Shown piece after piece: positions 1-45,353 of a DNA stretch of 45,353 bases. Position numbers and translations under genes: made by a program. Every line of letters starts with the position of its first letter. Position 1 is the first letter of the stretch. Source of the stretch: a virus; the IMG/VR virus record IMGVR_UViG_3300049732_000045, positions 1-45,353 of that record. One strand, given 5' to 3'. Under the pieces are notes generated by a model. The model did not search any database and was not told the origin of the DNA. It was given only the letters and a program-made list of their open reading frames with translations.

Positions 1-50
1 ACTTGGTGCCGGTGTTCATGCGTAAGACCACTAACGTCATTAACATCTAG
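1..50 (+). CDS. C-terminal end of secreted EF-hand-like protein (continues from contig end)
   Basis: The reading frame ends with TAG at 48-50 and is identical to the last codons of the 44860-45267 gene. It is the same gene seen through the circular junction, not a second copy. Confidence 0.9.
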   Translation, partial: LVPVFMRKTTNVINI

Positions 51-136
51 GAGGCTGTGATGAAAGGGACTGCGATTGAGATGACTGGGATTGTGACACT
101 GGTTGAGCCCCTTGAGCGTACCTTCTCGCATCCCTT
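1..136. repeat. Terminal overlap, left copy
   Basis: Bases 1-136 match 45218-45353 except at position 127 (C here, A at 45344). This means the contig wraps around. The unit length is about 45,217 bp whether the ends are an assembly overlap or a short direct terminal repeat. Confidence 0.95.
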
Positions 137-266
137 GGGGGGCAGCATGGTCTTGATCACTGGAAGACACAAGTTTGGCTTCCAGGTTGGACCTGAGTTT
201 GACTTCAAGCCTGGGATGCAAGTGACTGCTACGTTCGTTGTGGACGCCAGTGCGGAGGATAACTAA
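60..266 (+). CDS. Hypothetical protein, 68 aa
   Basis: I do not recognise the family. AGGAGG at 49-54 lies 5 nt before the ATG at 60, so ATG is preferred over the GTG at 57. The protein is mostly beta-prone and has no signal peptide or membrane segment. It belongs to the long plus-strand operon that crosses the contig junction, 9 nt after the secreted-protein gene. In the right-hand terminal copy codon 23 reads TAG instead of TCG, which is probably a contig-end error. Confidence 0.8.
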   Translation: MKGTAIEMTGIVTLVEPLERTFSHPLGGSMVLITGRHKFGFQVGPEFDFKPGMQVTATFVVDASAEDN

Positions 267-365
267 GTGCAGGAATTTCTGATTGATCTAGCAATCGCAG
301 TCATAATCGGGGCTGTAGTCGGGGCCATAGTTGGGACTGTGGTGGGTTACTTCACTTCGAGATGA
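267..365 (+). CDS. 32-aa single-pass membrane peptide
   Basis: GTG follows the previous TAA directly, and the stop overlaps the next gene as ATGA. After a short polar start the product is almost wholly hydrophobic and glycine-rich (Ala/Ile/Val/Gly, residues about 6-28) and ends TSR. This fits one membrane span with GxxxG-type packing. The exact tiling between neighbours supports a real gene. The function is unknown; a small holin or regulatory peptide would both fit. Confidence 0.65.
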   Translation: MQEFLIDLAIAVIIGAVVGAIVGTVVGYFTSR

Positions 366-505
366 ATCCAAGAAAGCATGACCATTGGTGTCGTAAGTGT
401 GGGCATCATGTGGCCTGCTACAACGAAGGTTGTACCGAGCCTGACCTGTGTCGTATCTGCCAGGACGATGCGCCTACGTGGGAAGTCGAGGGTGATTACC
501 TGTGA
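362..505 (+). CDS. 47-aa zinc-finger-like protein
   Basis: ATG overlaps the preceding stop (ATGA), and its own TGA overlaps the next GTG start (GTGA). It has a CxxC near residue 10, His-His and further Cys, then CRIC, enough ligands for one zinc site. The N-terminus is basic and the C-terminus acidic. Many phages carry such small Cys-rich proteins of unknown role. Confidence 0.75.
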   Translation: MNPRKHDHWCRKCGHHVACYNEGCTEPDLCRICQDDAPTWEVEGDYL

Positions 506-1245
506 CCGAGACTACGCTAGTCTGTAATGACTTGCAGATCCCCTTCCATGATCAGCGAGCCATTGACGCCATGTGTGACTTTGCGGTCAAGGGCATCAAG
601 CTAGACCGTCTGATCGTCAATGGGGATGGTTTTGACTGCTTCGAGATCAGCGACTACGACCGCAACCCTAGAGCTGATCAGATCCTTGACCGGGAGATCC
701 GTGAGGGCGCCAAGGTACTGTCCCAGTTGGCCTCCGTCGCCCCCCACCGTACCTGGCTTGGGGGTAACCACGAAGATCGCTGGCGTCGCTTCCAGTGGCG
801 TAAGGCCCCACAGCTCTCTAGCCTAGAGAGCTTTGAATTCCCTGAGGTCTTTGGCTTGACCAAGCACGGCTTCGAGTACAAGCCCTACGGTGGGGCCGTG
901 AACCTGGGCAAGCTGGTGGTGACCCATGGCTTCCTGGTCCGGTCACAGTCAGGGATGACTGGTCGGGCCACGTTTGAGCGCCTGGGGACCAGCTGCCTGG
1001 TCGGTCACACGCATCGCCTGGGGGCCTGGTACCTGACAGACATGCGAGGGCCACATGTAGCCTACGAGAACGGCTGCCTGTGCAAGCTGAAGGCTGATTG
1101 GGTCCAGCACGCTAACTGGCAGCAAGGTTTTAGCATCGTCCACCATGACCCGAAGAATGGGTTGTTCAATGTGCAGCAAGTCCCGATTCTCCCCGGCAAG
1201 AAGTTTTGGTTTGGGGACAAGTTGTATGGAGGCAAGAATGGGTGA
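502..1245 (+). CDS. Metallophosphoesterase
   Basis: The 247-aa protein has the calcineurin-like phosphoesterase motif series: an early D-x-Q (residues 10-12) with His16, NGDG near 40-43, GNHED near 88-92, a THG near 140 and GHTH near 170. These are the expected dinuclear metal ligands, so it should be active on a phosphomonoester or phosphodiester. The substrate cannot be read from sequence; phage relatives include nucleases and nucleotide phosphatases. The GTG start has GAGGG upstream and overlaps the previous stop. It is the last large gene of the replication/nucleotide operon. Confidence 0.85.
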   Translation: MTETTLVCNDLQIPFHDQRAIDAMCDFAVKGIKLDRLIVNGDGFDCFEISDYDRNPRADQILDREIREGAKVLSQLASVAPHRTWLGGNHEDRWRRFQWRKAPQLSSLESFEFPEVFGLTKHGFEYKPYGGAVNLGKLVVTHGFLVRSQSGMTGRATFERLGTSCLVGHTHRLGAWYLTDMRGPHVAYENGCLCKLKADWVQHANWQQGFSIVHHDPKNGLFNVQQVPILPGKKFWFGDKLYGGKNG

Positions 1246-1411
1246 GTGTGTTCAGCATTTGTACTGGGCTGACGGCAAGACGTTTGAGACTCGTGACGAG
1301 GCGATTAGCTACGCTAAGGACATTGCCACCAGGCACAAGGAGAAGAAGACTGTGTGGAAGCATGTGGCAGATGTACACCCGCCTGGTGGTCCTACGGTTG
1401 TGATCTTCTAA
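1238..1411 (+). CDS. Hypothetical protein, 57 aa
   Basis: ATG at 1238 has GGAGG 5 nt upstream and overlaps the phosphoesterase stop. The protein opens MGECVQHLYWADGKTF, has a basic middle (RHKEKK) and ends in a Gly-Pro-rich tail. I recognise no family. The start is chosen on the ribosome site and overlap; a longer frame to 1145 would run inside the phosphoesterase. Confidence 0.75.
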   Translation: MGECVQHLYWADGKTFETRDEAISYAKDIATRHKEKKTVWKHVADVHPPGGPTVVIF

Positions 1412-1429
1412 AAGAATGGATGTGGTAGG

Positions 1430-1486
1430 GTGCTCTCTTTGATCTATGTGCTTGGCTTGCTGTTTGTCTTTGGTCCGTGGGATTGA
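1430..1486 (+). CDS. Possible 18-aa hydrophobic peptide
   Basis: GTG at 1430 follows a GGTAGG stretch. The 18 codons encode an almost wholly hydrophobic peptide (Leu/Val/Ile/Phe). Its TGA overlaps a TTG start of the next gene. It may be a translational-coupling leader; the evidence is weak because it is so short. Confidence 0.3.
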   Translation: MLSLIYVLGLLFVFGPWD

Positions 1487-1650
1487 GTCCAGTGATTCTG
1501 GCTAGACTGTACGTCAAGCCAAAGCTGACCAAAGACCAGCTTAACCAACTGGCTGACGAGCTGTCTGCTCTAGCCAGTGATATCAAGAAAGGGTGGTCCA
1601 ACGGGGGTCACGTCAAGTTTGAGACAGTAGAGATCGGTCCAGCTCTATGA
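1483..1650 (+). CDS. Hypothetical protein, 55 aa
   Basis: The frame 1483-1650 has phage-like codon choice and a helical, charged sequence (KPKLTKDQLNQLADELSALA) ending near EIGPAL. The start is TTG at 1483 (TTGA overlap) or GTG at 1492. It is the last gene of the plus-strand operon. No function is recognised. Confidence 0.65.
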   Translation: MSPVILARLYVKPKLTKDQLNQLADELSALASDIKKGWSNGGHVKFETVEIGPAL

Positions 1651-1793
1651 GCTAGGTCTGTCGTCCGTGGATGCCTTGCCAGCGAGCGGGATACCCCCGC
1701 ACAGGGAGGCTACGCGAACCATGGACTTGATGGGGTAAGTCTGGTGCGAGCTGGTTAGCGCTGACTGGCCACTGGAGCCTGGTTTATAGCACA
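1651..1793 (+). other. Non-coding 3' region with nested stems (candidate structured RNA)
   Basis: No frame looks coding. 1663-1670 can pair with 1719-1726 (8 bp, one G-U). Inside that, 1673-1676 pairs with 1707-1710 and 1686-1690 with 1696-1700. It lies between the last plus-strand gene and the terminator, so it would be the 3' end of the long transcript. It is not a tRNA: there is no T-loop or CCA. Confidence 0.4.
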
Positions 1794-1822
1794 AATGCCC
1801 TACTCTTGTTGAGTAGGGCATT
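1794..1822. terminator. Bidirectional terminator between convergent operons
   Basis: Perfect 12-bp stem, AATGCCCTACTC (1794-1805) with GAGTAGGGCATT (1811-1822), loop TTGTT. A short T-rich tail follows on the plus side. It separates the ends of the plus and minus operons. Confidence 0.85.
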
Positions 1823-1858
1823 CGTGTTTCTATTGCCTGATGTTGGCGGTTGCTAGGT

Positions 1859-2047
1859 TCAACCAGGGCTCACAGTAACAGGTGAGGCAGGGGTTGGGTC
1901 AGAAGTCAAGAGCTGTACTCGTAGCTTGGTAATCTGCTCCTCTAAATCCTCTTTTACCACTTCCAGCACAGCAATCTGCTGTGCCTGTGTTGCTACCACC
2001 TTGGCTAGCTTGTCGAGCACCCTGGAAACTGGCAGCTCTCGATCCAT
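1859..2047 (-). CDS. 62-aa coiled-coil protein
   Basis: ATG overlaps the spike stop (TAATG), so translation is coupled. Residues about 8-48 form a heptad-like coiled coil (DKLAKVVATQAQQIAVLEVV...), followed by a Pro/Thr/Ser-rich tail. Last gene of the late operon. A small spike chaperone or trimerisation helper would fit the position, but this is inference. Confidence 0.75.
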   Translation of the reverse strand: MDRELPVSRVLDKLAKVVATQAQQIAVLEVVKEDLEEQITKLRVQLLTSDPTPASPVTVSPG

Positions 2048-5000
2048 TAGTTTGCCTCTGATTCATGCACGAATCCCCAACCGAAGTGGGCTTCGAGCGC
2101 CTTGACAAGTTGTTCCATGTCTACACGGAGGCGACGACCAGTAACCGTATCCACTGAATCATAGACCCAGCGGCCTGCATCGTCGTGCGGTGACAGCAGT
2201 GTAGCGTTACCAGCAGCGTCCATGACCCGCAGCTCTCCAGACGTAGAGTACAACGAGATGCCGTTAGCTAGGGTACTAGTGGGTGCGGTCCCGTCGAAGA
2301 TATCCAGGCGTCTAGTACCAGCTGTCCCAGCGCGGGCAGCGGACCCTCCAATCTGGAGTGAGCTAGTCAGGTCCATCCGCATGACCTCAGCGCTGTTGAC
2401 CCCCATGATGACCGGGGTGTTCCCGAACGTGCCAATGAGGAGTCCGTTACCTGCGACAGCCCCAAGCAGCTCTGTCCAACCTCCAATTGTTACTCCGAAT
2501 CGGGTGACAGTACGACCGGAGCTGTGAGCCTGAAACTGCAATGTCGCTATGTCAGAAGCCATCTGAAGTCTAGCAACGGCGCCCGTCCCGACGAACGAGT
2601 TTTGAACCTTGATAAACGCTTCGTTGTTGAGATGCTTTGTCGCCTGTAGGGATTCAGTGATCAGCGTTGCCGTACCAGGTGGGGTCTTGGTGTTAGTCAT
2701 TACACGAGTAAGGGTCCCAGTGCTTCCGACAGCCACGAAGATTTGACGGTCAGGAGACCAACAGACACCTCGCCAGTCGTTATCAGCTGCACTGGTTCGT
2801 GTCGTCCAGCTGATGCCGTCGTAAGACGACATGATCCGGTTGCCGGTGCCAGTCGCCGCCACCGCTAAGAAGACCTGTAAGTCTGGTGACCACTCTACGT
2901 CACGCCATTCATTATCAGCAGCGCTCGTTCTAGAGGTCCACACAAACCCATTTGGAGAGGTCATTACCCTGTTACCAGTGCCAGTGACGGCAGTTGCAAC
3001 AAGCAACTGAAGCTCTGGCGACCAGCAGAGACCGATCCATTGGTTGTCCGCTGCACTCGTCTGGATCGACCAGTTGATGCCGTCAGGTGAGGTCATTACC
3101 CTGTTGCCCGTTCCGCTAGTGGCAACTGCCACAAACAAACGAAGCTCCGGTACCCACACCACACGCCGCCATTCATTATCAGCAGCCGATGTGCGCGAGG
3201 TCCAGTTGATCCCATCTGGCGAAGTCATTACACGGTTTCCCGAACCAGACTGGGCGACTGCAACAAAGAGAGACAATTCAGGTGACCAGCAGACACCGTT
3301 CCACGTATTCGCCGCAGCTGCACTTCGAGAGGTCCAGGTGATTCCATCGGGGGAAGTCATCACTCGGTTAGTGCCGTCTTGAGAGACCGCTACGAAGAGC
3401 AACAGCGACGGTGCCCAACAGACGGTAACCCAGGTATTGTCCGCTGCACTTGTCCTAGTGGTCCAAGTCGCACCATCTGGAGAGGTCATTACTCGGGTAC
3501 CCGTGCCAGAGAACGCAATCGCAACAAACAAAGCCAACTCAGGAGACCAACAAACGTCAATCCAAGAATTGTCTGTGCTATTGATCTGCGTACCCCACGC
3601 GCCGCTTTTGATCGCTTGTTCAGTGATCGTTCTCTCACTGGAATGGGCCATCAGACGACGCCCGTTCCGGTACACTGGGGTCCCCGAGTCCGAGTTGTTC
3701 GCGGCCAACTGCGTCACGTCATAGTCACCGTTGACATAGTTGCCATAGCCACCCGACAAGGTAATCGACGGGTTGCCACCGTAGGTATACAGGTTGTTGA
3801 TGATGCAATGTTCCATCTCCACCAACCACGCACCACCAGCGGCCCCGATAGAGTAAACATGGACGTTGTTGGCCACACACCGTCGTGTCCATACCATCCC
3901 GAAGCCGGTGTATGGCGAGCCATTACCATGGACAGCGATGTTCGAGATTTGGCACGCTGCCGAACGCTGGAGTTTAAAGCCACGTCCAGCTGCTACCGTG
4001 TCATGGACGATATTGACGTTGGAGATTTGGCAGTTGGCGAGAGACCCCAAAGCAGGTCCAAACCCTGTGGACTGCTCAGAGGATATGTTGTCAATCGTGC
4101 TCTTAGTCTGACGACCAAAGCTCACGTCCGCGAACGAACCATTCCCGCACTTCTTCACACGAATACTACGAGCGATGTTACCGTGTCCGGTATCCATCCA
4201 AAGCCCAGCTCCGGTAAGATTGATCAGGTTCATATCTTCGACTAGACAGTTACGGGCGACGTGCAGCGCGATCCCATGCGTATCCACGCCGGTATTGCCA
4301 GAGCCGTCGATTGTCCCACCACGAATGATGATCGTGCCGAAACTGGATGGGGCGTAGCGATTAACGTAGGCGTTCTTCAGCGTAGTGTAGCGCCAATACA
4401 ACGGGTCTGCGAGGGTGAGTGTCTGTGACGTGATTGCGAGCACTTGAGACACTTGTGCCCTACCATCATCCTCGTTAATTAGCACCCAATCTCCAACGAC
4501 GAGACCCAACGTAGACACACCACTTGCGACGAGCGTAATCTGGTTCGCAAATTCCGCTCCGTCCACATTCAGCTCCACTGGCCCGACACCGCTGCCTATC
4601 CAAGAGAACACCGTGTAGGATGCGCTAGTCGTTGGCTTAATCGTGGCGCTATTCAAGTCAAGAACATGGCCATTACGAAGGGTCAACGAGCTAGAAGTCT
4701 TGTAGGTCTTGCCACGTCCGAAGCTGACGTACAGCTCCGCGTTGAGCGCTGCCTGGATTGCAGCAGTATCATCTGCCACGCCGTTACCGACTGCGTTATA
4801 TGGAGGCGCGTCTACACAGACGGATGGGAGAGTGTTGGCCGTGAGCGTCGTGAAGGCCCCACTGTTGGGCGTAGTGCTGCCAATGGGTAATGGTGCGGCC
4901 CATGTCGCCCCCTGAAGTCTCTCAGCGTCCACAACCTCGATGAAGACTTGTTCGCCGGTTTGACCCTCTTCGTCTACCAGGACAAACGCTACCTGAGCAG

Positions 5001-5271
5001 GCTCGTAGTTAGTACCTCGCGTCGCGTCGATGGTCTTGATGATCAGTACATAATCACCCAGGACGGCATCGACTGGTGACTGCCACGAGTAGGTATAGAC
5101 GCCAGTCGCTACGTTGGTCGCGGCCTGTTCACTGACGACAGCAGCCCCGGTGATATCCTTGAGGGTGACCTTGGCTCCCCCCGAAGGGTTGTACAGAACA
5201 GGGATCTCAGCAGTATCGTCAAACGTGTTAAACCGGAGATGGATTAGCGATCCTACTTGGATACGTTTCAC
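2047..5271 (-). CDS. Tail spike: beta-helix with seven-repeat propeller-like domain
   Basis: 1074 aa, GTG start with GAAGG 8 nt upstream. Residues 1-110 form a beta-rich head that probably attaches to the tail. About 150-190 is the pectate-lyase-superfamily entry motif (Ala-x-Gly-x-Gly-x-Ala-Asp-Asp-Thr-Ala-Ala-Ile-Gln), followed by a right-handed beta-helix of short Gly/Asn-rich turns to about 540. About 560-860 hold seven tandem repeats near 42 aa with W..VCWSPEL.LFVAVA and RVMTSPDG..WT signatures, likely one seven-bladed propeller. The C-terminus (about 960-1074) resembles phage tail ends with a GELRVMDAAG segment. The likely role is host surface glycan recognition or cleavage; no catalytic residues can be assigned. 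Confidence 0.88.
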   Translation of the reverse strand: MKRIQVGSLIHLRFNTFDDTAEIPVLYNPSGGAKVTLKDITGAAVVSEQAATNVATGVYTYSWQSPVDAVLGDYVLIIKTIDATRGTNYEPAQVAFVLVDEEGQTGEQVFIEVVDAERLQGATWAAPLPIGSTTPNSGAFTTLTANTLPSVCVDAPPYNAVGNGVADDTAAIQAALNAELYVSFGRGKTYKTSSSLTLRNGHVLDLNSATIKPTTSASYTVFSWIGSGVGPVELNVDGAEFANQITLVASGVSTLGLVVGDWVLINEDDGRAQVSQVLAITSQTLTLADPLYWRYTTLKNAYVNRYAPSSFGTIIIRGGTIDGSGNTGVDTHGIALHVARNCLVEDMNLINLTGAGLWMDTGHGNIARSIRVKKCGNGSFADVSFGRQTKSTIDNISSEQSTGFGPALGSLANCQISNVNIVHDTVAAGRGFKLQRSAACQISNIAVHGNGSPYTGFGMVWTRRCVANNVHVYSIGAAGGAWLVEMEHCIINNLYTYGGNPSITLSGGYGNYVNGDYDVTQLAANNSDSGTPVYRNGRRLMAHSSERTITEQAIKSGAWGTQINSTDNSWIDVCWSPELALFVAIAFSGTGTRVMTSPDGATWTTRTSAADNTWVTVCWAPSLLLFVAVSQDGTNRVMTSPDGITWTSRSAAAANTWNGVCWSPELSLFVAVAQSGSGNRVMTSPDGINWTSRTSAADNEWRRVVWVPELRLFVAVATSGTGNRVMTSPDGINWSIQTSAADNQWIGLCWSPELQLLVATAVTGTGNRVMTSPNGFVWTSRTSAADNEWRDVEWSPDLQVFLAVAATGTGNRIMSSYDGISWTTRTSAADNDWRGVCWSPDRQIFVAVGSTGTLTRVMTNTKTPPGTATLITESLQATKHLNNEAFIKVQNSFVGTGAVARLQMASDIATLQFQAHSSGRTVTRFGVTIGGWTELLGAVAGNGLLIGTFGNTPVIMGVNSAEVMRMDLTSSLQIGGSAARAGTAGTRRLDIFDGTAPTSTLANGISLYSTSGELRVMDAAGNATLLSPHDDAGRWVYDSVDTVTGRRLRVDMEQLVKALEAHFGWGFVHESEAN
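2690..3590 (-). repeat. Seven tandem coding repeats (propeller blades)
   Basis: Seven units of roughly 126 bp in the spike gene share TSPDG, SAADN and WSPEL codons. Similarity is high at protein level and partial at DNA level, so the units are potentially recombinogenic. Confidence 0.85.
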
Positions 5272-5370
5272 TTAGGACACCTTCACAATCACAGGGCGGA
5301 CGCCAGTAGATACTCGGACAAGCTGAGCACGGGTACCAGAGACAACTCGATCCACACGTACCTTAGCCAC
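5272..5370 (-). CDS. Possible 32-aa basic peptide
   Basis: GTG at 5370 overlaps the adaptor stop by 8 nt, and TAA falls just before the spike start. The sequence is Val/Arg-rich (MAKVRVDRVVSGTRAQLVR) and looks beta-stranded. It fills the only gap between two late genes. There is no clear ribosome site, so it is tentative. Confidence 0.45.
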   Translation of the reverse strand: MAKVRVDRVVSGTRAQLVRVSTGVRPVIVKVS

Positions 5371-6085
5371 TCTGAATCACTGCGTCTCCCATCCAATTGT
5401 TCATGTCAGTGTTACTTGCACTACTAGGTCGGCCAAATGCCGAGCTGTCCAGCTCGATCTCGTCGCTGTCAGCCTCGACGCCAATACGGGTCTTCAGCAG
5501 TTCACCAATGATCTTGCGGGCATAGACCATGGCTGTTCCAGGCTCTTCCTCTTTGGTCCATTCCTTACCGCAGAGGGAGACGTACTGGATCAGGGTCCAG
5601 TCGTCAGGGAAGTTGGCCCGGTCGTTAGGCGCTAGCTTAGCGGGCAGCTTGTAGTACCACAGCTCACCGTTGTAATCCCGGTCAGGGTAAGGCCAGATGA
5701 CAAGGTTAGGGGTCAGGACCGTGTAGAACTTGGGAACACCCTTCTGGTCAGTCGTAGTATCCCGGTTAAGCCGGTAGCTGAGCGACCGCTTAGGCAGCCT
5801 ACGCTTGACAGGGGGCGACGTTTGCATGATCCGCACCCCGTTGTGAACGTCCAACGTGTAGTCGTTGGGTAAGGCATACGTGTCCTGGCCAGCGCTAAAC
5901 GTGATGGGGTGACGGCCAATGATGCCGGTCCACGGGAAGTCTCGATGGAACAGGTCTAGACCGTCTTGCAGCCAGTCGATGCACATGGCATTAGGCTGGA
6001 TCACACCACCCGGTCGTTCCTTTACGTCTAGGGACCTAGAGTTGACTAGGTTGAGGGCGCGATGTAGCGTCTCGTCACGAGTCAG
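5363..6085 (-). CDS. Tail-tube/adaptor-like protein, probable CTG start
   Basis: 240 aa if started at CTG 6085. Similar in size and layout to podovirus head-tail adaptor / tail-tube A proteins: an N-terminal helix (TRDETLHRALNLV), WLQDGLDLFHRDFPW, then a beta-rich half. The first GTG (6004) would discard about 27 residues that read as normal coding sequence with the same codon style. The upstream frame is open only to TGA at 6101-6103 and has no ATG, GTG or TTG. CTG at 6085 overlaps the previous TGA as CTGA, the usual 4-nt coupling geometry. ATC at 6094 is the alternative. Function is inferred from position between tail hub and spike. Confidence 0.75.
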   Translation of the reverse strand: MTRDETLHRALNLVNSRSLDVKERPGGVIQPNAMCIDWLQDGLDLFHRDFPWTGIIGRHPITFSAGQDTYALPNDYTLDVHNGVRIMQTSPPVKRRLPKRSLSYRLNRDTTTDQKGVPKFYTVLTPNLVIWPYPDRDYNGELWYYKLPAKLAPNDRANFPDDWTLIQYVSLCGKEWTKEEEPGTAMVYARKIIGELLKTRIGVEADSDEIELDSSAFGRPSSASNTDMNNWMGDAVIQSG

Positions 6086-6255
6086 TCTGTTGATGGGAAA
6101 TCACGTCCTTCCAGCTTGGTTACTCTGTCAGTCAGATGTTTGAGATGGTTGTCCCGCAGGGTCCACAGCATCTTGAGAACCTGGAAGGTAAAGCCGTAGT
6201 TACCTAGGATCAGGACAAACAGCGCACTAAGCAGCGTCAGGCTGGTCGGGTCCAT
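6082..6255 (-). CDS. 57-aa membrane-anchored coiled-coil protein
   Basis: ATG at 6255 with AAGGA upstream. An N-terminal hydrophobic segment (residues 5-20, LTLLSALFVLILG) is followed by a charged helix (RDNHLKHLTDRVTKLEGRD). One membrane span plus a short coiled coil resembles small i-spanin or holin-type products, or a tail-associated membrane peptide. The gene overlaps its upstream neighbour by 29 nt and the downstream adaptor by 4 nt. Confidence 0.7.
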   Translation of the reverse strand: MDPTSLTLLSALFVLILGNYGFTFQVLKMLWTLRDNHLKHLTDRVTKLEGRDFPSTD

Positions 6256-6436
6256 GCTCACGTTCCTTCAGCTCACCATTCTCGACACACCAGTAACTCC
6301 ACTTGTGGAGGGCAGGGTGATGATGAGAGATGATCACAAACTGTTGATTAGGCTGAAGGGTGATATCGTCATCATTGGCCAAGATGATCCGGCCAGTGAT
6401 ATCGCCCTTGGAGTTATAACGTAGAGCGTGGATCAT
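6227..6436 (-). CDS. Hypothetical protein, 69 aa
   Basis: ATG overlaps the stop of the fibronectin-type tail gene (ATGA). The N-terminal half is beta-stranded (RYNSKGDITGRIILANDDDI); a HHHPALHKWSYW stretch follows, then a charged tail. No family is recognised. Its overlap with both neighbours supports it being part of the late operon. Confidence 0.7.
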   Translation of the reverse strand: MIHALRYNSKGDITGRIILANDDDITLQPNQQFVIISHHHPALHKWSYWCVENGELKEREHGPDQPDAA

Positions 6437-7959
6437 TTCTTCATCTCCGCGAGAGTGAGCAGAGCAGACGTTGAGCCGACGAGACCACTGACCGTCAACT
6501 CTTGATCACTACCTAGGACTCTGCCTTGCAGCTTCCAAGTGTGGGACCCTGCTGAAATACCAGTAGTCATAAACGCCAAGCCAGGACTTGTGATGACTTC
6601 TTTGCCTGCGGCGATACTAGGCCATGCGCCGAAAATGCGATGGACCAAACCACCGTCATACAACACGTCAATGCGATACCCAATGTCTTGAGTGTTGGTC
6701 GCGTGGGTGTTCTTGATACGGGTCTCTCCAGAGAAGAACAGCATGTGCGGTCCTTCAGCGGCAGAGGTGGTGTAGGTAATCGTCAAGTTACCGATATCAG
6801 TAGCCGACGTGCTCGTGATCGTCTCGATACTCTCAGCAGCAGAGTTAAGAGCCGTAATCGCGCTTGCGGCGACCTTAGCCGTCTCGACCGCTGCCGCTGC
6901 AATCTTCGCGGCGGTGACTACAAGATCATTCAGCTTGCCTGTCGTGACTGCTAAGTCATTCAGCTTGTTGGTGATGACTGCGGCGTCGAGGATGCCAGAG
7001 CTAGTAACACCCGAGTTGAGGGTGTCAAACATCGTGGTCCCAGCGGCGTTAAAGACCTGGATACCATAGTCGCTAGAGCCAGACCCTAGCTTGCCGATCT
7101 TGACCCTGATCTTGGGCGAGCCCTGGGTATCAGTGATCGTGATGAGGCTGTTGCCACCGTCCAGCTTGATCGTCTGGTTGGTCAGCTCAATGAGTACGTC
7201 AATCGTACCTGCCGTGATCTTGTCAGCTGCAACGCTAGCGATCTTGGCATCAGTGACTTCAAGGTTACCGATCTTAGCGTTGGTGATCGCAGCATCAGCA
7301 ATGAGCGCTGTGGTAACCGCCAGCAGAGCGATCTTGGCTGTGGTGACCTGGAGATCCGCAATGTGCGCCGTGAGAATTTGGGCATTGCCAATGTGAGCGC
7401 TGTCAATGATCGCGAGGGCCAGATGCGCCCTCTGCAAGAAGACCAGGCCGTTATCAAGCTGCGTCAGGACCGTGGAGTCGTTAGCTAGCGTTGTGGCTGA
7501 CTTGACTGACGTAAACCCTGACGTGACACCATCCAGTGCGACTGCACGAATGCGGTAGTAGTACGTCGTGTTGTCTGCCAGACCACTGTCTACAAAGGCG
7601 AGTGCCCGTGCCGACGTGAGCGTCGTGACGTTGACCGTGAAGGCTAGGTCATCAGCTCGCTGGACTTCCCATCCTGAGATGTAGGGCGATGGGTCTAGAT
7701 CCCACGTCAGACCGATCTGCTTGTAGAAGCCGATAGCCTCCAGGCCGGTAGGTGTATCCGGCGTGGGGGGCGACACAGGCAGGGTGATCTGAGCAAACGG
7801 GCTCCTGGGGGTGTACCCCACTGCTTCAATGTCTAGAGCCGCAGCGACCTGCGAGGGTGCGAAGTCTTTAAGGCTTGTACGGACATGGTTCGCCCACAGC
7901 CAGAGGGCTTGGATATCCTGCTTATCGTTACCTGACAGGGTTGGGACCGGGGGCAGCAT
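6433..7959 (-). CDS. Tail protein with fibronectin type III domain
   Basis: 508 aa. Residues 1-70 are a helical head. About 70-160 is an FN3 domain (LTWDLDPSPYISGWEVQR ... TTYYYRIRAVALDG). About 165-390 holds short repeats of the type ..ITNAKIGNLEVTDAKIA, as in phage fibres and baseplate-hub tails, where they form an extended trimeric stalk. The C-terminus is a beta-sandwich-like domain. The likely role is a fibre or central tail protein. ATG overlaps the previous stop (TAATG). Confidence 0.82.
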   Translation of the reverse strand: MLPPVPTLSGNDKQDIQALWLWANHVRTSLKDFAPSQVAAALDIEAVGYTPRSPFAQITLPVSPPTPDTPTGLEAIGFYKQIGLTWDLDPSPYISGWEVQRADDLAFTVNVTTLTSARALAFVDSGLADNTTYYYRIRAVALDGVTSGFTSVKSATTLANDSTVLTQLDNGLVFLQRAHLALAIIDSAHIGNAQILTAHIADLQVTTAKIALLAVTTALIADAAITNAKIGNLEVTDAKIASVAADKITAGTIDVLIELTNQTIKLDGGNSLITITDTQGSPKIRVKIGKLGSGSSDYGIQVFNAAGTTMFDTLNSGVTSSGILDAAVITNKLNDLAVTTGKLNDLVVTAAKIAAAAVETAKVAASAITALNSAAESIETITSTSATDIGNLTITYTTSAAEGPHMLFFSGETRIKNTHATNTQDIGYRIDVLYDGGLVHRIFGAWPSIAAGKEVITSPGLAFMTTGISAGSHTWKLQGRVLGSDQELTVSGLVGSTSALLTLAEMKK

Positions 7960-9461
7960 TAGCTAGTGTCTTTTAGGACGTAGAGCCTGGCACCCTTGTA
8001 GCGGACAGTATTGGTAGCCGCCGAGCTGAAGGAGTACCTGAGCCCAAAGAAGCGTCCCCGGCTTTCCAGAAAGCCGGTGTCACTGTAGGTGGGCTCCTCG
8101 TTGTCCCCTAGAGGGATATCTACCGAGTCATCGCTGAGCTGGCCTTCATCGGCCAGGACCCAGGACGTGACGAGCTGAGCCGTCAGCTTGCCATAGCCGT
8201 TAGCTCGCTCCGCAAACGTCTCAATGGACTCCAGGTGCAGGGGGTTAGCCCCAGGCGTCTCGATGAGGCCGGTCTGCCAGTAGCCCGAGATAGCGACCGC
8301 GTTGTCGGTCGTAGAGTCAGTCGAAAACTTGTACGAGCGTCGGTTGGTCGTGTCAGCGACCAGCATGATATCTTTCTTGTCGGTGAGCCGGACTGTCGCC
8401 CCCGCACTTAACTCGTGACCCAGGCGACCAGGGAAAGCCCCAAACGCTTCAACCCCAAACTCAGGACGGGGGAGCGTAATGCAGACATGGCCCCGGATCG
8501 CGTTGCTGAGACCTAGCGACGGATAGAAGAAGTGGACCTCGAAGTTAGCGGGGTCGAAGACACCCCAACACCGTCTAGAGCTAGCTACGTCGATATCAAG
8601 CTGGATATCCGGCCACAGACCATCAGCGACCCAAATGTGCCGCGACCCATTGAAGAAGCCCACCCGTCCGGTGGTGGTCATGTACATGTGGGCACCGTTC
8701 AGGTTCACGACTGCATTAGGTGAGGCTGGCCCGTCGTAGTAGCCAATAAACTCGCGGGCGAAGGCGCTAGCAGCGGTCTGGCCCCCAGTGAAGGCCACAC
8801 CCCAAATCGTGTTCTCTTTGTAGAGGATGGCCCCACGGGTACCGAGTGGAGCAATGGCAATGACCTCATCGGGAGTGTCAGAGACCTGCATCTTGTTCAG
8901 AGCAGGCCACGACGTGATGCTGCTGATGTTTCCCCACTGAAGCCCGTATGGGGGCACGATCCCAATGATGTAACTCTCAATCGTCGTTACGTCAGACCAC
9001 TTAGGAGCCCCGGTCATGTCCGTGAAGTTGCCCCCGCCACCGTTCCACTGAGCCGGGGTATCCTTCCCATTGGTGTGAATGACGATGGGCGTAGCCGGGG
9101 TGCCTAGAGCAATCGAGGTAAACCGGGCCGTCTGTGACGTAGTAGCCGTCTGCACCGTGCCGGTCTTGTCTACCCAGGCCCCGCCACTGTAGACATAGAG
9201 ACGCTGTGTCGTGGCGAGCACTGGTACAGGGTCCGAGGCCCCACGAAGGTAGGGAGTGAGGCCCGTGGGTGTCCCAGTAAAGACCTGTGCGTGAAACTGG
9301 GCGTAGCCTGGACGGGGCCTCAGAATCCCATTACGAACAAGGACATTACGTGCATCACGGAGCGCATCAATAGGCAGGCGATAGGCAGGCAGGATCTTGT
9401 TGACACCCTGGACTGGCGGATCAAACTTGCCCACGACGCGCTCACCAGTAGGGCGAGGCAT
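7959..9461 (-). CDS. Tail hub/stabilisation-like structural protein
   Basis: 500 aa, all-beta composition with repeated short strands and Gly turns. It opens with a LPIDALRDARNVLVRNGILRPRPGY segment in which rule-like residues introduce a genome-wide family of podovirus tail proteins; propeller-type repeats (LYVYSGGAWVDKT, HIWVADGLWPD) follow. Such proteins cap or extend the short tail tube. The assignment rests on composition, that N-terminal motif and position between the internal virion candidates and the FN3 protein. Confidence 0.65.
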   Translation of the reverse strand: MPRPTGERVVGKFDPPVQGVNKILPAYRLPIDALRDARNVLVRNGILRPRPGYAQFHAQVFTGTPTGLTPYLRGASDPVPVLATTQRLYVYSGGAWVDKTGTVQTATTSQTARFTSIALGTPATPIVIHTNGKDTPAQWNGGGGNFTDMTGAPKWSDVTTIESYIIGIVPPYGLQWGNISSITSWPALNKMQVSDTPDEVIAIAPLGTRGAILYKENTIWGVAFTGGQTAASAFAREFIGYYDGPASPNAVVNLNGAHMYMTTTGRVGFFNGSRHIWVADGLWPDIQLDIDVASSRRCWGVFDPANFEVHFFYPSLGLSNAIRGHVCITLPRPEFGVEAFGAFPGRLGHELSAGATVRLTDKKDIMLVADTTNRRSYKFSTDSTTDNAVAISGYWQTGLIETPGANPLHLESIETFAERANGYGKLTAQLVTSWVLADEGQLSDDSVDIPLGDNEEPTYSDTGFLESRGRFFGLRYSFSSAATNTVRYKGARLYVLKDTS

Positions 9462-9480
9462 CGTGTTCCCCCTAGAGGGT

Positions 9481-10971
9481 TTAAGGTGTGAAGACTTGCT
9501 TCAGATTGAGGAGCGAAGCACCCGCACCCGAGATGATATCTACCAAGGTGGGGTATGCATTATTGAAGGGACCGACCTTTGCTGGTCTGCCAATGGTGCG
9601 CTGGAATTCGAGCAAGCCATGGAGCGGCAGGGAGACTGACCCTCGCTCATGGTAACCACGAGACGAGCCAATAGGCAGGTTCACGTCCACTGCACCAGGG
9701 TTAGCTCCACGAAGGATACCCTCACGCATAAACTCGGGATTAACCCCACGCTTCAAGAGGTCTTCGTAATACGAGCCTTGCGTGTAGGAACCTGTCTGAA
9801 CGTCTTTGCCGAGGGTGCGCTGTGCTCCCTCCATCTTGAGCCGAGGGCTCATGCCGCCAGTACCCTGAAACACTTGGGAGTCAGACAGATAGTCCATGAT
9901 GGCCGAGCCACGGGAGTACGTAGACCGTGCCCCATGCCAGTGGCTAATCACGTCAGCGGGCAGGTTCAGGTAGTTGAGGGCAGATGAAAACTCGTCTAGC
10001 GCTTCCCTACTCAAGTCACGCACGTCATAACCAAGCGACCCTGCCGTCTGCTCTCGCAGCATCGTGTTGTGGGCCGTAGCCCGCAGCTTCTTCAGCTCGT
10101 CAAGGGCCTGGGTCATGGGGATCTGCGCGTGCGTCTGGAAGCCAAAGGCGTTAGTGGTAGGGGGGCGACCAAAGTGTTGGTTCAACGCCGGGACCGTGAC
10201 CATCGTCCCAACGGGCGTGGAGTTGACCAAGTTAGCCTCAGCTCGCTCCATCGTGTCGCTGAGGATCTTGCGGCCCTGGCCCCCATGGACCAGCTGCCAC
10301 AGCTCGTCCGGGGTGCGGCGCTCACCAAATTCGGGGACTTCACGGTACAAGGCCGTGCCAAGTAGCTTGGCGTCCTTGCCGCTCCTAAACTTGCCGGTGA
10401 TCGGACTAGCAAGAAACTTAGCGACCGGCGCAACGGTCTCACCGACCGTGTTAGCTATCAGAGTCTCTGACCCAGCGGCTACTGGATTACCACCAAGAAC
10501 ACCCTCCGTAGTAGCTGCGGCCAGCGCAGGCCCAACGATACGAGCGGTCCTAGACCCTACTCTAGTAGCTAGAGCTGGGATACCAAAACCCGCCGTCGGA
10601 GGGAACAAACTAAGTCCCAGCAAGGCAGCGTCGCCCGCGAGCTGGCCTGCACTGCCAGGGATCACAAAGTTACTTACGGGTCCGGTAACGTCTTCAGGCA
10701 AACCAGACCACCGGGTGAGACCACTGGCGAATCGGTCCCGCACATTCTGGAGTCCACCAGCCACCTTCTCGCTCATGGTTTGAGGGGCCGGTGGAGCCTC
10801 AGGTACCACGTCGGGCATGTCAAGCTGCTGGACCTGGCCACGTCGCACGTCACGAAGGACGGTGACAGCCCACAGTGGGTCCTTGCCAGGGTTGGCCATC
10901 ATGATCTGATGAGCAGCCTGGGCATCCTCTTGTGTCAGTCCACGGAAAGCCTCTAGATTAGGTTCGGTCAA
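9481..10971 (-). CDS. Internal virion protein candidate, 496 aa
   Basis: TTG start. Residues 1-45 are helical and acidic. About 95-170 is a Gly/Ala-rich hydrophobic stretch (AGQLAGDAALLGLSLFPPTAGFG...), like the membrane-active segments of podovirus ejection proteins. The rest is helical with TRDL-type charged repeats. No enzymatic motif was found. Its place in the cluster after the capsid gene suggests an injected internal protein. Confidence 0.6.
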   Translation of the reverse strand: MTEPNLEAFRGLTQEDAQAAHQIMMANPGKDPLWAVTVLRDVRRGQVQQLDMPDVVPEAPPAPQTMSEKVAGGLQNVRDRFASGLTRWSGLPEDVTGPVSNFVIPGSAGQLAGDAALLGLSLFPPTAGFGIPALATRVGSRTARIVGPALAAATTEGVLGGNPVAAGSETLIANTVGETVAPVAKFLASPITGKFRSGKDAKLLGTALYREVPEFGERRTPDELWQLVHGGQGRKILSDTMERAEANLVNSTPVGTMVTVPALNQHFGRPPTTNAFGFQTHAQIPMTQALDELKKLRATAHNTMLREQTAGSLGYDVRDLSREALDEFSSALNYLNLPADVISHWHGARSTYSRGSAIMDYLSDSQVFQGTGGMSPRLKMEGAQRTLGKDVQTGSYTQGSYYEDLLKRGVNPEFMREGILRGANPGAVDVNLPIGSSRGYHERGSVSLPLHGLLEFQRTIGRPAKVGPFNNAYPTLVDIISGAGASLLNLKQVFTP

Positions 10972-10976
10972 CTAGC

Positions 10977-12977
10977 TCACTTCCTTGGGGGGAGAAGGCC
11001 AGGCGGGATTACTGCGTCACCGACACTGGTCCTCACACGCTCGCCGCTGGTCTTGGGGTAAGGGTCCAGCTCCACACCAAGCGTGGCATTGATACGGTTT
11101 TTCATACTGTTCTCCATGACGGCAGTAACCGCCAAGGTAGCGCCTAACGTCTGCCGGTCAAGCGGCAGCTCGTTGTGCAAGACCTTCTCGAACATCGTCA
11201 CCGGCACCCGGACTGAACCAGTCTGGAGACGACCAGACTCAGCAGCCAGGGTGATCTTGAGGGCGTCGAGCTGACCGATCAGCTCACTGACACCCAGGCC
11301 GCGCTGAGCGGCGATCTTGAGTGCTTGGGTCAGGTTCTTGCCAGGTGCAACGGCGTGGAGCTGGGGCAGGATCTCTCGGAGGCGCTGAATGGCCGGGAAC
11401 GCCGTCTTAGCCAGGCGAACCAGCCGAGCCTCCTGGTCGTCCGTGACCGGAGCCAGGCCCTTCTCAGCTAGGTACTTGGGATCACGAGCCTGGGCCTTGG
11501 TCAAGTGGACTTCCTTGTGAGGAAACTTCTTCTCGAAGAAGTTGATCTTGCCGGAGACCTCCAGGTCGCCCCCTTCGATTGCCCGTTGAGTGTTCAGGTT
11601 GCCAGCGGTCTCAGCTGCGGACTTCTGGCCCGCGAGCTGTACACCACGCTGCTCATCCTCACGCTTCTTCTTCTCCAATATGGCCACTTCGGGAGCGGAC
11701 AGCTGTGCTGCCGACGTGCGGTCACCAAGGATGACACCAGCTCGGGTAAGCGTCTGGACCTCTGCTCCCGTGAGACCAGGGGCAGCGGGCGGACCAGGCT
11801 GCTTGAGAATTCCTCGACCCTTCTCATCCATCTGTGCCTGGATGTTTATACCAGCTGCCCTGACTTCTTGGTCCTGACTAGCTAGCATGGCCGACAGCTG
11901 TTGCTCGTTGATCCCTAGGCTGGGAGTACGGGCTAGTCCAGTCTTGACCGCTTCAGACAACTCGATGGCCTTGGGCAGCTGGGCACCAACAGTCATGCCA
12001 GTGACGTTGCCTTGGGCATCCCGTTGAGGGTTGACCAGAGCCTCACCCTGGCCGAGCTTCATCGGCAGGTTAGCTGGCGTCCGCTCGTTAGTTACCGGGT
12101 CTACGTCGTAGGCCAGGCCACCGATGGTCTCAGTCCTGGGTCGCTTGAAGGCCACCCTGGGGTCCTCACCAAGATTCTTGGGCATCTCAAGAACCACGTC
12201 TTCACCCATCTTGGTAAACTGAGGCGTGTAGCGCTTAACAAGATGCTGGAAGTGCGATTCTTTGAGGTTAGCTAGGATCTCCTGAGGCAGCTCTTCAAAA
12301 GGGACACCCGCAGCAAGGTACTTCTCAGCCGAGTGCAGTGCGACAGCTGCCTTAGTTTCTTGGGCATTAGCTAGCACTTTCTCAGCAACGTGTCGCTGGA
12401 GCGGGACGATGGCCGCGAGAGCTGTCGGATTACTCTTGACCCTGGGATCAGCGGCGATCTTGCCGACGCGGTTGAGCATCATGGCGTAGTCGTCCCCGGT
12501 CTCCTGCTGAGCGATAGAAAGCTCCTGCAAGACCGTGGCGAGGCCCTGAGCCTGCTGCTGCTGATAATTGCGCTGATTCTGTACATGCATCCGCTGGAGG
12601 ACGTGCCGCTGAAGCGCCGGATTCTGAGGCTGACCACTAATGCCTGTAAGACCAAGACCCAACATGGTCAGGATCTCACTGGTACGCGGGCCACCCCCTT
12701 GGGGAGCAACAGCCGGAGCCTGAGGCCCATCGACTGTAGGTAGACCGCTAGCACTAGGATCGTCTATAGCTAGATCATCGTAGTTAGCTCTAGGCATCTC
12801 AGGCTCATCACTAGGCGCTGGACGCACCTGTGCCGGGATCTGTGGGATCGCGGGAGTCGGAGTAGCCTGGGCCATTGGGCCAATGACAGGGCTAGGGGTC
12901 ATCACCGGAGCGGATCGCGCCGGGAACGGAATCAGTGCCCGACTAGGGTCATACGGGCCGATAGGCAGAGGTCGCAT
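10977..12977 (-). CDS. Internal virion protein candidate, 666 aa
   Basis: ATG directly follows the previous TAA. A Pro-rich disordered head (residues 1-110) precedes a long helical, Gln/Lys/Glu-rich body. There are no catalytic motifs I can name. Size, composition and place match large helical ejection proteins of podoviruses. Length and codon use are consistent with an intact gene. Confidence 0.62.
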   Translation of the reverse strand: MRPLPIGPYDPSRALIPFPARSAPVMTPSPVIGPMAQATPTPAIPQIPAQVRPAPSDEPEMPRANYDDLAIDDPSASGLPTVDGPQAPAVAPQGGGPRTSEILTMLGLGLTGISGQPQNPALQRHVLQRMHVQNQRNYQQQQAQGLATVLQELSIAQQETGDDYAMMLNRVGKIAADPRVKSNPTALAAIVPLQRHVAEKVLANAQETKAAVALHSAEKYLAAGVPFEELPQEILANLKESHFQHLVKRYTPQFTKMGEDVVLEMPKNLGEDPRVAFKRPRTETIGGLAYDVDPVTNERTPANLPMKLGQGEALVNPQRDAQGNVTGMTVGAQLPKAIELSEAVKTGLARTPSLGINEQQLSAMLASQDQEVRAAGINIQAQMDEKGRGILKQPGPPAAPGLTGAEVQTLTRAGVILGDRTSAAQLSAPEVAILEKKKREDEQRGVQLAGQKSAAETAGNLNTQRAIEGGDLEVSGKINFFEKKFPHKEVHLTKAQARDPKYLAEKGLAPVTDDQEARLVRLAKTAFPAIQRLREILPQLHAVAPGKNLTQALKIAAQRGLGVSELIGQLDALKITLAAESGRLQTGSVRVPVTMFEKVLHNELPLDRQTLGATLAVTAVMENSMKNRINATLGVELDPYPKTSGERVRTSVGDAVIPPGLLPPRK

Positions 12978-13667
12978 TTAAGAGAAGGCCCCCAATGTGA
13001 AGAGGTCAGCGATAGGTCCAAGTCCTGCCAGATGGAGTGGGATGGTTCGTTCCGGGGTATCTGTGATGCCCTTCTCCAGCACGCCACCGGCCACGGCGCC
13101 TGTGTACCCGCCGCCTGCTGCACCCCAAGGACCACCGTAGATACCACCGACGATGCTCCCAGCTGTACCGCCTAGCGTAGAGCCAACACCCGAGCCGTAG
13201 GTCCCGAGCTGCTTGTTGGTAAAGGTACCGCCTAGGGTCCCTAGCGCACCTGCTGGACCGGACCAGGCGCTACCAGCTCCGCTGGCACCTGCCCCGACTT
13301 CGCCCCCCATTGCGGTGCCCCAGCCCAAGGTGTCTGCTCCAGCGGTCCCAAGGGACGATGCCTCAGCGGGTGTACTACCACCAAGACCACCAAAGTAGTA
13401 CGGGGAATCAGGACCTACACCGTAGGCGTAGGCGTTAGAGCTAGGATTCATCCAATTCTGGTAAGCGTTGTACAACTTTGGGCCGTACCTAGCTCCCATC
13501 TTGGCCAGACTGTTAAACGAGGCAAGGCTAGAGTTGTCCACTCCACCACTTGAGGTGGAGCTGCCATAACTCATACCCCATCCATCAGGTTGTGCTTGTG
13601 CCTGATACTGGGGACTCTGTGTCTGCGGCTGGAAGACTCTGCTGTAGAGACCGGAAGGACGATACAC
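12978..13667 (-). CDS. Glycine-rich virion protein candidate, 229 aa
   Basis: GTG start. The N-terminal 90 residues are Gln/Ser/Tyr/Asn-rich and disordered. About 105-200 is Gly/Ala/Ser-rich with repeated GxxxG (GGTAGSIVGGIYGGPWGAAGGG), typical of membrane-inserting segments in phage ejection proteins or tape-like proteins. It lies within the internal virion cluster. Confidence 0.6.
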   Translation of the reverse strand: MYRPSGLYSRVFQPQTQSPQYQAQAQPDGWGMSYGSSTSSGGVDNSSLASFNSLAKMGARYGPKLYNAYQNWMNPSSNAYAYGVGPDSPYYFGGLGGSTPAEASSLGTAGADTLGWGTAMGGEVGAGASGAGSAWSGPAGALGTLGGTFTNKQLGTYGSGVGSTLGGTAGSIVGGIYGGPWGAAGGGYTGAVAGGVLEKGITDTPERTIPLHLAGLGPIADLFTLGAFS

Positions 13668-13682
13668 TATCGAGCCACTTCC

Positions 13683-15116
13683 TTACGATTTGTCCATGTA
13701 CATACTGCCAATGAGCGCAGCATTACCCAATGCGTTAGTGATTTGACCCCACTGCGGACCATTGTTAGACGAGTTAGTCGCCCCCGGAAAGCCGAGGTTA
13801 CCAGACGGCACAGCTCCCACCATGGACTGATAGAAATTCTGCTTGTTGATGTAATCCTGCATCGCCATCTGCTGCGGCACCGACGCAGCCTGAAAGTCAG
13901 CTTCCGCACCAGTCATCCGGTCGTTGTACCACTGTGACCGCATACCAGGTAGCGACAGACCAGCCTGCATCGTGTTGTTAAGAATCTGATTGCCGGTAGC
14001 CGTCCGACCCTGGTACTGAGTACCCATCAGGTTAGCGGCGGTACCAAGGATGCCCTGGCTGTAGCCTAGCTCCGCATTACGCTGGGCAATGGCCTGTTGC
14101 GTCTGACCTGAGAATTCGGTGTCCATTAGACCAGCCGTCTGACCAAGCAACTGTGACCCAAAGCCCATCTCTGCGTTGCGCTGAGCGATAGATGCCTGGA
14201 TCTGGCCGGTATACTCCGTCTGTGCAAGGGCAGTGTTAAGCTGTGCCTCAACCTGAGCAAGCTGAGCATTAATCGCTTGCGCCTGATCGTAGGACTGGGC
14301 AGTAAGAGCCTGGGACTGGAGCGCAGCCTTCTGCTGCTCCAGCAGCTCGACCTCTTGCTGTCTAGCTAGGATCTGACCTTCCATCATGTTGACTTCATGC
14401 TCTGACCCAAGGATCTGCTCTTCAATCGGCAACACCATGCGGGCACCAGCTAAGGCCATAGCCTCAGCCTCCGCACCCGAGTTACCCATTCCCCTCGCCT
14501 GCATCGCGTTCTGGATCTCAGGGGCACTGACCAGTCTCAAGTGATTCTGAGCCGCTTCAAGGGCTCTCGTAGGATCAATCCGCGCAATATCAACGGGAGA
14601 CTGGTGGCCAACAGCTACAGGGTCATACGACGCTGGCGTGGCCTCATAGTCGATGCCACTCGCGGCACCGTAATTCATTGTGGGTGTCGCAATCGGAGCC
14701 TGAGCACGGCTAGCCCATTGAGAAGCAGCCTGAGCCCACGGTCCCCAGTGCATCTGTGGTCCAACAATCGGAGACCCTGCTGTCCGGCTACCAGCCATGG
14801 CACCCTGGACCCAAGCATCTGCACCAGGCATCTCGTTGGACTGATTCCAAATTTGCACCGCTGCGGGACCGTAAGCCTGAAGCGCCGGATTCTCCCACGG
14901 GTCACCAGGCGCATTCCTAGCAGTGCTACGCATATTCGCCAGAGATTCACCCATCTCAGGCGTGACTTTGTATGGACTATTCGCAGGGTTAGTGAAGTAA
15001 CCTGCCCCACCAGGAATGTTATCCCTGGCAGACGTAGCTTCGCCCAACCGAAACCGCATGGCTTCAGCCGTCTCTGGCGAAGGAAGATTTGTAACCGTCG
15101 TGTCGCTACCGCTCAC
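13683..15116 (-). CDS. Gln/Ala-rich helical virion protein, 477 aa
   Basis: GTG overlaps the cupin-like gene stop (GTGA). The first 210 residues are low-complexity with many Trp/Pro/Ala. About 215-340 is a strongly predicted coiled coil (EILARQQEVELLEQQKAALQ...) with two near-repeats of IAQRNAEMG/LGY. The C-terminal part is Gln/Asn-rich. It is likely an internal or tail-associated structural protein; the function is not otherwise visible. Confidence 0.6.
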   Translation of the reverse strand: MSGSDTTVTNLPSPETAEAMRFRLGEATSARDNIPGGAGYFTNPANSPYKVTPEMGESLANMRSTARNAPGDPWENPALQAYGPAAVQIWNQSNEMPGADAWVQGAMAGSRTAGSPIVGPQMHWGPWAQAASQWASRAQAPIATPTMNYGAASGIDYEATPASYDPVAVGHQSPVDIARIDPTRALEAAQNHLRLVSAPEIQNAMQARGMGNSGAEAEAMALAGARMVLPIEEQILGSEHEVNMMEGQILARQQEVELLEQQKAALQSQALTAQSYDQAQAINAQLAQVEAQLNTALAQTEYTGQIQASIAQRNAEMGFGSQLLGQTAGLMDTEFSGQTQQAIAQRNAELGYSQGILGTAANLMGTQYQGRTATGNQILNNTMQAGLSLPGMRSQWYNDRMTGAEADFQAASVPQQMAMQDYINKQNFYQSMVGAVPSGNLGFPGATNSSNNGPQWGQITNALGNAALIGSMYMDKS

Positions 15117-15580
15117 TTACTGCTCAGCTCACTTTCTAACAACTGTTTGTGTGCTTCACTCGAAGGTGCGCCGTCCCAGTCCAGGCCAATACTCGTGGGC
15201 GATCCTGTCAACCAACGTTGGACGCTCAAGAACACACCAGGCGTGGTGGCTCTAGCCCCGTGCCATTGGTTAGGTCGTACTCTAGCTACCCAAAACTCAC
15301 GGCCACTGGGGGTAGTCACCAGCTCGCCGGGGAGGGGGCGACCATTAACGGTCAGCTCAAACTTTCCTCTCACTAGGACCTCGAAGCTGTCTACATTAGG
15401 GTGGCAATGTTCCTGGGCGAGTCCACCGACACCCGTGACGTACAGCTCTGTCTGGAAGTCGTACTGCCGATCAATGACCCTAGAGCGCAGCCGCCCATAG
15501 TCATACGTCGCGATAGCTGGCAACCGAGTAAACGGCTTAGCTAGGATCGACAGCAGATACGCCTTTAACGGGTCAGTCAT
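15113..15580 (-). CDS. Cupin-fold-like protein, 155 aa
   Basis: Residues about 45-125 follow the cupin layout: an EHCHPNVDSFEVLVRG segment (HxH-x4-E spacing typical of motif 1), FELTVNGRPL, then a second part with WHGARATTPGVFLSV (His in motif 2). The metal ligands are therefore probably present. Role unknown; candidates are a metal- or sugar-binding protein or capsid-linked cargo. It lies with two GNAT-like genes between capsid and internal virion genes, an odd site for an enzyme. Confidence 0.6.
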   Translation of the reverse strand: MTDPLKAYLLSILAKPFTRLPAIATYDYGRLRSRVIDRQYDFQTELYVTGVGGLAQEHCHPNVDSFEVLVRGKFELTVNGRPLPGELVTTPSGREFWVARVRPNQWHGARATTPGVFLSVQRWLTGSPTSIGLDWDGAPSSEAHKQLLESELSSK

Positions 15581-16012
15581 TTACAGCTCCAGTAGCCACA
15601 AGTCGCGGATATGCTCTTGAGGCATTCGACGCATGATGGCCTTGGGGTTACGGTAGGTCATGGACAACTGTTGGGTGATCCCCCGTGAACGACACCAGGC
15701 GAACATGATTTGAGCCATTTCGCGTGTCGCCCCCGGATCAGGAGACGACATGTGCCAGCACCAGCTCGTATGGCCAGACTGCGTGCAGATGATTGCACCG
15801 TTCAGTTGGCGGTTGTGAGAGCTAAGCACGACTAGAATCGTTGGATCGTTGACCAGCACCCGAGCGATCCATGAGTCTACGAGCTGGGTTTCGCCAGACC
15901 GCATCAGGTCAGGAATGCCGGTTGCCTGGGTCCCTGCGGCGCTAACCCGTGAATACAGTGCTGGAAGTTGCGCTAACAGGGTCTTATCAAGCGGCTTTGC
16001 TCTCTGGATCAA
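15581..16012 (-). CDS. GNAT-like protein, 143 aa
   Basis: TTG start with GAGG 7 nt upstream. Overlaps the next gene by 26 nt. The order of segments (VDSWIARVLVNDPTILVVLS, strand, then AREMAQIMFAWCRSRGITQQLSMTYRNPKA) parallels the neighbouring acetyltransferase-like protein, which suggests an old duplication. The acetyl-CoA loop is not clear, so it may be a structural relative only. Confidence 0.5.
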   Translation of the reverse strand: MIQRAKPLDKTLLAQLPALYSRVSAAGTQATGIPDLMRSGETQLVDSWIARVLVNDPTILVVLSSHNRQLNGAIICTQSGHTSWCWHMSSPDPGATREMAQIMFAWCRSRGITQQLSMTYRNPKAIMRRMPQEHIRDLWLLEL

Positions 16013-16454
16013 TCGTCAGCCTCAGAACGTGGCGGTAGGACTTGAAGCCTAGCTTGGTCTGCCAGTCCTTGCCGTCTCGATTGGTGTGCAAGATCACTCG
16101 CTTGACCCCGAGTCGTTTAGCCCAGTCCACCACGGCGTTGACTACCTGGATGCGGGCATCACCGACGTTCTCATCGGCGCGGACCTGGGTGATCGTTACC
16201 CACTGCTCAGAACCAAAGCCCTCATGGCTAGCTAGAGCATGACCGACTAGCTTAGCCGTATCGTCTTCGACAATACCGAGAGCGAGCATCTTGGGATCGT
16301 TAAGCCAGAGTCGGGACATGACCGCTGCGGTAAACTCCGTTGGATTTACCTCTGGCTGATACTTCTCTGCGAATGCCCGAACACGCTGTGCGTAAAATGG
16401 CGACAACAGACCGATCTGAGGCTGATGTGGGTCAATCCGCACGACAGCAGGCAT
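15987..16454 (-). CDS. GNAT acetyltransferase-like protein, 155 aa
   Basis: ATG overlaps the previous stop (TAATG). It follows the GNAT order: LVGHALASHEG (beta 2-3 region), WVTITQVRADENVGD (beta 4 and start of the pyrophosphate loop), RIQVVNAVVDWAKRLGVKRVILHT (helix 3 and beta 5), then LGFKSYRHVL (beta 6-7). The substrate is unknown. The classical Q/RxxGxG/A loop is degenerate. Sits between the capsid gene and the cupin-like gene. Confidence 0.6.
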   Translation of the reverse strand: MPAVVRIDPHQPQIGLLSPFYAQRVRAFAEKYQPEVNPTEFTAAVMSRLWLNDPKMLALGIVEDDTAKLVGHALASHEGFGSEQWVTITQVRADENVGDARIQVVNAVVDWAKRLGVKRVILHTNRDGKDWQTKLGFKSYRHVLRLTIDPESKAA

Positions 16455-16780
16455 TACCAGCTCCCTCTATTGACAACAATGCTTGGGCGCATCTGCTCCA
16501 GGTTGCCAAAGTCAAAGAAATCGTTGTGGACGGGGATCACACGTCCGGCAGGAAGGATCAGAGACGACCGCTCACGGTGTTCAGCTTCAATACGATCATT
16601 GACATTTCGTTCTTGTTCCATCAGGACCGCTGCTACATCAGATGGGACGCCATACACGGGGCCTGGGCCATAGGTATCTTGGTTAATGGAGTGCTTGTAC
16701 TCTAGGACAAGATCCACGAGCGTCTTGCGCCCACGGGTCTCACCTGGTTGACGTGTGCTACGTCTGCGCTTTCTTGGCAT
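16454..16780 (-). CDS. Basic hypothetical protein, 108 aa
   Basis: The first 20 residues are strongly basic (RKRRRSTRQPGETRGRK); the rest is mixed helix/strand. It follows the capsid gene and may bind nucleic acid in the head. No family is recognised. The start has no competing upstream codon. Confidence 0.7.
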   Translation of the reverse strand: MPRKRRRSTRQPGETRGRKTLVDLVLEYKHSINQDTYGPGPVYGVPSDVAAVLMEQERNVNDRIEAEHRERSSLILPAGRVIPVHNDFFDFGNLEQMRPSIVVNRGSW

Positions 16781-16852
16781 TCTGGAAATCTCCTGCCCGA
16801 CCCCACATCCGATGGGCGGCGGGGGTCAGGCTCACGATTTTGCTAGCTCGCG

Positions 16853-18133
16853 TTAGGCCGGAAGATCGGCGCTGAAGGCGCTGTTCATCTCAAGACGACG
16901 GAAGAATTCGTTGTCCAAGAGAAAAGACTTCCACATCAGCTTCGAGCCAACCTTACGACCCTGAACCAGCGGGTTACTGAACGACGCCTGGTCCGGCGTG
17001 ATGTAGTTCTTCATGGACATGCCACTCAGCTCGACCACCCCATACGCGGACTTACCAAACACCCAACCGATGAACACGGTCTTGCCGCTTGCCGGAGCCG
17101 CAGTCGGAGTCTTAGAGACTCCGTTGGTGTAAGTCGTTGCAGTGAGCGTCTTGAGCGTGTTTGCAGCTACGCCCTTGAAGATCAACTTGTAGCCAGTACC
17201 AGACACGTTAGTGTTGTAGATATCGTAGACATAGTTGGTAGACGTAGGAGTCGTAACGTCTGCGGTATCCTTACCGGCGCCGACCGCCTTCTCTTGCGAG
17301 ATTTTGCGTTCGTAACCGGACTGAACGTCACGAGCGATGACAGTGACCTTACTACCACCAATACCAGCGCCCGCACCCGTCTCATTGGAATATCCAGAGA
17401 CTTCCGTATCCTGCGTACCAGGTGCCCCGACACCTTTGTAGACCGGGAGAGCATTGGAGCGCATAAACTTGATGCCACCCCAAACCGCAATCTCACCAAC
17501 GTTGAGACGAGCCACCTGACTCCGCGACGCGGCGTCCTTAAACGTCGAATCGCTCATCATGTCCATCTCGACCTGGGGAGGAATCACAGCCACGAAAAGA
17601 TCCCCCTCATACGGCATCGCTCCAGCCCACCTCAGCGAAGAGGTCGCGCCGAAGATATCCGCACTTGTGAGAACCTTCGATCCATCCAACCCAGCACGAG
17701 ACGACGCCGCAGTCCCGTAAGTCACCTTCGTGCCCCCGAGGAGCACTCCGGCGATCTCACGCTCCACAACTTCACTCATCGAACGCGAGGTGCGCTCAAT
17801 GGCGATGTTGAGAGCCGGATGCTCGGTCGTCACCTGCGCCACATCCGACAGAAGCGACACGATGCCCCACTGTTCGACCGTCACATCGACGTTCTCAGTG
17901 GACAGAGCGAGTGCATCAGGCGGAATCAACTCAGCCAGAGGCTCAGTTGGGTTGTTAAGGCGCTTGTAACGCACGACCCTCAAGGTCTTGCCGCTACCCT
18001 GAGGAAGCGAATACTTGTCTCCGAATTGATCCAAGACGAGAGTCCGCTTGGACAATTCGAGCATCTTGGCGGTGATCCAATACTGCAATGCGTCCGCCGA
18101 GATAGTCTGAAAAAAGGTTGCGTTATCAGCCAA
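16853..18133 (-). CDS. Major capsid protein (N4-gp56 type)
   Basis: 426 aa. The N-terminal SADALQYWITAKMLELSKRTLVLDQFGD segment, followed by LPQGSGKTLRVVRYKRL, VTVEQWGIVSLLSDVAQ and SMSEVVEREIAGVLL, is the pattern of the N4-gp56 HK97-fold capsid family. The C-terminal part holds an extra beta-rich insert (about 225-330). The start is TTG at 18133 with a poor ribosome site, notable for what should be the most abundant product. It is preceded by a structured leader. Position after the scaffold candidate supports the call. Confidence 0.9.
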   Translation of the reverse strand: MADNATFFQTISADALQYWITAKMLELSKRTLVLDQFGDKYSLPQGSGKTLRVVRYKRLNNPTEPLAELIPPDALALSTENVDVTVEQWGIVSLLSDVAQVTTEHPALNIAIERTSRSMSEVVEREIAGVLLGGTKVTYGTAASSRAGLDGSKVLTSADIFGATSSLRWAGAMPYEGDLFVAVIPPQVEMDMMSDSTFKDAASRSQVARLNVGEIAVWGGIKFMRSNALPVYKGVGAPGTQDTEVSGYSNETGAGAGIGGSKVTVIARDVQSGYERKISQEKAVGAGKDTADVTTPTSTNYVYDIYNTNVSGTGYKLIFKGVAANTLKTLTATTYTNGVSKTPTAAPASGKTVFIGWVFGKSAYGVVELSGMSMKNYITPDQASFSNPLVQGRKVGSKLMWKSFLLDNEFFRRLEMNSAFSADLPA

Positions 18134-18300
18134 TTCTTAAAACACCATCTCTCTGAGCTGGAATGGGGCAGTCGCTTGAGGAGACTCGCCGCCCCCATCA
18201 GCCCTAACGGACTGCTATCGTTGGGCTAGGCGTGCGAGTGCAAAGGGGGCGACCCAAGGCCAACGCTCAACTTGGGTCAGGTCGCCTGGTAGGACTACTG
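18134..18300 (-). promoter_or_regulatory. Structured leader upstream of the capsid gene
   Basis: 167 bp without a gene. It holds a perfect 8-bp inverted repeat GACCCAAG/CTTGGGTC (18251-18258 and 18271-18278), a bulged AGCCC...GGGCT stem and a GGGGC...GCCCC stem. One GGGGGCGAC copy (18245) abuts the first hairpin. It may set capsid expression by RNA processing, attenuation or stability. No clear promoter was found. Confidence 0.5.
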
Positions 18301-18387
18301 CTAGAACAGACCTACAGCTCTAAGAATGAACAGGACACACAAGACGCCTAGGGAGACTAGCCATCCTGCGATCAACAGGTCATCCAT
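18301..18387 (-). CDS. 28-aa membrane peptide
   Basis: ATG follows the scaffold candidate TAA directly. Nearly all residues are hydrophobic (LLIAGWLVSLGVLCVLFIL), one membrane span. It resembles a micro-holin or leader peptide. Tiling with the previous gene supports it. Confidence 0.6.
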   Translation of the reverse strand: MDDLLIAGWLVSLGVLCVLFILRAVGLF

Positions 18388-18960
18388 TTAGAAGGTACGA
18401 CCAGCCAGAATCTTGGCCATTTCGTCAGCCGACTTCTTCTGGAATTCGGCCATGTCAATACCCGCTTCACCACGGGCCATACTAGAGCCGCCCACCGAAG
18501 CCCCACGCTGCTGAGCCTCTACGAGCTGCTTCTGGCGCCGGTCAAAAAATAGATCCTCGTTGTCACCCTTGAACCAGGTCCAGATGGAATCGCGATCCAT
18601 CGCGCGACCCTGGCCAAGCATCTCCTGAAACTTGCTCTCGATCTGCTTGCGAAACTCGACAGCCTCAGGATGCCCGATGTAAAAGTCAGCCTTGTCATTC
18701 ACCGCAGCCGTCTGGAGGGCGAGCTGCTGGAGCGCAGGGCCAACAATCGGGGTGATCGTCTGCGCCACCGGATCGGAGGCGTAGTGCTGTGCAGCTGCCT
18801 GGCGAGCCTGGGCATCGCGCTGTTGAGCGATGAGCTGATCCTGCCGCTGGCGCTCCTGCATCCGCATGTCGTTGATACCTGTCAACACGCTGTTACTAAC
18901 CTGTTGACTAAGGGCCTCTAGGGCCTCGTTAGAGAGTGCTGGCTTCTGGTCGTCTGGCAT
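18388..18960 (-). CDS. Scaffold protein candidate, 190 aa
   Basis: Highly helical and charged, rich in Gln/Ala/Glu. A long Gln-rich helix at about 35-60 is followed by acidic segments and a basic C-terminus (QKKSADEMAKILAGRTF). This composition, and the position directly before the capsid gene, are typical of phage scaffolds. There is no protease motif, so an alternative is an unrelated head assembly protein. Confidence 0.65.
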   Translation of the reverse strand: MPDDQKPALSNEALEALSQQVSNSVLTGINDMRMQERQRQDQLIAQQRDAQARQAAAQHYASDPVAQTITPIVGPALQQLALQTAAVNDKADFYIGHPEAVEFRKQIESKFQEMLGQGRAMDRDSIWTWFKGDNEDLFFDRRQKQLVEAQQRGASVGGSSMARGEAGIDMAEFQKKSADEMAKILAGRTF

Positions 18961-18977
18961 TCTGTAAAGTCTCCTTG

Positions 18978-19694
18978 TTAATACCTGGTACTAGGACTAG
19001 ATAGCCTAGGTCGTGCAGCCGGTCGAGGTTCAGGGTCGGACACGACGTATCCCTGAGGCGACTGTGCGTAGTTGTTTCCACGCAGCGCAGTTGGTGTGTA
19101 CGGAGCCTTCTTTGCGGCACCCATGGCGGCACTCACGTCCTGCTGCATCTGTTCATAGGGATCAGCCTGATATCCACGCGGGACCATGTACGGCATCGCG
19201 TAGGGGGCCTTCATACCGCCCATCGGGGCTTCACCAGGCACCGTTGCAGCTCCACGGGGGACCATACTAGGTAGCCCATACGGAGTCTTCATGGCAAGAG
19301 GACCGGGGGCTTGTGGCCCCTGCGGAGGATTCATCGAGCCTAGACCCGGAATCACAAAGTCCTTGAGCTGTGGTGCCCATGCCTTACCAGCTGCTAGCTC
19401 GGCAGGAGTCGGTGGACGCTGCGGAGTACGCGGTGTGGCCCCGAAACCCCACTGATGCGCTGGACGGGCGTTAAACGCCGCAAGATGCGCCTGATTGACC
19501 GGCGTGTTGGCTTCCCATCCTGGCTTCTGATTCCATGGCTGCATGTACTGATTCAAACCAGCCTGAAAGCCGCCCATGTTCGTGTTGGTGTTCTGGAAGC
19601 CACTGGTATCCAGACGTTCCGGCTGTGTAGCCCGAGAAGCTGAGAAACCACCAGTTTGCGGTTGCGTTGCGCTTGCAGCCCAGTTATCAAGCAT
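18978..19694 (-). CDS. Pro/Gly/Gln-rich disordered protein, 238 aa
   Basis: ATG start. The sequence is low-complexity and rich in Pro, Gly, Asn and Gln, with repeated PYxxPxMVPRG blocks near residues 130-175. It is likely disordered. It sits between portal-side small genes and the scaffold candidate, so a virion role is plausible. Confidence 0.7.
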   Translation of the reverse strand: MLDNWAASATQPQTGGFSASRATQPERLDTSGFQNTNTNMGGFQAGLNQYMQPWNQKPGWEANTPVNQAHLAAFNARPAHQWGFGATPRTPQRPPTPAELAAGKAWAPQLKDFVIPGLGSMNPPQGPQAPGPLAMKTPYGLPSMVPRGAATVPGEAPMGGMKAPYAMPYMVPRGYQADPYEQMQQDVSAAMGAAKKAPYTPTALRGNNYAQSPQGYVVSDPEPRPAARPRLSSPSTRY

Positions 19695-19703
19695 TTGAAC
19701 GGA

Positions 19704-19922
19704 TCATCCTTTGTTTTCGTCACCTAACCAGGCGTCAATCTGATCAGGAAGATTCATCATGCCTTTGAACACTGCACAACGGACCTGAAGGGCTTTGACC
19801 TCTTCAAATGTGTTAGCCTTGCTCAAGGATTCAGCTGCTTGACGCCAACAACGGTCCAAATATTCATCACGGATAGACGGCCAAATGGATCGCAGCTGTT
19901 GAATTGTGCCTTTAGTGATCAA
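19704..19922 (-). CDS. Hypothetical protein, 72 aa
   Basis: TTG start with GAGGG 5 nt upstream. A helical protein with Trp/Arg-rich middle (SIRDEYLDRCWRQAAESL) and EEVKALQVRCAVFKG. Such short helical genes often lie between portal and scaffold. No family is recognised. Confidence 0.72.
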   Translation of the reverse strand: MITKGTIQQLRSIWPSIRDEYLDRCWRQAAESLSKANTFEEVKALQVRCAVFKGMMNLPDQIDAWLGDENKG

Positions 19923-19933
19923 TACACCCTCGG

Positions 19934-20101
19934 TTATGGAACGTTCTTGTCTTCACCACGAGGTTTGGGTAGCTTGTCGTAGACTGCACGAGACATCGGA
20001 TGCGTCCTTACCCGGTCAAGTACCTCAGCCCCCGCAGCCACCGCACCAGGGATACTCAACTGGGGTAGGCTCAAGGCTGGTTTCACCAGTGACTTGAACA
20101 A
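19934..20101 (-). CDS. Probable 55-aa protein
   Basis: Open frame filling the gap between two late genes, ending TAA at 19934. TTG at 20101 gives 55 aa; GTG at 20086 gives 50 aa. The product has a hydrophobic Ala/Gly/Val segment (LSIPGAVAAGAEVL) and a basic C-terminus. The start is uncertain because neither has a good ribosome site. Confidence 0.5.
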   Translation of the reverse strand: MFKSLVKPALSLPQLSIPGAVAAGAEVLDRVRTHPMSRAVYDKLPKPRGEDKNVP

Positions 20102-20124
20102 GTGGCAATCTAGATCAACTCCAA

Positions 20125-20391
20125 TTACTCAGGAACGGGGACGTAACGGCCAAACTGAGCGTTGAGAGCGTCGTCAACTTGCTCCATCACATGAGAACGG
20201 TCTTCAATCAGGATCTCAGTCGTCATACCGTTGTTCATCTTAACGACGACATACCGATCTAGTGTGAAGTGCAACCTGTCGTGATAGTGCAAGGACACTG
20301 GTTTGAATTCACCAAAGTGACCATACCGGCGTCCCTGAAAGTGTCGTTCTAGACTAGCCGACCCCAAGCCCTGAGAGAGTTGGACCAACAC
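20125..20391 (-). CDS. Hypothetical protein, 88 aa
   Basis: GTG with GGAGG 5 nt upstream, overlapping the portal end by 38 nt. About 25-60 is beta-rich (FKPVSLHYHDRLHFTLDRYVVVKM), then an acidic helix. No family is recognised; probably a head or neck accessory. Confidence 0.7.
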   Translation of the reverse strand: MLVQLSQGLGSASLERHFQGRRYGHFGEFKPVSLHYHDRLHFTLDRYVVVKMNNGMTTEILIEDRSHVMEQVDDALNAQFGRYVPVPE

Positions 20392-22372
20392 CGGCCTCCG
20401 TCATACCACGAGACATTTGTCGTTCAGATTGTTCAGCAGTGGCGGGCGCTGAGGCCCCAGGACCACTAGGCCGACTAGCTGTCGCCCCCTGTGCTTGGCC
20501 AGGCTGTCCTGCTTGGGCCTGTTGCTGTTGCATGACCATCATCATCATTTGACGAAGCTGATCAGGATTCAACACGAGCCCCTGCGCCTCTGCCATCTGC
20601 TGAATCTGCTCCCACACCGGGTCACGGTAGAAGATCGTATCGGCCCCACGCTCGCCCATACCATCACGCCAAATGCGCTTGCCAAGCGTACCGAAGTCTA
20701 CCTTCCAACCGTCAGTGACCATCTGCGGGTAAATCTTGCCAATCGTATTCAACAGCGTGAGGAGCCTTTGCGCCCTCACCTGCTGGTCTTGAGCCTGAAG
20801 CGTACCGACCCAACGGAAGTTGTAAGCCCCACGCAGCTCGGAAACGCTAACTCGCTTACCAATACGGAGCATTTCGGAGCCCGGAATGCGGGCTACCTGC
20901 TCTGCGGGGATACTTTCCTTCGTGAGACGGTAAAAATCCTGAAGCATCGGCGTCAGAATCTCGTCTTCGATCTTTTCAGCCACGTCACGGATATCCGACA
21001 TGCTCAAACCGATCAAAGAGCTGACTGCGAAGCCTGCGCGGGGCATTCCACGGGTCGGAGTGCCTTCTGCGAGAGGATTAGAGCCGCTAAACGAGTCTAG
21101 CCAGGCCATACCCATCTGAATGCCCTGAAAACCGGCCTGGGAGACGTTTGGAGTGGTCTTAAACTCCAATCCAGCCGGGTCTAGCATCCATTTGGCTCTA
21201 GGCTTGACAATTAGGGACTCGGATCTAGCTACGAGATCAGGATTTACAGCGGCAATCGGGAACATGAACATCGCTTGACCTTCAAGCGTCATGTTCACCT
21301 GGTCATTGAGCATCTGATTCAAGTTGGCAAGGTCTGAAAACATGCTGTTGGTGTACTGTTCACCCGGCAGCAGTCTCGCCATGGCAAACCGATACGGGAG
21401 AGGACCGTAATTAGGCTCGATCCGAACACACTTAGGGGCTCCAGAGACGTTCCAGACGATCCAGATTTGCTCGCAGGTAGGGCCTTTCTTGACGAAAATC
21501 TCGGTCAAGAAGACCATTTTCTCTGGACCAGCCAGCAAATTGCCGCTTCCACCGCTATTTACGTCTGTAGGGGACGTAAGACCCGCCTGACCAAGACGAT
21601 CTGCGTAGTGATAGGGCCAATCAGGTTTCGAAAGGCGATTACCGTCGATGGGATCGCACACACCGGCCTCAGACAGCTCCCGATAGCGCTCCCAAGGGAT
21701 CATCGTGTTCTCAAAACACACTTGGGCGTCAGCTCGCGTCGTTGCGGTCTCCGGCCAGATGTAAAACATGAACGGATCAACGACTCTGGAGCTCGGCCAG
21801 ACCTCACCGGGGATATCATCGAAGTCTAGGTAGGACTTAGCGATAGCACGACCGTAGATGTTGTACGTCCGAAGCAGCTGCATGACCTGTTCGCGGACGC
21901 CAATACGCTGCATCCGCCACAACAGGTAATTCTTCCAGGCTTCAGCCTCTTGACCCAGGTCCGCACGCCGGTCATCCATTGGATACACTTCAAAGTGATC
22001 CGGTGACGGGAAGAGGAGCTGCTTACAACGGACGGCAAAACGCTCTTCAGCACGACGGGCAGCAGGGATGTAGTGGTTGAACCACTCACCCTTGAAAAAC
22101 TGGTCCTGGTGGACCGCATTCCAACACGCACGGTACTTGAGCCACCGGCCCTCGATAGGGCGACGACGATCCTGCACGCTTCTAACAAACGGCCCCCATC
22201 GCACCGCATACTGTTCCTTCAGGAACACGTCATTCTCTTGCGGGATGGGGGCGACAGACGGCTGCGTCGTAGCTGTCGGCATCATGGGCGGCTGCATAGA
22301 AGCCCCCATATTCATCAGCGGCGGCGGCGAGAAGAAGCCAGGACTACCCGGAGTGGCGATCAACCCATCCAC
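20354..22372 (-). CDS. Portal protein
   Basis: 672 aa, GTG start overlapping the TerL stop. A podovirus-type portal: N-terminal Pro-rich tail, clip/stem region with WKNYLLWRMQ and a conserved SYLDFDDIPGEVWPSSRVVDPF stretch, and a central helical region (LNQMLNDQVNMTLEGQ, EKIEDEILTPMLQDFYRL). The C-terminus is a Gln/Gly/Pro/Ala-rich barrel-crown type tail (MMMMVMQQQQAQAGQPG). Immediately downstream of TerL, as in most tailed phages. Confidence 0.85.
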   Translation of the reverse strand: MDGLIATPGSPGFFSPPPLMNMGASMQPPMMPTATTQPSVAPIPQENDVFLKEQYAVRWGPFVRSVQDRRRPIEGRWLKYRACWNAVHQDQFFKGEWFNHYIPAARRAEERFAVRCKQLLFPSPDHFEVYPMDDRRADLGQEAEAWKNYLLWRMQRIGVREQVMQLLRTYNIYGRAIAKSYLDFDDIPGEVWPSSRVVDPFMFYIWPETATTRADAQVCFENTMIPWERYRELSEAGVCDPIDGNRLSKPDWPYHYADRLGQAGLTSPTDVNSGGSGNLLAGPEKMVFLTEIFVKKGPTCEQIWIVWNVSGAPKCVRIEPNYGPLPYRFAMARLLPGEQYTNSMFSDLANLNQMLNDQVNMTLEGQAMFMFPIAAVNPDLVARSESLIVKPRAKWMLDPAGLEFKTTPNVSQAGFQGIQMGMAWLDSFSGSNPLAEGTPTRGMPRAGFAVSSLIGLSMSDIRDVAEKIEDEILTPMLQDFYRLTKESIPAEQVARIPGSEMLRIGKRVSVSELRGAYNFRWVGTLQAQDQQVRAQRLLTLLNTIGKIYPQMVTDGWKVDFGTLGKRIWRDGMGERGADTIFYRDPVWEQIQQMAEAQGLVLNPDQLRQMMMMVMQQQQAQAGQPGQAQGATASRPSGPGASAPATAEQSERQMSRGMTEAGVGPTLSGLGVG

Positions 22373-23832
22373 GCCCAGTTATCCTGTTCTGCCTGCCACT
22401 TGGACGTGTTGTCAGCCATCATGCGGTCGATTGCTCCCTGGTCCCGTGTGACCACGCGATACACGTTTTCACCGTCATACCGAACCGTGTCCGCGATGTT
22501 GTCGTAGAAACCGTCTTTGACAGGCTTCAGCACGTTGTCTGGCGCGTGGCCTGGTCGAATCGTGGGGTAGTGGTAGCCACCGGCTAGCATGTTGATCGTG
22601 TGCGTCAGCTCCCGCGAGACCTGAAAGATCGGTTTGCCGCACTTACAGTCAGGCTCAGCGAGGGCGCTACGTACTAGCGCTAGACCGGGGTCGATGTTCT
22701 TGAGATGTTTCTTCCTGAAAGTCAGGTTAAACGGTGGCTTTTGTAGCCGGATGATCGGGCCAGGCCCCTTTTCACCGATCTGAGCCCCAGCAGCATCTCC
22801 CACATCAAGAATGAGCCGCTTGGGGTGATCAGGAGCAACCCGCCTAGTCTCCGCTAGGACCTCTAGAGCTAGCTTCTCTGACTCGATATCCTCACCGGTA
22901 AACTCGTGGAAGATCAGCCAGTGGACGTTGCCCTTCTTGCACCGGGGATGCTGGTGCCAAGTAACAGCAGGAGCGTGGTATCCAAAGTCCCAAGACCGGA
23001 TGATCGTCGTATTGGGTACTGGGACTAGCTCAACTACATGTTTCTCAAACGAGAATGGCGGGCAATACACCGCTTTCCCTTCGTGAGTGAAGCCATACTC
23101 ACCATCGACAATCCGTCTGACTTCGCTTTCAGGGTGCGTCGCGCGAAGATCAGCTATGTAACCAGTCGGGACGAAGGGGTTTTGTCTGGTCGAGACCTTA
23201 ATCAGTCGGTACTTAGTGACTAACTTAGTCTCGGGGTCCTCTTTCTCGATGACACCTGGCTTCAGACCAAAGGTCTTGGCGATCCAATGCGTGTGATGCG
23301 GCGGGTTGGTGGTGATGATCCCCTTACGGAAACCATCTGCCTGAGGCAACCGAAGCCGCCCGACGACACCCGTGAAGGTCTCTAAGGGCTCTTCTCCAGC
23401 TTCGTCAATGTAGAAGAAGCCGTATTCCGACCCCAGCCAACGGCCAGGGTCTTTGGTCTCTCGAAAGTGGATCTCTGAGGCATTGGGGAGGATAATCCGG
23501 TGAGACCAACCGTCACGGTTATCCCGTCGCTGATATGAGACACCTACCCTCTCCAAGACTTCAAGAAAGATACGCTGCGTACTGTCATGCAGCTTTTGGT
23601 AGCTGCGCCGAACCACCACACCCACGTTGCCGGGGATCTGGAGGCTCAGCACAATACACAAGACAACCGCTGCGAGGGTCTTAGCCGAGCCGTAGCCACC
23701 AACTAGAGCTACGTACTTCTCCTCAGACTCGATCAGCTCTAGCTGGTGCGGCAAGATATCCGAGTGCAGGGTGCCTGCACGCGGGCATGTTGGCCGGTTA
23801 CACGGCGGGAAATACTCCTCGTAGTGGTTCAA
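22360..23832 (-). CDS. terL: Terminase large subunit
   Basis: 490 aa. Walker A GGYGSAKT at about 45-52, an arginine-finger-like VVVRRSY, Walker B FFYIDEAGEEP at about 145-155 and a coupling motif ITTNPPHHTH. The RNase H-like nuclease domain follows, with SWDFGYH and ILDVGDAAG carrying the expected acidic residues. It drives ATP-dependent packaging into the procapsid through the portal. The TTG start lacks a strong ribosome site. No small subunit is recognisable beside it. Confidence 0.93.
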   Translation of the reverse strand: MNHYEEYFPPCNRPTCPRAGTLHSDILPHQLELIESEEKYVALVGGYGSAKTLAAVVLCIVLSLQIPGNVGVVVRRSYQKLHDSTQRIFLEVLERVGVSYQRRDNRDGWSHRIILPNASEIHFRETKDPGRWLGSEYGFFYIDEAGEEPLETFTGVVGRLRLPQADGFRKGIITTNPPHHTHWIAKTFGLKPGVIEKEDPETKLVTKYRLIKVSTRQNPFVPTGYIADLRATHPESEVRRIVDGEYGFTHEGKAVYCPPFSFEKHVVELVPVPNTTIIRSWDFGYHAPAVTWHQHPRCKKGNVHWLIFHEFTGEDIESEKLALEVLAETRRVAPDHPKRLILDVGDAAGAQIGEKGPGPIIRLQKPPFNLTFRKKHLKNIDPGLALVRSALAEPDCKCGKPIFQVSRELTHTINMLAGGYHYPTIRPGHAPDNVLKPVKDGFYDNIADTVRYDGENVYRVVTRDQGAIDRMMADNTSKWQAEQDNWAWMG

Positions 23833-23841
23833 TCACTTACT

Positions 23842-24372
23842 TTAGGCAGTGATGAGGTAGTAGATCGAATACGTCAGCGAGCCAGCAGCAGCAACGTTAG
23901 TGAAGTCCGCGCCGCTAGTCACCGTGAGCGTAGGAGAGTTGGCAGCAGCGAGTAGCTTAGCACCACTAGGCACACCAGTCTCAATACCATTGGGAGCAGC
24001 AGCAAAGACCGAAGGGGTACCAGACATGTAACGGTCAGTGTCCGAACCATCACCGATGATCAGCACAGCCGACGTGTCACCATCAAAAGCGACGTTGACA
24101 ATGACCTTGGAGCCAATCAGGACAGCGTTCTTGGGCACAATGCCGGGAGTCACATACGTACCGACCGCTGCGCCACCGTCAGTAAACTGAGACTTGAGCA
24201 CCGTGATAGGACCCAACTCAACCACGCGCGGCACGTCACCATTGACGTAGACCCACACCTGGGGGTCAACCTTCTGCGCGATCTTGACAAACTTCTCAGT
24301 AATCCACAGCGCACCCGGCTTCCTAGCGGTAGGTTGAGTATCCTGAAGATAAATCTCGGTATATGGAAACAT
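23842..24372 (-). CDS. Beta-rich virion protein candidate, 176 aa
   Basis: ATG with AAAGGA upstream. Two beta-sandwich-like halves: about 1-60, and 75-176 with many Val/Gly/Thr strands and an AAPNGIETGVPSG loop. It resembles capsid decoration or head-fibre proteins, and lies just upstream of TerL. The role is inferred from composition only. Confidence 0.6.
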   Translation of the reverse strand: MFPYTEIYLQDTQPTARKPGALWITEKFVKIAQKVDPQVWVYVNGDVPRVVELGPITVLKSQFTDGGAAVGTYVTPGIVPKNAVLIGSKVIVNVAFDGDTSAVLIIGDGSDTDRYMSGTPSVFAAAPNGIETGVPSGAKLLAAANSPTLTVTSGADFTNVAAAGSLTYSIYYLITA

Positions 24373-24403
24373 TAGAGACCAATCCTTTCAAAAGTGGGGA
24401 GAG

Positions 24404-24553
24404 TTACAGGTATTGACCGGGGTGGGTCAGCTTCAGCTCTTCTTGCTCCTGTTCACGCCGACGCCGCTCCCCTTCTGCTTTGTCTTCACTGGAGGGGGCG
24501 ACCGGGGTCACAGGGACCATGAGGCGAGTCTTTTCATCGTAGCGGTAGCTCAT
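24404..24553 (-). CDS. 49-aa charged helical protein
   Basis: ATG at 24553, TAA at 24404. It begins MSYRYDEKTRLM, then has a highly charged helix (SEDKAEGERRRREQEQEELK). No family is recognised. Frame and codon use fit its neighbours. Confidence 0.65.
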   Translation of the reverse strand: MSYRYDEKTRLMVPVTPVAPSSEDKAEGERRRREQEQEELKLTHPGQYL

Positions 24554-24577
24554 TCTCGGCACTGGGACACTCTGCTT

Positions 24578-24862
24578 TCACTGGTCTTTGTCGTAACGTT
24601 CACGCCACTGCGACACCCAGTCAGGGACCGGGATGCGCTTGATCTCTTTCAAGTCCTTGATGACTGCCTTGGGGATGGTCGTGAAGTCTCGATGCTCCCC
24701 GTCAGCGTGCGCCTCGTTCGCGATGGTCACAAACTCGTCTGTTTCACTTACAGGGAAGCCGGAGATGAAGATGGGACAGGGCTCGACGTGGCGATTGTCA
24801 CTGTGAAACGCCGGATCGACGTACCAGAGACCCCACAGCGACAAAGTTTTTCGTCGGCGCAT
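24578..24862 (-). CDS. Hypothetical protein, 94 aa
   Basis: ATG with GGAG 6 nt upstream, next to the previous stop. Mixed composition with a basic start (MRRRKTLSLWGLWYVD) and an acidic/basic C-terminal helix. Start of the late operon; no family is recognised. Confidence 0.7.
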   Translation of the reverse strand: MRRRKTLSLWGLWYVDPAFHSDNRHVEPCPIFISGFPVSETDEFVTIANEAHADGEHRDFTTIPKAVIKDLKEIKRIPVPDWVSQWRERYDKDQ

Positions 24863-24865
24863 CCA

Positions 24866-25105
24866 TCACTCCGTTCGTTTCGCATGGGCTTCACGAGGGA
24901 TGATCTTGATGCCCTTGACAGGCTTCTTAACCCCTCGCCCCGCAGCCCATTGGATATGTCTCAACAGGTCTTTGGGATCAAACTCCAACTTGCGACCACT
25001 CTTGAGGGTAGCTTTCCCGGTCTCTAGGATCTCTTTGGCCAGGGTCTCAGCGTCCTTGGCCATTTCCTCTTGAGGGTCTGGTTCTTCAAACTTGATGTTG
25101 GTCAC
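24866..25105 (-). CDS. Hypothetical protein, 79 aa
   Basis: GTG with GGGAG 6 nt upstream, overlapping the previous stop as GTGA. An acidic N-terminus (EEPDPQEEMAKDAETLAKEIL) and a basic C-terminus, helical throughout. A DNA-binding small terminase role is conceivable from position near TerL, but no HTH is visible. Confidence 0.65.
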   Translation of the reverse strand: MTNIKFEEPDPQEEMAKDAETLAKEILETGKATLKSGRKLEFDPKDLLRHIQWAAGRGVKKPVKGIKIIPREAHAKRTE

Positions 25106-25188
25106 TCAGGCTCCCAACAGCGATAGCACTGGATTCCGTCATACTCTGCGCCACACTCGCGACAGATATTGGAGCTGGGTAGGTTCAC
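25102..25188 (-). CDS. 28-aa zinc-ribbon microprotein
   Basis: GTG start, stop overlapping the next gene (GTGA). The sequence carries CREC and CYRC pairs 12 residues apart, the classic four-Cys zinc knuckle. Very short, but the overlap and ligand spacing argue for a real gene. Confidence 0.6.
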   Translation of the reverse strand: MNLPSSNICRECGAEYDGIQCYRCWEPE

Positions 25189-25228
25189 TAGAAGGTGTCC
25201 CTAGCGGGGGATTGCTCCAGCTCGCAGG

Positions 25229-25528
25229 TTATCGGGTCTGTTCGCGGAGCTGTTCCCGAGTGGCAAGATCCTCTAGGAGCGGGGCACATGCCGTGATCGC
25301 AGGCAGGCCGCTACCCAGCTGGTTCTGGACCAGGTTAGCCACCTCTACGGAGTCAGGATTCGGGCCGAGGGCCTGGATCTGAGCGTAGGTCAGGAAGCCA
25401 GTGGACAGGAGGGCACTGAGGCACTGAGCCACATGGAGGCCCTTCACAATGTCAATACCCCCGCCAGTGGCACAGCCAGCTAGAAGCGAGGCACTAAGGG
25501 CTAGCGCGGCAATCGACTTCTTAAACAT
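25229..25528 (-). CDS. Lipoprotein, 99 aa (possible o-spanin)
   Basis: ATG overlaps the previous TGA (TGATG) with AAGGA upstream. A signal peptide with lipobox LAGC (Cys near residue 19) predicts an outer-membrane lipoprotein. The mature part is helical. Adjacent to a small membrane protein at the head of the late operon, an arrangement seen in lysis cassettes, so an o-spanin is a reasonable guess; it is longer than most. Confidence 0.7.
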   Translation of the reverse strand: MFKKSIAALALSASLLAGCATGGGIDIVKGLHVAQCLSALLSTGFLTYAQIQALGPNPDSVEVANLVQNQLGSGLPAITACAPLLEDLATREQLREQTR

Positions 25529-25707
25529 CAAACCTTGTCCTTCTTGAGAGCGCCGATGATGGCCGGGATTGCAGAGACAGCCCAAGCACGCCAGTCATCA
25601 GGCGGGGTACAGCCGAGGGTCTGGAGGGCAGTGAAGAGGGCAGCTGCCCAGCCAAGGCCAGCCAAGGTGGACTTCCAAGCGGTGAGACGGTCTTTGAGCT
25701 GCTGCAT
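25528..25707 (-). CDS. 59-aa membrane protein (holin candidate)
   Basis: ATG at 25707 with AAGGA about 11 nt upstream. A hydrophobic helix (STLAGLGWAAALFTALQTLG) and a second weaker one (AWAVSAIPAIIGAL) are followed by a basic end (KKDKV). This topology and charge fit a small holin. First gene of the late operon; no endolysin is obvious beside it. Confidence 0.55.
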   Translation of the reverse strand: MQQLKDRLTAWKSTLAGLGWAAALFTALQTLGCTPPDDWRAWAVSAIPAIIGALKKDKV

Positions 25708-25827
25708 GAGGGGATCAGTCCTTCGTGGGGATTGGTGGGGCCTGTGGATAGTTACCCCAGCGATGGGGTCTGCCTTTGGAGCAGTAACCTGAGCTAAGGC
25801 CCCGTCAGAGACAAAATGGTCCCTACT

Positions 25828-25844
25828 CCATACTGATAGTATGG
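25828..25844. promoter_or_regulatory. 7-bp inverted repeat over the -10
   Basis: CCATACT (25828-25834), GAT, AGTATGG (25838-25844): a perfect palindrome covering the -10 of the late promoter candidate. Confidence 0.5.
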
Positions 25845-25866
25845 CACACCGCTCACAGTGTGTCAA
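25838..25866 (-). promoter_or_regulatory. Late operon promoter candidate
   Basis: Minus strand: -35 TTGACA (25861-25866), 17-bp spacer, -10 CATACT (25838-25843). It sits about 130 bp upstream of the first late gene. A CACAGTGTG operator-like site (25854-25862) overlaps the -35 and spacer. Confidence 0.6.
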
Positions 25867-25883
25867 TCATATTTCACGTTGTG
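25854..25883. promoter_or_regulatory. Two operator-like sites (CACRNTGTG)
   Basis: 25854-25862 reads CACAGTGTG (the reverse complement, CACACTGTG, fits the consensus). 25872-25883 reads TTTCACGTTGTG, which is closely shared with a site at 26477-26488. Confidence 0.5.
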
Positions 25884-25893
25884 TTGGGATATA

Positions 25894-25922
25894 TATATAC
25901 ACGTAGATAATACGTGTATATA
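25894..25922. promoter_or_regulatory. AT-rich 12-bp palindrome
   Basis: TATATACACGTA (25894-25905), GATAA, TACGTGTATATA (25911-25922): perfect 12-bp inverted repeat with a 5-nt loop. It could be a duplex-unwinding element, an operator or a cruciform site. Confidence 0.6.
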
Positions 25923-25934
25923 ACGTATATACGC

Positions 25935-25955
25935 ACGGGTCCTCCAGGGACCCGT
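25935..25955. terminator. 8-bp GC hairpin
   Basis: ACGGGTCC/GGACCCGT with a TCCAG loop. No T-run follows, so it may be a structural or regulatory hairpin instead of a terminator. Confidence 0.4.
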
Positions 25956-26153
25956 CATAGCGGTAATAATATATTTAGAAACAGGTACTTAGGCTTCTTT
26001 TTGTCTCCTGGGGGCGACAAGTCAGCTGGTACAGAATTTAAGTAGTTGATTTTATTGATCTACAGGAGAAACCACACGCAGTTGGGGGCACCACCAGGCC
26101 CCCTCCCCACCCCTACCCGGGGGGACCCGGCAAGCGGGTTCGTGGTCGGGGGA

Positions 26154-26325
26154 CTAGTGCAGGCTAGGCTAGAAAACGCTAGGAAAATCAGCTAGTTAGC
26201 GCTAGGGTATCGGACTAGCACTCCGATGTTCACCCGGCCAAGACTGGGCGCCGAGCACTGCCAGACCTAGCGCCTAGCCTAGCGCGACCACGTAGACGGT
26301 CTGGCATTGGCACGATACATGCTAG
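26154..26325. repeat. CTAG-dense region
   Basis: Eleven CTAG tetramers in 172 bp (starts 26154, 26164, 26169, 26179, 26192, 26202, 26215, 26267, 26274, 26279, 26322), many in the form GCTAG or CCTAG. Chance expectation is below one. These are irregularly spaced iteron-like words. Confidence 0.65.
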
Positions 26326-26390
26326 TAACGCACAGCGCTAAGACAAACTGCCTGCCAGCTAACTGCGCGGAAACGTTGACTTGTCCACTT

Positions 26391-26421
26391 TGCCCACCAA
26401 ATGGGCACGGCAAAATGCCGT
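26391..26421. repeat. Two adjoining 6-bp hairpins
   Basis: TGCCCA/TGGGCA (26391-26407, loop CCAAA) and ACGGCA/TGCCGT (26407-26421, loop AAA) sit back to back, just before the DnaA box. Confidence 0.55.
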
Positions 26422-26430
26422 AGTACCCCA

Positions 26431-26439
26431 TGTGGATAA
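26431..26439 (-). promoter_or_regulatory. DnaA box
   Basis: TGTGGATAA is the exact reverse complement of the consensus TTATCCACA. A one-mismatch version lies at 25743-25751. Confidence 0.6.
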
Positions 26440-26465
26440 CTCAGTAAGTACCCGAAAAGACTGAC

Positions 26466-26488
26466 TCTCACATGTGGTTCACGTTGTG
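26466..26488. promoter_or_regulatory. Operator-like pair upstream of the accessory operon
   Basis: TCTCACATGTG (26466-26476) directly precedes GTTCACGTTGTG (26477-26488), about 45 bp before the AAA ATPase ATG. It matches the shared CACRNTGTG element. Confidence 0.5.
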
Positions 26489-26532
26489 CAATACGTGAGT
26501 GCGCTCGATCACTCACACAAGGGGGTCACGGG

Positions 26533-27645
26533 ATGCCATTTGACGCAAAGTGGGAAAGTACCTGCAACCGTTGCAAGGGGCCTATTCGCGTGGGAGAGCG
26601 CATGACTCTCTACAACTTCCCACGAGCGAAAAGCCCGTATCACTTCCCGACCTGTCCGGGCGCAACGTCAGACAACGACGGTGCCAAGGTTGTACCTGCG
26701 TCAGTGGGCGACGCTGACGCGATGATCGACATGCTGGCCGAGGTCTTGAGCAAGCGGCTGAACCTGTCCAACGTCCTAGACGCTACCCAGGTTGAGAAGC
26801 TGGTCCTAGACGCACTAGCGGCGCGAGTGCCGACGCCAATCGAGATCATCCGGCCAGACCAGTCAACCGTGACCATCGCAGACGCACACTACCTGATGCC
26901 GCGCTTGGTTACGCTGCTGGGCGCCGGTATCCACTGCTACCTTTGGGGTCCTGCTGGTACGGGTAAGACCACGGCAGCGCTACAGGCACTCCACGGTCTA
27001 GGGTTGATGGACAGTGAGATCGACACCCTGGACCCTAGCACCCCGAAGTCCGGCATCATGGGTTACCGGACACCACAAGGTGACAAGGTAGAAACCGCGT
27101 TTACTCGCTGCTACACCATGGGCCAGGGGTACGTCGGCGACGAGATCGACAATGCACCTGCCCATGTCCAGAGCATCAAAAACTCAGCGCTGGCAAATGG
27201 GAAATGCCCTACCGCGTGGGGAATGGTGGAACGTGCCGAGGGTTTCGTGTACGTCGGCACGGGTAACACGCCAGGACGCAAGACTAAGGCATTTCCCGAC
27301 CGGCAACCGATGAGCGCTGCATTCATGGATCGCCTGTACTTCATTCACTGGCCACTAGATCCCGCGATAGAGTGCCGCGCGGCTGGTCTCGTGGCGCCAA
27401 AGATGCCGGAGCGCAAGCTAGCCACTTGCACTCCTCAAGACTGGGTGAAGTGGGTACAGCAGATCAGGGCATGGGCAGCAACCGAAATGCCTCTCATGCA
27501 AGTGACGCCACGCGCTAGCTTGACTGGTCTCAAAGCGCTTGCGCTAGGTGAGACTCCGAGCGAAGTGGCCGATGGTCTCGTGTTCCGTGGTGCCGATGAA
27601 GCGCTCCGCGACAAGGCACTCAGCGCGGTCCCCCTGCCATGCTGA
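26533..27645 (+). CDS. MoxR/CobS-type AAA ATPase with N-terminal zinc finger
   Basis: 370 aa. Residues 11-41 hold CxxC then His/Cys (a PARP/treble-clef-like zinc site, CNRCKGPIRVGERM...YHFPTCPG). Walker A GPAGTGKT at 139-146, Walker B-like DEIDNA near 195, sensor-1-like VGTGNT near 240. This is the CobS/MoxR group, whose members remodel a partner protein. First gene of the accessory operon; its end overlaps the next gene by 7 nt, suggesting a functional pair. Confidence 0.85.
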   Translation: MPFDAKWESTCNRCKGPIRVGERMTLYNFPRAKSPYHFPTCPGATSDNDGAKVVPASVGDADAMIDMLAEVLSKRLNLSNVLDATQVEKLVLDALAARVPTPIEIIRPDQSTVTIADAHYLMPRLVTLLGAGIHCYLWGPAGTGKTTAALQALHGLGLMDSEIDTLDPSTPKSGIMGYRTPQGDKVETAFTRCYTMGQGYVGDEIDNAPAHVQSIKNSALANGKCPTAWGMVERAEGFVYVGTGNTPGRKTKAFPDRQPMSAAFMDRLYFIHWPLDPAIECRAAGLVAPKMPERKLATCTPQDWVKWVQQIRAWAATEMPLMQVTPRASLTGLKALALGETPSEVADGLVFRGADEALRDKALSAVPLPC

Positions 27646-28469
27646 TTCCGTACAAATCTCCCATGGGCGGACATGTGCAGGGCCAACCTGCACATGTCGT
27701 TGAATGCCTGTCTTGGGCAGACTTCATCCGGGCTAGTCAAGCGGGAGTCCCTAATCATGGCGTAGGCCACAATGACGAGTGGCACGGCGGTAGTTACAAG
27801 CAAGCGCTTGCGCTGGCTCGCCATGGTTGGCCAGAGGGAATGAAGCTAATCCGTAACGTAGCACTCCCCAAAGTTGAGACCATCGCGTCTCGTCTCGCTG
27901 ACGAGTCGCGGTGGACATGGGACGTGACGGGCGCCAACTATGAAGTTGGCGAGTACCTGTCCGGAGTACCGGAGTGCTGGCAGTCCCCCAGGACCATCAC
28001 TCAAAAGCCCGTAATCAACCTTACAGTCAACATGTGCGTGAGTGGTGGTGTGGACGCTAGCGCTATTCGGGCGCGTGGTGGCGCCGTCGTCGCACTGACG
28101 CTAGCGCTCGAAGCGGCGGGTTACCTGGTAGATACCGCGATCATCGCTCCGATGCGTGGCAAAGAGCAAGACGTGTGGGTTAGGGTCCACTTGACCGATC
28201 AAAATGGTGGACCGATGGACGTGGACAGGATGCTTTACGCCATGTCTCACGAGTCAGTGCTGCGGCACCACATGTTCTCAATCGTCCATGGTCTCACTGG
28301 TACGGACTATGTGAAGTGGGGAGTCAATGACGCGCCTGAGGCATGGCAGGACGATAGTCCAGGTCTCTACATCGGCCATGCGTTCCTCACTGACGCAAAG
28401 TGGGATGACCCTAGGGCAGTGAGCAAGTGGGTTGACGACCAGTTTGACGCACTGACGAGCACCACCTAA
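27639..28469 (+). CDS. Partner of AAA ATPase, 276 aa, function unknown
   Basis: Overlaps the AAA gene. N-terminal WADFIRASQAG and HGVGHNDEWHGGSYKQALALARHGWPEG, then a VNLTVNMCVSGGVDASAIRARGG segment and a WVRVHLTD strand pattern. This matches uncharacterised phage proteins found next to CobS-like ATPases. It lacks a VWA MIDAS motif, so it is not an ordinary CobT. The coupling suggests it is the substrate or adaptor of the ATPase; inference only. Confidence 0.65.
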   Translation: MLIPYKSPMGGHVQGQPAHVVECLSWADFIRASQAGVPNHGVGHNDEWHGGSYKQALALARHGWPEGMKLIRNVALPKVETIASRLADESRWTWDVTGANYEVGEYLSGVPECWQSPRTITQKPVINLTVNMCVSGGVDASAIRARGGAVVALTLALEAAGYLVDTAIIAPMRGKEQDVWVRVHLTDQNGGPMDVDRMLYAMSHESVLRHHMFSIVHGLTGTDYVKWGVNDAPEAWQDDSPGLYIGHAFLTDAKWDDPRAVSKWVDDQFDALTSTT

Positions 28470-28477
28470 GCGGTGGT

Positions 28478-28511
28478 CCAGCTCTCCCCCAAAGCATCGG
28501 GGGAGAGCTGG
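28478..28511. terminator. 13-bp perfect hairpin
   Basis: CCAGCTCTCCCCC (28478-28490) pairs with GGGGGAGAGCTGG (28499-28511), loop AAAGCATC. It follows the AAA/partner pair and a smaller ACCACC/GGTGGT stem over the stop. No T-run; it could be a transcript-end or 3' protection structure. Confidence 0.55.
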
Positions 28512-28553
28512 AAGCTAGCAGTTAACTCCTAACCCACAAACGGAGATAGGACC

Positions 28554-29009
28554 ATGAGCAAGACACCTAAGGCACTCACGGCAAACCAGGGTCAGGACGA
28601 CATGACCGATGATGACCTGGCCATGATGATCGGTCGCGCAGCACTTCAGCAGCAAGTCAAGGTCTTGGCCGGTGTCTCACAGCAGGACCAGCAGACCATG
28701 GCCGGGATTCTCATGCACCCCGACCTTGCCCTAATCCGGGGCACGTTCCATGGTCACGAGGCAACCATCGTTACCGTCGTGCCGCCCAAAGCCATGATGG
28801 AAGCCATGGTGAAAGAGGCCCAGGCCAAGGGGCTCCCGATTCAGGACACCATGGGCGTGATCCTGCCCGTGGCCGTGATCCTAGACCCTGCTAGAGACGC
28901 TAGGTACTTGAACGCTGGTACCTCTGGCAGCGTGATGACCGTGGGCGATCACGTTGTCAAGGCCGAGGAAACCCGTGAGCGCAAGGATGGGTTCGGAGTG
29001 TACCTGTAA
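28554..29009 (+). CDS. Hypothetical protein, 151 aa
   Basis: ATG with a GGAGATAGG ribosome site. A Gln-rich helical head, then alternating strands (ALIRGTFHGHEATIVTVVPPKA) and MMEAMVKEAQAKGLPIQ. The composition suggests an alpha/beta cytosolic protein. No motif identifies an enzyme. Confidence 0.7.
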   Translation: MSKTPKALTANQGQDDMTDDDLAMMIGRAALQQQVKVLAGVSQQDQQTMAGILMHPDLALIRGTFHGHEATIVTVVPPKAMMEAMVKEAQAKGLPIQDTMGVILPVAVILDPARDARYLNAGTSGSVMTVGDHVVKAEETRERKDGFGVYL

Positions 29010-29058
29010 CTAGCCGCCTAGCTTGCCCGTGCTAGTGATTGGCGGGCTACGGTGCCAA

Positions 29059-29098
29059 GCGTGCGGGGTAGACGATAGGGGACTGCTACCCCGCACGC
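29059..29098. terminator. 13-bp perfect hairpin
   Basis: GCGTGCGGGGTAG (29059-29071) pairs with CTACCCCGCACGC (29086-29098), 14-nt loop. It lies in a 118-bp gap upstream of the 117-aa gene, whose ribosome site follows. No T-run, so a control or structural hairpin is as likely as a terminator. Confidence 0.55.
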
Positions 29099-29127
29099 GG
29101 AGGGAGGGCGAAGTGAAAGGAGACGCA

Positions 29128-29481
29128 ATGAACGCGGAGGAGATTCTGGCAAGGGCAGCGGACATCGTGGAGTTCAGTGGGCGCTTCGTGAACCGCTGCC
29201 CGCGCAGCGAGAACGAGGTGTGTGCTGTCTATGCGTTGCTCGACGCCGGTCGTGGCGACACCACGAGAAAGCTTCTCGACGACGCCGTGCCGAAGGCGTA
29301 CTACACGGCATTCGGGGCTCTCGCCAAAGAGATCGGCACCACCGAAATCCCTAAGTGGAGTGACGCCAGCACCAAGGAAGAAGTCGCGACGGCCCTGCGT
29401 AACGCCAAGCGCCATCTGGAGCCGGACCATGGCAACCCAGGTCAAGGTGTGGGATCATCACGGAAGCTGACCGTAGCGTAA
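29128..29481 (+). CDS. Hypothetical protein, 117 aa
   Basis: ATG at 29128 with AAAGGAG 5-6 nt upstream; an upstream in-frame start at 29023 would run through the hairpin and is rejected. Helical, with NAEEILARAADIVEFSG and ENEVCAVYALLDAGRG. It is alpha-helical like DUF6197-type proteins, but I cannot confirm that family. Relatively GC-rich codons. Confidence 0.7.
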   Translation: MNAEEILARAADIVEFSGRFVNRCPRSENEVCAVYALLDAGRGDTTRKLLDDAVPKAYYTAFGALAKEIGTTEIPKWSDASTKEEVATALRNAKRHLEPDHGNPGQGVGSSRKLTVA

Positions 29482-29512
29482 CCACGATCTTGCTACCTGA
29501 GGAGTATTAGGG

Positions 29513-29704
29513 ATGACGAAGCGTGCCCAAGAACTAGATAGGCAAATAGCCAAACAGCGCAAATGGATCGCGGAGCATGGTGGAGACCTCGCAGGTTATA
29601 TCAAACGCTATGGGTTTACTGGCGTTGGCGACGGCGGCCACGCGATCTACTGCGCTGATCTTGCTTACCTGAAACGGTTGATGATCGAGCGGCAGCACGC
29701 ATGA
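29513..29704 (+). CDS. Hypothetical protein, 63 aa
   Basis: ATG with GAGG upstream. Basic N-terminal helix (KRAQELDRQIAKQRKW) and a Tyr/Gly-rich middle. Overlaps the next start as ATGA. No family is recognised. Confidence 0.72.
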   Translation: MTKRAQELDRQIAKQRKWIAEHGGDLAGYIKRYGFTGVGDGGHAIYCADLAYLKRLMIERQHA

Positions 29705-29967
29705 AAACCAAGGTCAAGATCGACAGCAAGTCTAACAACGTCAAGCGCTACGTCCGAGCTGTCTGGCTCTGGCGACAGCTCAAACGAGAGCATGAGCTGG
29801 GGCTAGTCGATACCGTAAAGCTAGACTGGGCTCTAGCTGGCAAACTCACAACCGAGCGGGCTTTGACTGGTGGTCAGATGGCGGAAGCTCGCAAGATCCT
29901 ACAGGAGCATCCCCATGATCCTAACCACGTTCATCGTGCTGTTCCTGATCCTGTATGTGCTAGTTAG
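29701..29967 (+). CDS. Hypothetical protein, 88 aa
   Basis: ATG overlaps the previous stop. Basic (KTKVKIDSKSNNVKRYVRAVWLWRQLKREH), helical, probably nucleic-acid contacting. The 3' end overlaps a 21-aa reading frame in another frame. Confidence 0.7.
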   Translation: MKTKVKIDSKSNNVKRYVRAVWLWRQLKREHELGLVDTVKLDWALAGKLTTERALTGGQMAEARKILQEHPHDPNHVHRAVPDPVCAS

Positions 29968-29980
29968 TGAGGAGATGTAG
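29915..29980 (+). CDS. 21-aa hydrophobic peptide
   Basis: ATG with AGGAG 7 nt upstream inside the end of the 88-aa gene. It encodes ILTTFIVLFLILYVLV, one membrane span, then SEEM. The ribosome site is better than that of many neighbours. Confidence 0.5.
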   Translation: MILTTFIVLFLILYVLVSEEM

Positions 29981-29982
29981 CG

Positions 29983-30468
29983 ATGACTGACCAGCCGACG
30001 CGGAATCAGGTGCTTCGGATCATTCTCGACTGGGCTCATCCAGGCGGCGACGGCGACAAGGCGGCAGACCTGATCGACGCCATTTACCGCGAGCGCATCG
30101 CCGCGCTGGAGGGGGAACGGGATCAGCTACGCGAAGAAGGCGAGGCGTTGGCACAGGCCGCCGTGTATGCCGATCGGCCGTACACCGAGATCAAGGCCGA
30201 GCGCACGCGCCAAGAGATGCTTCGAGCCGCCGGCAAGTTCCTGCATACGTGCGCGTCGCCCGATTGGTCGGCGTTCACCCACTTCGGCCGCGTCGTCGTG
30301 CTCGGTGAGGAATACGGCGAAGTCTGCCGCGCTGCGCTCGACGTAGAGAAGATTGCCGAGGGCCGCGGCGATCCTGACGCCGCTCGTAAGAAGCTACGCA
30401 CTGAGTTGATTCAGGTTGCCGCCGTCGCCGTCGCATACATCGAGGCACTGGACGCCGATGGACATTGA
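29983..30468 (+). CDS. MazG-like NTP pyrophosphohydrolase
   Basis: 161 aa. The C-terminal half has the all-alpha NTP-PPase signature: GEEYGEVCRAALD (ExxE) then LRTELIQVAAVAVAYIEAL (ExxD-like second helix). These bind the metals that hydrolyse an NTP to NMP and PPi, often for pool cleaning. Codon use is clearly GC-richer than in the replication operon, which suggests separate acquisition next to attP. Confidence 0.72.
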   Translation: MTDQPTRNQVLRIILDWAHPGGDGDKAADLIDAIYRERIAALEGERDQLREEGEALAQAAVYADRPYTEIKAERTRQEMLRAAGKFLHTCASPDWSAFTHFGRVVVLGEEYGEVCRAALDVEKIAEGRGDPDAARKKLRTELIQVAAVAVAYIEALDADGH

Positions 30469-30664
30469 CGCGATCCTTCGAGAGCGTGACGCCCTCCGCG
30501 CCACTCTCGCCGCCCGCGACGCGCAACTGGCGGCGGTGGTGGAGGCGCTGGAGAAGCATGCTTGCGGCGCCGCAGCGACATCGTGGTGTGGAAAGCACCA
30601 TCAGTATCACAAGCCGGACATTGACGCCGCCCTCGCCGCGCTGACGCCACCGGGAAAAACGTAG
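30458..30664 (+). CDS. 68-aa coiled-coil protein
   Basis: ATG at 30458 overlaps the MazG-like stop by 11 nt. Coiled coil (AILRERDALRATLAARDAQLAAVVEALEKH), then Cys/His residues CGAAATSWCGKHHQYH that could bind a metal. Last gene before the terminator and attP. Confidence 0.65.
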   Translation: MDIDAILRERDALRATLAARDAQLAAVVEALEKHACGAAATSWCGKHHQYHKPDIDAALAALTPPGKT

Positions 30665-30688
30665 ACACCAACGAAGCATAAAGCAAAC

Positions 30689-30723
30689 AGGCTAACTAGA
30701 TCAGCTAGTTAGCCTATGCTTTT
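30689..30723 (+). terminator. Intrinsic terminator of the accessory operon
   Basis: AGGCTAACTAG (30689-30699) pairs with CTAGTTAGCCT (30705-30715), 11 bp, loop ATCAG, then ATGCTTTT. An outer AAAGCA/TGCTTT pairing can extend it. It also ends just before attP. Confidence 0.85.
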
Positions 30724-30725
30724 AA

Positions 30726-30772
30726 GACTTCTAATCCGAGGGTCGCAGGTTCGACTCCTGCCAGGCGCACCA
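30726..30772 (+). other. attP-like site: 3' part of tRNA-Arg(TCT)
   Basis: The sequence reads as the anticodon loop (CT TCT AA, 30728-30734), 3' anticodon stem, a perfect T arm (GCAGG TTCGACT CCTGC, 30745-30761), the acceptor 3' strand (30762-30768), A, and CCA (30770-30772) of a tRNA-Arg. There is no 5' half: upstream bases cannot form the anticodon 5' strand, D arm or acceptor. Tyrosine integrases commonly target tRNA 3' ends and the phage carries the matching 3' segment. An integrase gene lies about 1 kb away. The core probably begins at 30726. Confidence 0.85.
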
Positions 30773-30785
30773 ACAAATCAGCTAC

Positions 30786-30899
30786 TTAGGCCGTACATCG
30801 CAGGCAATCCAAGGTAGGTATCCTGTAGACATCCGTAGGCTTAGTTATCAGCCGGTTACAGCCAGGGCATTCAGCTTTCGTAGGCTCAACCGTAGACAA
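30786..30899 (-). CDS. 37-aa zinc-ribbon microprotein
   Basis: TTG start. Two CxxC pairs (CPGC, CLRC) 19 residues apart suggest one zinc site. It sits between attP and the signal-peptide gene and is the last small gene of the lysogeny operon. The start is uncertain because the ribosome site is weak. Confidence 0.45.
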   Translation of the reverse strand: MSTVEPTKAECPGCNRLITKPTDVYRIPTLDCLRCTA

Positions 30900-31044
30900 G
30901 GCCCTCGTAGGCCATCCGGGGTCAACTCAGGAAGTTGAATCGCGTGGCGCGAGGCAGGCTTCTCAGCCGGAGGCTCCACCCACCCTATTCCCCAGGTGCT
31001 AGCGACCCGTGGCTGTTAGGTATTAAATCACCTACGCGCCATCC
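30900..31044. other. Short non-coding stretch
   Basis: 145 bp with a small GGCT/AGCC stem near 30960 but no convincing promoter or gene. Confidence 0.4.
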
Positions 31045-31416
31045 TCAAAATGCTTTGGTCAAGATCAGATCAGCATAGGTCCCGTCTTCGTACTGGACGG
31101 TCCCCTCAAGCAAGCCAAACCTCAACCACAAGAACATCCGACCGACTAGGACACCATCACGGTACAGGTTGTTCTGCCAGAAATCAGGGATCAAGAACAG
31201 ACCTACCCCTAGCAGGTTCAACGGGTACAAGAACGAGACGGTGTTGCAGTCACAGGTCGGCAGGTGACTCTGGTTGGTCGTCAAGGACAGGTAGTAGTGC
31301 TGGACCTGTCCGGTCAAGGGGCTTTCCTCCCTCACTGACCAGACACCATCCAGGCCCCAGGCTGGTGCAGCCACTAGAGCTAGGCCCAGGACTAAGGCGA
31401 CAATCCCCATCTTCAC
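31045..31416 (-). CDS. Secreted or membrane protein, 123 aa
   Basis: GTG overlaps the previous stop (GTGA). A signal peptide (residues 4-20, IVALVLGLALVAAPAWG) is followed by a mature part with two Cys (TCDC), a hydrophobic stretch (LYPLNLLGVGLFLIPDF) and LWLRFGLLEG. It lies in the lysogeny operon beside integrase. Superinfection exclusion or lysogenic conversion is a reasonable guess, with no motif to prove it. Confidence 0.7.
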   Translation of the reverse strand: MKMGIVALVLGLALVAAPAWGLDGVWSVREESPLTGQVQHYYLSLTTNQSHLPTCDCNTVSFLYPLNLLGVGLFLIPDFWQNNLYRDGVLVGRMFLWLRFGLLEGTVQYEDGTYADLILTKAF

Positions 31417-31637
31417 GACTTGTCAGCCTTCTTCTTGGCCCAGTACGCTTTCATGCGCTTGCCGATCTCCGTCCGCTGCTTCTTGGTCATCTGCTTGCGC
31501 TTCTTCTTGGGGGCGACATGACTGTTGTTGCTACTTGGCTTGCCAAGGGCCTTCAAAGCCCCACGCAACACGGTCACCTGGTTCTCAGCTCTCAACAGCT
31601 CTTTACGTAGCAAGGTCGTTACGTTACCGTCAGCCAT
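31413..31637 (-). CDS. Basic 74-aa protein
   Basis: ATG at 31637 with GGAAG upstream, overlapping the integrase remnant's final TGA. An N-terminal helix and a very Lys-rich C-terminus (KKKRKQMTKKQRTEIGKRMKAYWAKKKA) resemble histone-like or AT-hook DNA binders. A longer start at 31676 would extend into the integrase frame and is less likely. Confidence 0.65.
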   Translation of the reverse strand: MADGNVTTLLRKELLRAENQVTVLRGALKALGKPSSNNSHVAPKKKRKQMTKKQRTEIGKRMKAYWAKKKADKS

Positions 31638-32615
31638 TGTCTTCCTCCAATACCCGGATAGCTTCACGCTTCGCACGTAGATCCGGGGGTATGTAGCGTA
31701 GAGTCATCTCAATGTCCGAGTGCCCCAACAAACCCTGGATTGTCTTGAGGTCTACACCCTTGCTGTTTAGCTCCCCAGATCATGCCGCCTCAACGTAGGC
31801 AATCCAAGGCTCTTCCTGGCTTTGTCCCAGTGCCGGATGAACGTAGACAGCGCCTTGACTGGGTACACCGGGCCAGACTTAGGGAAGCCCTGCTCAGCCG
31901 CCAGCTTCTCCAACAAAACCCTGGCTGTCTTGTTCATCGGGATCACGCCGCTCTTACCCTTGCTCGTGTAGGTAATCAGATCACTGGCCCAGTCTACCTG
32001 TTCCCACTGTAGGTTGAGCACTACGTCACGTCTCACACCCAGGTGGAACAAGAGCTTAGCCCTGGTCTGATGCTGTGGTGGGAGAGCCGCCCATAGCTTC
32101 TCACGCTGTTCAGGAGTCAAGATGATCCACGACCGCCAAGGCTCACGTTCCCTCTTCACAACTTTAGCAGATGCAGGGTTGTACCCGGTGGGAACGTATC
32201 TTTTTAGCTGCGCCCAGGTGAAGAATGCGCTCAGGTAGGCCAACCGCCTATTGATCGTCGCCCCCTTGAGCTTGCCTATGGCAATAAGCTCGTCCTTGTA
32301 ATGCTGTACGTCGTCCATCGTCAGACGGTCTACAGTCGTGGTCTTGAATCGTTGACCAATGCTTGTGAGAATGGGCTTCACAGTCAAAGCGGTCACTGCA
32401 CCAACGGGATTGGTGTCTAGGTACTCCTTGATCGCTACACTCAGCAGTGGACCAGCTCCACCACCTTGGGACAGCTCATTACGTCGTACCGCCTCGGCGT
32501 CTAGGGCAGAACGTTTAGTAGGATAGCCGCTCTTCTCTTGCAGCTGCCCACGCCACCAGAAGCGGTACGACCACGCTCCCCCGCCAGATTTGTTCTTACG
32601 AAACCTCGCGCCCAG
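31630..32615 (-). pseudogene. int: Tyrosine integrase, frameshifted by an internal deletion
   Basis: First frame 31767-32615 (282 codons): an arm-binding start (ARFRKNKSGGGAWSYRF), core-binding region, catalytic part with LGVRRDVV (Arg I) and SKGKSG (Lys), ending RHDLGS then TAA. The second frame resumes as GVDLKTIQGLLGHSDIEMTLRYIPP with the LLGH histidine and the tyrosine, ending at 31630. Between RHDL and GVDLK about 11 residues are expected but only 17 nt remain. This fits a deletion of 16 bp (or 16+3n), which both shifts frame and removes the Arg of HxxR. The only start with a good site is CTG 32615 (AAGGAG, 7-nt spacer). As sequenced, it should be inactive. Confidence 0.85.
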
Positions 32616-32778
32616 TGTAGTGCTCCTTCGCCCCTTCTAGACGGTTAAGCGTATGGGCAACTAGCCGCTCGACTTCGAGCCACAGCCCAGCACCCTCTGT
32701 CTTCCAGAACAGCAACTCTAACCACGGCTGAAGATCCTCAGCGCTTACGCCCTTCTCTATCGTGGTTTCCGTGTCCAC
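32596..32778 (-). CDS. Hypothetical protein, 60 aa
   Basis: GTG with AAGGA upstream. Acidic helical protein (IEKGVSAEDLQPWLELLFWKTEGAGLWLEVERLVAHTL). It overlaps the repressor end and the integrase start. The role is unknown; small genes here may modulate integrase. Confidence 0.65.
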   Translation of the reverse strand: MDTETTIEKGVSAEDLQPWLELLFWKTEGAGLWLEVERLVAHTLNRLEGAKEHYTGREVS

Positions 32779-33322
32779 TGTCCTTAGTGTCTCCGAGACC
32801 CTGACTTAGCAGGGTTTGTAGATCCCTCACTAGGTTCTGCCATACCTCGCCTGCCCCACCTGTTCGTTCCTCCACCTCCCTCAATCTGTCGATTACGGCT
32901 TCAAGTTGTGAAGTTGCCGTATCTCTCGGTGTCGCCACAGGTTGCTCCCTCTCTACACGCTCGTTGTTCCACTGCACTAGATGTTCCAACAACGATTGCA
33001 AGCGGAAGATCAGATCCCACCGCTCACCAGTAGTAATTTGAGTCACGGCACGAACAGTGTCAGTGTACAACTGATCCTCAGTATACACTGTCTGTGAGCG
33101 GTTGTCCACTGCTGGTCCAGGGTCAGCCTTCTCAGCGTGTGCCACAAGGGACTCATAGGCTCGGACTGGGATGCCCTGGCGTGCTGGGTCCTTCCAATTC
33201 GATGCTGCTCCGGTGGAAAACCCAGCTTGACGGGCCAATTCCCTGATCCGATCCTCTGTGCCAAAGTGGCGTACAGCGTCAGCCCAAGTGACATTTCGTC
33301 CACGTTTGTAGCCCTTTACCAT
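32738..33322 (-). CDS. CI-like repressor
   Basis: 194 aa from ATG 33322. Residues about 8-60 form an HTH of the lambda/Cro type (ADAVRHFGTEDRIRELARQAGFSTGAASNWKDPARQGIPVRAYESL). The rest is a coiled helical oligomerisation region with no LexA-type Ser/Lys autoprotease site that I can see. A longer start at 33424 would cover the operators and is not favoured. The gene diverges from the HTH gene at 33480, the usual immunity-switch layout. Confidence 0.8.
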   Translation of the reverse strand: MVKGYKRGRNVTWADAVRHFGTEDRIRELARQAGFSTGAASNWKDPARQGIPVRAYESLVAHAEKADPGPAVDNRSQTVYTEDQLYTDTVRAVTQITTGERWDLIFRLQSLLEHLVQWNNERVEREQPVATPRDTATSQLEAVIDRLREVEERTGGAGEVWQNLVRDLQTLLSQGLGDTKDSGHGNHDREGRKR

Positions 33323-33334
33323 GTGAGCACCTGG

Positions 33335-33370
33335 TTTCACATTGGGAGTTGACAATTCCACAATGTGAAA
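33335..33370. promoter_or_regulatory. Inverted operator pair in the immunity region
   Basis: TTTCACATTG (33335-33344) and its exact reverse complement CAATGTGAAA (33361-33370), 16 nt apart. The reverse strand of 33359-33370 reads TTTCACATTGTG, matching sites elsewhere. They flank a -35 TTGACA. Confidence 0.65.
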
Positions 33371-33376
33371 TACACT
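33349..33376 (+). promoter_or_regulatory. Plus-strand early promoter candidate
   Basis: TTGACA (33349-33354), 16-bp spacer, TACACT (33371-33376), inside the operator pair. It would transcribe the HTH gene at 33480 with a leader of about 100 nt. Confidence 0.5.
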
Positions 33377-33434
33377 GGGCATGTCGGCGGTGTGTTTACT
33401 GGGAGGGCCGGTGATGGTCTCCATGCCGACATGA

Positions 33435-33446
33435 TCTCACACTGTG
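33435..33446 (+). promoter_or_regulatory. Third operator-like site in the immunity region
   Basis: TCTCACACTGTG at 33435-33446. With the two bases before it, GATCTCACACTGT (from 33433) is shared with the reverse complement of the site near 35906. Confidence 0.5.
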
Positions 33447-33479
33447 CGTGGAAGTCAAACACACTGGAGGTATGTGGTT

Positions 33480-33683
33480 TTGGATGACAAATTGTTGACC
33501 ATCGCAGAAGTCGCTCCACTGTTCCGTATCAAGCCCACGACCTTGTACCAGAGCCCGGAGTGGCGAGACCGCCTAGGATTTCAACGGTTTGGCCGTAAGC
33601 TCCTGGCCCCATCAAGCACCATTAACCGAGTCCTGTCTGAAGGTTGGGACCCCAAACAGGAGACTACCCATGCCACTCAGTGA
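33480..33683 (+). CDS. MerR/excisionase-type HTH protein, 67 aa
   Basis: TTG at 33480 with GGAGG 9 nt upstream (GTG at 33474 is too close). The HTH is of the excisionase/AlpA kind: LLTIAEVAPLFRIKPTTLYQSPEW then FGRKLLAPSSTINRVL. In its position opposite the repressor, it may be a Cro-like regulator or an excisionase. Overlaps the next gene. Confidence 0.7.
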   Translation: MDDKLLTIAEVAPLFRIKPTTLYQSPEWRDRLGFQRFGRKLLAPSSTINRVLSEGWDPKQETTHATQ

Positions 33684-34119
33684 AGCGACTGTCCTGGCCA
33701 TTCAGAAAAGGCTATCTGACACTTTTAGTACATTTCCTGACGTAATGCAACAGATACAACTGGAAGCGCTGGAGCTAGTAGCCGGGATCGACGCTGGCCA
33801 TGACTGCTGGGTCAAGCTGCTCCTGCCCTGGGCAACGCAACGCGCTAAGACCCTCGTCAGCCTCGAACGCCAGCGTCAATCAAGACTGGTCAGCTTAGAC
33901 ACCCAGGGGGGCGACCAGGGTCCCAGTGAGTCATTCGGTGACGACTACAACACCCCGCCAGCTCTCCAGGTCGCTCCCACCCAGGACGACCGTGTTCATC
34001 TGCGTGAGCTGCGCGACGAGCTAGGCGAAGAGGCTAGCCTAGTAGGTCAAGACCATCTCAACAGCTCTGAGCGAGGTCGGCTCTTTCGGAAGCGCAAAAC
34101 CTTGGAGGCAGCAGCATGA
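33670..34119 (+). CDS. Helical protein, 149 aa
   Basis: ATG at 33670 with AGGAG 8 nt upstream. All-helical, with FPDVMQQIQLEALELVAG, WVKLLLPWATQRAKTLV and an Arg-rich SERGRLFRKRKTLE end. A sigma-like or DNA-associated regulator is conceivable, but no motif is decisive. It follows the HTH gene. Confidence 0.68.
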   Translation: MPLSEATVLAIQKRLSDTFSTFPDVMQQIQLEALELVAGIDAGHDCWVKLLLPWATQRAKTLVSLERQRQSRLVSLDTQGGDQGPSESFGDDYNTPPALQVAPTQDDRVHLRELRDELGEEASLVGQDHLNSSERGRLFRKRKTLEAAA

Positions 34120-34277
34120 GTCAGTCAGAGTACAACTACAGGCATCTTCACGTTCCCAAGCAGCGGCTCCCCTTGAGTGACAAGGTGCGGGTCAAACACT
34201 CGAAGCGTGGGCCTCAGGCCATGATCCGGTACACCCTCGATGGCTACCGTGCCGGTGAGAAGGCATGGAGATGGTAG
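34116..34277 (+). CDS. Basic 53-aa protein
   Basis: ATG overlaps the previous stop (ATGA). Basic and His/Arg/Lys-rich (YNYRHLHVPKQRLPLSDKVRVKHSKRG), ending WRW. No family is recognised. Confidence 0.7.
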   Translation: MSQSEYNYRHLHVPKQRLPLSDKVRVKHSKRGPQAMIRYTLDGYRAGEKAWRW

Positions 34278-34278
34278 C

Positions 34279-34704
34279 GTGAAGGCGACGAAGAAAAGCG
34301 AAACGACTTACCATGAGTGGTCCGGCTGGGGTGACACCAAGGTTAAGTCTAAGAGTTGGCAGGCTCCCCCGTTACTAAGGCTAGAAACGAAGATTCCCCC
34401 GTTACTAACATCCGAGTGGACGTGGGTAGCTTGTAAGGATAGTATGCCGTCCTTGGGCAAGAAAGAGGGAGAGACTTGGTATAGGTCGCCCAAGGTCTTG
34501 ATCTATGCCCCCAAGACCCCTGAGAAGATTCACATTGCTGAGTTGATCAGGCTAGAGGTAGACAAGCCAGACCAATGGTGCGGTTATGGTCCTGATGAAA
34601 CTGGTCTACAGCTAGCCCTTGCTGATGTGTCTCATTGGCGGGCGCTGCCTAACCCACCAACAGAAGAATCACATTTCGCGAATGAAGACGACGACATACC
34701 CTAA
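34279..34704 (+). CDS. DUF551-like protein, 141 aa
   Basis: GTG at 34279 with GGAG upstream. The middle and end show the DUF551 pattern: WTWVACKDSMPSLGKK...VLIYAP..., then DVSHWRALPNPP. Such proteins are widespread in phages with unknown role. It converges with the RepA-like gene, overlapping by 4 bp. Confidence 0.7.
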   Translation: MKATKKSETTYHEWSGWGDTKVKSKSWQAPPLLRLETKIPPLLTSEWTWVACKDSMPSLGKKEGETWYRSPKVLIYAPKTPEKIHIAELIRLEVDKPDQWCGYGPDETGLQLALADVSHWRALPNPPTEESHFANEDDDIP

Positions 34705-35468
34705 TCCCACATAGCCCTTATCCCACCACCACGAACCGGGGTGTCGTCAACTGGTGGCATCCCGGCCTTCCACATGCCATTAGGTAGGCGTTCAAGCGTA
34801 AGTTTATCCATCTGGATACCACGACCCATGTAAGACAGCTCACCGTGTGTGCCTTTATCACTACGGGTCAAGTACCACACGGCACTAGCATTAGCGGTTA
34901 GCGTGTGGTGACCAGCTGCCGACTCGATCACGTCACGGGGCTGACCGACGCTGTGCTTGCGGCTGTGATGGATCAAGACGTATGGCCCGTCATAGATGCT
35001 GCGAATAGCCCGCAATAGACTGGTCACACCGTCAGCTTCGTTCATGTTGGTGTTGCCGTCTTTGATCTTGTACACACTGTCGATGATTAACACTTCAGCT
35101 TGCAGCTCCTTGACGGTATCCCTCAAGGCCACTCTAGTCTTGAAGTCATAGAAACAGCCAAAGTCCAGGTCCGTGATTTGACCAACAGGAGCGTCTTCTT
35201 CTTTAAGAAACTCCTGCCACTCAGTTGCCCCGGCATCGGCCTGGATGTAGACCGTTTTGTAAGGCCGATCAGCTCGCCACTCCGGCTTCAAGAAACTTGT
35301 GTGCGTGGCTAGGGCTTTAGCTAGCTGATAGGCCAGGGTACTTTTACCAGCTTTAGCTGCCCCATGCATGAGGGTCCAGCCATCACCAGGCAGAAACCTG
35401 TCGATCAACCAGGGTCTACGCGGCAGCTCCACCGCTAGAAACTCTTTGACTGTCGGTCGTGAGATCAT
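34701..35468 (-). CDS. RepA-like AAA/RecA-fold ATPase
   Basis: 255 aa. Walker A GAAKAGKST at 35-43, Walker B VLIIDSVYKI near 125-134, then LLRAIRSIYDGPYVLIHHSRK, the strand and histidine pattern of the AAA_25/RepA replicative-helicase family. Coupled by a 4-nt overlap to an RHH-like gene. It is transcribed against its surroundings. Likely role: plasmid-type helicase or partition/loader ATPase. Confidence 0.82.
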   Translation of the reverse strand: MISRPTVKEFLAVELPRRPWLIDRFLPGDGWTLMHGAAKAGKSTLAYQLAKALATHTSFLKPEWRADRPYKTVYIQADAGATEWQEFLKEEDAPVGQITDLDFGCFYDFKTRVALRDTVKELQAEVLIIDSVYKIKDGNTNMNEADGVTSLLRAIRSIYDGPYVLIHHSRKHSVGQPRDVIESAAGHHTLTANASAVWYLTRSDKGTHGELSYMGRGIQMDKLTLERLPNGMWKAGMPPVDDTPVRGGGIRAMWD

Positions 35469-35707
35469 GCCGCGTCACGCTTCCTCGCTTTCACAGCCTC
35501 ACGGTACTCACTGTCAGACTGCTTGGTCAGCTCAGTGGCTTGCTCCAGTACCCGTCGTCCGGCGTCGCCCCCTCTAGTCTCGATGTAGCTGGCCAGGGAC
35601 TCGATACCTGCCACGATTACGTCTCTCTGTGTACAGTCATAGTCCTGGCACATCTTCTGGAGTCTCTTGTAGGTAGGCTTGGGTAAGTTACGCATTCTAA
35701 AGGCCAT
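35465..35707 (-). CDS. Ribbon-helix-helix-like protein, 80 aa
   Basis: ATG at 35707 with GGGAG 5 nt upstream. An early beta strand (AFRMRNLPKPTYKRL) and helices (QRDVIVAGIESLASYIETRGG) match the CopG/Arc fold, with a charged C-terminal helix. It is likely an autoregulator binding the palindromes just upstream. A longer start runs through those palindromes and is rejected. Confidence 0.7.
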   Translation of the reverse strand: MAFRMRNLPKPTYKRLQKMCQDYDCTQRDVIVAGIESLASYIETRGGDAGRRVLEQATELTKQSDSEYREAVKARKRDAA

Positions 35708-35764
35708 AGTGCTCCCTTCCAATTGGACAGGATTGATACAGCATAGGGGGCGACAATGATAGAA

Positions 35765-35786
35765 GGCACGGCCCCACAGCCGTGCC
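35765..35786. repeat. 7-bp inverted repeat
   Basis: GGCACGG (35765-35771) and CCGTGCC (35780-35786), 8-nt loop, in the divergent intergenic region between the RHH-like gene and the early operon. Confidence 0.6.
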
Positions 35787-35840
35787 GTCCGCATCTCGCG
35801 GATGGAGCCCTCTGATATATGTCCGCATATAGCGGACATA
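35787..35840. promoter_or_regulatory. Twin palindromic operators
   Basis: GTCCGCATCTCGCGGAT (35787-35803) and GTCCGCATATAGCGGAC (35821-35837) share TCCGCATNTNGCGGA. The second extends to a perfect 9-bp palindrome (35818-35840). Centres are 34 bp apart, about three helical turns. Good candidates for binding by the adjacent RHH-like protein. Confidence 0.7.
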
Positions 35841-35905
35841 ATATATATCCCGCCGCGAGCCTCAAAGTATAGAGCCCGAGAACAAACGCCTGTTCTGCGC
35901 CTCCA

Positions 35906-35917
35906 TACAGTGTGAGA
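35906..35917 (-). promoter_or_regulatory. Operator-like site over the early operon start
   Basis: The reverse strand reads TCTCACACTGTA and covers the GTG start codon (35912-35914) of the diphosphohydrolase-like gene. Confidence 0.5.
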
Positions 35918-36388
35918 TCCGACAAGCTCTGGACCAGCACGGACAACAAGCAGCAGGTTCGTACCTTCGAGACGGGTGCTACCCGAGACAGTGTAGAGGG
36001 TAAACACGACTACGAAGGCTTCCTCTCCCCCTTGGTGCTAGAGCGCTTTGGGGAGTACATGACCGCGCATCGGGTTCAGTCCGATGGGTCACTCCGTGAT
36101 AGCGACAACTGGCAAAAGGGTATGCCCAAGGCGGAATATCTCAAGTCAGCTTGGCGTCATTTCCTCGATTGGTGGAAACTTCACCGTGGTTACACCGTCG
36201 TAGATCCAAGGACGGGTAAGCCGGTGACTATCGAAGATGCCCTATGCGCGATCTTCTTCAATGTGCAGGGGTATCTCCATGAAATTCTCCGGTCCCGTCG
36301 TGCTAACCAGCAATCCGTCACTTATGTGGTGGCAGGCCAAGACGGCAGAGTTAGGTACGAGGTCGTGCCTACGGTGCCAGGGTCTTGA
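35912..36388 (+). CDS. dATP/dGTP diphosphohydrolase-like protein
   Basis: 158 aa. The run FETGATRDSVEGKHDYEGFLSPLVLERFGEYM, then SDNWQKGMP, LKSAWRHFLDWWKLHRG and EDALCAIFFNVQGYLHEIL is the family annotated as the dATP/dGTP diphosphohydrolase N-terminal domain (DUF5664). It would hydrolyse purine deoxynucleoside triphosphates in the host cytoplasm. GTG 35912 is the only usual start and has no ribosome site, so leaderless or unusual initiation is possible. First gene of the replication operon. No purZ homologue is present. Confidence 0.75.
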   Translation: MRSDKLWTSTDNKQQVRTFETGATRDSVEGKHDYEGFLSPLVLERFGEYMTAHRVQSDGSLRDSDNWQKGMPKAEYLKSAWRHFLDWWKLHRGYTVVDPRTGKPVTIEDALCAIFFNVQGYLHEILRSRRANQQSVTYVVAGQDGRVRYEVVPTVPGS

Positions 36389-36488
36389 CCAAGCCGTTTA
36401 CGAAGTCAGTCCGCAAGGCCGTGCCCTCCTCTGGCACTGCCTCAACTGTGGTGGCCGAGAATACCTCTATGTCTACGAACGTCGTTAG
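36324..36488 (+). CDS. Zinc-ribbon protein, 54 aa
   Basis: ATG at 36324. CLRC and CLNC pairs with QAVYEVSPQGRALLWH between them form a zinc ribbon. It overlaps the diphosphohydrolase-like gene end and the nuclease start in different frames. The start is uncertain. Confidence 0.6.
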   Translation: MWWQAKTAELGTRSCLRCQGLDQAVYEVSPQGRALLWHCLNCGGREYLYVYERR

Positions 36489-37290
36489 TCCTGCCAGGAT
36501 CTACTCCCCTACGGCTACGGAAGACTGGCTGAAGTGCCCTCGCTATCGCCAGCTCCGTAGCCAACGTTGGGAGGGGCGTAGTGGTCACTGGCCGATGCAA
36601 CGAGACATGGGTACTGCTACTCATGCAGGTCTAGCTACGTACTACGATATGCTACGTGATGGCCATGAGCAGTCCGAGGCTGTTGAGATGGCTCAGGTTG
36701 ATGGCAACCTCGCACTGCAAGGGTTATACGTAGCCCAAGAACGATACACTCTCGCAGGTCTCTCTAAGGTCTTGGTTAGAGCGATCAAGACCACCGTCGA
36801 ACAAGGTATCCAGGTCCCACCCCATAAGGTCATTGCCGTCGAAGAGAAGTTTGCCCATGGGATCTTGGATCTGTTGACTCGTGTAGGTGGTGAGCTAGTC
36901 GTCACTGACCATAAGACTATTTACGATGCCGACGAACATAAGGCCCTTCTGCGCCTCAATGAGTATGAGGCCAGTCACCAGCTGTACCACCAAGCGTGGG
37001 TAACAAGACAGCACTTTGGTGAGACCCCAAAGTACGTACAGATTCAACAGATAGTCTTGACGCCAACGTGTCGTGTGAAGGTTGAGATGTTCAGTATCAC
37101 TGACGAACAGATTGACCGTTGGCTTCAAAGTAGTGAGGTTCACTGGTCACGCATGGCGAACGAAGAGGAGGAAGGTTTCGCTCCGATGAATTTCGCTAGC
37201 TGCTTTAACAAGTACGGCAAGTGCGACATGTTCAACGTGTGTCATAAGGGTGCCTCACTCGAAGCACTCTACAGACAGAGGGAGGTCTAG
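36469..37290 (+). CDS. PD-(D/E)XK nuclease, Cas4/RecB-like
   Basis: 273 aa from ATG 36469 (a longer TTG start at 36385 would overlap the zinc-ribbon gene). An N-terminal Cys (LKCPRYRQLR) and three C-terminal Cys (CFNKYGKCDMFNVC) form a likely 4Fe-4S set. The nuclease core has AVEEKFAHGILDLLTR and ELVVTDHKTI (D...DxK). Family members are 5'-3' or 3'-5' DNA exonucleases. Placed with a Sak4-like ATPase, it probably works in phage recombination. Confidence 0.8.
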   Translation: MSTNVVSPARIYSPTATEDWLKCPRYRQLRSQRWEGRSGHWPMQRDMGTATHAGLATYYDMLRDGHEQSEAVEMAQVDGNLALQGLYVAQERYTLAGLSKVLVRAIKTTVEQGIQVPPHKVIAVEEKFAHGILDLLTRVGGELVVTDHKTIYDADEHKALLRLNEYEASHQLYHQAWVTRQHFGETPKYVQIQQIVLTPTCRVKVEMFSITDEQIDRWLQSSEVHWSRMANEEEEGFAPMNFASCFNKYGKCDMFNVCHKGASLEALYRQREV

Positions 37291-37295
37291 CAAAG

Positions 37296-37607
37296 GTGGC
37301 AACCAGGGTAAAGGACGTAGAAAAGGTGATCTCTCAGTTAGCGCCTACGGCTGACGGGATTGCACAGCAGTTGCGGAAGCGTGGGATCAAGGGCTATCGG
37401 TACGATTTAGCTTCGTGCCCATTGGCAGAGCACTTCGGGTCGCGTCTCGACACCGTTGTTGAAGTGTCTGACTCTCTGCTGGTGGGTGATGAGGTTGAGT
37501 TTGACCTGCCTAAAGGGGCTCTTGAGTTTGTCCAGCGTTTCGATGACGGTAAGTATCCGTACCTTGATGCTGCACTGCACTTTGCAAACCGGAGGGACCG
37601 AGACTAA
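37296..37607 (+). CDS. Hypothetical protein, 103 aa
   Basis: GTG with GGAGG upstream. Helical first half (EKVISQLAPTADGIAQQLRKRG) with an I-K-G-Y-R-Y strand and CPLAEHFGSRLDTVVEV. No family is recognised. Precisely tiled with the next gene (TAATG). Confidence 0.72.
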   Translation: MATRVKDVEKVISQLAPTADGIAQQLRKRGIKGYRYDLASCPLAEHFGSRLDTVVEVSDSLLVGDEVEFDLPKGALEFVQRFDDGKYPYLDAALHFANRRDRD

Positions 37608-37894
37608 TGGGACTGTTTAGATCCAAGCAAGTGACTAACCGTAGTCAAGAGTTGGGCGACTTGATTGATCGTCTTGAGACTCTTCGAGAGAACGTGAAGC
37701 GGGATCGTGAGGGCACCCTGTCGGTCCTGCGTGAGACTTCGCTTCAGCTAGCTGATCAAGACGACATGCTGGATGTGATGCACACGATGTGGCCGGATGA
37801 AACCCGCGCGGATGTTGAGGCGATGTGGCTTGGTGATCTTGAAGCTGACGAGCCACCCCCGGCTGAGACCAAGCCTGAGGAGCGGACTAGCTAA
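37607..37894 (+). CDS. Coiled-coil protein, 95 aa
   Basis: ATG overlaps the previous stop. Charged heptad helix (SQELGDLIDRLETLRENVKRDREGTLSVLRE), then an acidic Pro-rich tail. It may oligomerise or scaffold the neighbouring ATPase; inferred from position only. Confidence 0.72.
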   Translation: MGLFRSKQVTNRSQELGDLIDRLETLRENVKRDREGTLSVLRETSLQLADQDDMLDVMHTMWPDETRADVEAMWLGDLEADEPPPAETKPEERTS

Positions 37895-38697
37895 TGACTC
37901 TCAAGCGTCTAGAGCCGGAGAGCTGGCGGCGCAAGTTTAACCGTGCGCTGCTGATTGGGCCACCTAACTCGTGGAAGACCACGAGTCTCAAGACCTGGCC
38001 CAAGCCCATTGCCTACATCGCCTACCCAGGCGAGCTGGGCCTGTCGTCGGTCCCCATGGACGACCAGATCCAGGCTTGGTACTGGGAGCATGACCCAGTG
38101 ACTAAGCAGTCTCCGGGGGCAGCTCTGCGGGCTGTAGACGCCATCACAATCGAGATTCTGTCCGGTAAGCACGGTGAGTTTGCCACGTTTGCTGGTGATG
38201 GGTTGCACAAGCTGTACGAGCTGATCTACGCCGCAAGCCTAAGCGAGCTAGAGAACGGCCCACTCGGTGACAAAGTGGAGGCTGAGAAGCTGCGTGGTAT
38301 GGCCTATGGCCGAGCCCACAATGAGTTTCGCCAGCGCATTCAGCTAGTCAGCCAGTCCACCATCAGCAACGTGGTGATGACTGCCTGGTCCTCGATGGAG
38401 AAGGATGACCCGGAGAACGCTAGGAGCAAGAAACATGTGTGGCCTGGCTTGCCGGGGACGATGGGCCAAGACGTAGTGGGTGAGTTTGGCGCTGTGTTGT
38501 ATGCCAAGCCGGGTACCGAGATTGCCCCAGGCAAGTACACCGAGGGGCAGTGGCAGACACGGCGACACGGTGATGTGTGGGGTGTGGGGCTCAAGCTGCC
38601 CGTCAACATCGCCACGAAGATCCCCACGTTCGTCAAACAGGATTGGGTCGAGCTAGCTAGTCTAGTCGAGAAGATTGCGAGGGAGGAAGACAAGTGA
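37894..38697 (+). CDS. RecA/Sak4-like ATPase
   Basis: 267 aa. Walker A GPPNSWKTTS at 22-31, a Walker B-like stretch within FATFAGDGLHKLYELI and VVMTAWSSMEKDD. The overall length and order match Sak4-type single-strand annealing/RecA-fold ATPases of phages. With the upstream Cas4/RecB-like nuclease it forms a recombination pair. Confidence 0.75.
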   Translation: MTLKRLEPESWRRKFNRALLIGPPNSWKTTSLKTWPKPIAYIAYPGELGLSSVPMDDQIQAWYWEHDPVTKQSPGAALRAVDAITIEILSGKHGEFATFAGDGLHKLYELIYAASLSELENGPLGDKVEAEKLRGMAYGRAHNEFRQRIQLVSQSTISNVVMTAWSSMEKDDPENARSKKHVWPGLPGTMGQDVVGEFGAVLYAKPGTEIAPGKYTEGQWQTRRHGDVWGVGLKLPVNIATKIPTFVKQDWVELASLVEKIAREEDK

Positions 38698-38921
38698 AGA
38701 CTGAAGAGCAGATCAAGAAGTTGGTTCGTGACACCATGTCCAATCTGAAGGAAGCGGTTGAGCGGTATGGGCCTCCAGACATGGCACAGATGGCTATGGT
38801 CTCGGCAATCCTGGGTACCCTGGACTGGGTGCTTGGCGAGTCCTATGGAGCTAACCTGCTGGAAGAGGCTATCAAGGTCGAGGAAGGCCGGATTCGTCGT
38901 CAGGAAGAGGAGGCTGTGTAA
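38694..38921 (+). CDS. Hypothetical protein, 75 aa
   Basis: GTG overlaps the previous stop (GTGA). Acidic helical protein (LKEAVERYGPPDMAQMAMVSAILGTLDWVLG). It shares the pattern of a helix ending in LxWxxG with the next gene, so the two may be distant duplicates. Confidence 0.72.
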   Translation: MKTEEQIKKLVRDTMSNLKEAVERYGPPDMAQMAMVSAILGTLDWVLGESYGANLLEEAIKVEEGRIRRQEEEAV

Positions 38922-39190
38922 TGGAGGATAGCAAGGACACGGCGGCTACTGGTGACAAGGCCATGTGGGACGAGCTGTTCACGACCAAGGGCGTGCCTGA
39001 TCCTCCGGCTAGGACTAAGGCTGAGATCAAGGCGATGCACAACCAGATCATCGACACGGTGCAGAAGGGCAAGAATCGTTCCCTGCCTATGCTAGCGGTC
39101 ATGGCTAGTGCCTTGGCTGCGCTGCATTGGGCAGTAGGGGACATTACAGACGAGCAGTTTATCAACATGTTCAAAGGGGGGCACGAGTAA
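38921..39190 (+). CDS. Hypothetical protein, 89 aa
   Basis: ATG overlaps the previous stop (TAATG). Its helices (MLAVMASALAALHWAVGDI) resemble the upstream gene's VSAILGTLDWVLG. Function unknown; part of the recombination block. Confidence 0.72.
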   Translation: MEDSKDTAATGDKAMWDELFTTKGVPDPPARTKAEIKAMHNQIIDTVQKGKNRSLPMLAVMASALAALHWAVGDITDEQFINMFKGGHE

Positions 39191-39618
39191 TGGAAGACAC
39201 GATGTTCACTGACACGGAAGACCTGCTGAAGACCACGATGCTTGATGAAGACGAGATCAAGCGTATCCGTAAGGAATCTCGTCTCAACGGTACGTTTGTC
39301 ACTGTGCCTCCGATCAAGGTCACCAAGACCGAGGTCGTTGAGCCAGGCGTGGTCCTGGTCAAGATGCAGGCCGACGTGGTGAACGAGACGGACAAGGGCC
39401 GGGTGTTCTTCAGCATCATCAACAAGAACGTCCCTGGCTTCGACGGCAAGCCTGGCCTCAAGTCGCAGTTGTACCTGGCGGCTATCGAGACCTATGCCAA
39501 GGCTTACGGTAGCAAGCCTAGCAACATGGACGACCTGGTGAAGTACGTGACTGAGTATCCCATCACGGTCCGGGTCAACAACGGCTTCGTGGTCAACATC
39601 CGTCAGGTGGGTGGCTGA
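39190..39618 (+). CDS. Possible ssDNA-binding or annealing accessory, 142 aa
   Basis: ATG overlaps TAA (TAATG). Beta-rich core (TFVTVPPIKVTKTEVVEPGVVLVKMQADVV...VFFSIINKNV) and a helical end. The shape and location behind the Sak4-like gene would fit an OB-type ssDNA-binding protein, but no OB signature is clear. Confidence 0.6.
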   Translation: MEDTMFTDTEDLLKTTMLDEDEIKRIRKESRLNGTFVTVPPIKVTKTEVVEPGVVLVKMQADVVNETDKGRVFFSIINKNVPGFDGKPGLKSQLYLAAIETYAKAYGSKPSNMDDLVKYVTEYPITVRVNNGFVVNIRQVGG

Positions 39619-39857
39619 TGATGGAGGTTCATGTCCGCCAAGCTCCACCTATACCGACACCCCGAGTAGTGGATATCACGGATATCCCCTACGAGACCGC
39701 TAAGGCTCTTAGGGCTTTGCTGGAGAATCTGATCGTCGGTGGTGGTTCAGATGTAGGTATTCGTCTGCAAAGTCTGTGGAACCAACTCTCGAAGGTTCTT
39801 GAGTACGATACCGTAGTGGGGCACGAAGTTGTTAAGATAATTAGGCAGTCTTACTAG
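39618..39857 (+). CDS. Hypothetical protein, 79 aa
   Basis: ATG overlaps the previous TGA (TGATG); a second ATG follows at 39621. Pro-rich start (RQAPPIPTPRVVDITDIPYE), then an amphipathic helix. Directly before the tRNA. Confidence 0.7.
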   Translation: MMEVHVRQAPPIPTPRVVDITDIPYETAKALRALLENLIVGGGSDVGIRLQSLWNQLSKVLEYDTVVGHEVVKIIRQSY

Positions 39858-39866
39858 TCAACATGA

Positions 39867-39944
39867 TGCGGGTAGGACTGGACCGGGACCAGCGGCGGGC
39901 TTGTAACCCGTATCAGGTGGGTTCGACTCCCACACCCGCTACCA
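39867..39944 (+). tRNA. tRNA-Thr(TGT)-like, non-canonical
   Basis: A T arm GTGGG TTCGACT CCCAC (39917-39933), an anticodon arm GCGGG CTTGTAA CCCGT (39895-39911, anticodon TGT) and an encoded CCA (39942-39944) are clear. The acceptor pairs over six positions; the first would be T-T. A D arm CTGG/CCAG with a consensus-like loop ACCGGGA exists, but its connectors are longer than usual (4 and 2 nt). Three consecutive G:C pairs and a 1:72 mismatch recall initiator tRNAs, but the anticodon reads ACA. Its CCA abuts the polymerase ATG. Confidence 0.62.
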
Positions 39945-41270
39945 ATGCGTAAACCTGACTCCTGTCTAGGGTGCCCGTTTTATGGCGACGGTCAGGGCTT
40001 CGTCCCTGACGAGATCGTTGAGGGTGCTCCTGTACTGGTAGTCATGCAAAACCCAGGTGCGGAAGAAGAGGCAGCTGGTAAGCCTGCCGTGGGGGCGACA
40101 GGGCAATTCCAGCAACGCCACTTCTTCCCACCTGCGGGATTGGTGCGTGGGCAAACGAGTATAGCTAATGCGTACCGTTGCCGTCACAAGCATACCAATG
40201 AGCTGCCTGAGCTGAACAGCCAGGTAGCTAGACAAGCTCTAACACATTGCACTAATGCCCACTTCAAGTTACCCGAGGGTGTTAAGTTGATTGTTGCACA
40301 AGGGGCCTACGCTTTGTATATGTTGACAGGTGAGGGCCTTGGTGACAACCGCACTGTGTCGAGCTGGCGTGGGTATGCCCTAAAGTACAACCCGATGCCA
40401 CGGCCTCTCTGGTCGCCCCCCACAGATATCTGGACCCCAGGTCCCAAAGATATCCCGGTGCTCGCGACACTACATGTGGCGTCACTGTTCCAAGACATGA
40501 AGATGTACCCGGCCTTGCAACATGACTGGTCCAAGGTTCCATTGATGCTTAGCCGGAAGTGGCCCTTGCCATTGCCGACTATCTTGGGACCACAGGATGT
40601 AGACCTGTGGCCTGGGACGTTGGCCTTTGACACTGAGTATGATCCAACGACACGACAGCTGCATCGCTTCAGTGTGTCAGGTTGCTTGCTGCGTGACGAG
40701 CCTAAGGTGTGGGTCATCGAAGCATCTGAGGCACACATGGTGCCAGATTTTCGATACGTCACAAAGGCTATCACACAGAATGCACTAGCTGACTTACCGT
40801 ACTGGCGTCAGTTTGGTGGTAACCCGTCAGTCATCGAAGACGAGATGTTGGCTCACTCCGTCTTGTGGTCTGACTTGCCACATGACCTTGAGTTTCTTGG
40901 CTCACTGTACGGCTACACAAACCGCTGGAAGCATCTGATGCACGGTAACCCCAGGGTGTACTCGGCGGCTGATGCGTACAACGAGCTAGCAGTATGGCTA
41001 GCACTAGAAAAGCAGCTCAAGCACGATGAAGCCAGTCGGTACATCTACTACCAGTCAGTGCTTCCGTTGGTACCGATCATTGAGAAAGCAGAGAAGCCTG
41101 GTCAGCGGGTGCATCAAGAGCGTACCAAGGTCATTGCCACTGCGCTCAAGAGACGTACTGAGGCAGCTAGGCTCAAGGCTCAAGCTGTCTGTGGTTGGCC
41201 CATTAACGTAGGTTCTACTGATCAAGTCCGTCACGAGCTGTACACGGTGCTGAATGGAGGCAAGGAATAG
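39945..41270 (+). CDS. Split DNA polymerase A, N-half: UDG-like + 3'-5' exonuclease
   Basis: 441 aa. Residues 1-175 resemble family 4 uracil-DNA glycosylase: CxxC at 7/10, further Cys at 79 and 102 ([4Fe-4S] spacing), MQNPGAEEEAAGKPAVGATG (motif A) and LHVASL near 177. About 225-380 is a DnaQ-like exonuclease with all three motifs: FDTEYD (D229, E231), QNALADLP, and YSAADAYNEL. The C-terminus ends in the polymerase thumb (INVGSTDQVRHELYTVLNGGKE), where an intact PolA would continue LGLP.... The polymerase half lies at 42136. ATG directly follows the tRNA CCA. Confidence 0.85.
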   Translation: MRKPDSCLGCPFYGDGQGFVPDEIVEGAPVLVVMQNPGAEEEAAGKPAVGATGQFQQRHFFPPAGLVRGQTSIANAYRCRHKHTNELPELNSQVARQALTHCTNAHFKLPEGVKLIVAQGAYALYMLTGEGLGDNRTVSSWRGYALKYNPMPRPLWSPPTDIWTPGPKDIPVLATLHVASLFQDMKMYPALQHDWSKVPLMLSRKWPLPLPTILGPQDVDLWPGTLAFDTEYDPTTRQLHRFSVSGCLLRDEPKVWVIEASEAHMVPDFRYVTKAITQNALADLPYWRQFGGNPSVIEDEMLAHSVLWSDLPHDLEFLGSLYGYTNRWKHLMHGNPRVYSAADAYNELAVWLALEKQLKHDEASRYIYYQSVLPLVPIIEKAEKPGQRVHQERTKVIATALKRRTEAARLKAQAVCGWPINVGSTDQVRHELYTVLNGGKE

Positions 41271-41485
41271 TGGAAGAGATTGGCAAGGCTTTGGTAGAGC
41301 TGATCAAGAGTGGTAGTGCGTTGGCACCTTCGATCATGTCGTACTGGTTCGCTGTAAAGATCATCGACAACCTGTCGAGCATCCTTTGTGGGGTCGTTGT
41401 GATGGGTGGCCTAGTTTGGATTGCGAAGGTGATCACGGATGCTATCCGTCATTGCAATGACGCCTACTACAACAGGCACCGATAA
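41270..41485 (+). CDS. Small membrane protein, 71 aa
   Basis: GTG overlaps the N-polymerase TAG (TAGTG). An amphipathic head and one membrane span (SSILCGVVVMGGLVWIAKVI), then a basic tail. First of three genes lying inside the split polymerase. Confidence 0.7.
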   Translation: MEEIGKALVELIKSGSALAPSIMSYWFAVKIIDNLSSILCGVVVMGGLVWIAKVITDAIRHCNDAYYNRHR

Positions 41486-41498
41486 CAGGGTGGGAAAC

Positions 41499-41717
41499 AT
41501 GGATACTGTCCGGCGTATTCGTTTTCAAGACAAGGATTACGTGCTTGTCGGTGGCAAGTATGTCCCTGGTGCAGCTATCGCTACGCCAGAGGCTTATGCC
41601 AACTTCGAGCCCTCTTACGCTCACCTGATGCCTGACGGTCGCATCATGCGATTCGGCAAGCAGATCGGTCAGGAGAGTGATATCACATACCTTCCTGACG
41701 AAGAGCAAGCGGCATGA
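41499..41717 (+). CDS. Hypothetical protein, 72 aa
   Basis: ATG at 41499 with GGGTGGG upstream. Basic start MDTVRRIRFQDKDYVLVGGKYVPG, then an acidic tail. No family is recognised. It overlaps the following gene by 4 nt. Confidence 0.65.
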   Translation: MDTVRRIRFQDKDYVLVGGKYVPGAAIATPEAYANFEPSYAHLMPDGRIMRFGKQIGQESDITYLPDEEQAA

Positions 41718-42169
41718 AGGTTAAGCCGCAAGTCGTCTACCTAATCGGTAGCCTGCGTAACCCTACGATTCCTGACATTGCTCGTAACTTGAGGGCCGTA
41801 GGCTTCGAGGTCTTTGACGATTGGTTTGCAGCTGGCCCCAATGCCGATGACTCCTGGCAGGAGTATGAGGCTCTACGTGGTAGATCCTATGGGGAAGCCC
41901 TCCAGGGCTATCACGCCACACACGTCTTCGAGCTAGACAAGCGCCACCTAGACCGTGCTGATCTAGGCATCCTGGTGATGCCCGCAGGTCGGTCTGGCCA
42001 CCTGGAGCTGGGCTACATCATCGGCCAGGGCAAGCCTGGGTACGTCTTGTTCGACCAGGAGCCCAACCGCTATGACGTGATGTACGGCTTTGCTACGTCC
42101 GTCCATTTCTCTGAGGCAACTTTGATTGGAGAGCTATGCCGTTCAAGAGAAAGAATCCCCGTAGCGTAG
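41714..42169 (+). CDS. Nucleoside 2-deoxyribosyltransferase-like, 151 aa
   Basis: Rossmann-like: QVVYLIGSLRNPTIPDIARNLRAVGFEVFDDWFAAGPNADD, then LDRADLGILVMPAGRSGHLELGYIIGQGKPGYVLF. The GSLRN entry, the D of DLGILV and SGHLELGY (catalytic Glu position in NDT-type proteins) support the family. It would transfer deoxyribose between bases or salvage nucleotides. It overlaps the C-polymerase start by 34 bp. Confidence 0.75.
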   Translation: MKVKPQVVYLIGSLRNPTIPDIARNLRAVGFEVFDDWFAAGPNADDSWQEYEALRGRSYGEALQGYHATHVFELDKRHLDRADLGILVMPAGRSGHLELGYIIGQGKPGYVLFDQEPNRYDVMYGFATSVHFSEATLIGELCRSRERIPVA

Positions 42170-43269
42170 ATAGCGACACGCTCCATGCCCTCGTGCAGAA
42201 GGGGGCGACACACCCACTGATCAAGGCTCGCCTGGAGTTTGCCGAGCCAGATCAGCTCAACAAGAATTTCATCAGCAAGCTAGTAGATGTTGAGCGGGTG
42301 TACCCCCGGATGTTGCCCACACAGAAGTCTGGCCGCTGGTCTACGACTGACCCACCGAGGGTCAACTTCCCGCCAGACTGCATCAGCCCGGACTGTGGGA
42401 TTAATCGCGATCATGTGCCGGAGGGTGAAGCCTGCTTCAGCTCCCGTGAGTGCATCGTGCCTGACCATGGGACGTACTGGCTCTGCTACGACTACGACGC
42501 TATTGAGGCCAAGATCGCTGCGGCTTACTCCAAAGACTCTACGGACCTTAACGCTTTCAGGTACGGTTATGACGTTCACACGATCACTGCCTGTGAGATG
42601 TTCGGCCTGCCGTTGCCTCCTAACCTCGTTAATCCGCACACGTTGCCTGAGTGTGCAAACTGGCGAGCGGCACACAATTGGGGTGGCAAGGATGATCGAC
42701 GTAGGCACTTGGCCAAGACGTTCCGGTATGCCTTGCTGTTTGGCTCTAGTGAGTATTCAGCCCTGGAGAGCCGGGATATCGAGAAGCTGGGGCTGACCCG
42801 TGAAGAGACTTTGCTTCAGGCTAGGCGCTACCTAGCTAGCAAGCCCTTGCTGACTAAGGCTAAGCGTGAGACCTGGGAGCTGGTAGCCAAGACGGGTGTG
42901 GCCCGCACCTTCCTGGGTAGACGCCGCATGTTGTTCATGCGTGGTGAAGATCACTACCGTTGGATCGCTGAGAACAAGCCCTGTGAGGCACAGCGTCAAG
43001 GCTGGTCCCACAAGGTCTCAGGTTCAGTCAGTGACATGATGAATCTGACTATCAAGAACATCACGACCTGGGACCCACACACCTACCTAGGGCTTAACAA
43101 ACATGACGGTGCGGAGATTGTTTTCCCAATGGCTAGACCCTTGTCAGTAGCTCTTGATATCTGTCGCCCCCTAGTCGAGCGGGAGTGGGATATCTACGGT
43201 CAGGTAATCAAGTCAACCGCCGAGTGGCACGTCGTCTATCCAGACGGCAGAAAGATGAAGGTTAAGTAA
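42136..43269 (+). CDS. Split DNA polymerase A, C-half: palm/fingers
   Basis: 377 aa. It begins in the thumb (NPRSVDSDTLHALVQKGATHPLIKARLEF), then SGRWSTTDPPRVNFP. Motif A DYDAIEAK (D119), motif B R190-x3-K194-x3-Y198-x3-FG, motif C HDG (H323, D324, with G325 in place of Glu) and the O-helix Tyr. It thus holds the catalytic aspartates. It must associate with the N-half at 39945 to give a polymerase with proofreading. ATG 42136 has GGAG upstream, inside the deoxyribosyltransferase-like gene. Confidence 0.87.
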   Translation: MPFKRKNPRSVDSDTLHALVQKGATHPLIKARLEFAEPDQLNKNFISKLVDVERVYPRMLPTQKSGRWSTTDPPRVNFPPDCISPDCGINRDHVPEGEACFSSRECIVPDHGTYWLCYDYDAIEAKIAAAYSKDSTDLNAFRYGYDVHTITACEMFGLPLPPNLVNPHTLPECANWRAAHNWGGKDDRRRHLAKTFRYALLFGSSEYSALESRDIEKLGLTREETLLQARRYLASKPLLTKAKRETWELVAKTGVARTFLGRRRMLFMRGEDHYRWIAENKPCEAQRQGWSHKVSGSVSDMMNLTIKNITTWDPHTYLGLNKHDGAEIVFPMARPLSVALDICRPLVEREWDIYGQVIKSTAEWHVVYPDGRKMKVK

Positions 43270-43472
43270 TGGGTACTGTCGAGACTGAGCCGGTCACCGA
43301 GACGATCCCTTCCCCACTTCTTGAGGGTGTTCCTACACAGAAGGCCAAGTTTGTTCAGATTACGTCAGATGGACAGACGTTGTTTGCGCTTGATGAAGAT
43401 GGTGATGTGTGGGGTAACCACCGTGGTACGTCCGTGTGGATGCGCCTGTCGCGCATTAAGGTGGGGACATGA
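43269..43472 (+). CDS. Hypothetical protein, 67 aa
   Basis: ATG overlaps the polymerase TAA (TAATG). Acidic head, then strands (KFVQITSDGQTLFALDEDGDVW), a small beta protein. No family is recognised. Confidence 0.72.
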   Translation: MGTVETEPVTETIPSPLLEGVPTQKAKFVQITSDGQTLFALDEDGDVWGNHRGTSVWMRLSRIKVGT

Positions 43473-43705
43473 AGCACATGAAACAATATGCCCTTGAGGT
43501 CATCTATAGAGTAGGGACTACGACACTAAGCAGGAAGCGGTCAGTCGCTCGTTGGTCAAATCAGACTGACCCTGTTAAGTCCCTAGACAACTCGCTTCGT
43601 TACGGTGGGTGCATTGAGTTGGAATCAGGGTTGGGTAGCAAGATCCTGGTTCCTGTGAGGCATGTAATGCACGCAGTAGTCTTGGAGGTCACTGATGAAG
43701 TGTAA
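43469..43705 (+). CDS. Hypothetical protein, 78 aa
   Basis: ATG overlaps the previous stop (ATGA). Basic beta-rich protein (YALEVIYRVGTTTLSRKRSVARW). No family is recognised. Confidence 0.7.
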   Translation: MKHMKQYALEVIYRVGTTTLSRKRSVARWSNQTDPVKSLDNSLRYGGCIELESGLGSKILVPVRHVMHAVVLEVTDEV

Positions 43706-43823
43706 GGCGTGCGGTCGCTCCGAAGAATTGCACAAGCACTCGAAGAAGCGGGAGCACTCGTGGGTCCGGATTCGCTGTGATGGCAACTACGCTGCTGAGC
43801 TAGTGAGGAGACCTGTCAAGTGA
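43695..43823 (+). CDS. 42-aa Cys/His-rich protein
   Basis: ATG at 43695, TGA overlapping the next GTG. CKAC with His residues and one later Cys (IRCDGNYAAE) could form a zinc site; basic overall. Real by tiling. Confidence 0.62.
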   Translation: MKCKACGRSEELHKHSKKREHSWVRIRCDGNYAAELVRRPVK

Positions 43824-44119
43824 TTGGCCGACTGAAATGTCACATCGGTTGGCATGAGCCGGTCTGTGAAGTGACGGCTGAAGACAAGCCAGAGTTGTTT
43901 ACTTTCACAGCTGGTGTCATTTGCAAACGTTGTGAATGGCGTTCGCAGGTTCAGTCACTCTTAGTGGACAAGAGCACAGGTGTGTGTGGTGTGAAGTCCA
44001 TTGGTGGTCTTGGTTGCCAACGAGCTGCTAACCACCAAGGCGACCACTACCACGTTAGCTATGGTCATTGGATCGCGTTAACGAACACCTATTCCAGTGT
44101 GGGTACTTGGAGGTTTTAG
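43820..44119 (+). CDS. Cys-rich protein, 99 aa
   Basis: GTG overlaps the previous stop (GTGA). It opens IGRLKCHIGWHEPVC and has CKRC and further Cys/His (CGVKSIGGLGCQRAANHQGDHYH), possibly two zinc sites. Function unknown. Confidence 0.7.
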   Translation: MIGRLKCHIGWHEPVCEVTAEDKPELFTFTAGVICKRCEWRSQVQSLLVDKSTGVCGVKSIGGLGCQRAANHQGDHYHVSYGHWIALTNTYSSVGTWRF

Positions 44120-44589
44120 TGAGAGAACAGGTCTACATCGCTGGGAAGTTTGAGGCTCGTGCCAGGCTGCGTGGAATTCGTGAAGCCCTGCTACGTCTAG
44201 GCTACGAAGTCACGTCGAGCTGGTTGAGGGAGGGTGATCATCTCGAAGAGAACGCTGCATTTCTCGCTGACCCTGTTCGCTGTCTTGAGGTTGCCCACCG
44301 TGACGTGGATGAAGTCATGCGCTCTGACCTGTTCCTGCTAGACACCTACGACGAGAATAACCGTGGTGGTAGGGAGGTTGAGTTTGGTGCAGCGTACAAC
44401 TCGCCCGAGTCCATGGACATTTGGGTCATCGGTCCCATCCGTAACGTCTTTCATCATCTAGCCGATCAACACTACCCGAATTGGTCTGTGGCTCTGACTG
44501 CTCTAGCAAAGCGAGCCAGGGCACATGACGCTGCTCGTGAGCTAGTCAATGAGATGCCTGACGAGTTAGACGATGGGCAAGACACCTAA
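44119..44589 (+). CDS. Nucleoside 2-deoxyribosyltransferase-like, 156 aa
   Basis: GTG at 44119 with GGAGG 5 nt upstream, overlapping the previous TAG. QVYIAGKFEARARLRGIREALLRLGYEV (GxF/S loop), DEVMRSDLFLLDTYDENNRGGREVEFGAAY (D and the E-x-G-x-A catalytic segment) and WVIGPIRNVFHHL give the NDT fold. A second gene of this family, distinct from the one at 41714. A longer in-frame ORF to 44068 is rejected on ribosome site. Confidence 0.78.
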   Translation: MREQVYIAGKFEARARLRGIREALLRLGYEVTSSWLREGDHLEENAAFLADPVRCLEVAHRDVDEVMRSDLFLLDTYDENNRGGREVEFGAAYNSPESMDIWVIGPIRNVFHHLADQHYPNWSVALTALAKRARAHDAARELVNEMPDELDDGQDT

Positions 44590-44857
44590 ACCGCTACGCA
44601 TCCTGGTCCACCCGGCCTTAGCTGAGTGGCCGGAGTGGGCAACCTTGATCAGTCAGGGTCATCAGATTCTTTGGTTCGATGAGATAGACACCTGGGTCCG
44701 TGGTGGTGGTGATCCTGTCAAGTTGGAAGAGTTTGACCTGATCATTGCTCCGAACAGTTGGCACATGACCGAGCTACATAAGGACTACCTAGACCTAGCC
44801 ATTAAGTCTGCTCGTAGCTTGCGCTACCCTACTAAATCCAAGAAGAAAGAGAAGTAG
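44573..44857 (+). CDS. Rossmann-like hypothetical, 94 aa
   Basis: ATG inside the previous gene's end. PLRILVHPALAEWPEWATLISQGHQILWFDEIDTW, FDLIIAPNSWHM. The strand-helix pattern echoes the NDT-like neighbour, so it may be an accessory. Lys-rich end. No family is recognised. Confidence 0.65.
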   Translation: MGKTPKPLRILVHPALAEWPEWATLISQGHQILWFDEIDTWVRGGGDPVKLEEFDLIIAPNSWHMTELHKDYLDLAIKSARSLRYPTKSKKKEK

Positions 44858-44859
44858 CT

Positions 44860-45267
44860 ATGAAGCGTTTTATCATTGCTTTGGCCCTTGTGTGTGCTGT
44901 GGTCACTGGTGCAGCTGCCGCTCCTAAGCCTGAGATCCCTGGCTCTGCACAACTGGTCCAGTCTAGACCAGTCATGTGTATGCCCGAGATGCTGTATGTC
45001 TCAGCCTACGACTCCAACGGGGATGGTGACCCTGACTTCATGGTCTACGGTTACTACGACCGCCATGGGGAACCTGGACAACGCTTTGGCCCGCCTAGGT
45101 TGTTCCTGTTCTTTGATGGTCCTGGGGGCGACGTGGGCACGGTGTTCCTCAAGATGAACGGTGCCTTCGAGAAGTTGACTCTACCACAGCTCGAAGAGCG
45201 TTTCCCCTCGCCGTGTGACTTGGTGCCGGTGTTCATGCGTAAGACCACTAACGTCATTAACATCTAG
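44860..45267 (+). CDS. Secreted protein with EF-hand-like calcium site, 135 aa
   Basis: Signal peptide (residues 3-20, RFIIALALVCAVVTGAAA). About 52-61 reads DSNGDGDPDF, a DxNxDxDxD calcium-loop pattern also seen in dockerin and thrombospondin-type repeats. Beta-rich remainder (FMVYGYYDRHGEPG, RLFLFFDG). Probably periplasmic or exported. Its end is repeated at 1-50 because of the contig overlap. Confidence 0.72.
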   Translation: MKRFIIALALVCAVVTGAAAAPKPEIPGSAQLVQSRPVMCMPEMLYVSAYDSNGDGDPDFMVYGYYDRHGEPGQRFGPPRLFLFFDGPGGDVGTVFLKMNGAFEKLTLPQLEERFPSPCDLVPVFMRKTTNVINI

Positions 45268-45353
45268 GAGGCTGTGATGAAAGGGACTGCGATTGAGATG
45301 ACTGGGATTGTGACACTGGTTGAGCCCCTTGAGCGTACCTTCTAGCATCCCTT
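45218..45353. repeat. Terminal overlap, right copy
   Basis: Matches 1-136 with one difference at 45344. It carries the end of the secreted-protein gene and the start (45277) of the 68-aa gene, which here meets TAG at 45343-45345. Confidence 0.95.

Follow-up and report, generated by a model that had tools for sequence, protein, structure and literature searches.

A phage family A DNA polymerase in two genes, cut at the tip of the thumb and probably descended from one old fission

How does a DNA polymerase whose coding sequence breaks off within the thumb, and resumes only beyond a run of other genes, come about, and do its two parts still make one enzyme? The question is raised by the 45,353-base IMG/VR virus record IMGVR_UViG_3300049732_000045, a metagenomic record that is taken here in its whole length (the window) and in which one UDG-exonuclease-PolA polymerase is encoded by two genes, both on the plus strand within positions 39945-43269. 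The N-half (39945-41270, +; 441 aa), ending in ...VGSTDQVRHELYTVLNGGKE, joins a family-4-like UDG and a 3'-5' exonuclease to the thumb helices H and H1. The C-half (42136-43269, +; 377 aa), beginning with MPFKRKNPRSVDSDTLHALV, continues the thumb with helices H2 and I, followed by the palm and fingers that bear motifs A, B and C; the four helix names are assigned after Klenow. The C-half start is preceded by a good ribosome-binding site (GGAGAG CT ATG) with a clear Shine-Dalgarno sequence, GGAGAG. A preliminary description had placed genes for a membrane protein, a 72-aa protein and a deoxyribosyltransferase-like protein in about 0.87 kb between the halves, and we indeed found 865 nt from the N-half stop to the C-half start, with three small ORFs in that space. 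The first (41270-41485, +; 71 aa) has a hydrophobic stretch and a GTG start that shares 1 nt with the N-half stop, and it matched no Pfam family and one PHROGs profile marginally (E 0.05). The second (41499-41717, +; 72 aa) had no match in Pfam or PHROGs, and the third (41714-42169, +; 151 aa) is nucleoside deoxyribosyltransferase-like (phrog_12607, E 5e-16), with an ATGA overlap at its upstream junction and a 34-nt overlap with the C-half. The tight overlap reported for every junction was thus seen at all but one, the membrane protein and 72-aa genes being separated by a 13-nt gap.

Upstream on the same strand lie an AAA_24/Sak4-like ATPase gene (37894-38697; Pfam and PHROGs), syntenic in split and several unsplit relatives, and a gene for a possible single-strand DNA-binding protein (39193-39618; weak phrog_5738 match), which is syntenic in relatives and has homologues in L004, L005, L011 and L030. 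Directly 5' of the N-half, ARAGORN placed a tRNA-Thr (TGT; 39868-39940, +), whose 3' end lies 4 nt ahead of the N-half start codon; the same stretch gave a weak Rfam tRNA-Sec match below the gathering threshold. Downstream, a second deoxyribosyltransferase-like gene (44131-44589; weak Pfam match) has homologues in L030, where the gene directly follows the polymerase, and in L005 and L017, where it lies elsewhere.

The two products carry the domains and catalytic residues of a single polymerase. Against Pfam, the N-half matched UDG just below the gathering score (E 5e-5) and the PolA 3'-5' exonuclease weakly, and the C-half matched DNA_pol_A (E 2.6e-23); in PHROGs both matched one DNA polymerase profile, phrog_17, consecutively (565-911, then 925-1171). 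Foldseek related the N-half to family 4 UDG (E 4e-10) and family A polymerases and the C-half to Bst/Taq Pol I (E 3e-16), and the N-half profile aligned to Klenow from exonuclease to thumb (E 1e-15). The DTE, NALAD and YSAAD motifs of a DnaQ-like exonuclease are all present in the N-half, in agreement with the UDG-like and exonuclease content first ascribed to it. On the Pol I fold of the C-half, the motif A Asp, motif B Arg/Lys and motif C HD of family A polymerases were found, and D119/E124, R190/K194 and H323/D324 are invariant in the alignment of relatives. The earlier claim that the C-half has all polymerase motifs holds as far as the catalytic carboxylates and the Arg/Lys of motif B are concerned and needs qualifying for motif C, which reads HDG, not HDE. 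HD[GSA] in place of HDE runs through the whole phage group, in split and fused polymerases alike, and the change in motif C is therefore not linked to the split. The four Fe-S cysteines of the family 4-like UDG (C7, C10, C79 and C102) are likewise invariant among relatives. UDG motif 1 is QNPG and motif 2 LHVAS, both altered, so that we do not claim UDG activity; judged from these motifs, the catalytic status of the domain is uncertain. The order of domains is that of the UDG-exonuclease-polymerase enzymes, an N-terminal family 4-like UDG followed by exonuclease and polymerase, but it is distributed over two ORFs with their own starts and three genes between them instead of a single polypeptide.

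The position of the cut can be given closely. The N-half stops just past an [IF]NxxSxxQ segment and the C-half begins just ahead of the next helix, about 100 residues ahead of motif A. In the AlphaFold2 model of the N-half (pLDDT 88) the terminal helices span residues 391-416 and 425-435, and in that of the C-half (pLDDT 84.5) the first helices span 13-21 and 27-49, with the palm following. Aligned to solved Pol I sequences, the N profile runs to about residue 247 of the Bst chain and the C profile sets in at about 258, so that the two adjoin. From the models, the Foldseek matches and the adjoining profile ends, the cut therefore lies in the tip loop of the thumb hairpin. The thumb and the junction ends are among the least confident parts of both single-chain models, the remainder of which models well; such low confidence would be expected if each chain needed its partner. 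Joined end to end, the halves align with the intact polymerase of a Manatee Spring phage over 826 columns at 30% identity, leaving only a few thumb-tip loop residues without a counterpart, which bears out the proposal that a PolA was split in the thumb and that its halves rebuild the full alignment.

Single-sequence searches of viral contigs with either half as query gave no match, and the IMG/VR relatives were recovered by alignment-based scans with two-row alignment queries and sorted by their open frames into four states. The first is an intact single ORF, in L001, L006, L017, L019 (with L018, L025 and L028 as near-copies or partial copies), L026, L027, L031 and L032. L001 is MW202645, one of four nearly identical Manatee Spring phage records with a homologue; in MW202645 an intact 827-aa ORF stands behind an AAA-domain gene in a similar gene context; L006 carries an intact homologue of 878 aa with the same domain order. 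In the second state the UDG is detached from Exo-Pol as a gene of its own, in L007 (3381-9974), where about 4 kb with glycosyltransferase-like and other genes lies between, and in L021 (5851-8993); on the tree these count as two separate changes. The third, in which the break falls between thumb and palm and the two parts overlap by 11 nt (ATGCTCAGTGA), is known from a single contig, L008 (7992-10584), where a sequencing frameshift is possible. The fourth, the thumb-tip cut, was found in 11 lineages (12 contigs) from different metagenomes: the window, L004, L005, L009/L010, L011, L014, L015, L016, L020, L029 and L030. The UDG-Exo-Pol polymerase appears to have been cut repeatedly at domain borders in this phage group, twice between UDG and Exo, once at the thumb tip and once between thumb and palm.

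The 10 further lineages with the thumb-tip cut share about 30-45% identity with the window. In all split loci the N-half precedes the C-half on one strand within about 1.03 kb, and the start of the C-half falls at an equivalent position, often reading MP..., just ahead of a conserved helix. Both parts of the thumb are still recognisable in 11/11 lineages, which without exception also keep the Exo DxE, the ExoII and ExoIII D, the motif A D/E, the motif B R/K and the motif C HD. The two scans of genome contigs found no relative, and hence no host or prophage, and searches of cultured phages with the halves of L005, L014 and L016 matched only the Manatee contigs and no cultured split member. As the split loci all come from metagenome contigs, the viability of such phages with only these genes is assumed.

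The 11 thumb-tip-split rows formed one clade (100/99) when the joined proteins were placed in a maximum-likelihood tree whose outgroups were SPO1-like and Acinetobacter polymerases, both fused. The clade was recovered again in trees of the N-half alone (100/100) and of the C-half alone (95/94). Since fused proteins make up the outgroups and most of the sister lineages, parsimony points to fission as the direction of change. The intact ORFs all fall outside the split clade and are not close relatives, and the combination that would speak against an evolved split, an intact polymerase in close relatives together with misassembly in the window, was not encountered. Pairwise N and C distances were correlated among split loci (r=0.943) as tightly as among unsplit relatives (r=0.934), and partners therefore do not appear to have been exchanged. 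In close pairs nonsynonymous change was far below synonymous change in both halves, pointing to purifying selection, with synonymous sites near saturation. The best reading of these alignments and trees is that one old gene fission at the thumb tip has been inherited by at least 11 phage lineages.

The space between the halves varies widely, the stop and start codons overlapping by 1 nt in L005 and lying 17 nt apart in L020, 65 nt in L011, 135 nt in L004, about 150-200 nt in L010, about 0.5 kb in L014-L016, 0.79 kb in L029, 0.87 kb in the window and 1.03 kb in L030. Compared across the split loci, the intervening ORFs showed no similarity to one another, and in L005 and L020 the cut is present with no gene between the halves at all; the intervening genes therefore look like later arrivals. 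The window deoxyribosyltransferase (41714-42169) is 48% identical to a gene of Paracoccus phage ParKuw1; its homologues in L007, L021 and other phages lie at a distance from the polymerase. It thus appears that the locus was split first and that small genes then came in on several independent occasions. The polymerase had first been described as split by its three small genes; these do lie between the halves, but they are probably not the cause of the cut, which exists without them and is accompanied by different ORFs from locus to locus.

We consider it highly probable that the products of the two genes are subunits of one family A polymerase, derived from a single old fission at the thumb tip and reassembling as a working heterodimer. 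The fission would have cut the coding sequence in the thumb-tip loop, between helices H/H1 and H2/I, leaving one of the two strands of the thumb hairpin with the UDG and the proofreading exonuclease in the N-half, and the other with the palm and the fingers in the C-half. The halves would be translated separately but adjacently and would most likely assemble non-covalently into a heterodimer, held together mainly by the thumb helices that they share and by the interface of exonuclease and palm. The gap between the genes would then have been tolerated as a landing site for unrelated small genes, three of them in the window phage. We infer the physical assembly of the halves and their polymerase activity; the heterodimer is supported by a case from family B, the split polymerase 43A/43B of Aeromonas phage 25, whose halves co-purify and are active (PMC2988022).

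An improbable alternative is that each product acts as an enzyme on its own: the N-half would be a free UDG/exonuclease that serves in repair or degrades host DNA, and the C-half a polymerase without proofreading. The UDG and exonuclease unit does model well alone, and the detached UDG of L007 and L021 indicates that the domains can live apart. However, the thumb is cut mid-way with both of its parts retained throughout the split clade, and the two genes have remained close together and have coevolved no less tightly than fused ones.

Subunits that remain separate are also strongly favoured over halves joined after expression into one polypeptide, by an intron, a split intein, ribosomal bypass or frameshifting, which we regard as very improbable. 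Phage polymerase genes with group I introns and inteins are known (PMC10580990, PMC6892783), and in L005, L011 and L020 the open reading frames of the two halves overlap in a -1 relation that would make frameshifting possible there. In the window, however, an Rfam scan of 37.0-45.35 kb (E<=1) returned nothing besides tRNA, and hence no intron RNA, neither junction end carries extra sequence of intein size, and no homing endonuclease was found at the split, so that insertion of any of these elements, already thought absent, was rejected. Moreover, a frameshift cannot plausibly bridge 865 nt containing three genes, the C-half has its own Shine-Dalgarno sequence and start, and the intervening ORFs of the relatives are unrelated to one another. 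An assembly or sequencing artefact, conceivable in principle for a metagenomic virus record, has a practically negligible chance, given the neat start, stop and ribosome-binding signals and the identical cut in 10 further diverged lineages, and the initial view that the split evolved and is no assembly gap is upheld by its occurrence in one clade of 11 lineages that keep their motifs.

An extension of the heterodimer reading, which we put forward as rather unlikely, is that the fission is functional and not merely tolerated: it might yield an assembly-controlled enzyme whose UDG/exonuclease half could vary in amount or act alone, and make the thumb tip a docking site at which another phage or host protein could hold both chains. 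The thumb tip is near the place where T7 polymerase takes up thioredoxin.

Akin to the arrangement proposed here, phage N4 RNA polymerase II, a two-subunit RNA polymerase of the T7 family, forms a single-subunit-type polymerase fold from two assembling polypeptides, although it is an RNA polymerase of another protein family with another cut site. Among DNA polymerases, the closest parallel is the split family A polymerase of Methylophilales phages MEP401/MEP402 (Zobellviridae; PMC10580990, OP830906), a type of split present in most of their group, for which the authors thought an intron possible (PMC10580990). It too is divided over two neighbouring genes, which enclose a small unrelated ORF. 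The MEP401/MEP402 N-half, however, lacks a UDG and ends in ...LQNFDGEIKTLFLSRYGE, and the C-half starts with MILNADAKALEW, placing the cut after the thumb, just ahead of motif A; the window, with its thumb-tip cut and UDG, is not of this type. The T4-like gp43A/gp43B of Aeromonas phages 25 and 44RR (PMC2988022) is likewise a replicative polymerase in two genes, but belongs to family B and is split with a homing endonuclease or intercistronic untranslated sequence, neither of which was seen in the window. Fused UDG-exonuclease-PolA polymerases with the same domain order are found in the Manatee Spring phage MW202645 and its kin, homologous to the window halves over the whole length and sharing gene context, and in phage PaBG (gp205; PMC7412058); these differ in being one polypeptide with an uninterrupted thumb. 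Split family A polymerases were thus already known, with MEP401/MEP402 as one clear precedent, and what is new is the long-inherited cut at the thumb tip. The literature searched, in which MEP401/MEP402 and the T4-like 43A/43B were the relevant priors, held no report of a thumb-tip split of a family A polymerase, nor of a single deep origin, a UDG-bearing N-half, varied inserts or repeated fragmentation in sister lineages.

The tree thus supports a family A polymerase, cut in the DNA-gripping element, that has persisted as two polypeptides while its lineages diverged deeply. For the engineering of split polymerases it provides natural split points, and the set of fused and split homologues can serve as a test of how gene fission becomes fixed. 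It is also a warning for annotation, in which one half may be entered as a 'DNA polymerase' gene and the other as a 'UDG' gene.

Two further features were noted elsewhere in the window, both on the minus strand. A short ORF (31767-32396; 209 aa), judged by eye to be tyrosine-recombinase-like, is possibly truncated, and a 1074-aa tail or fibre-like protein (2047-5271) contains about eight tandem repeats of the type AADNxWxxVCWSPELxLFVAVAxxGTGxRVMTSPDG.
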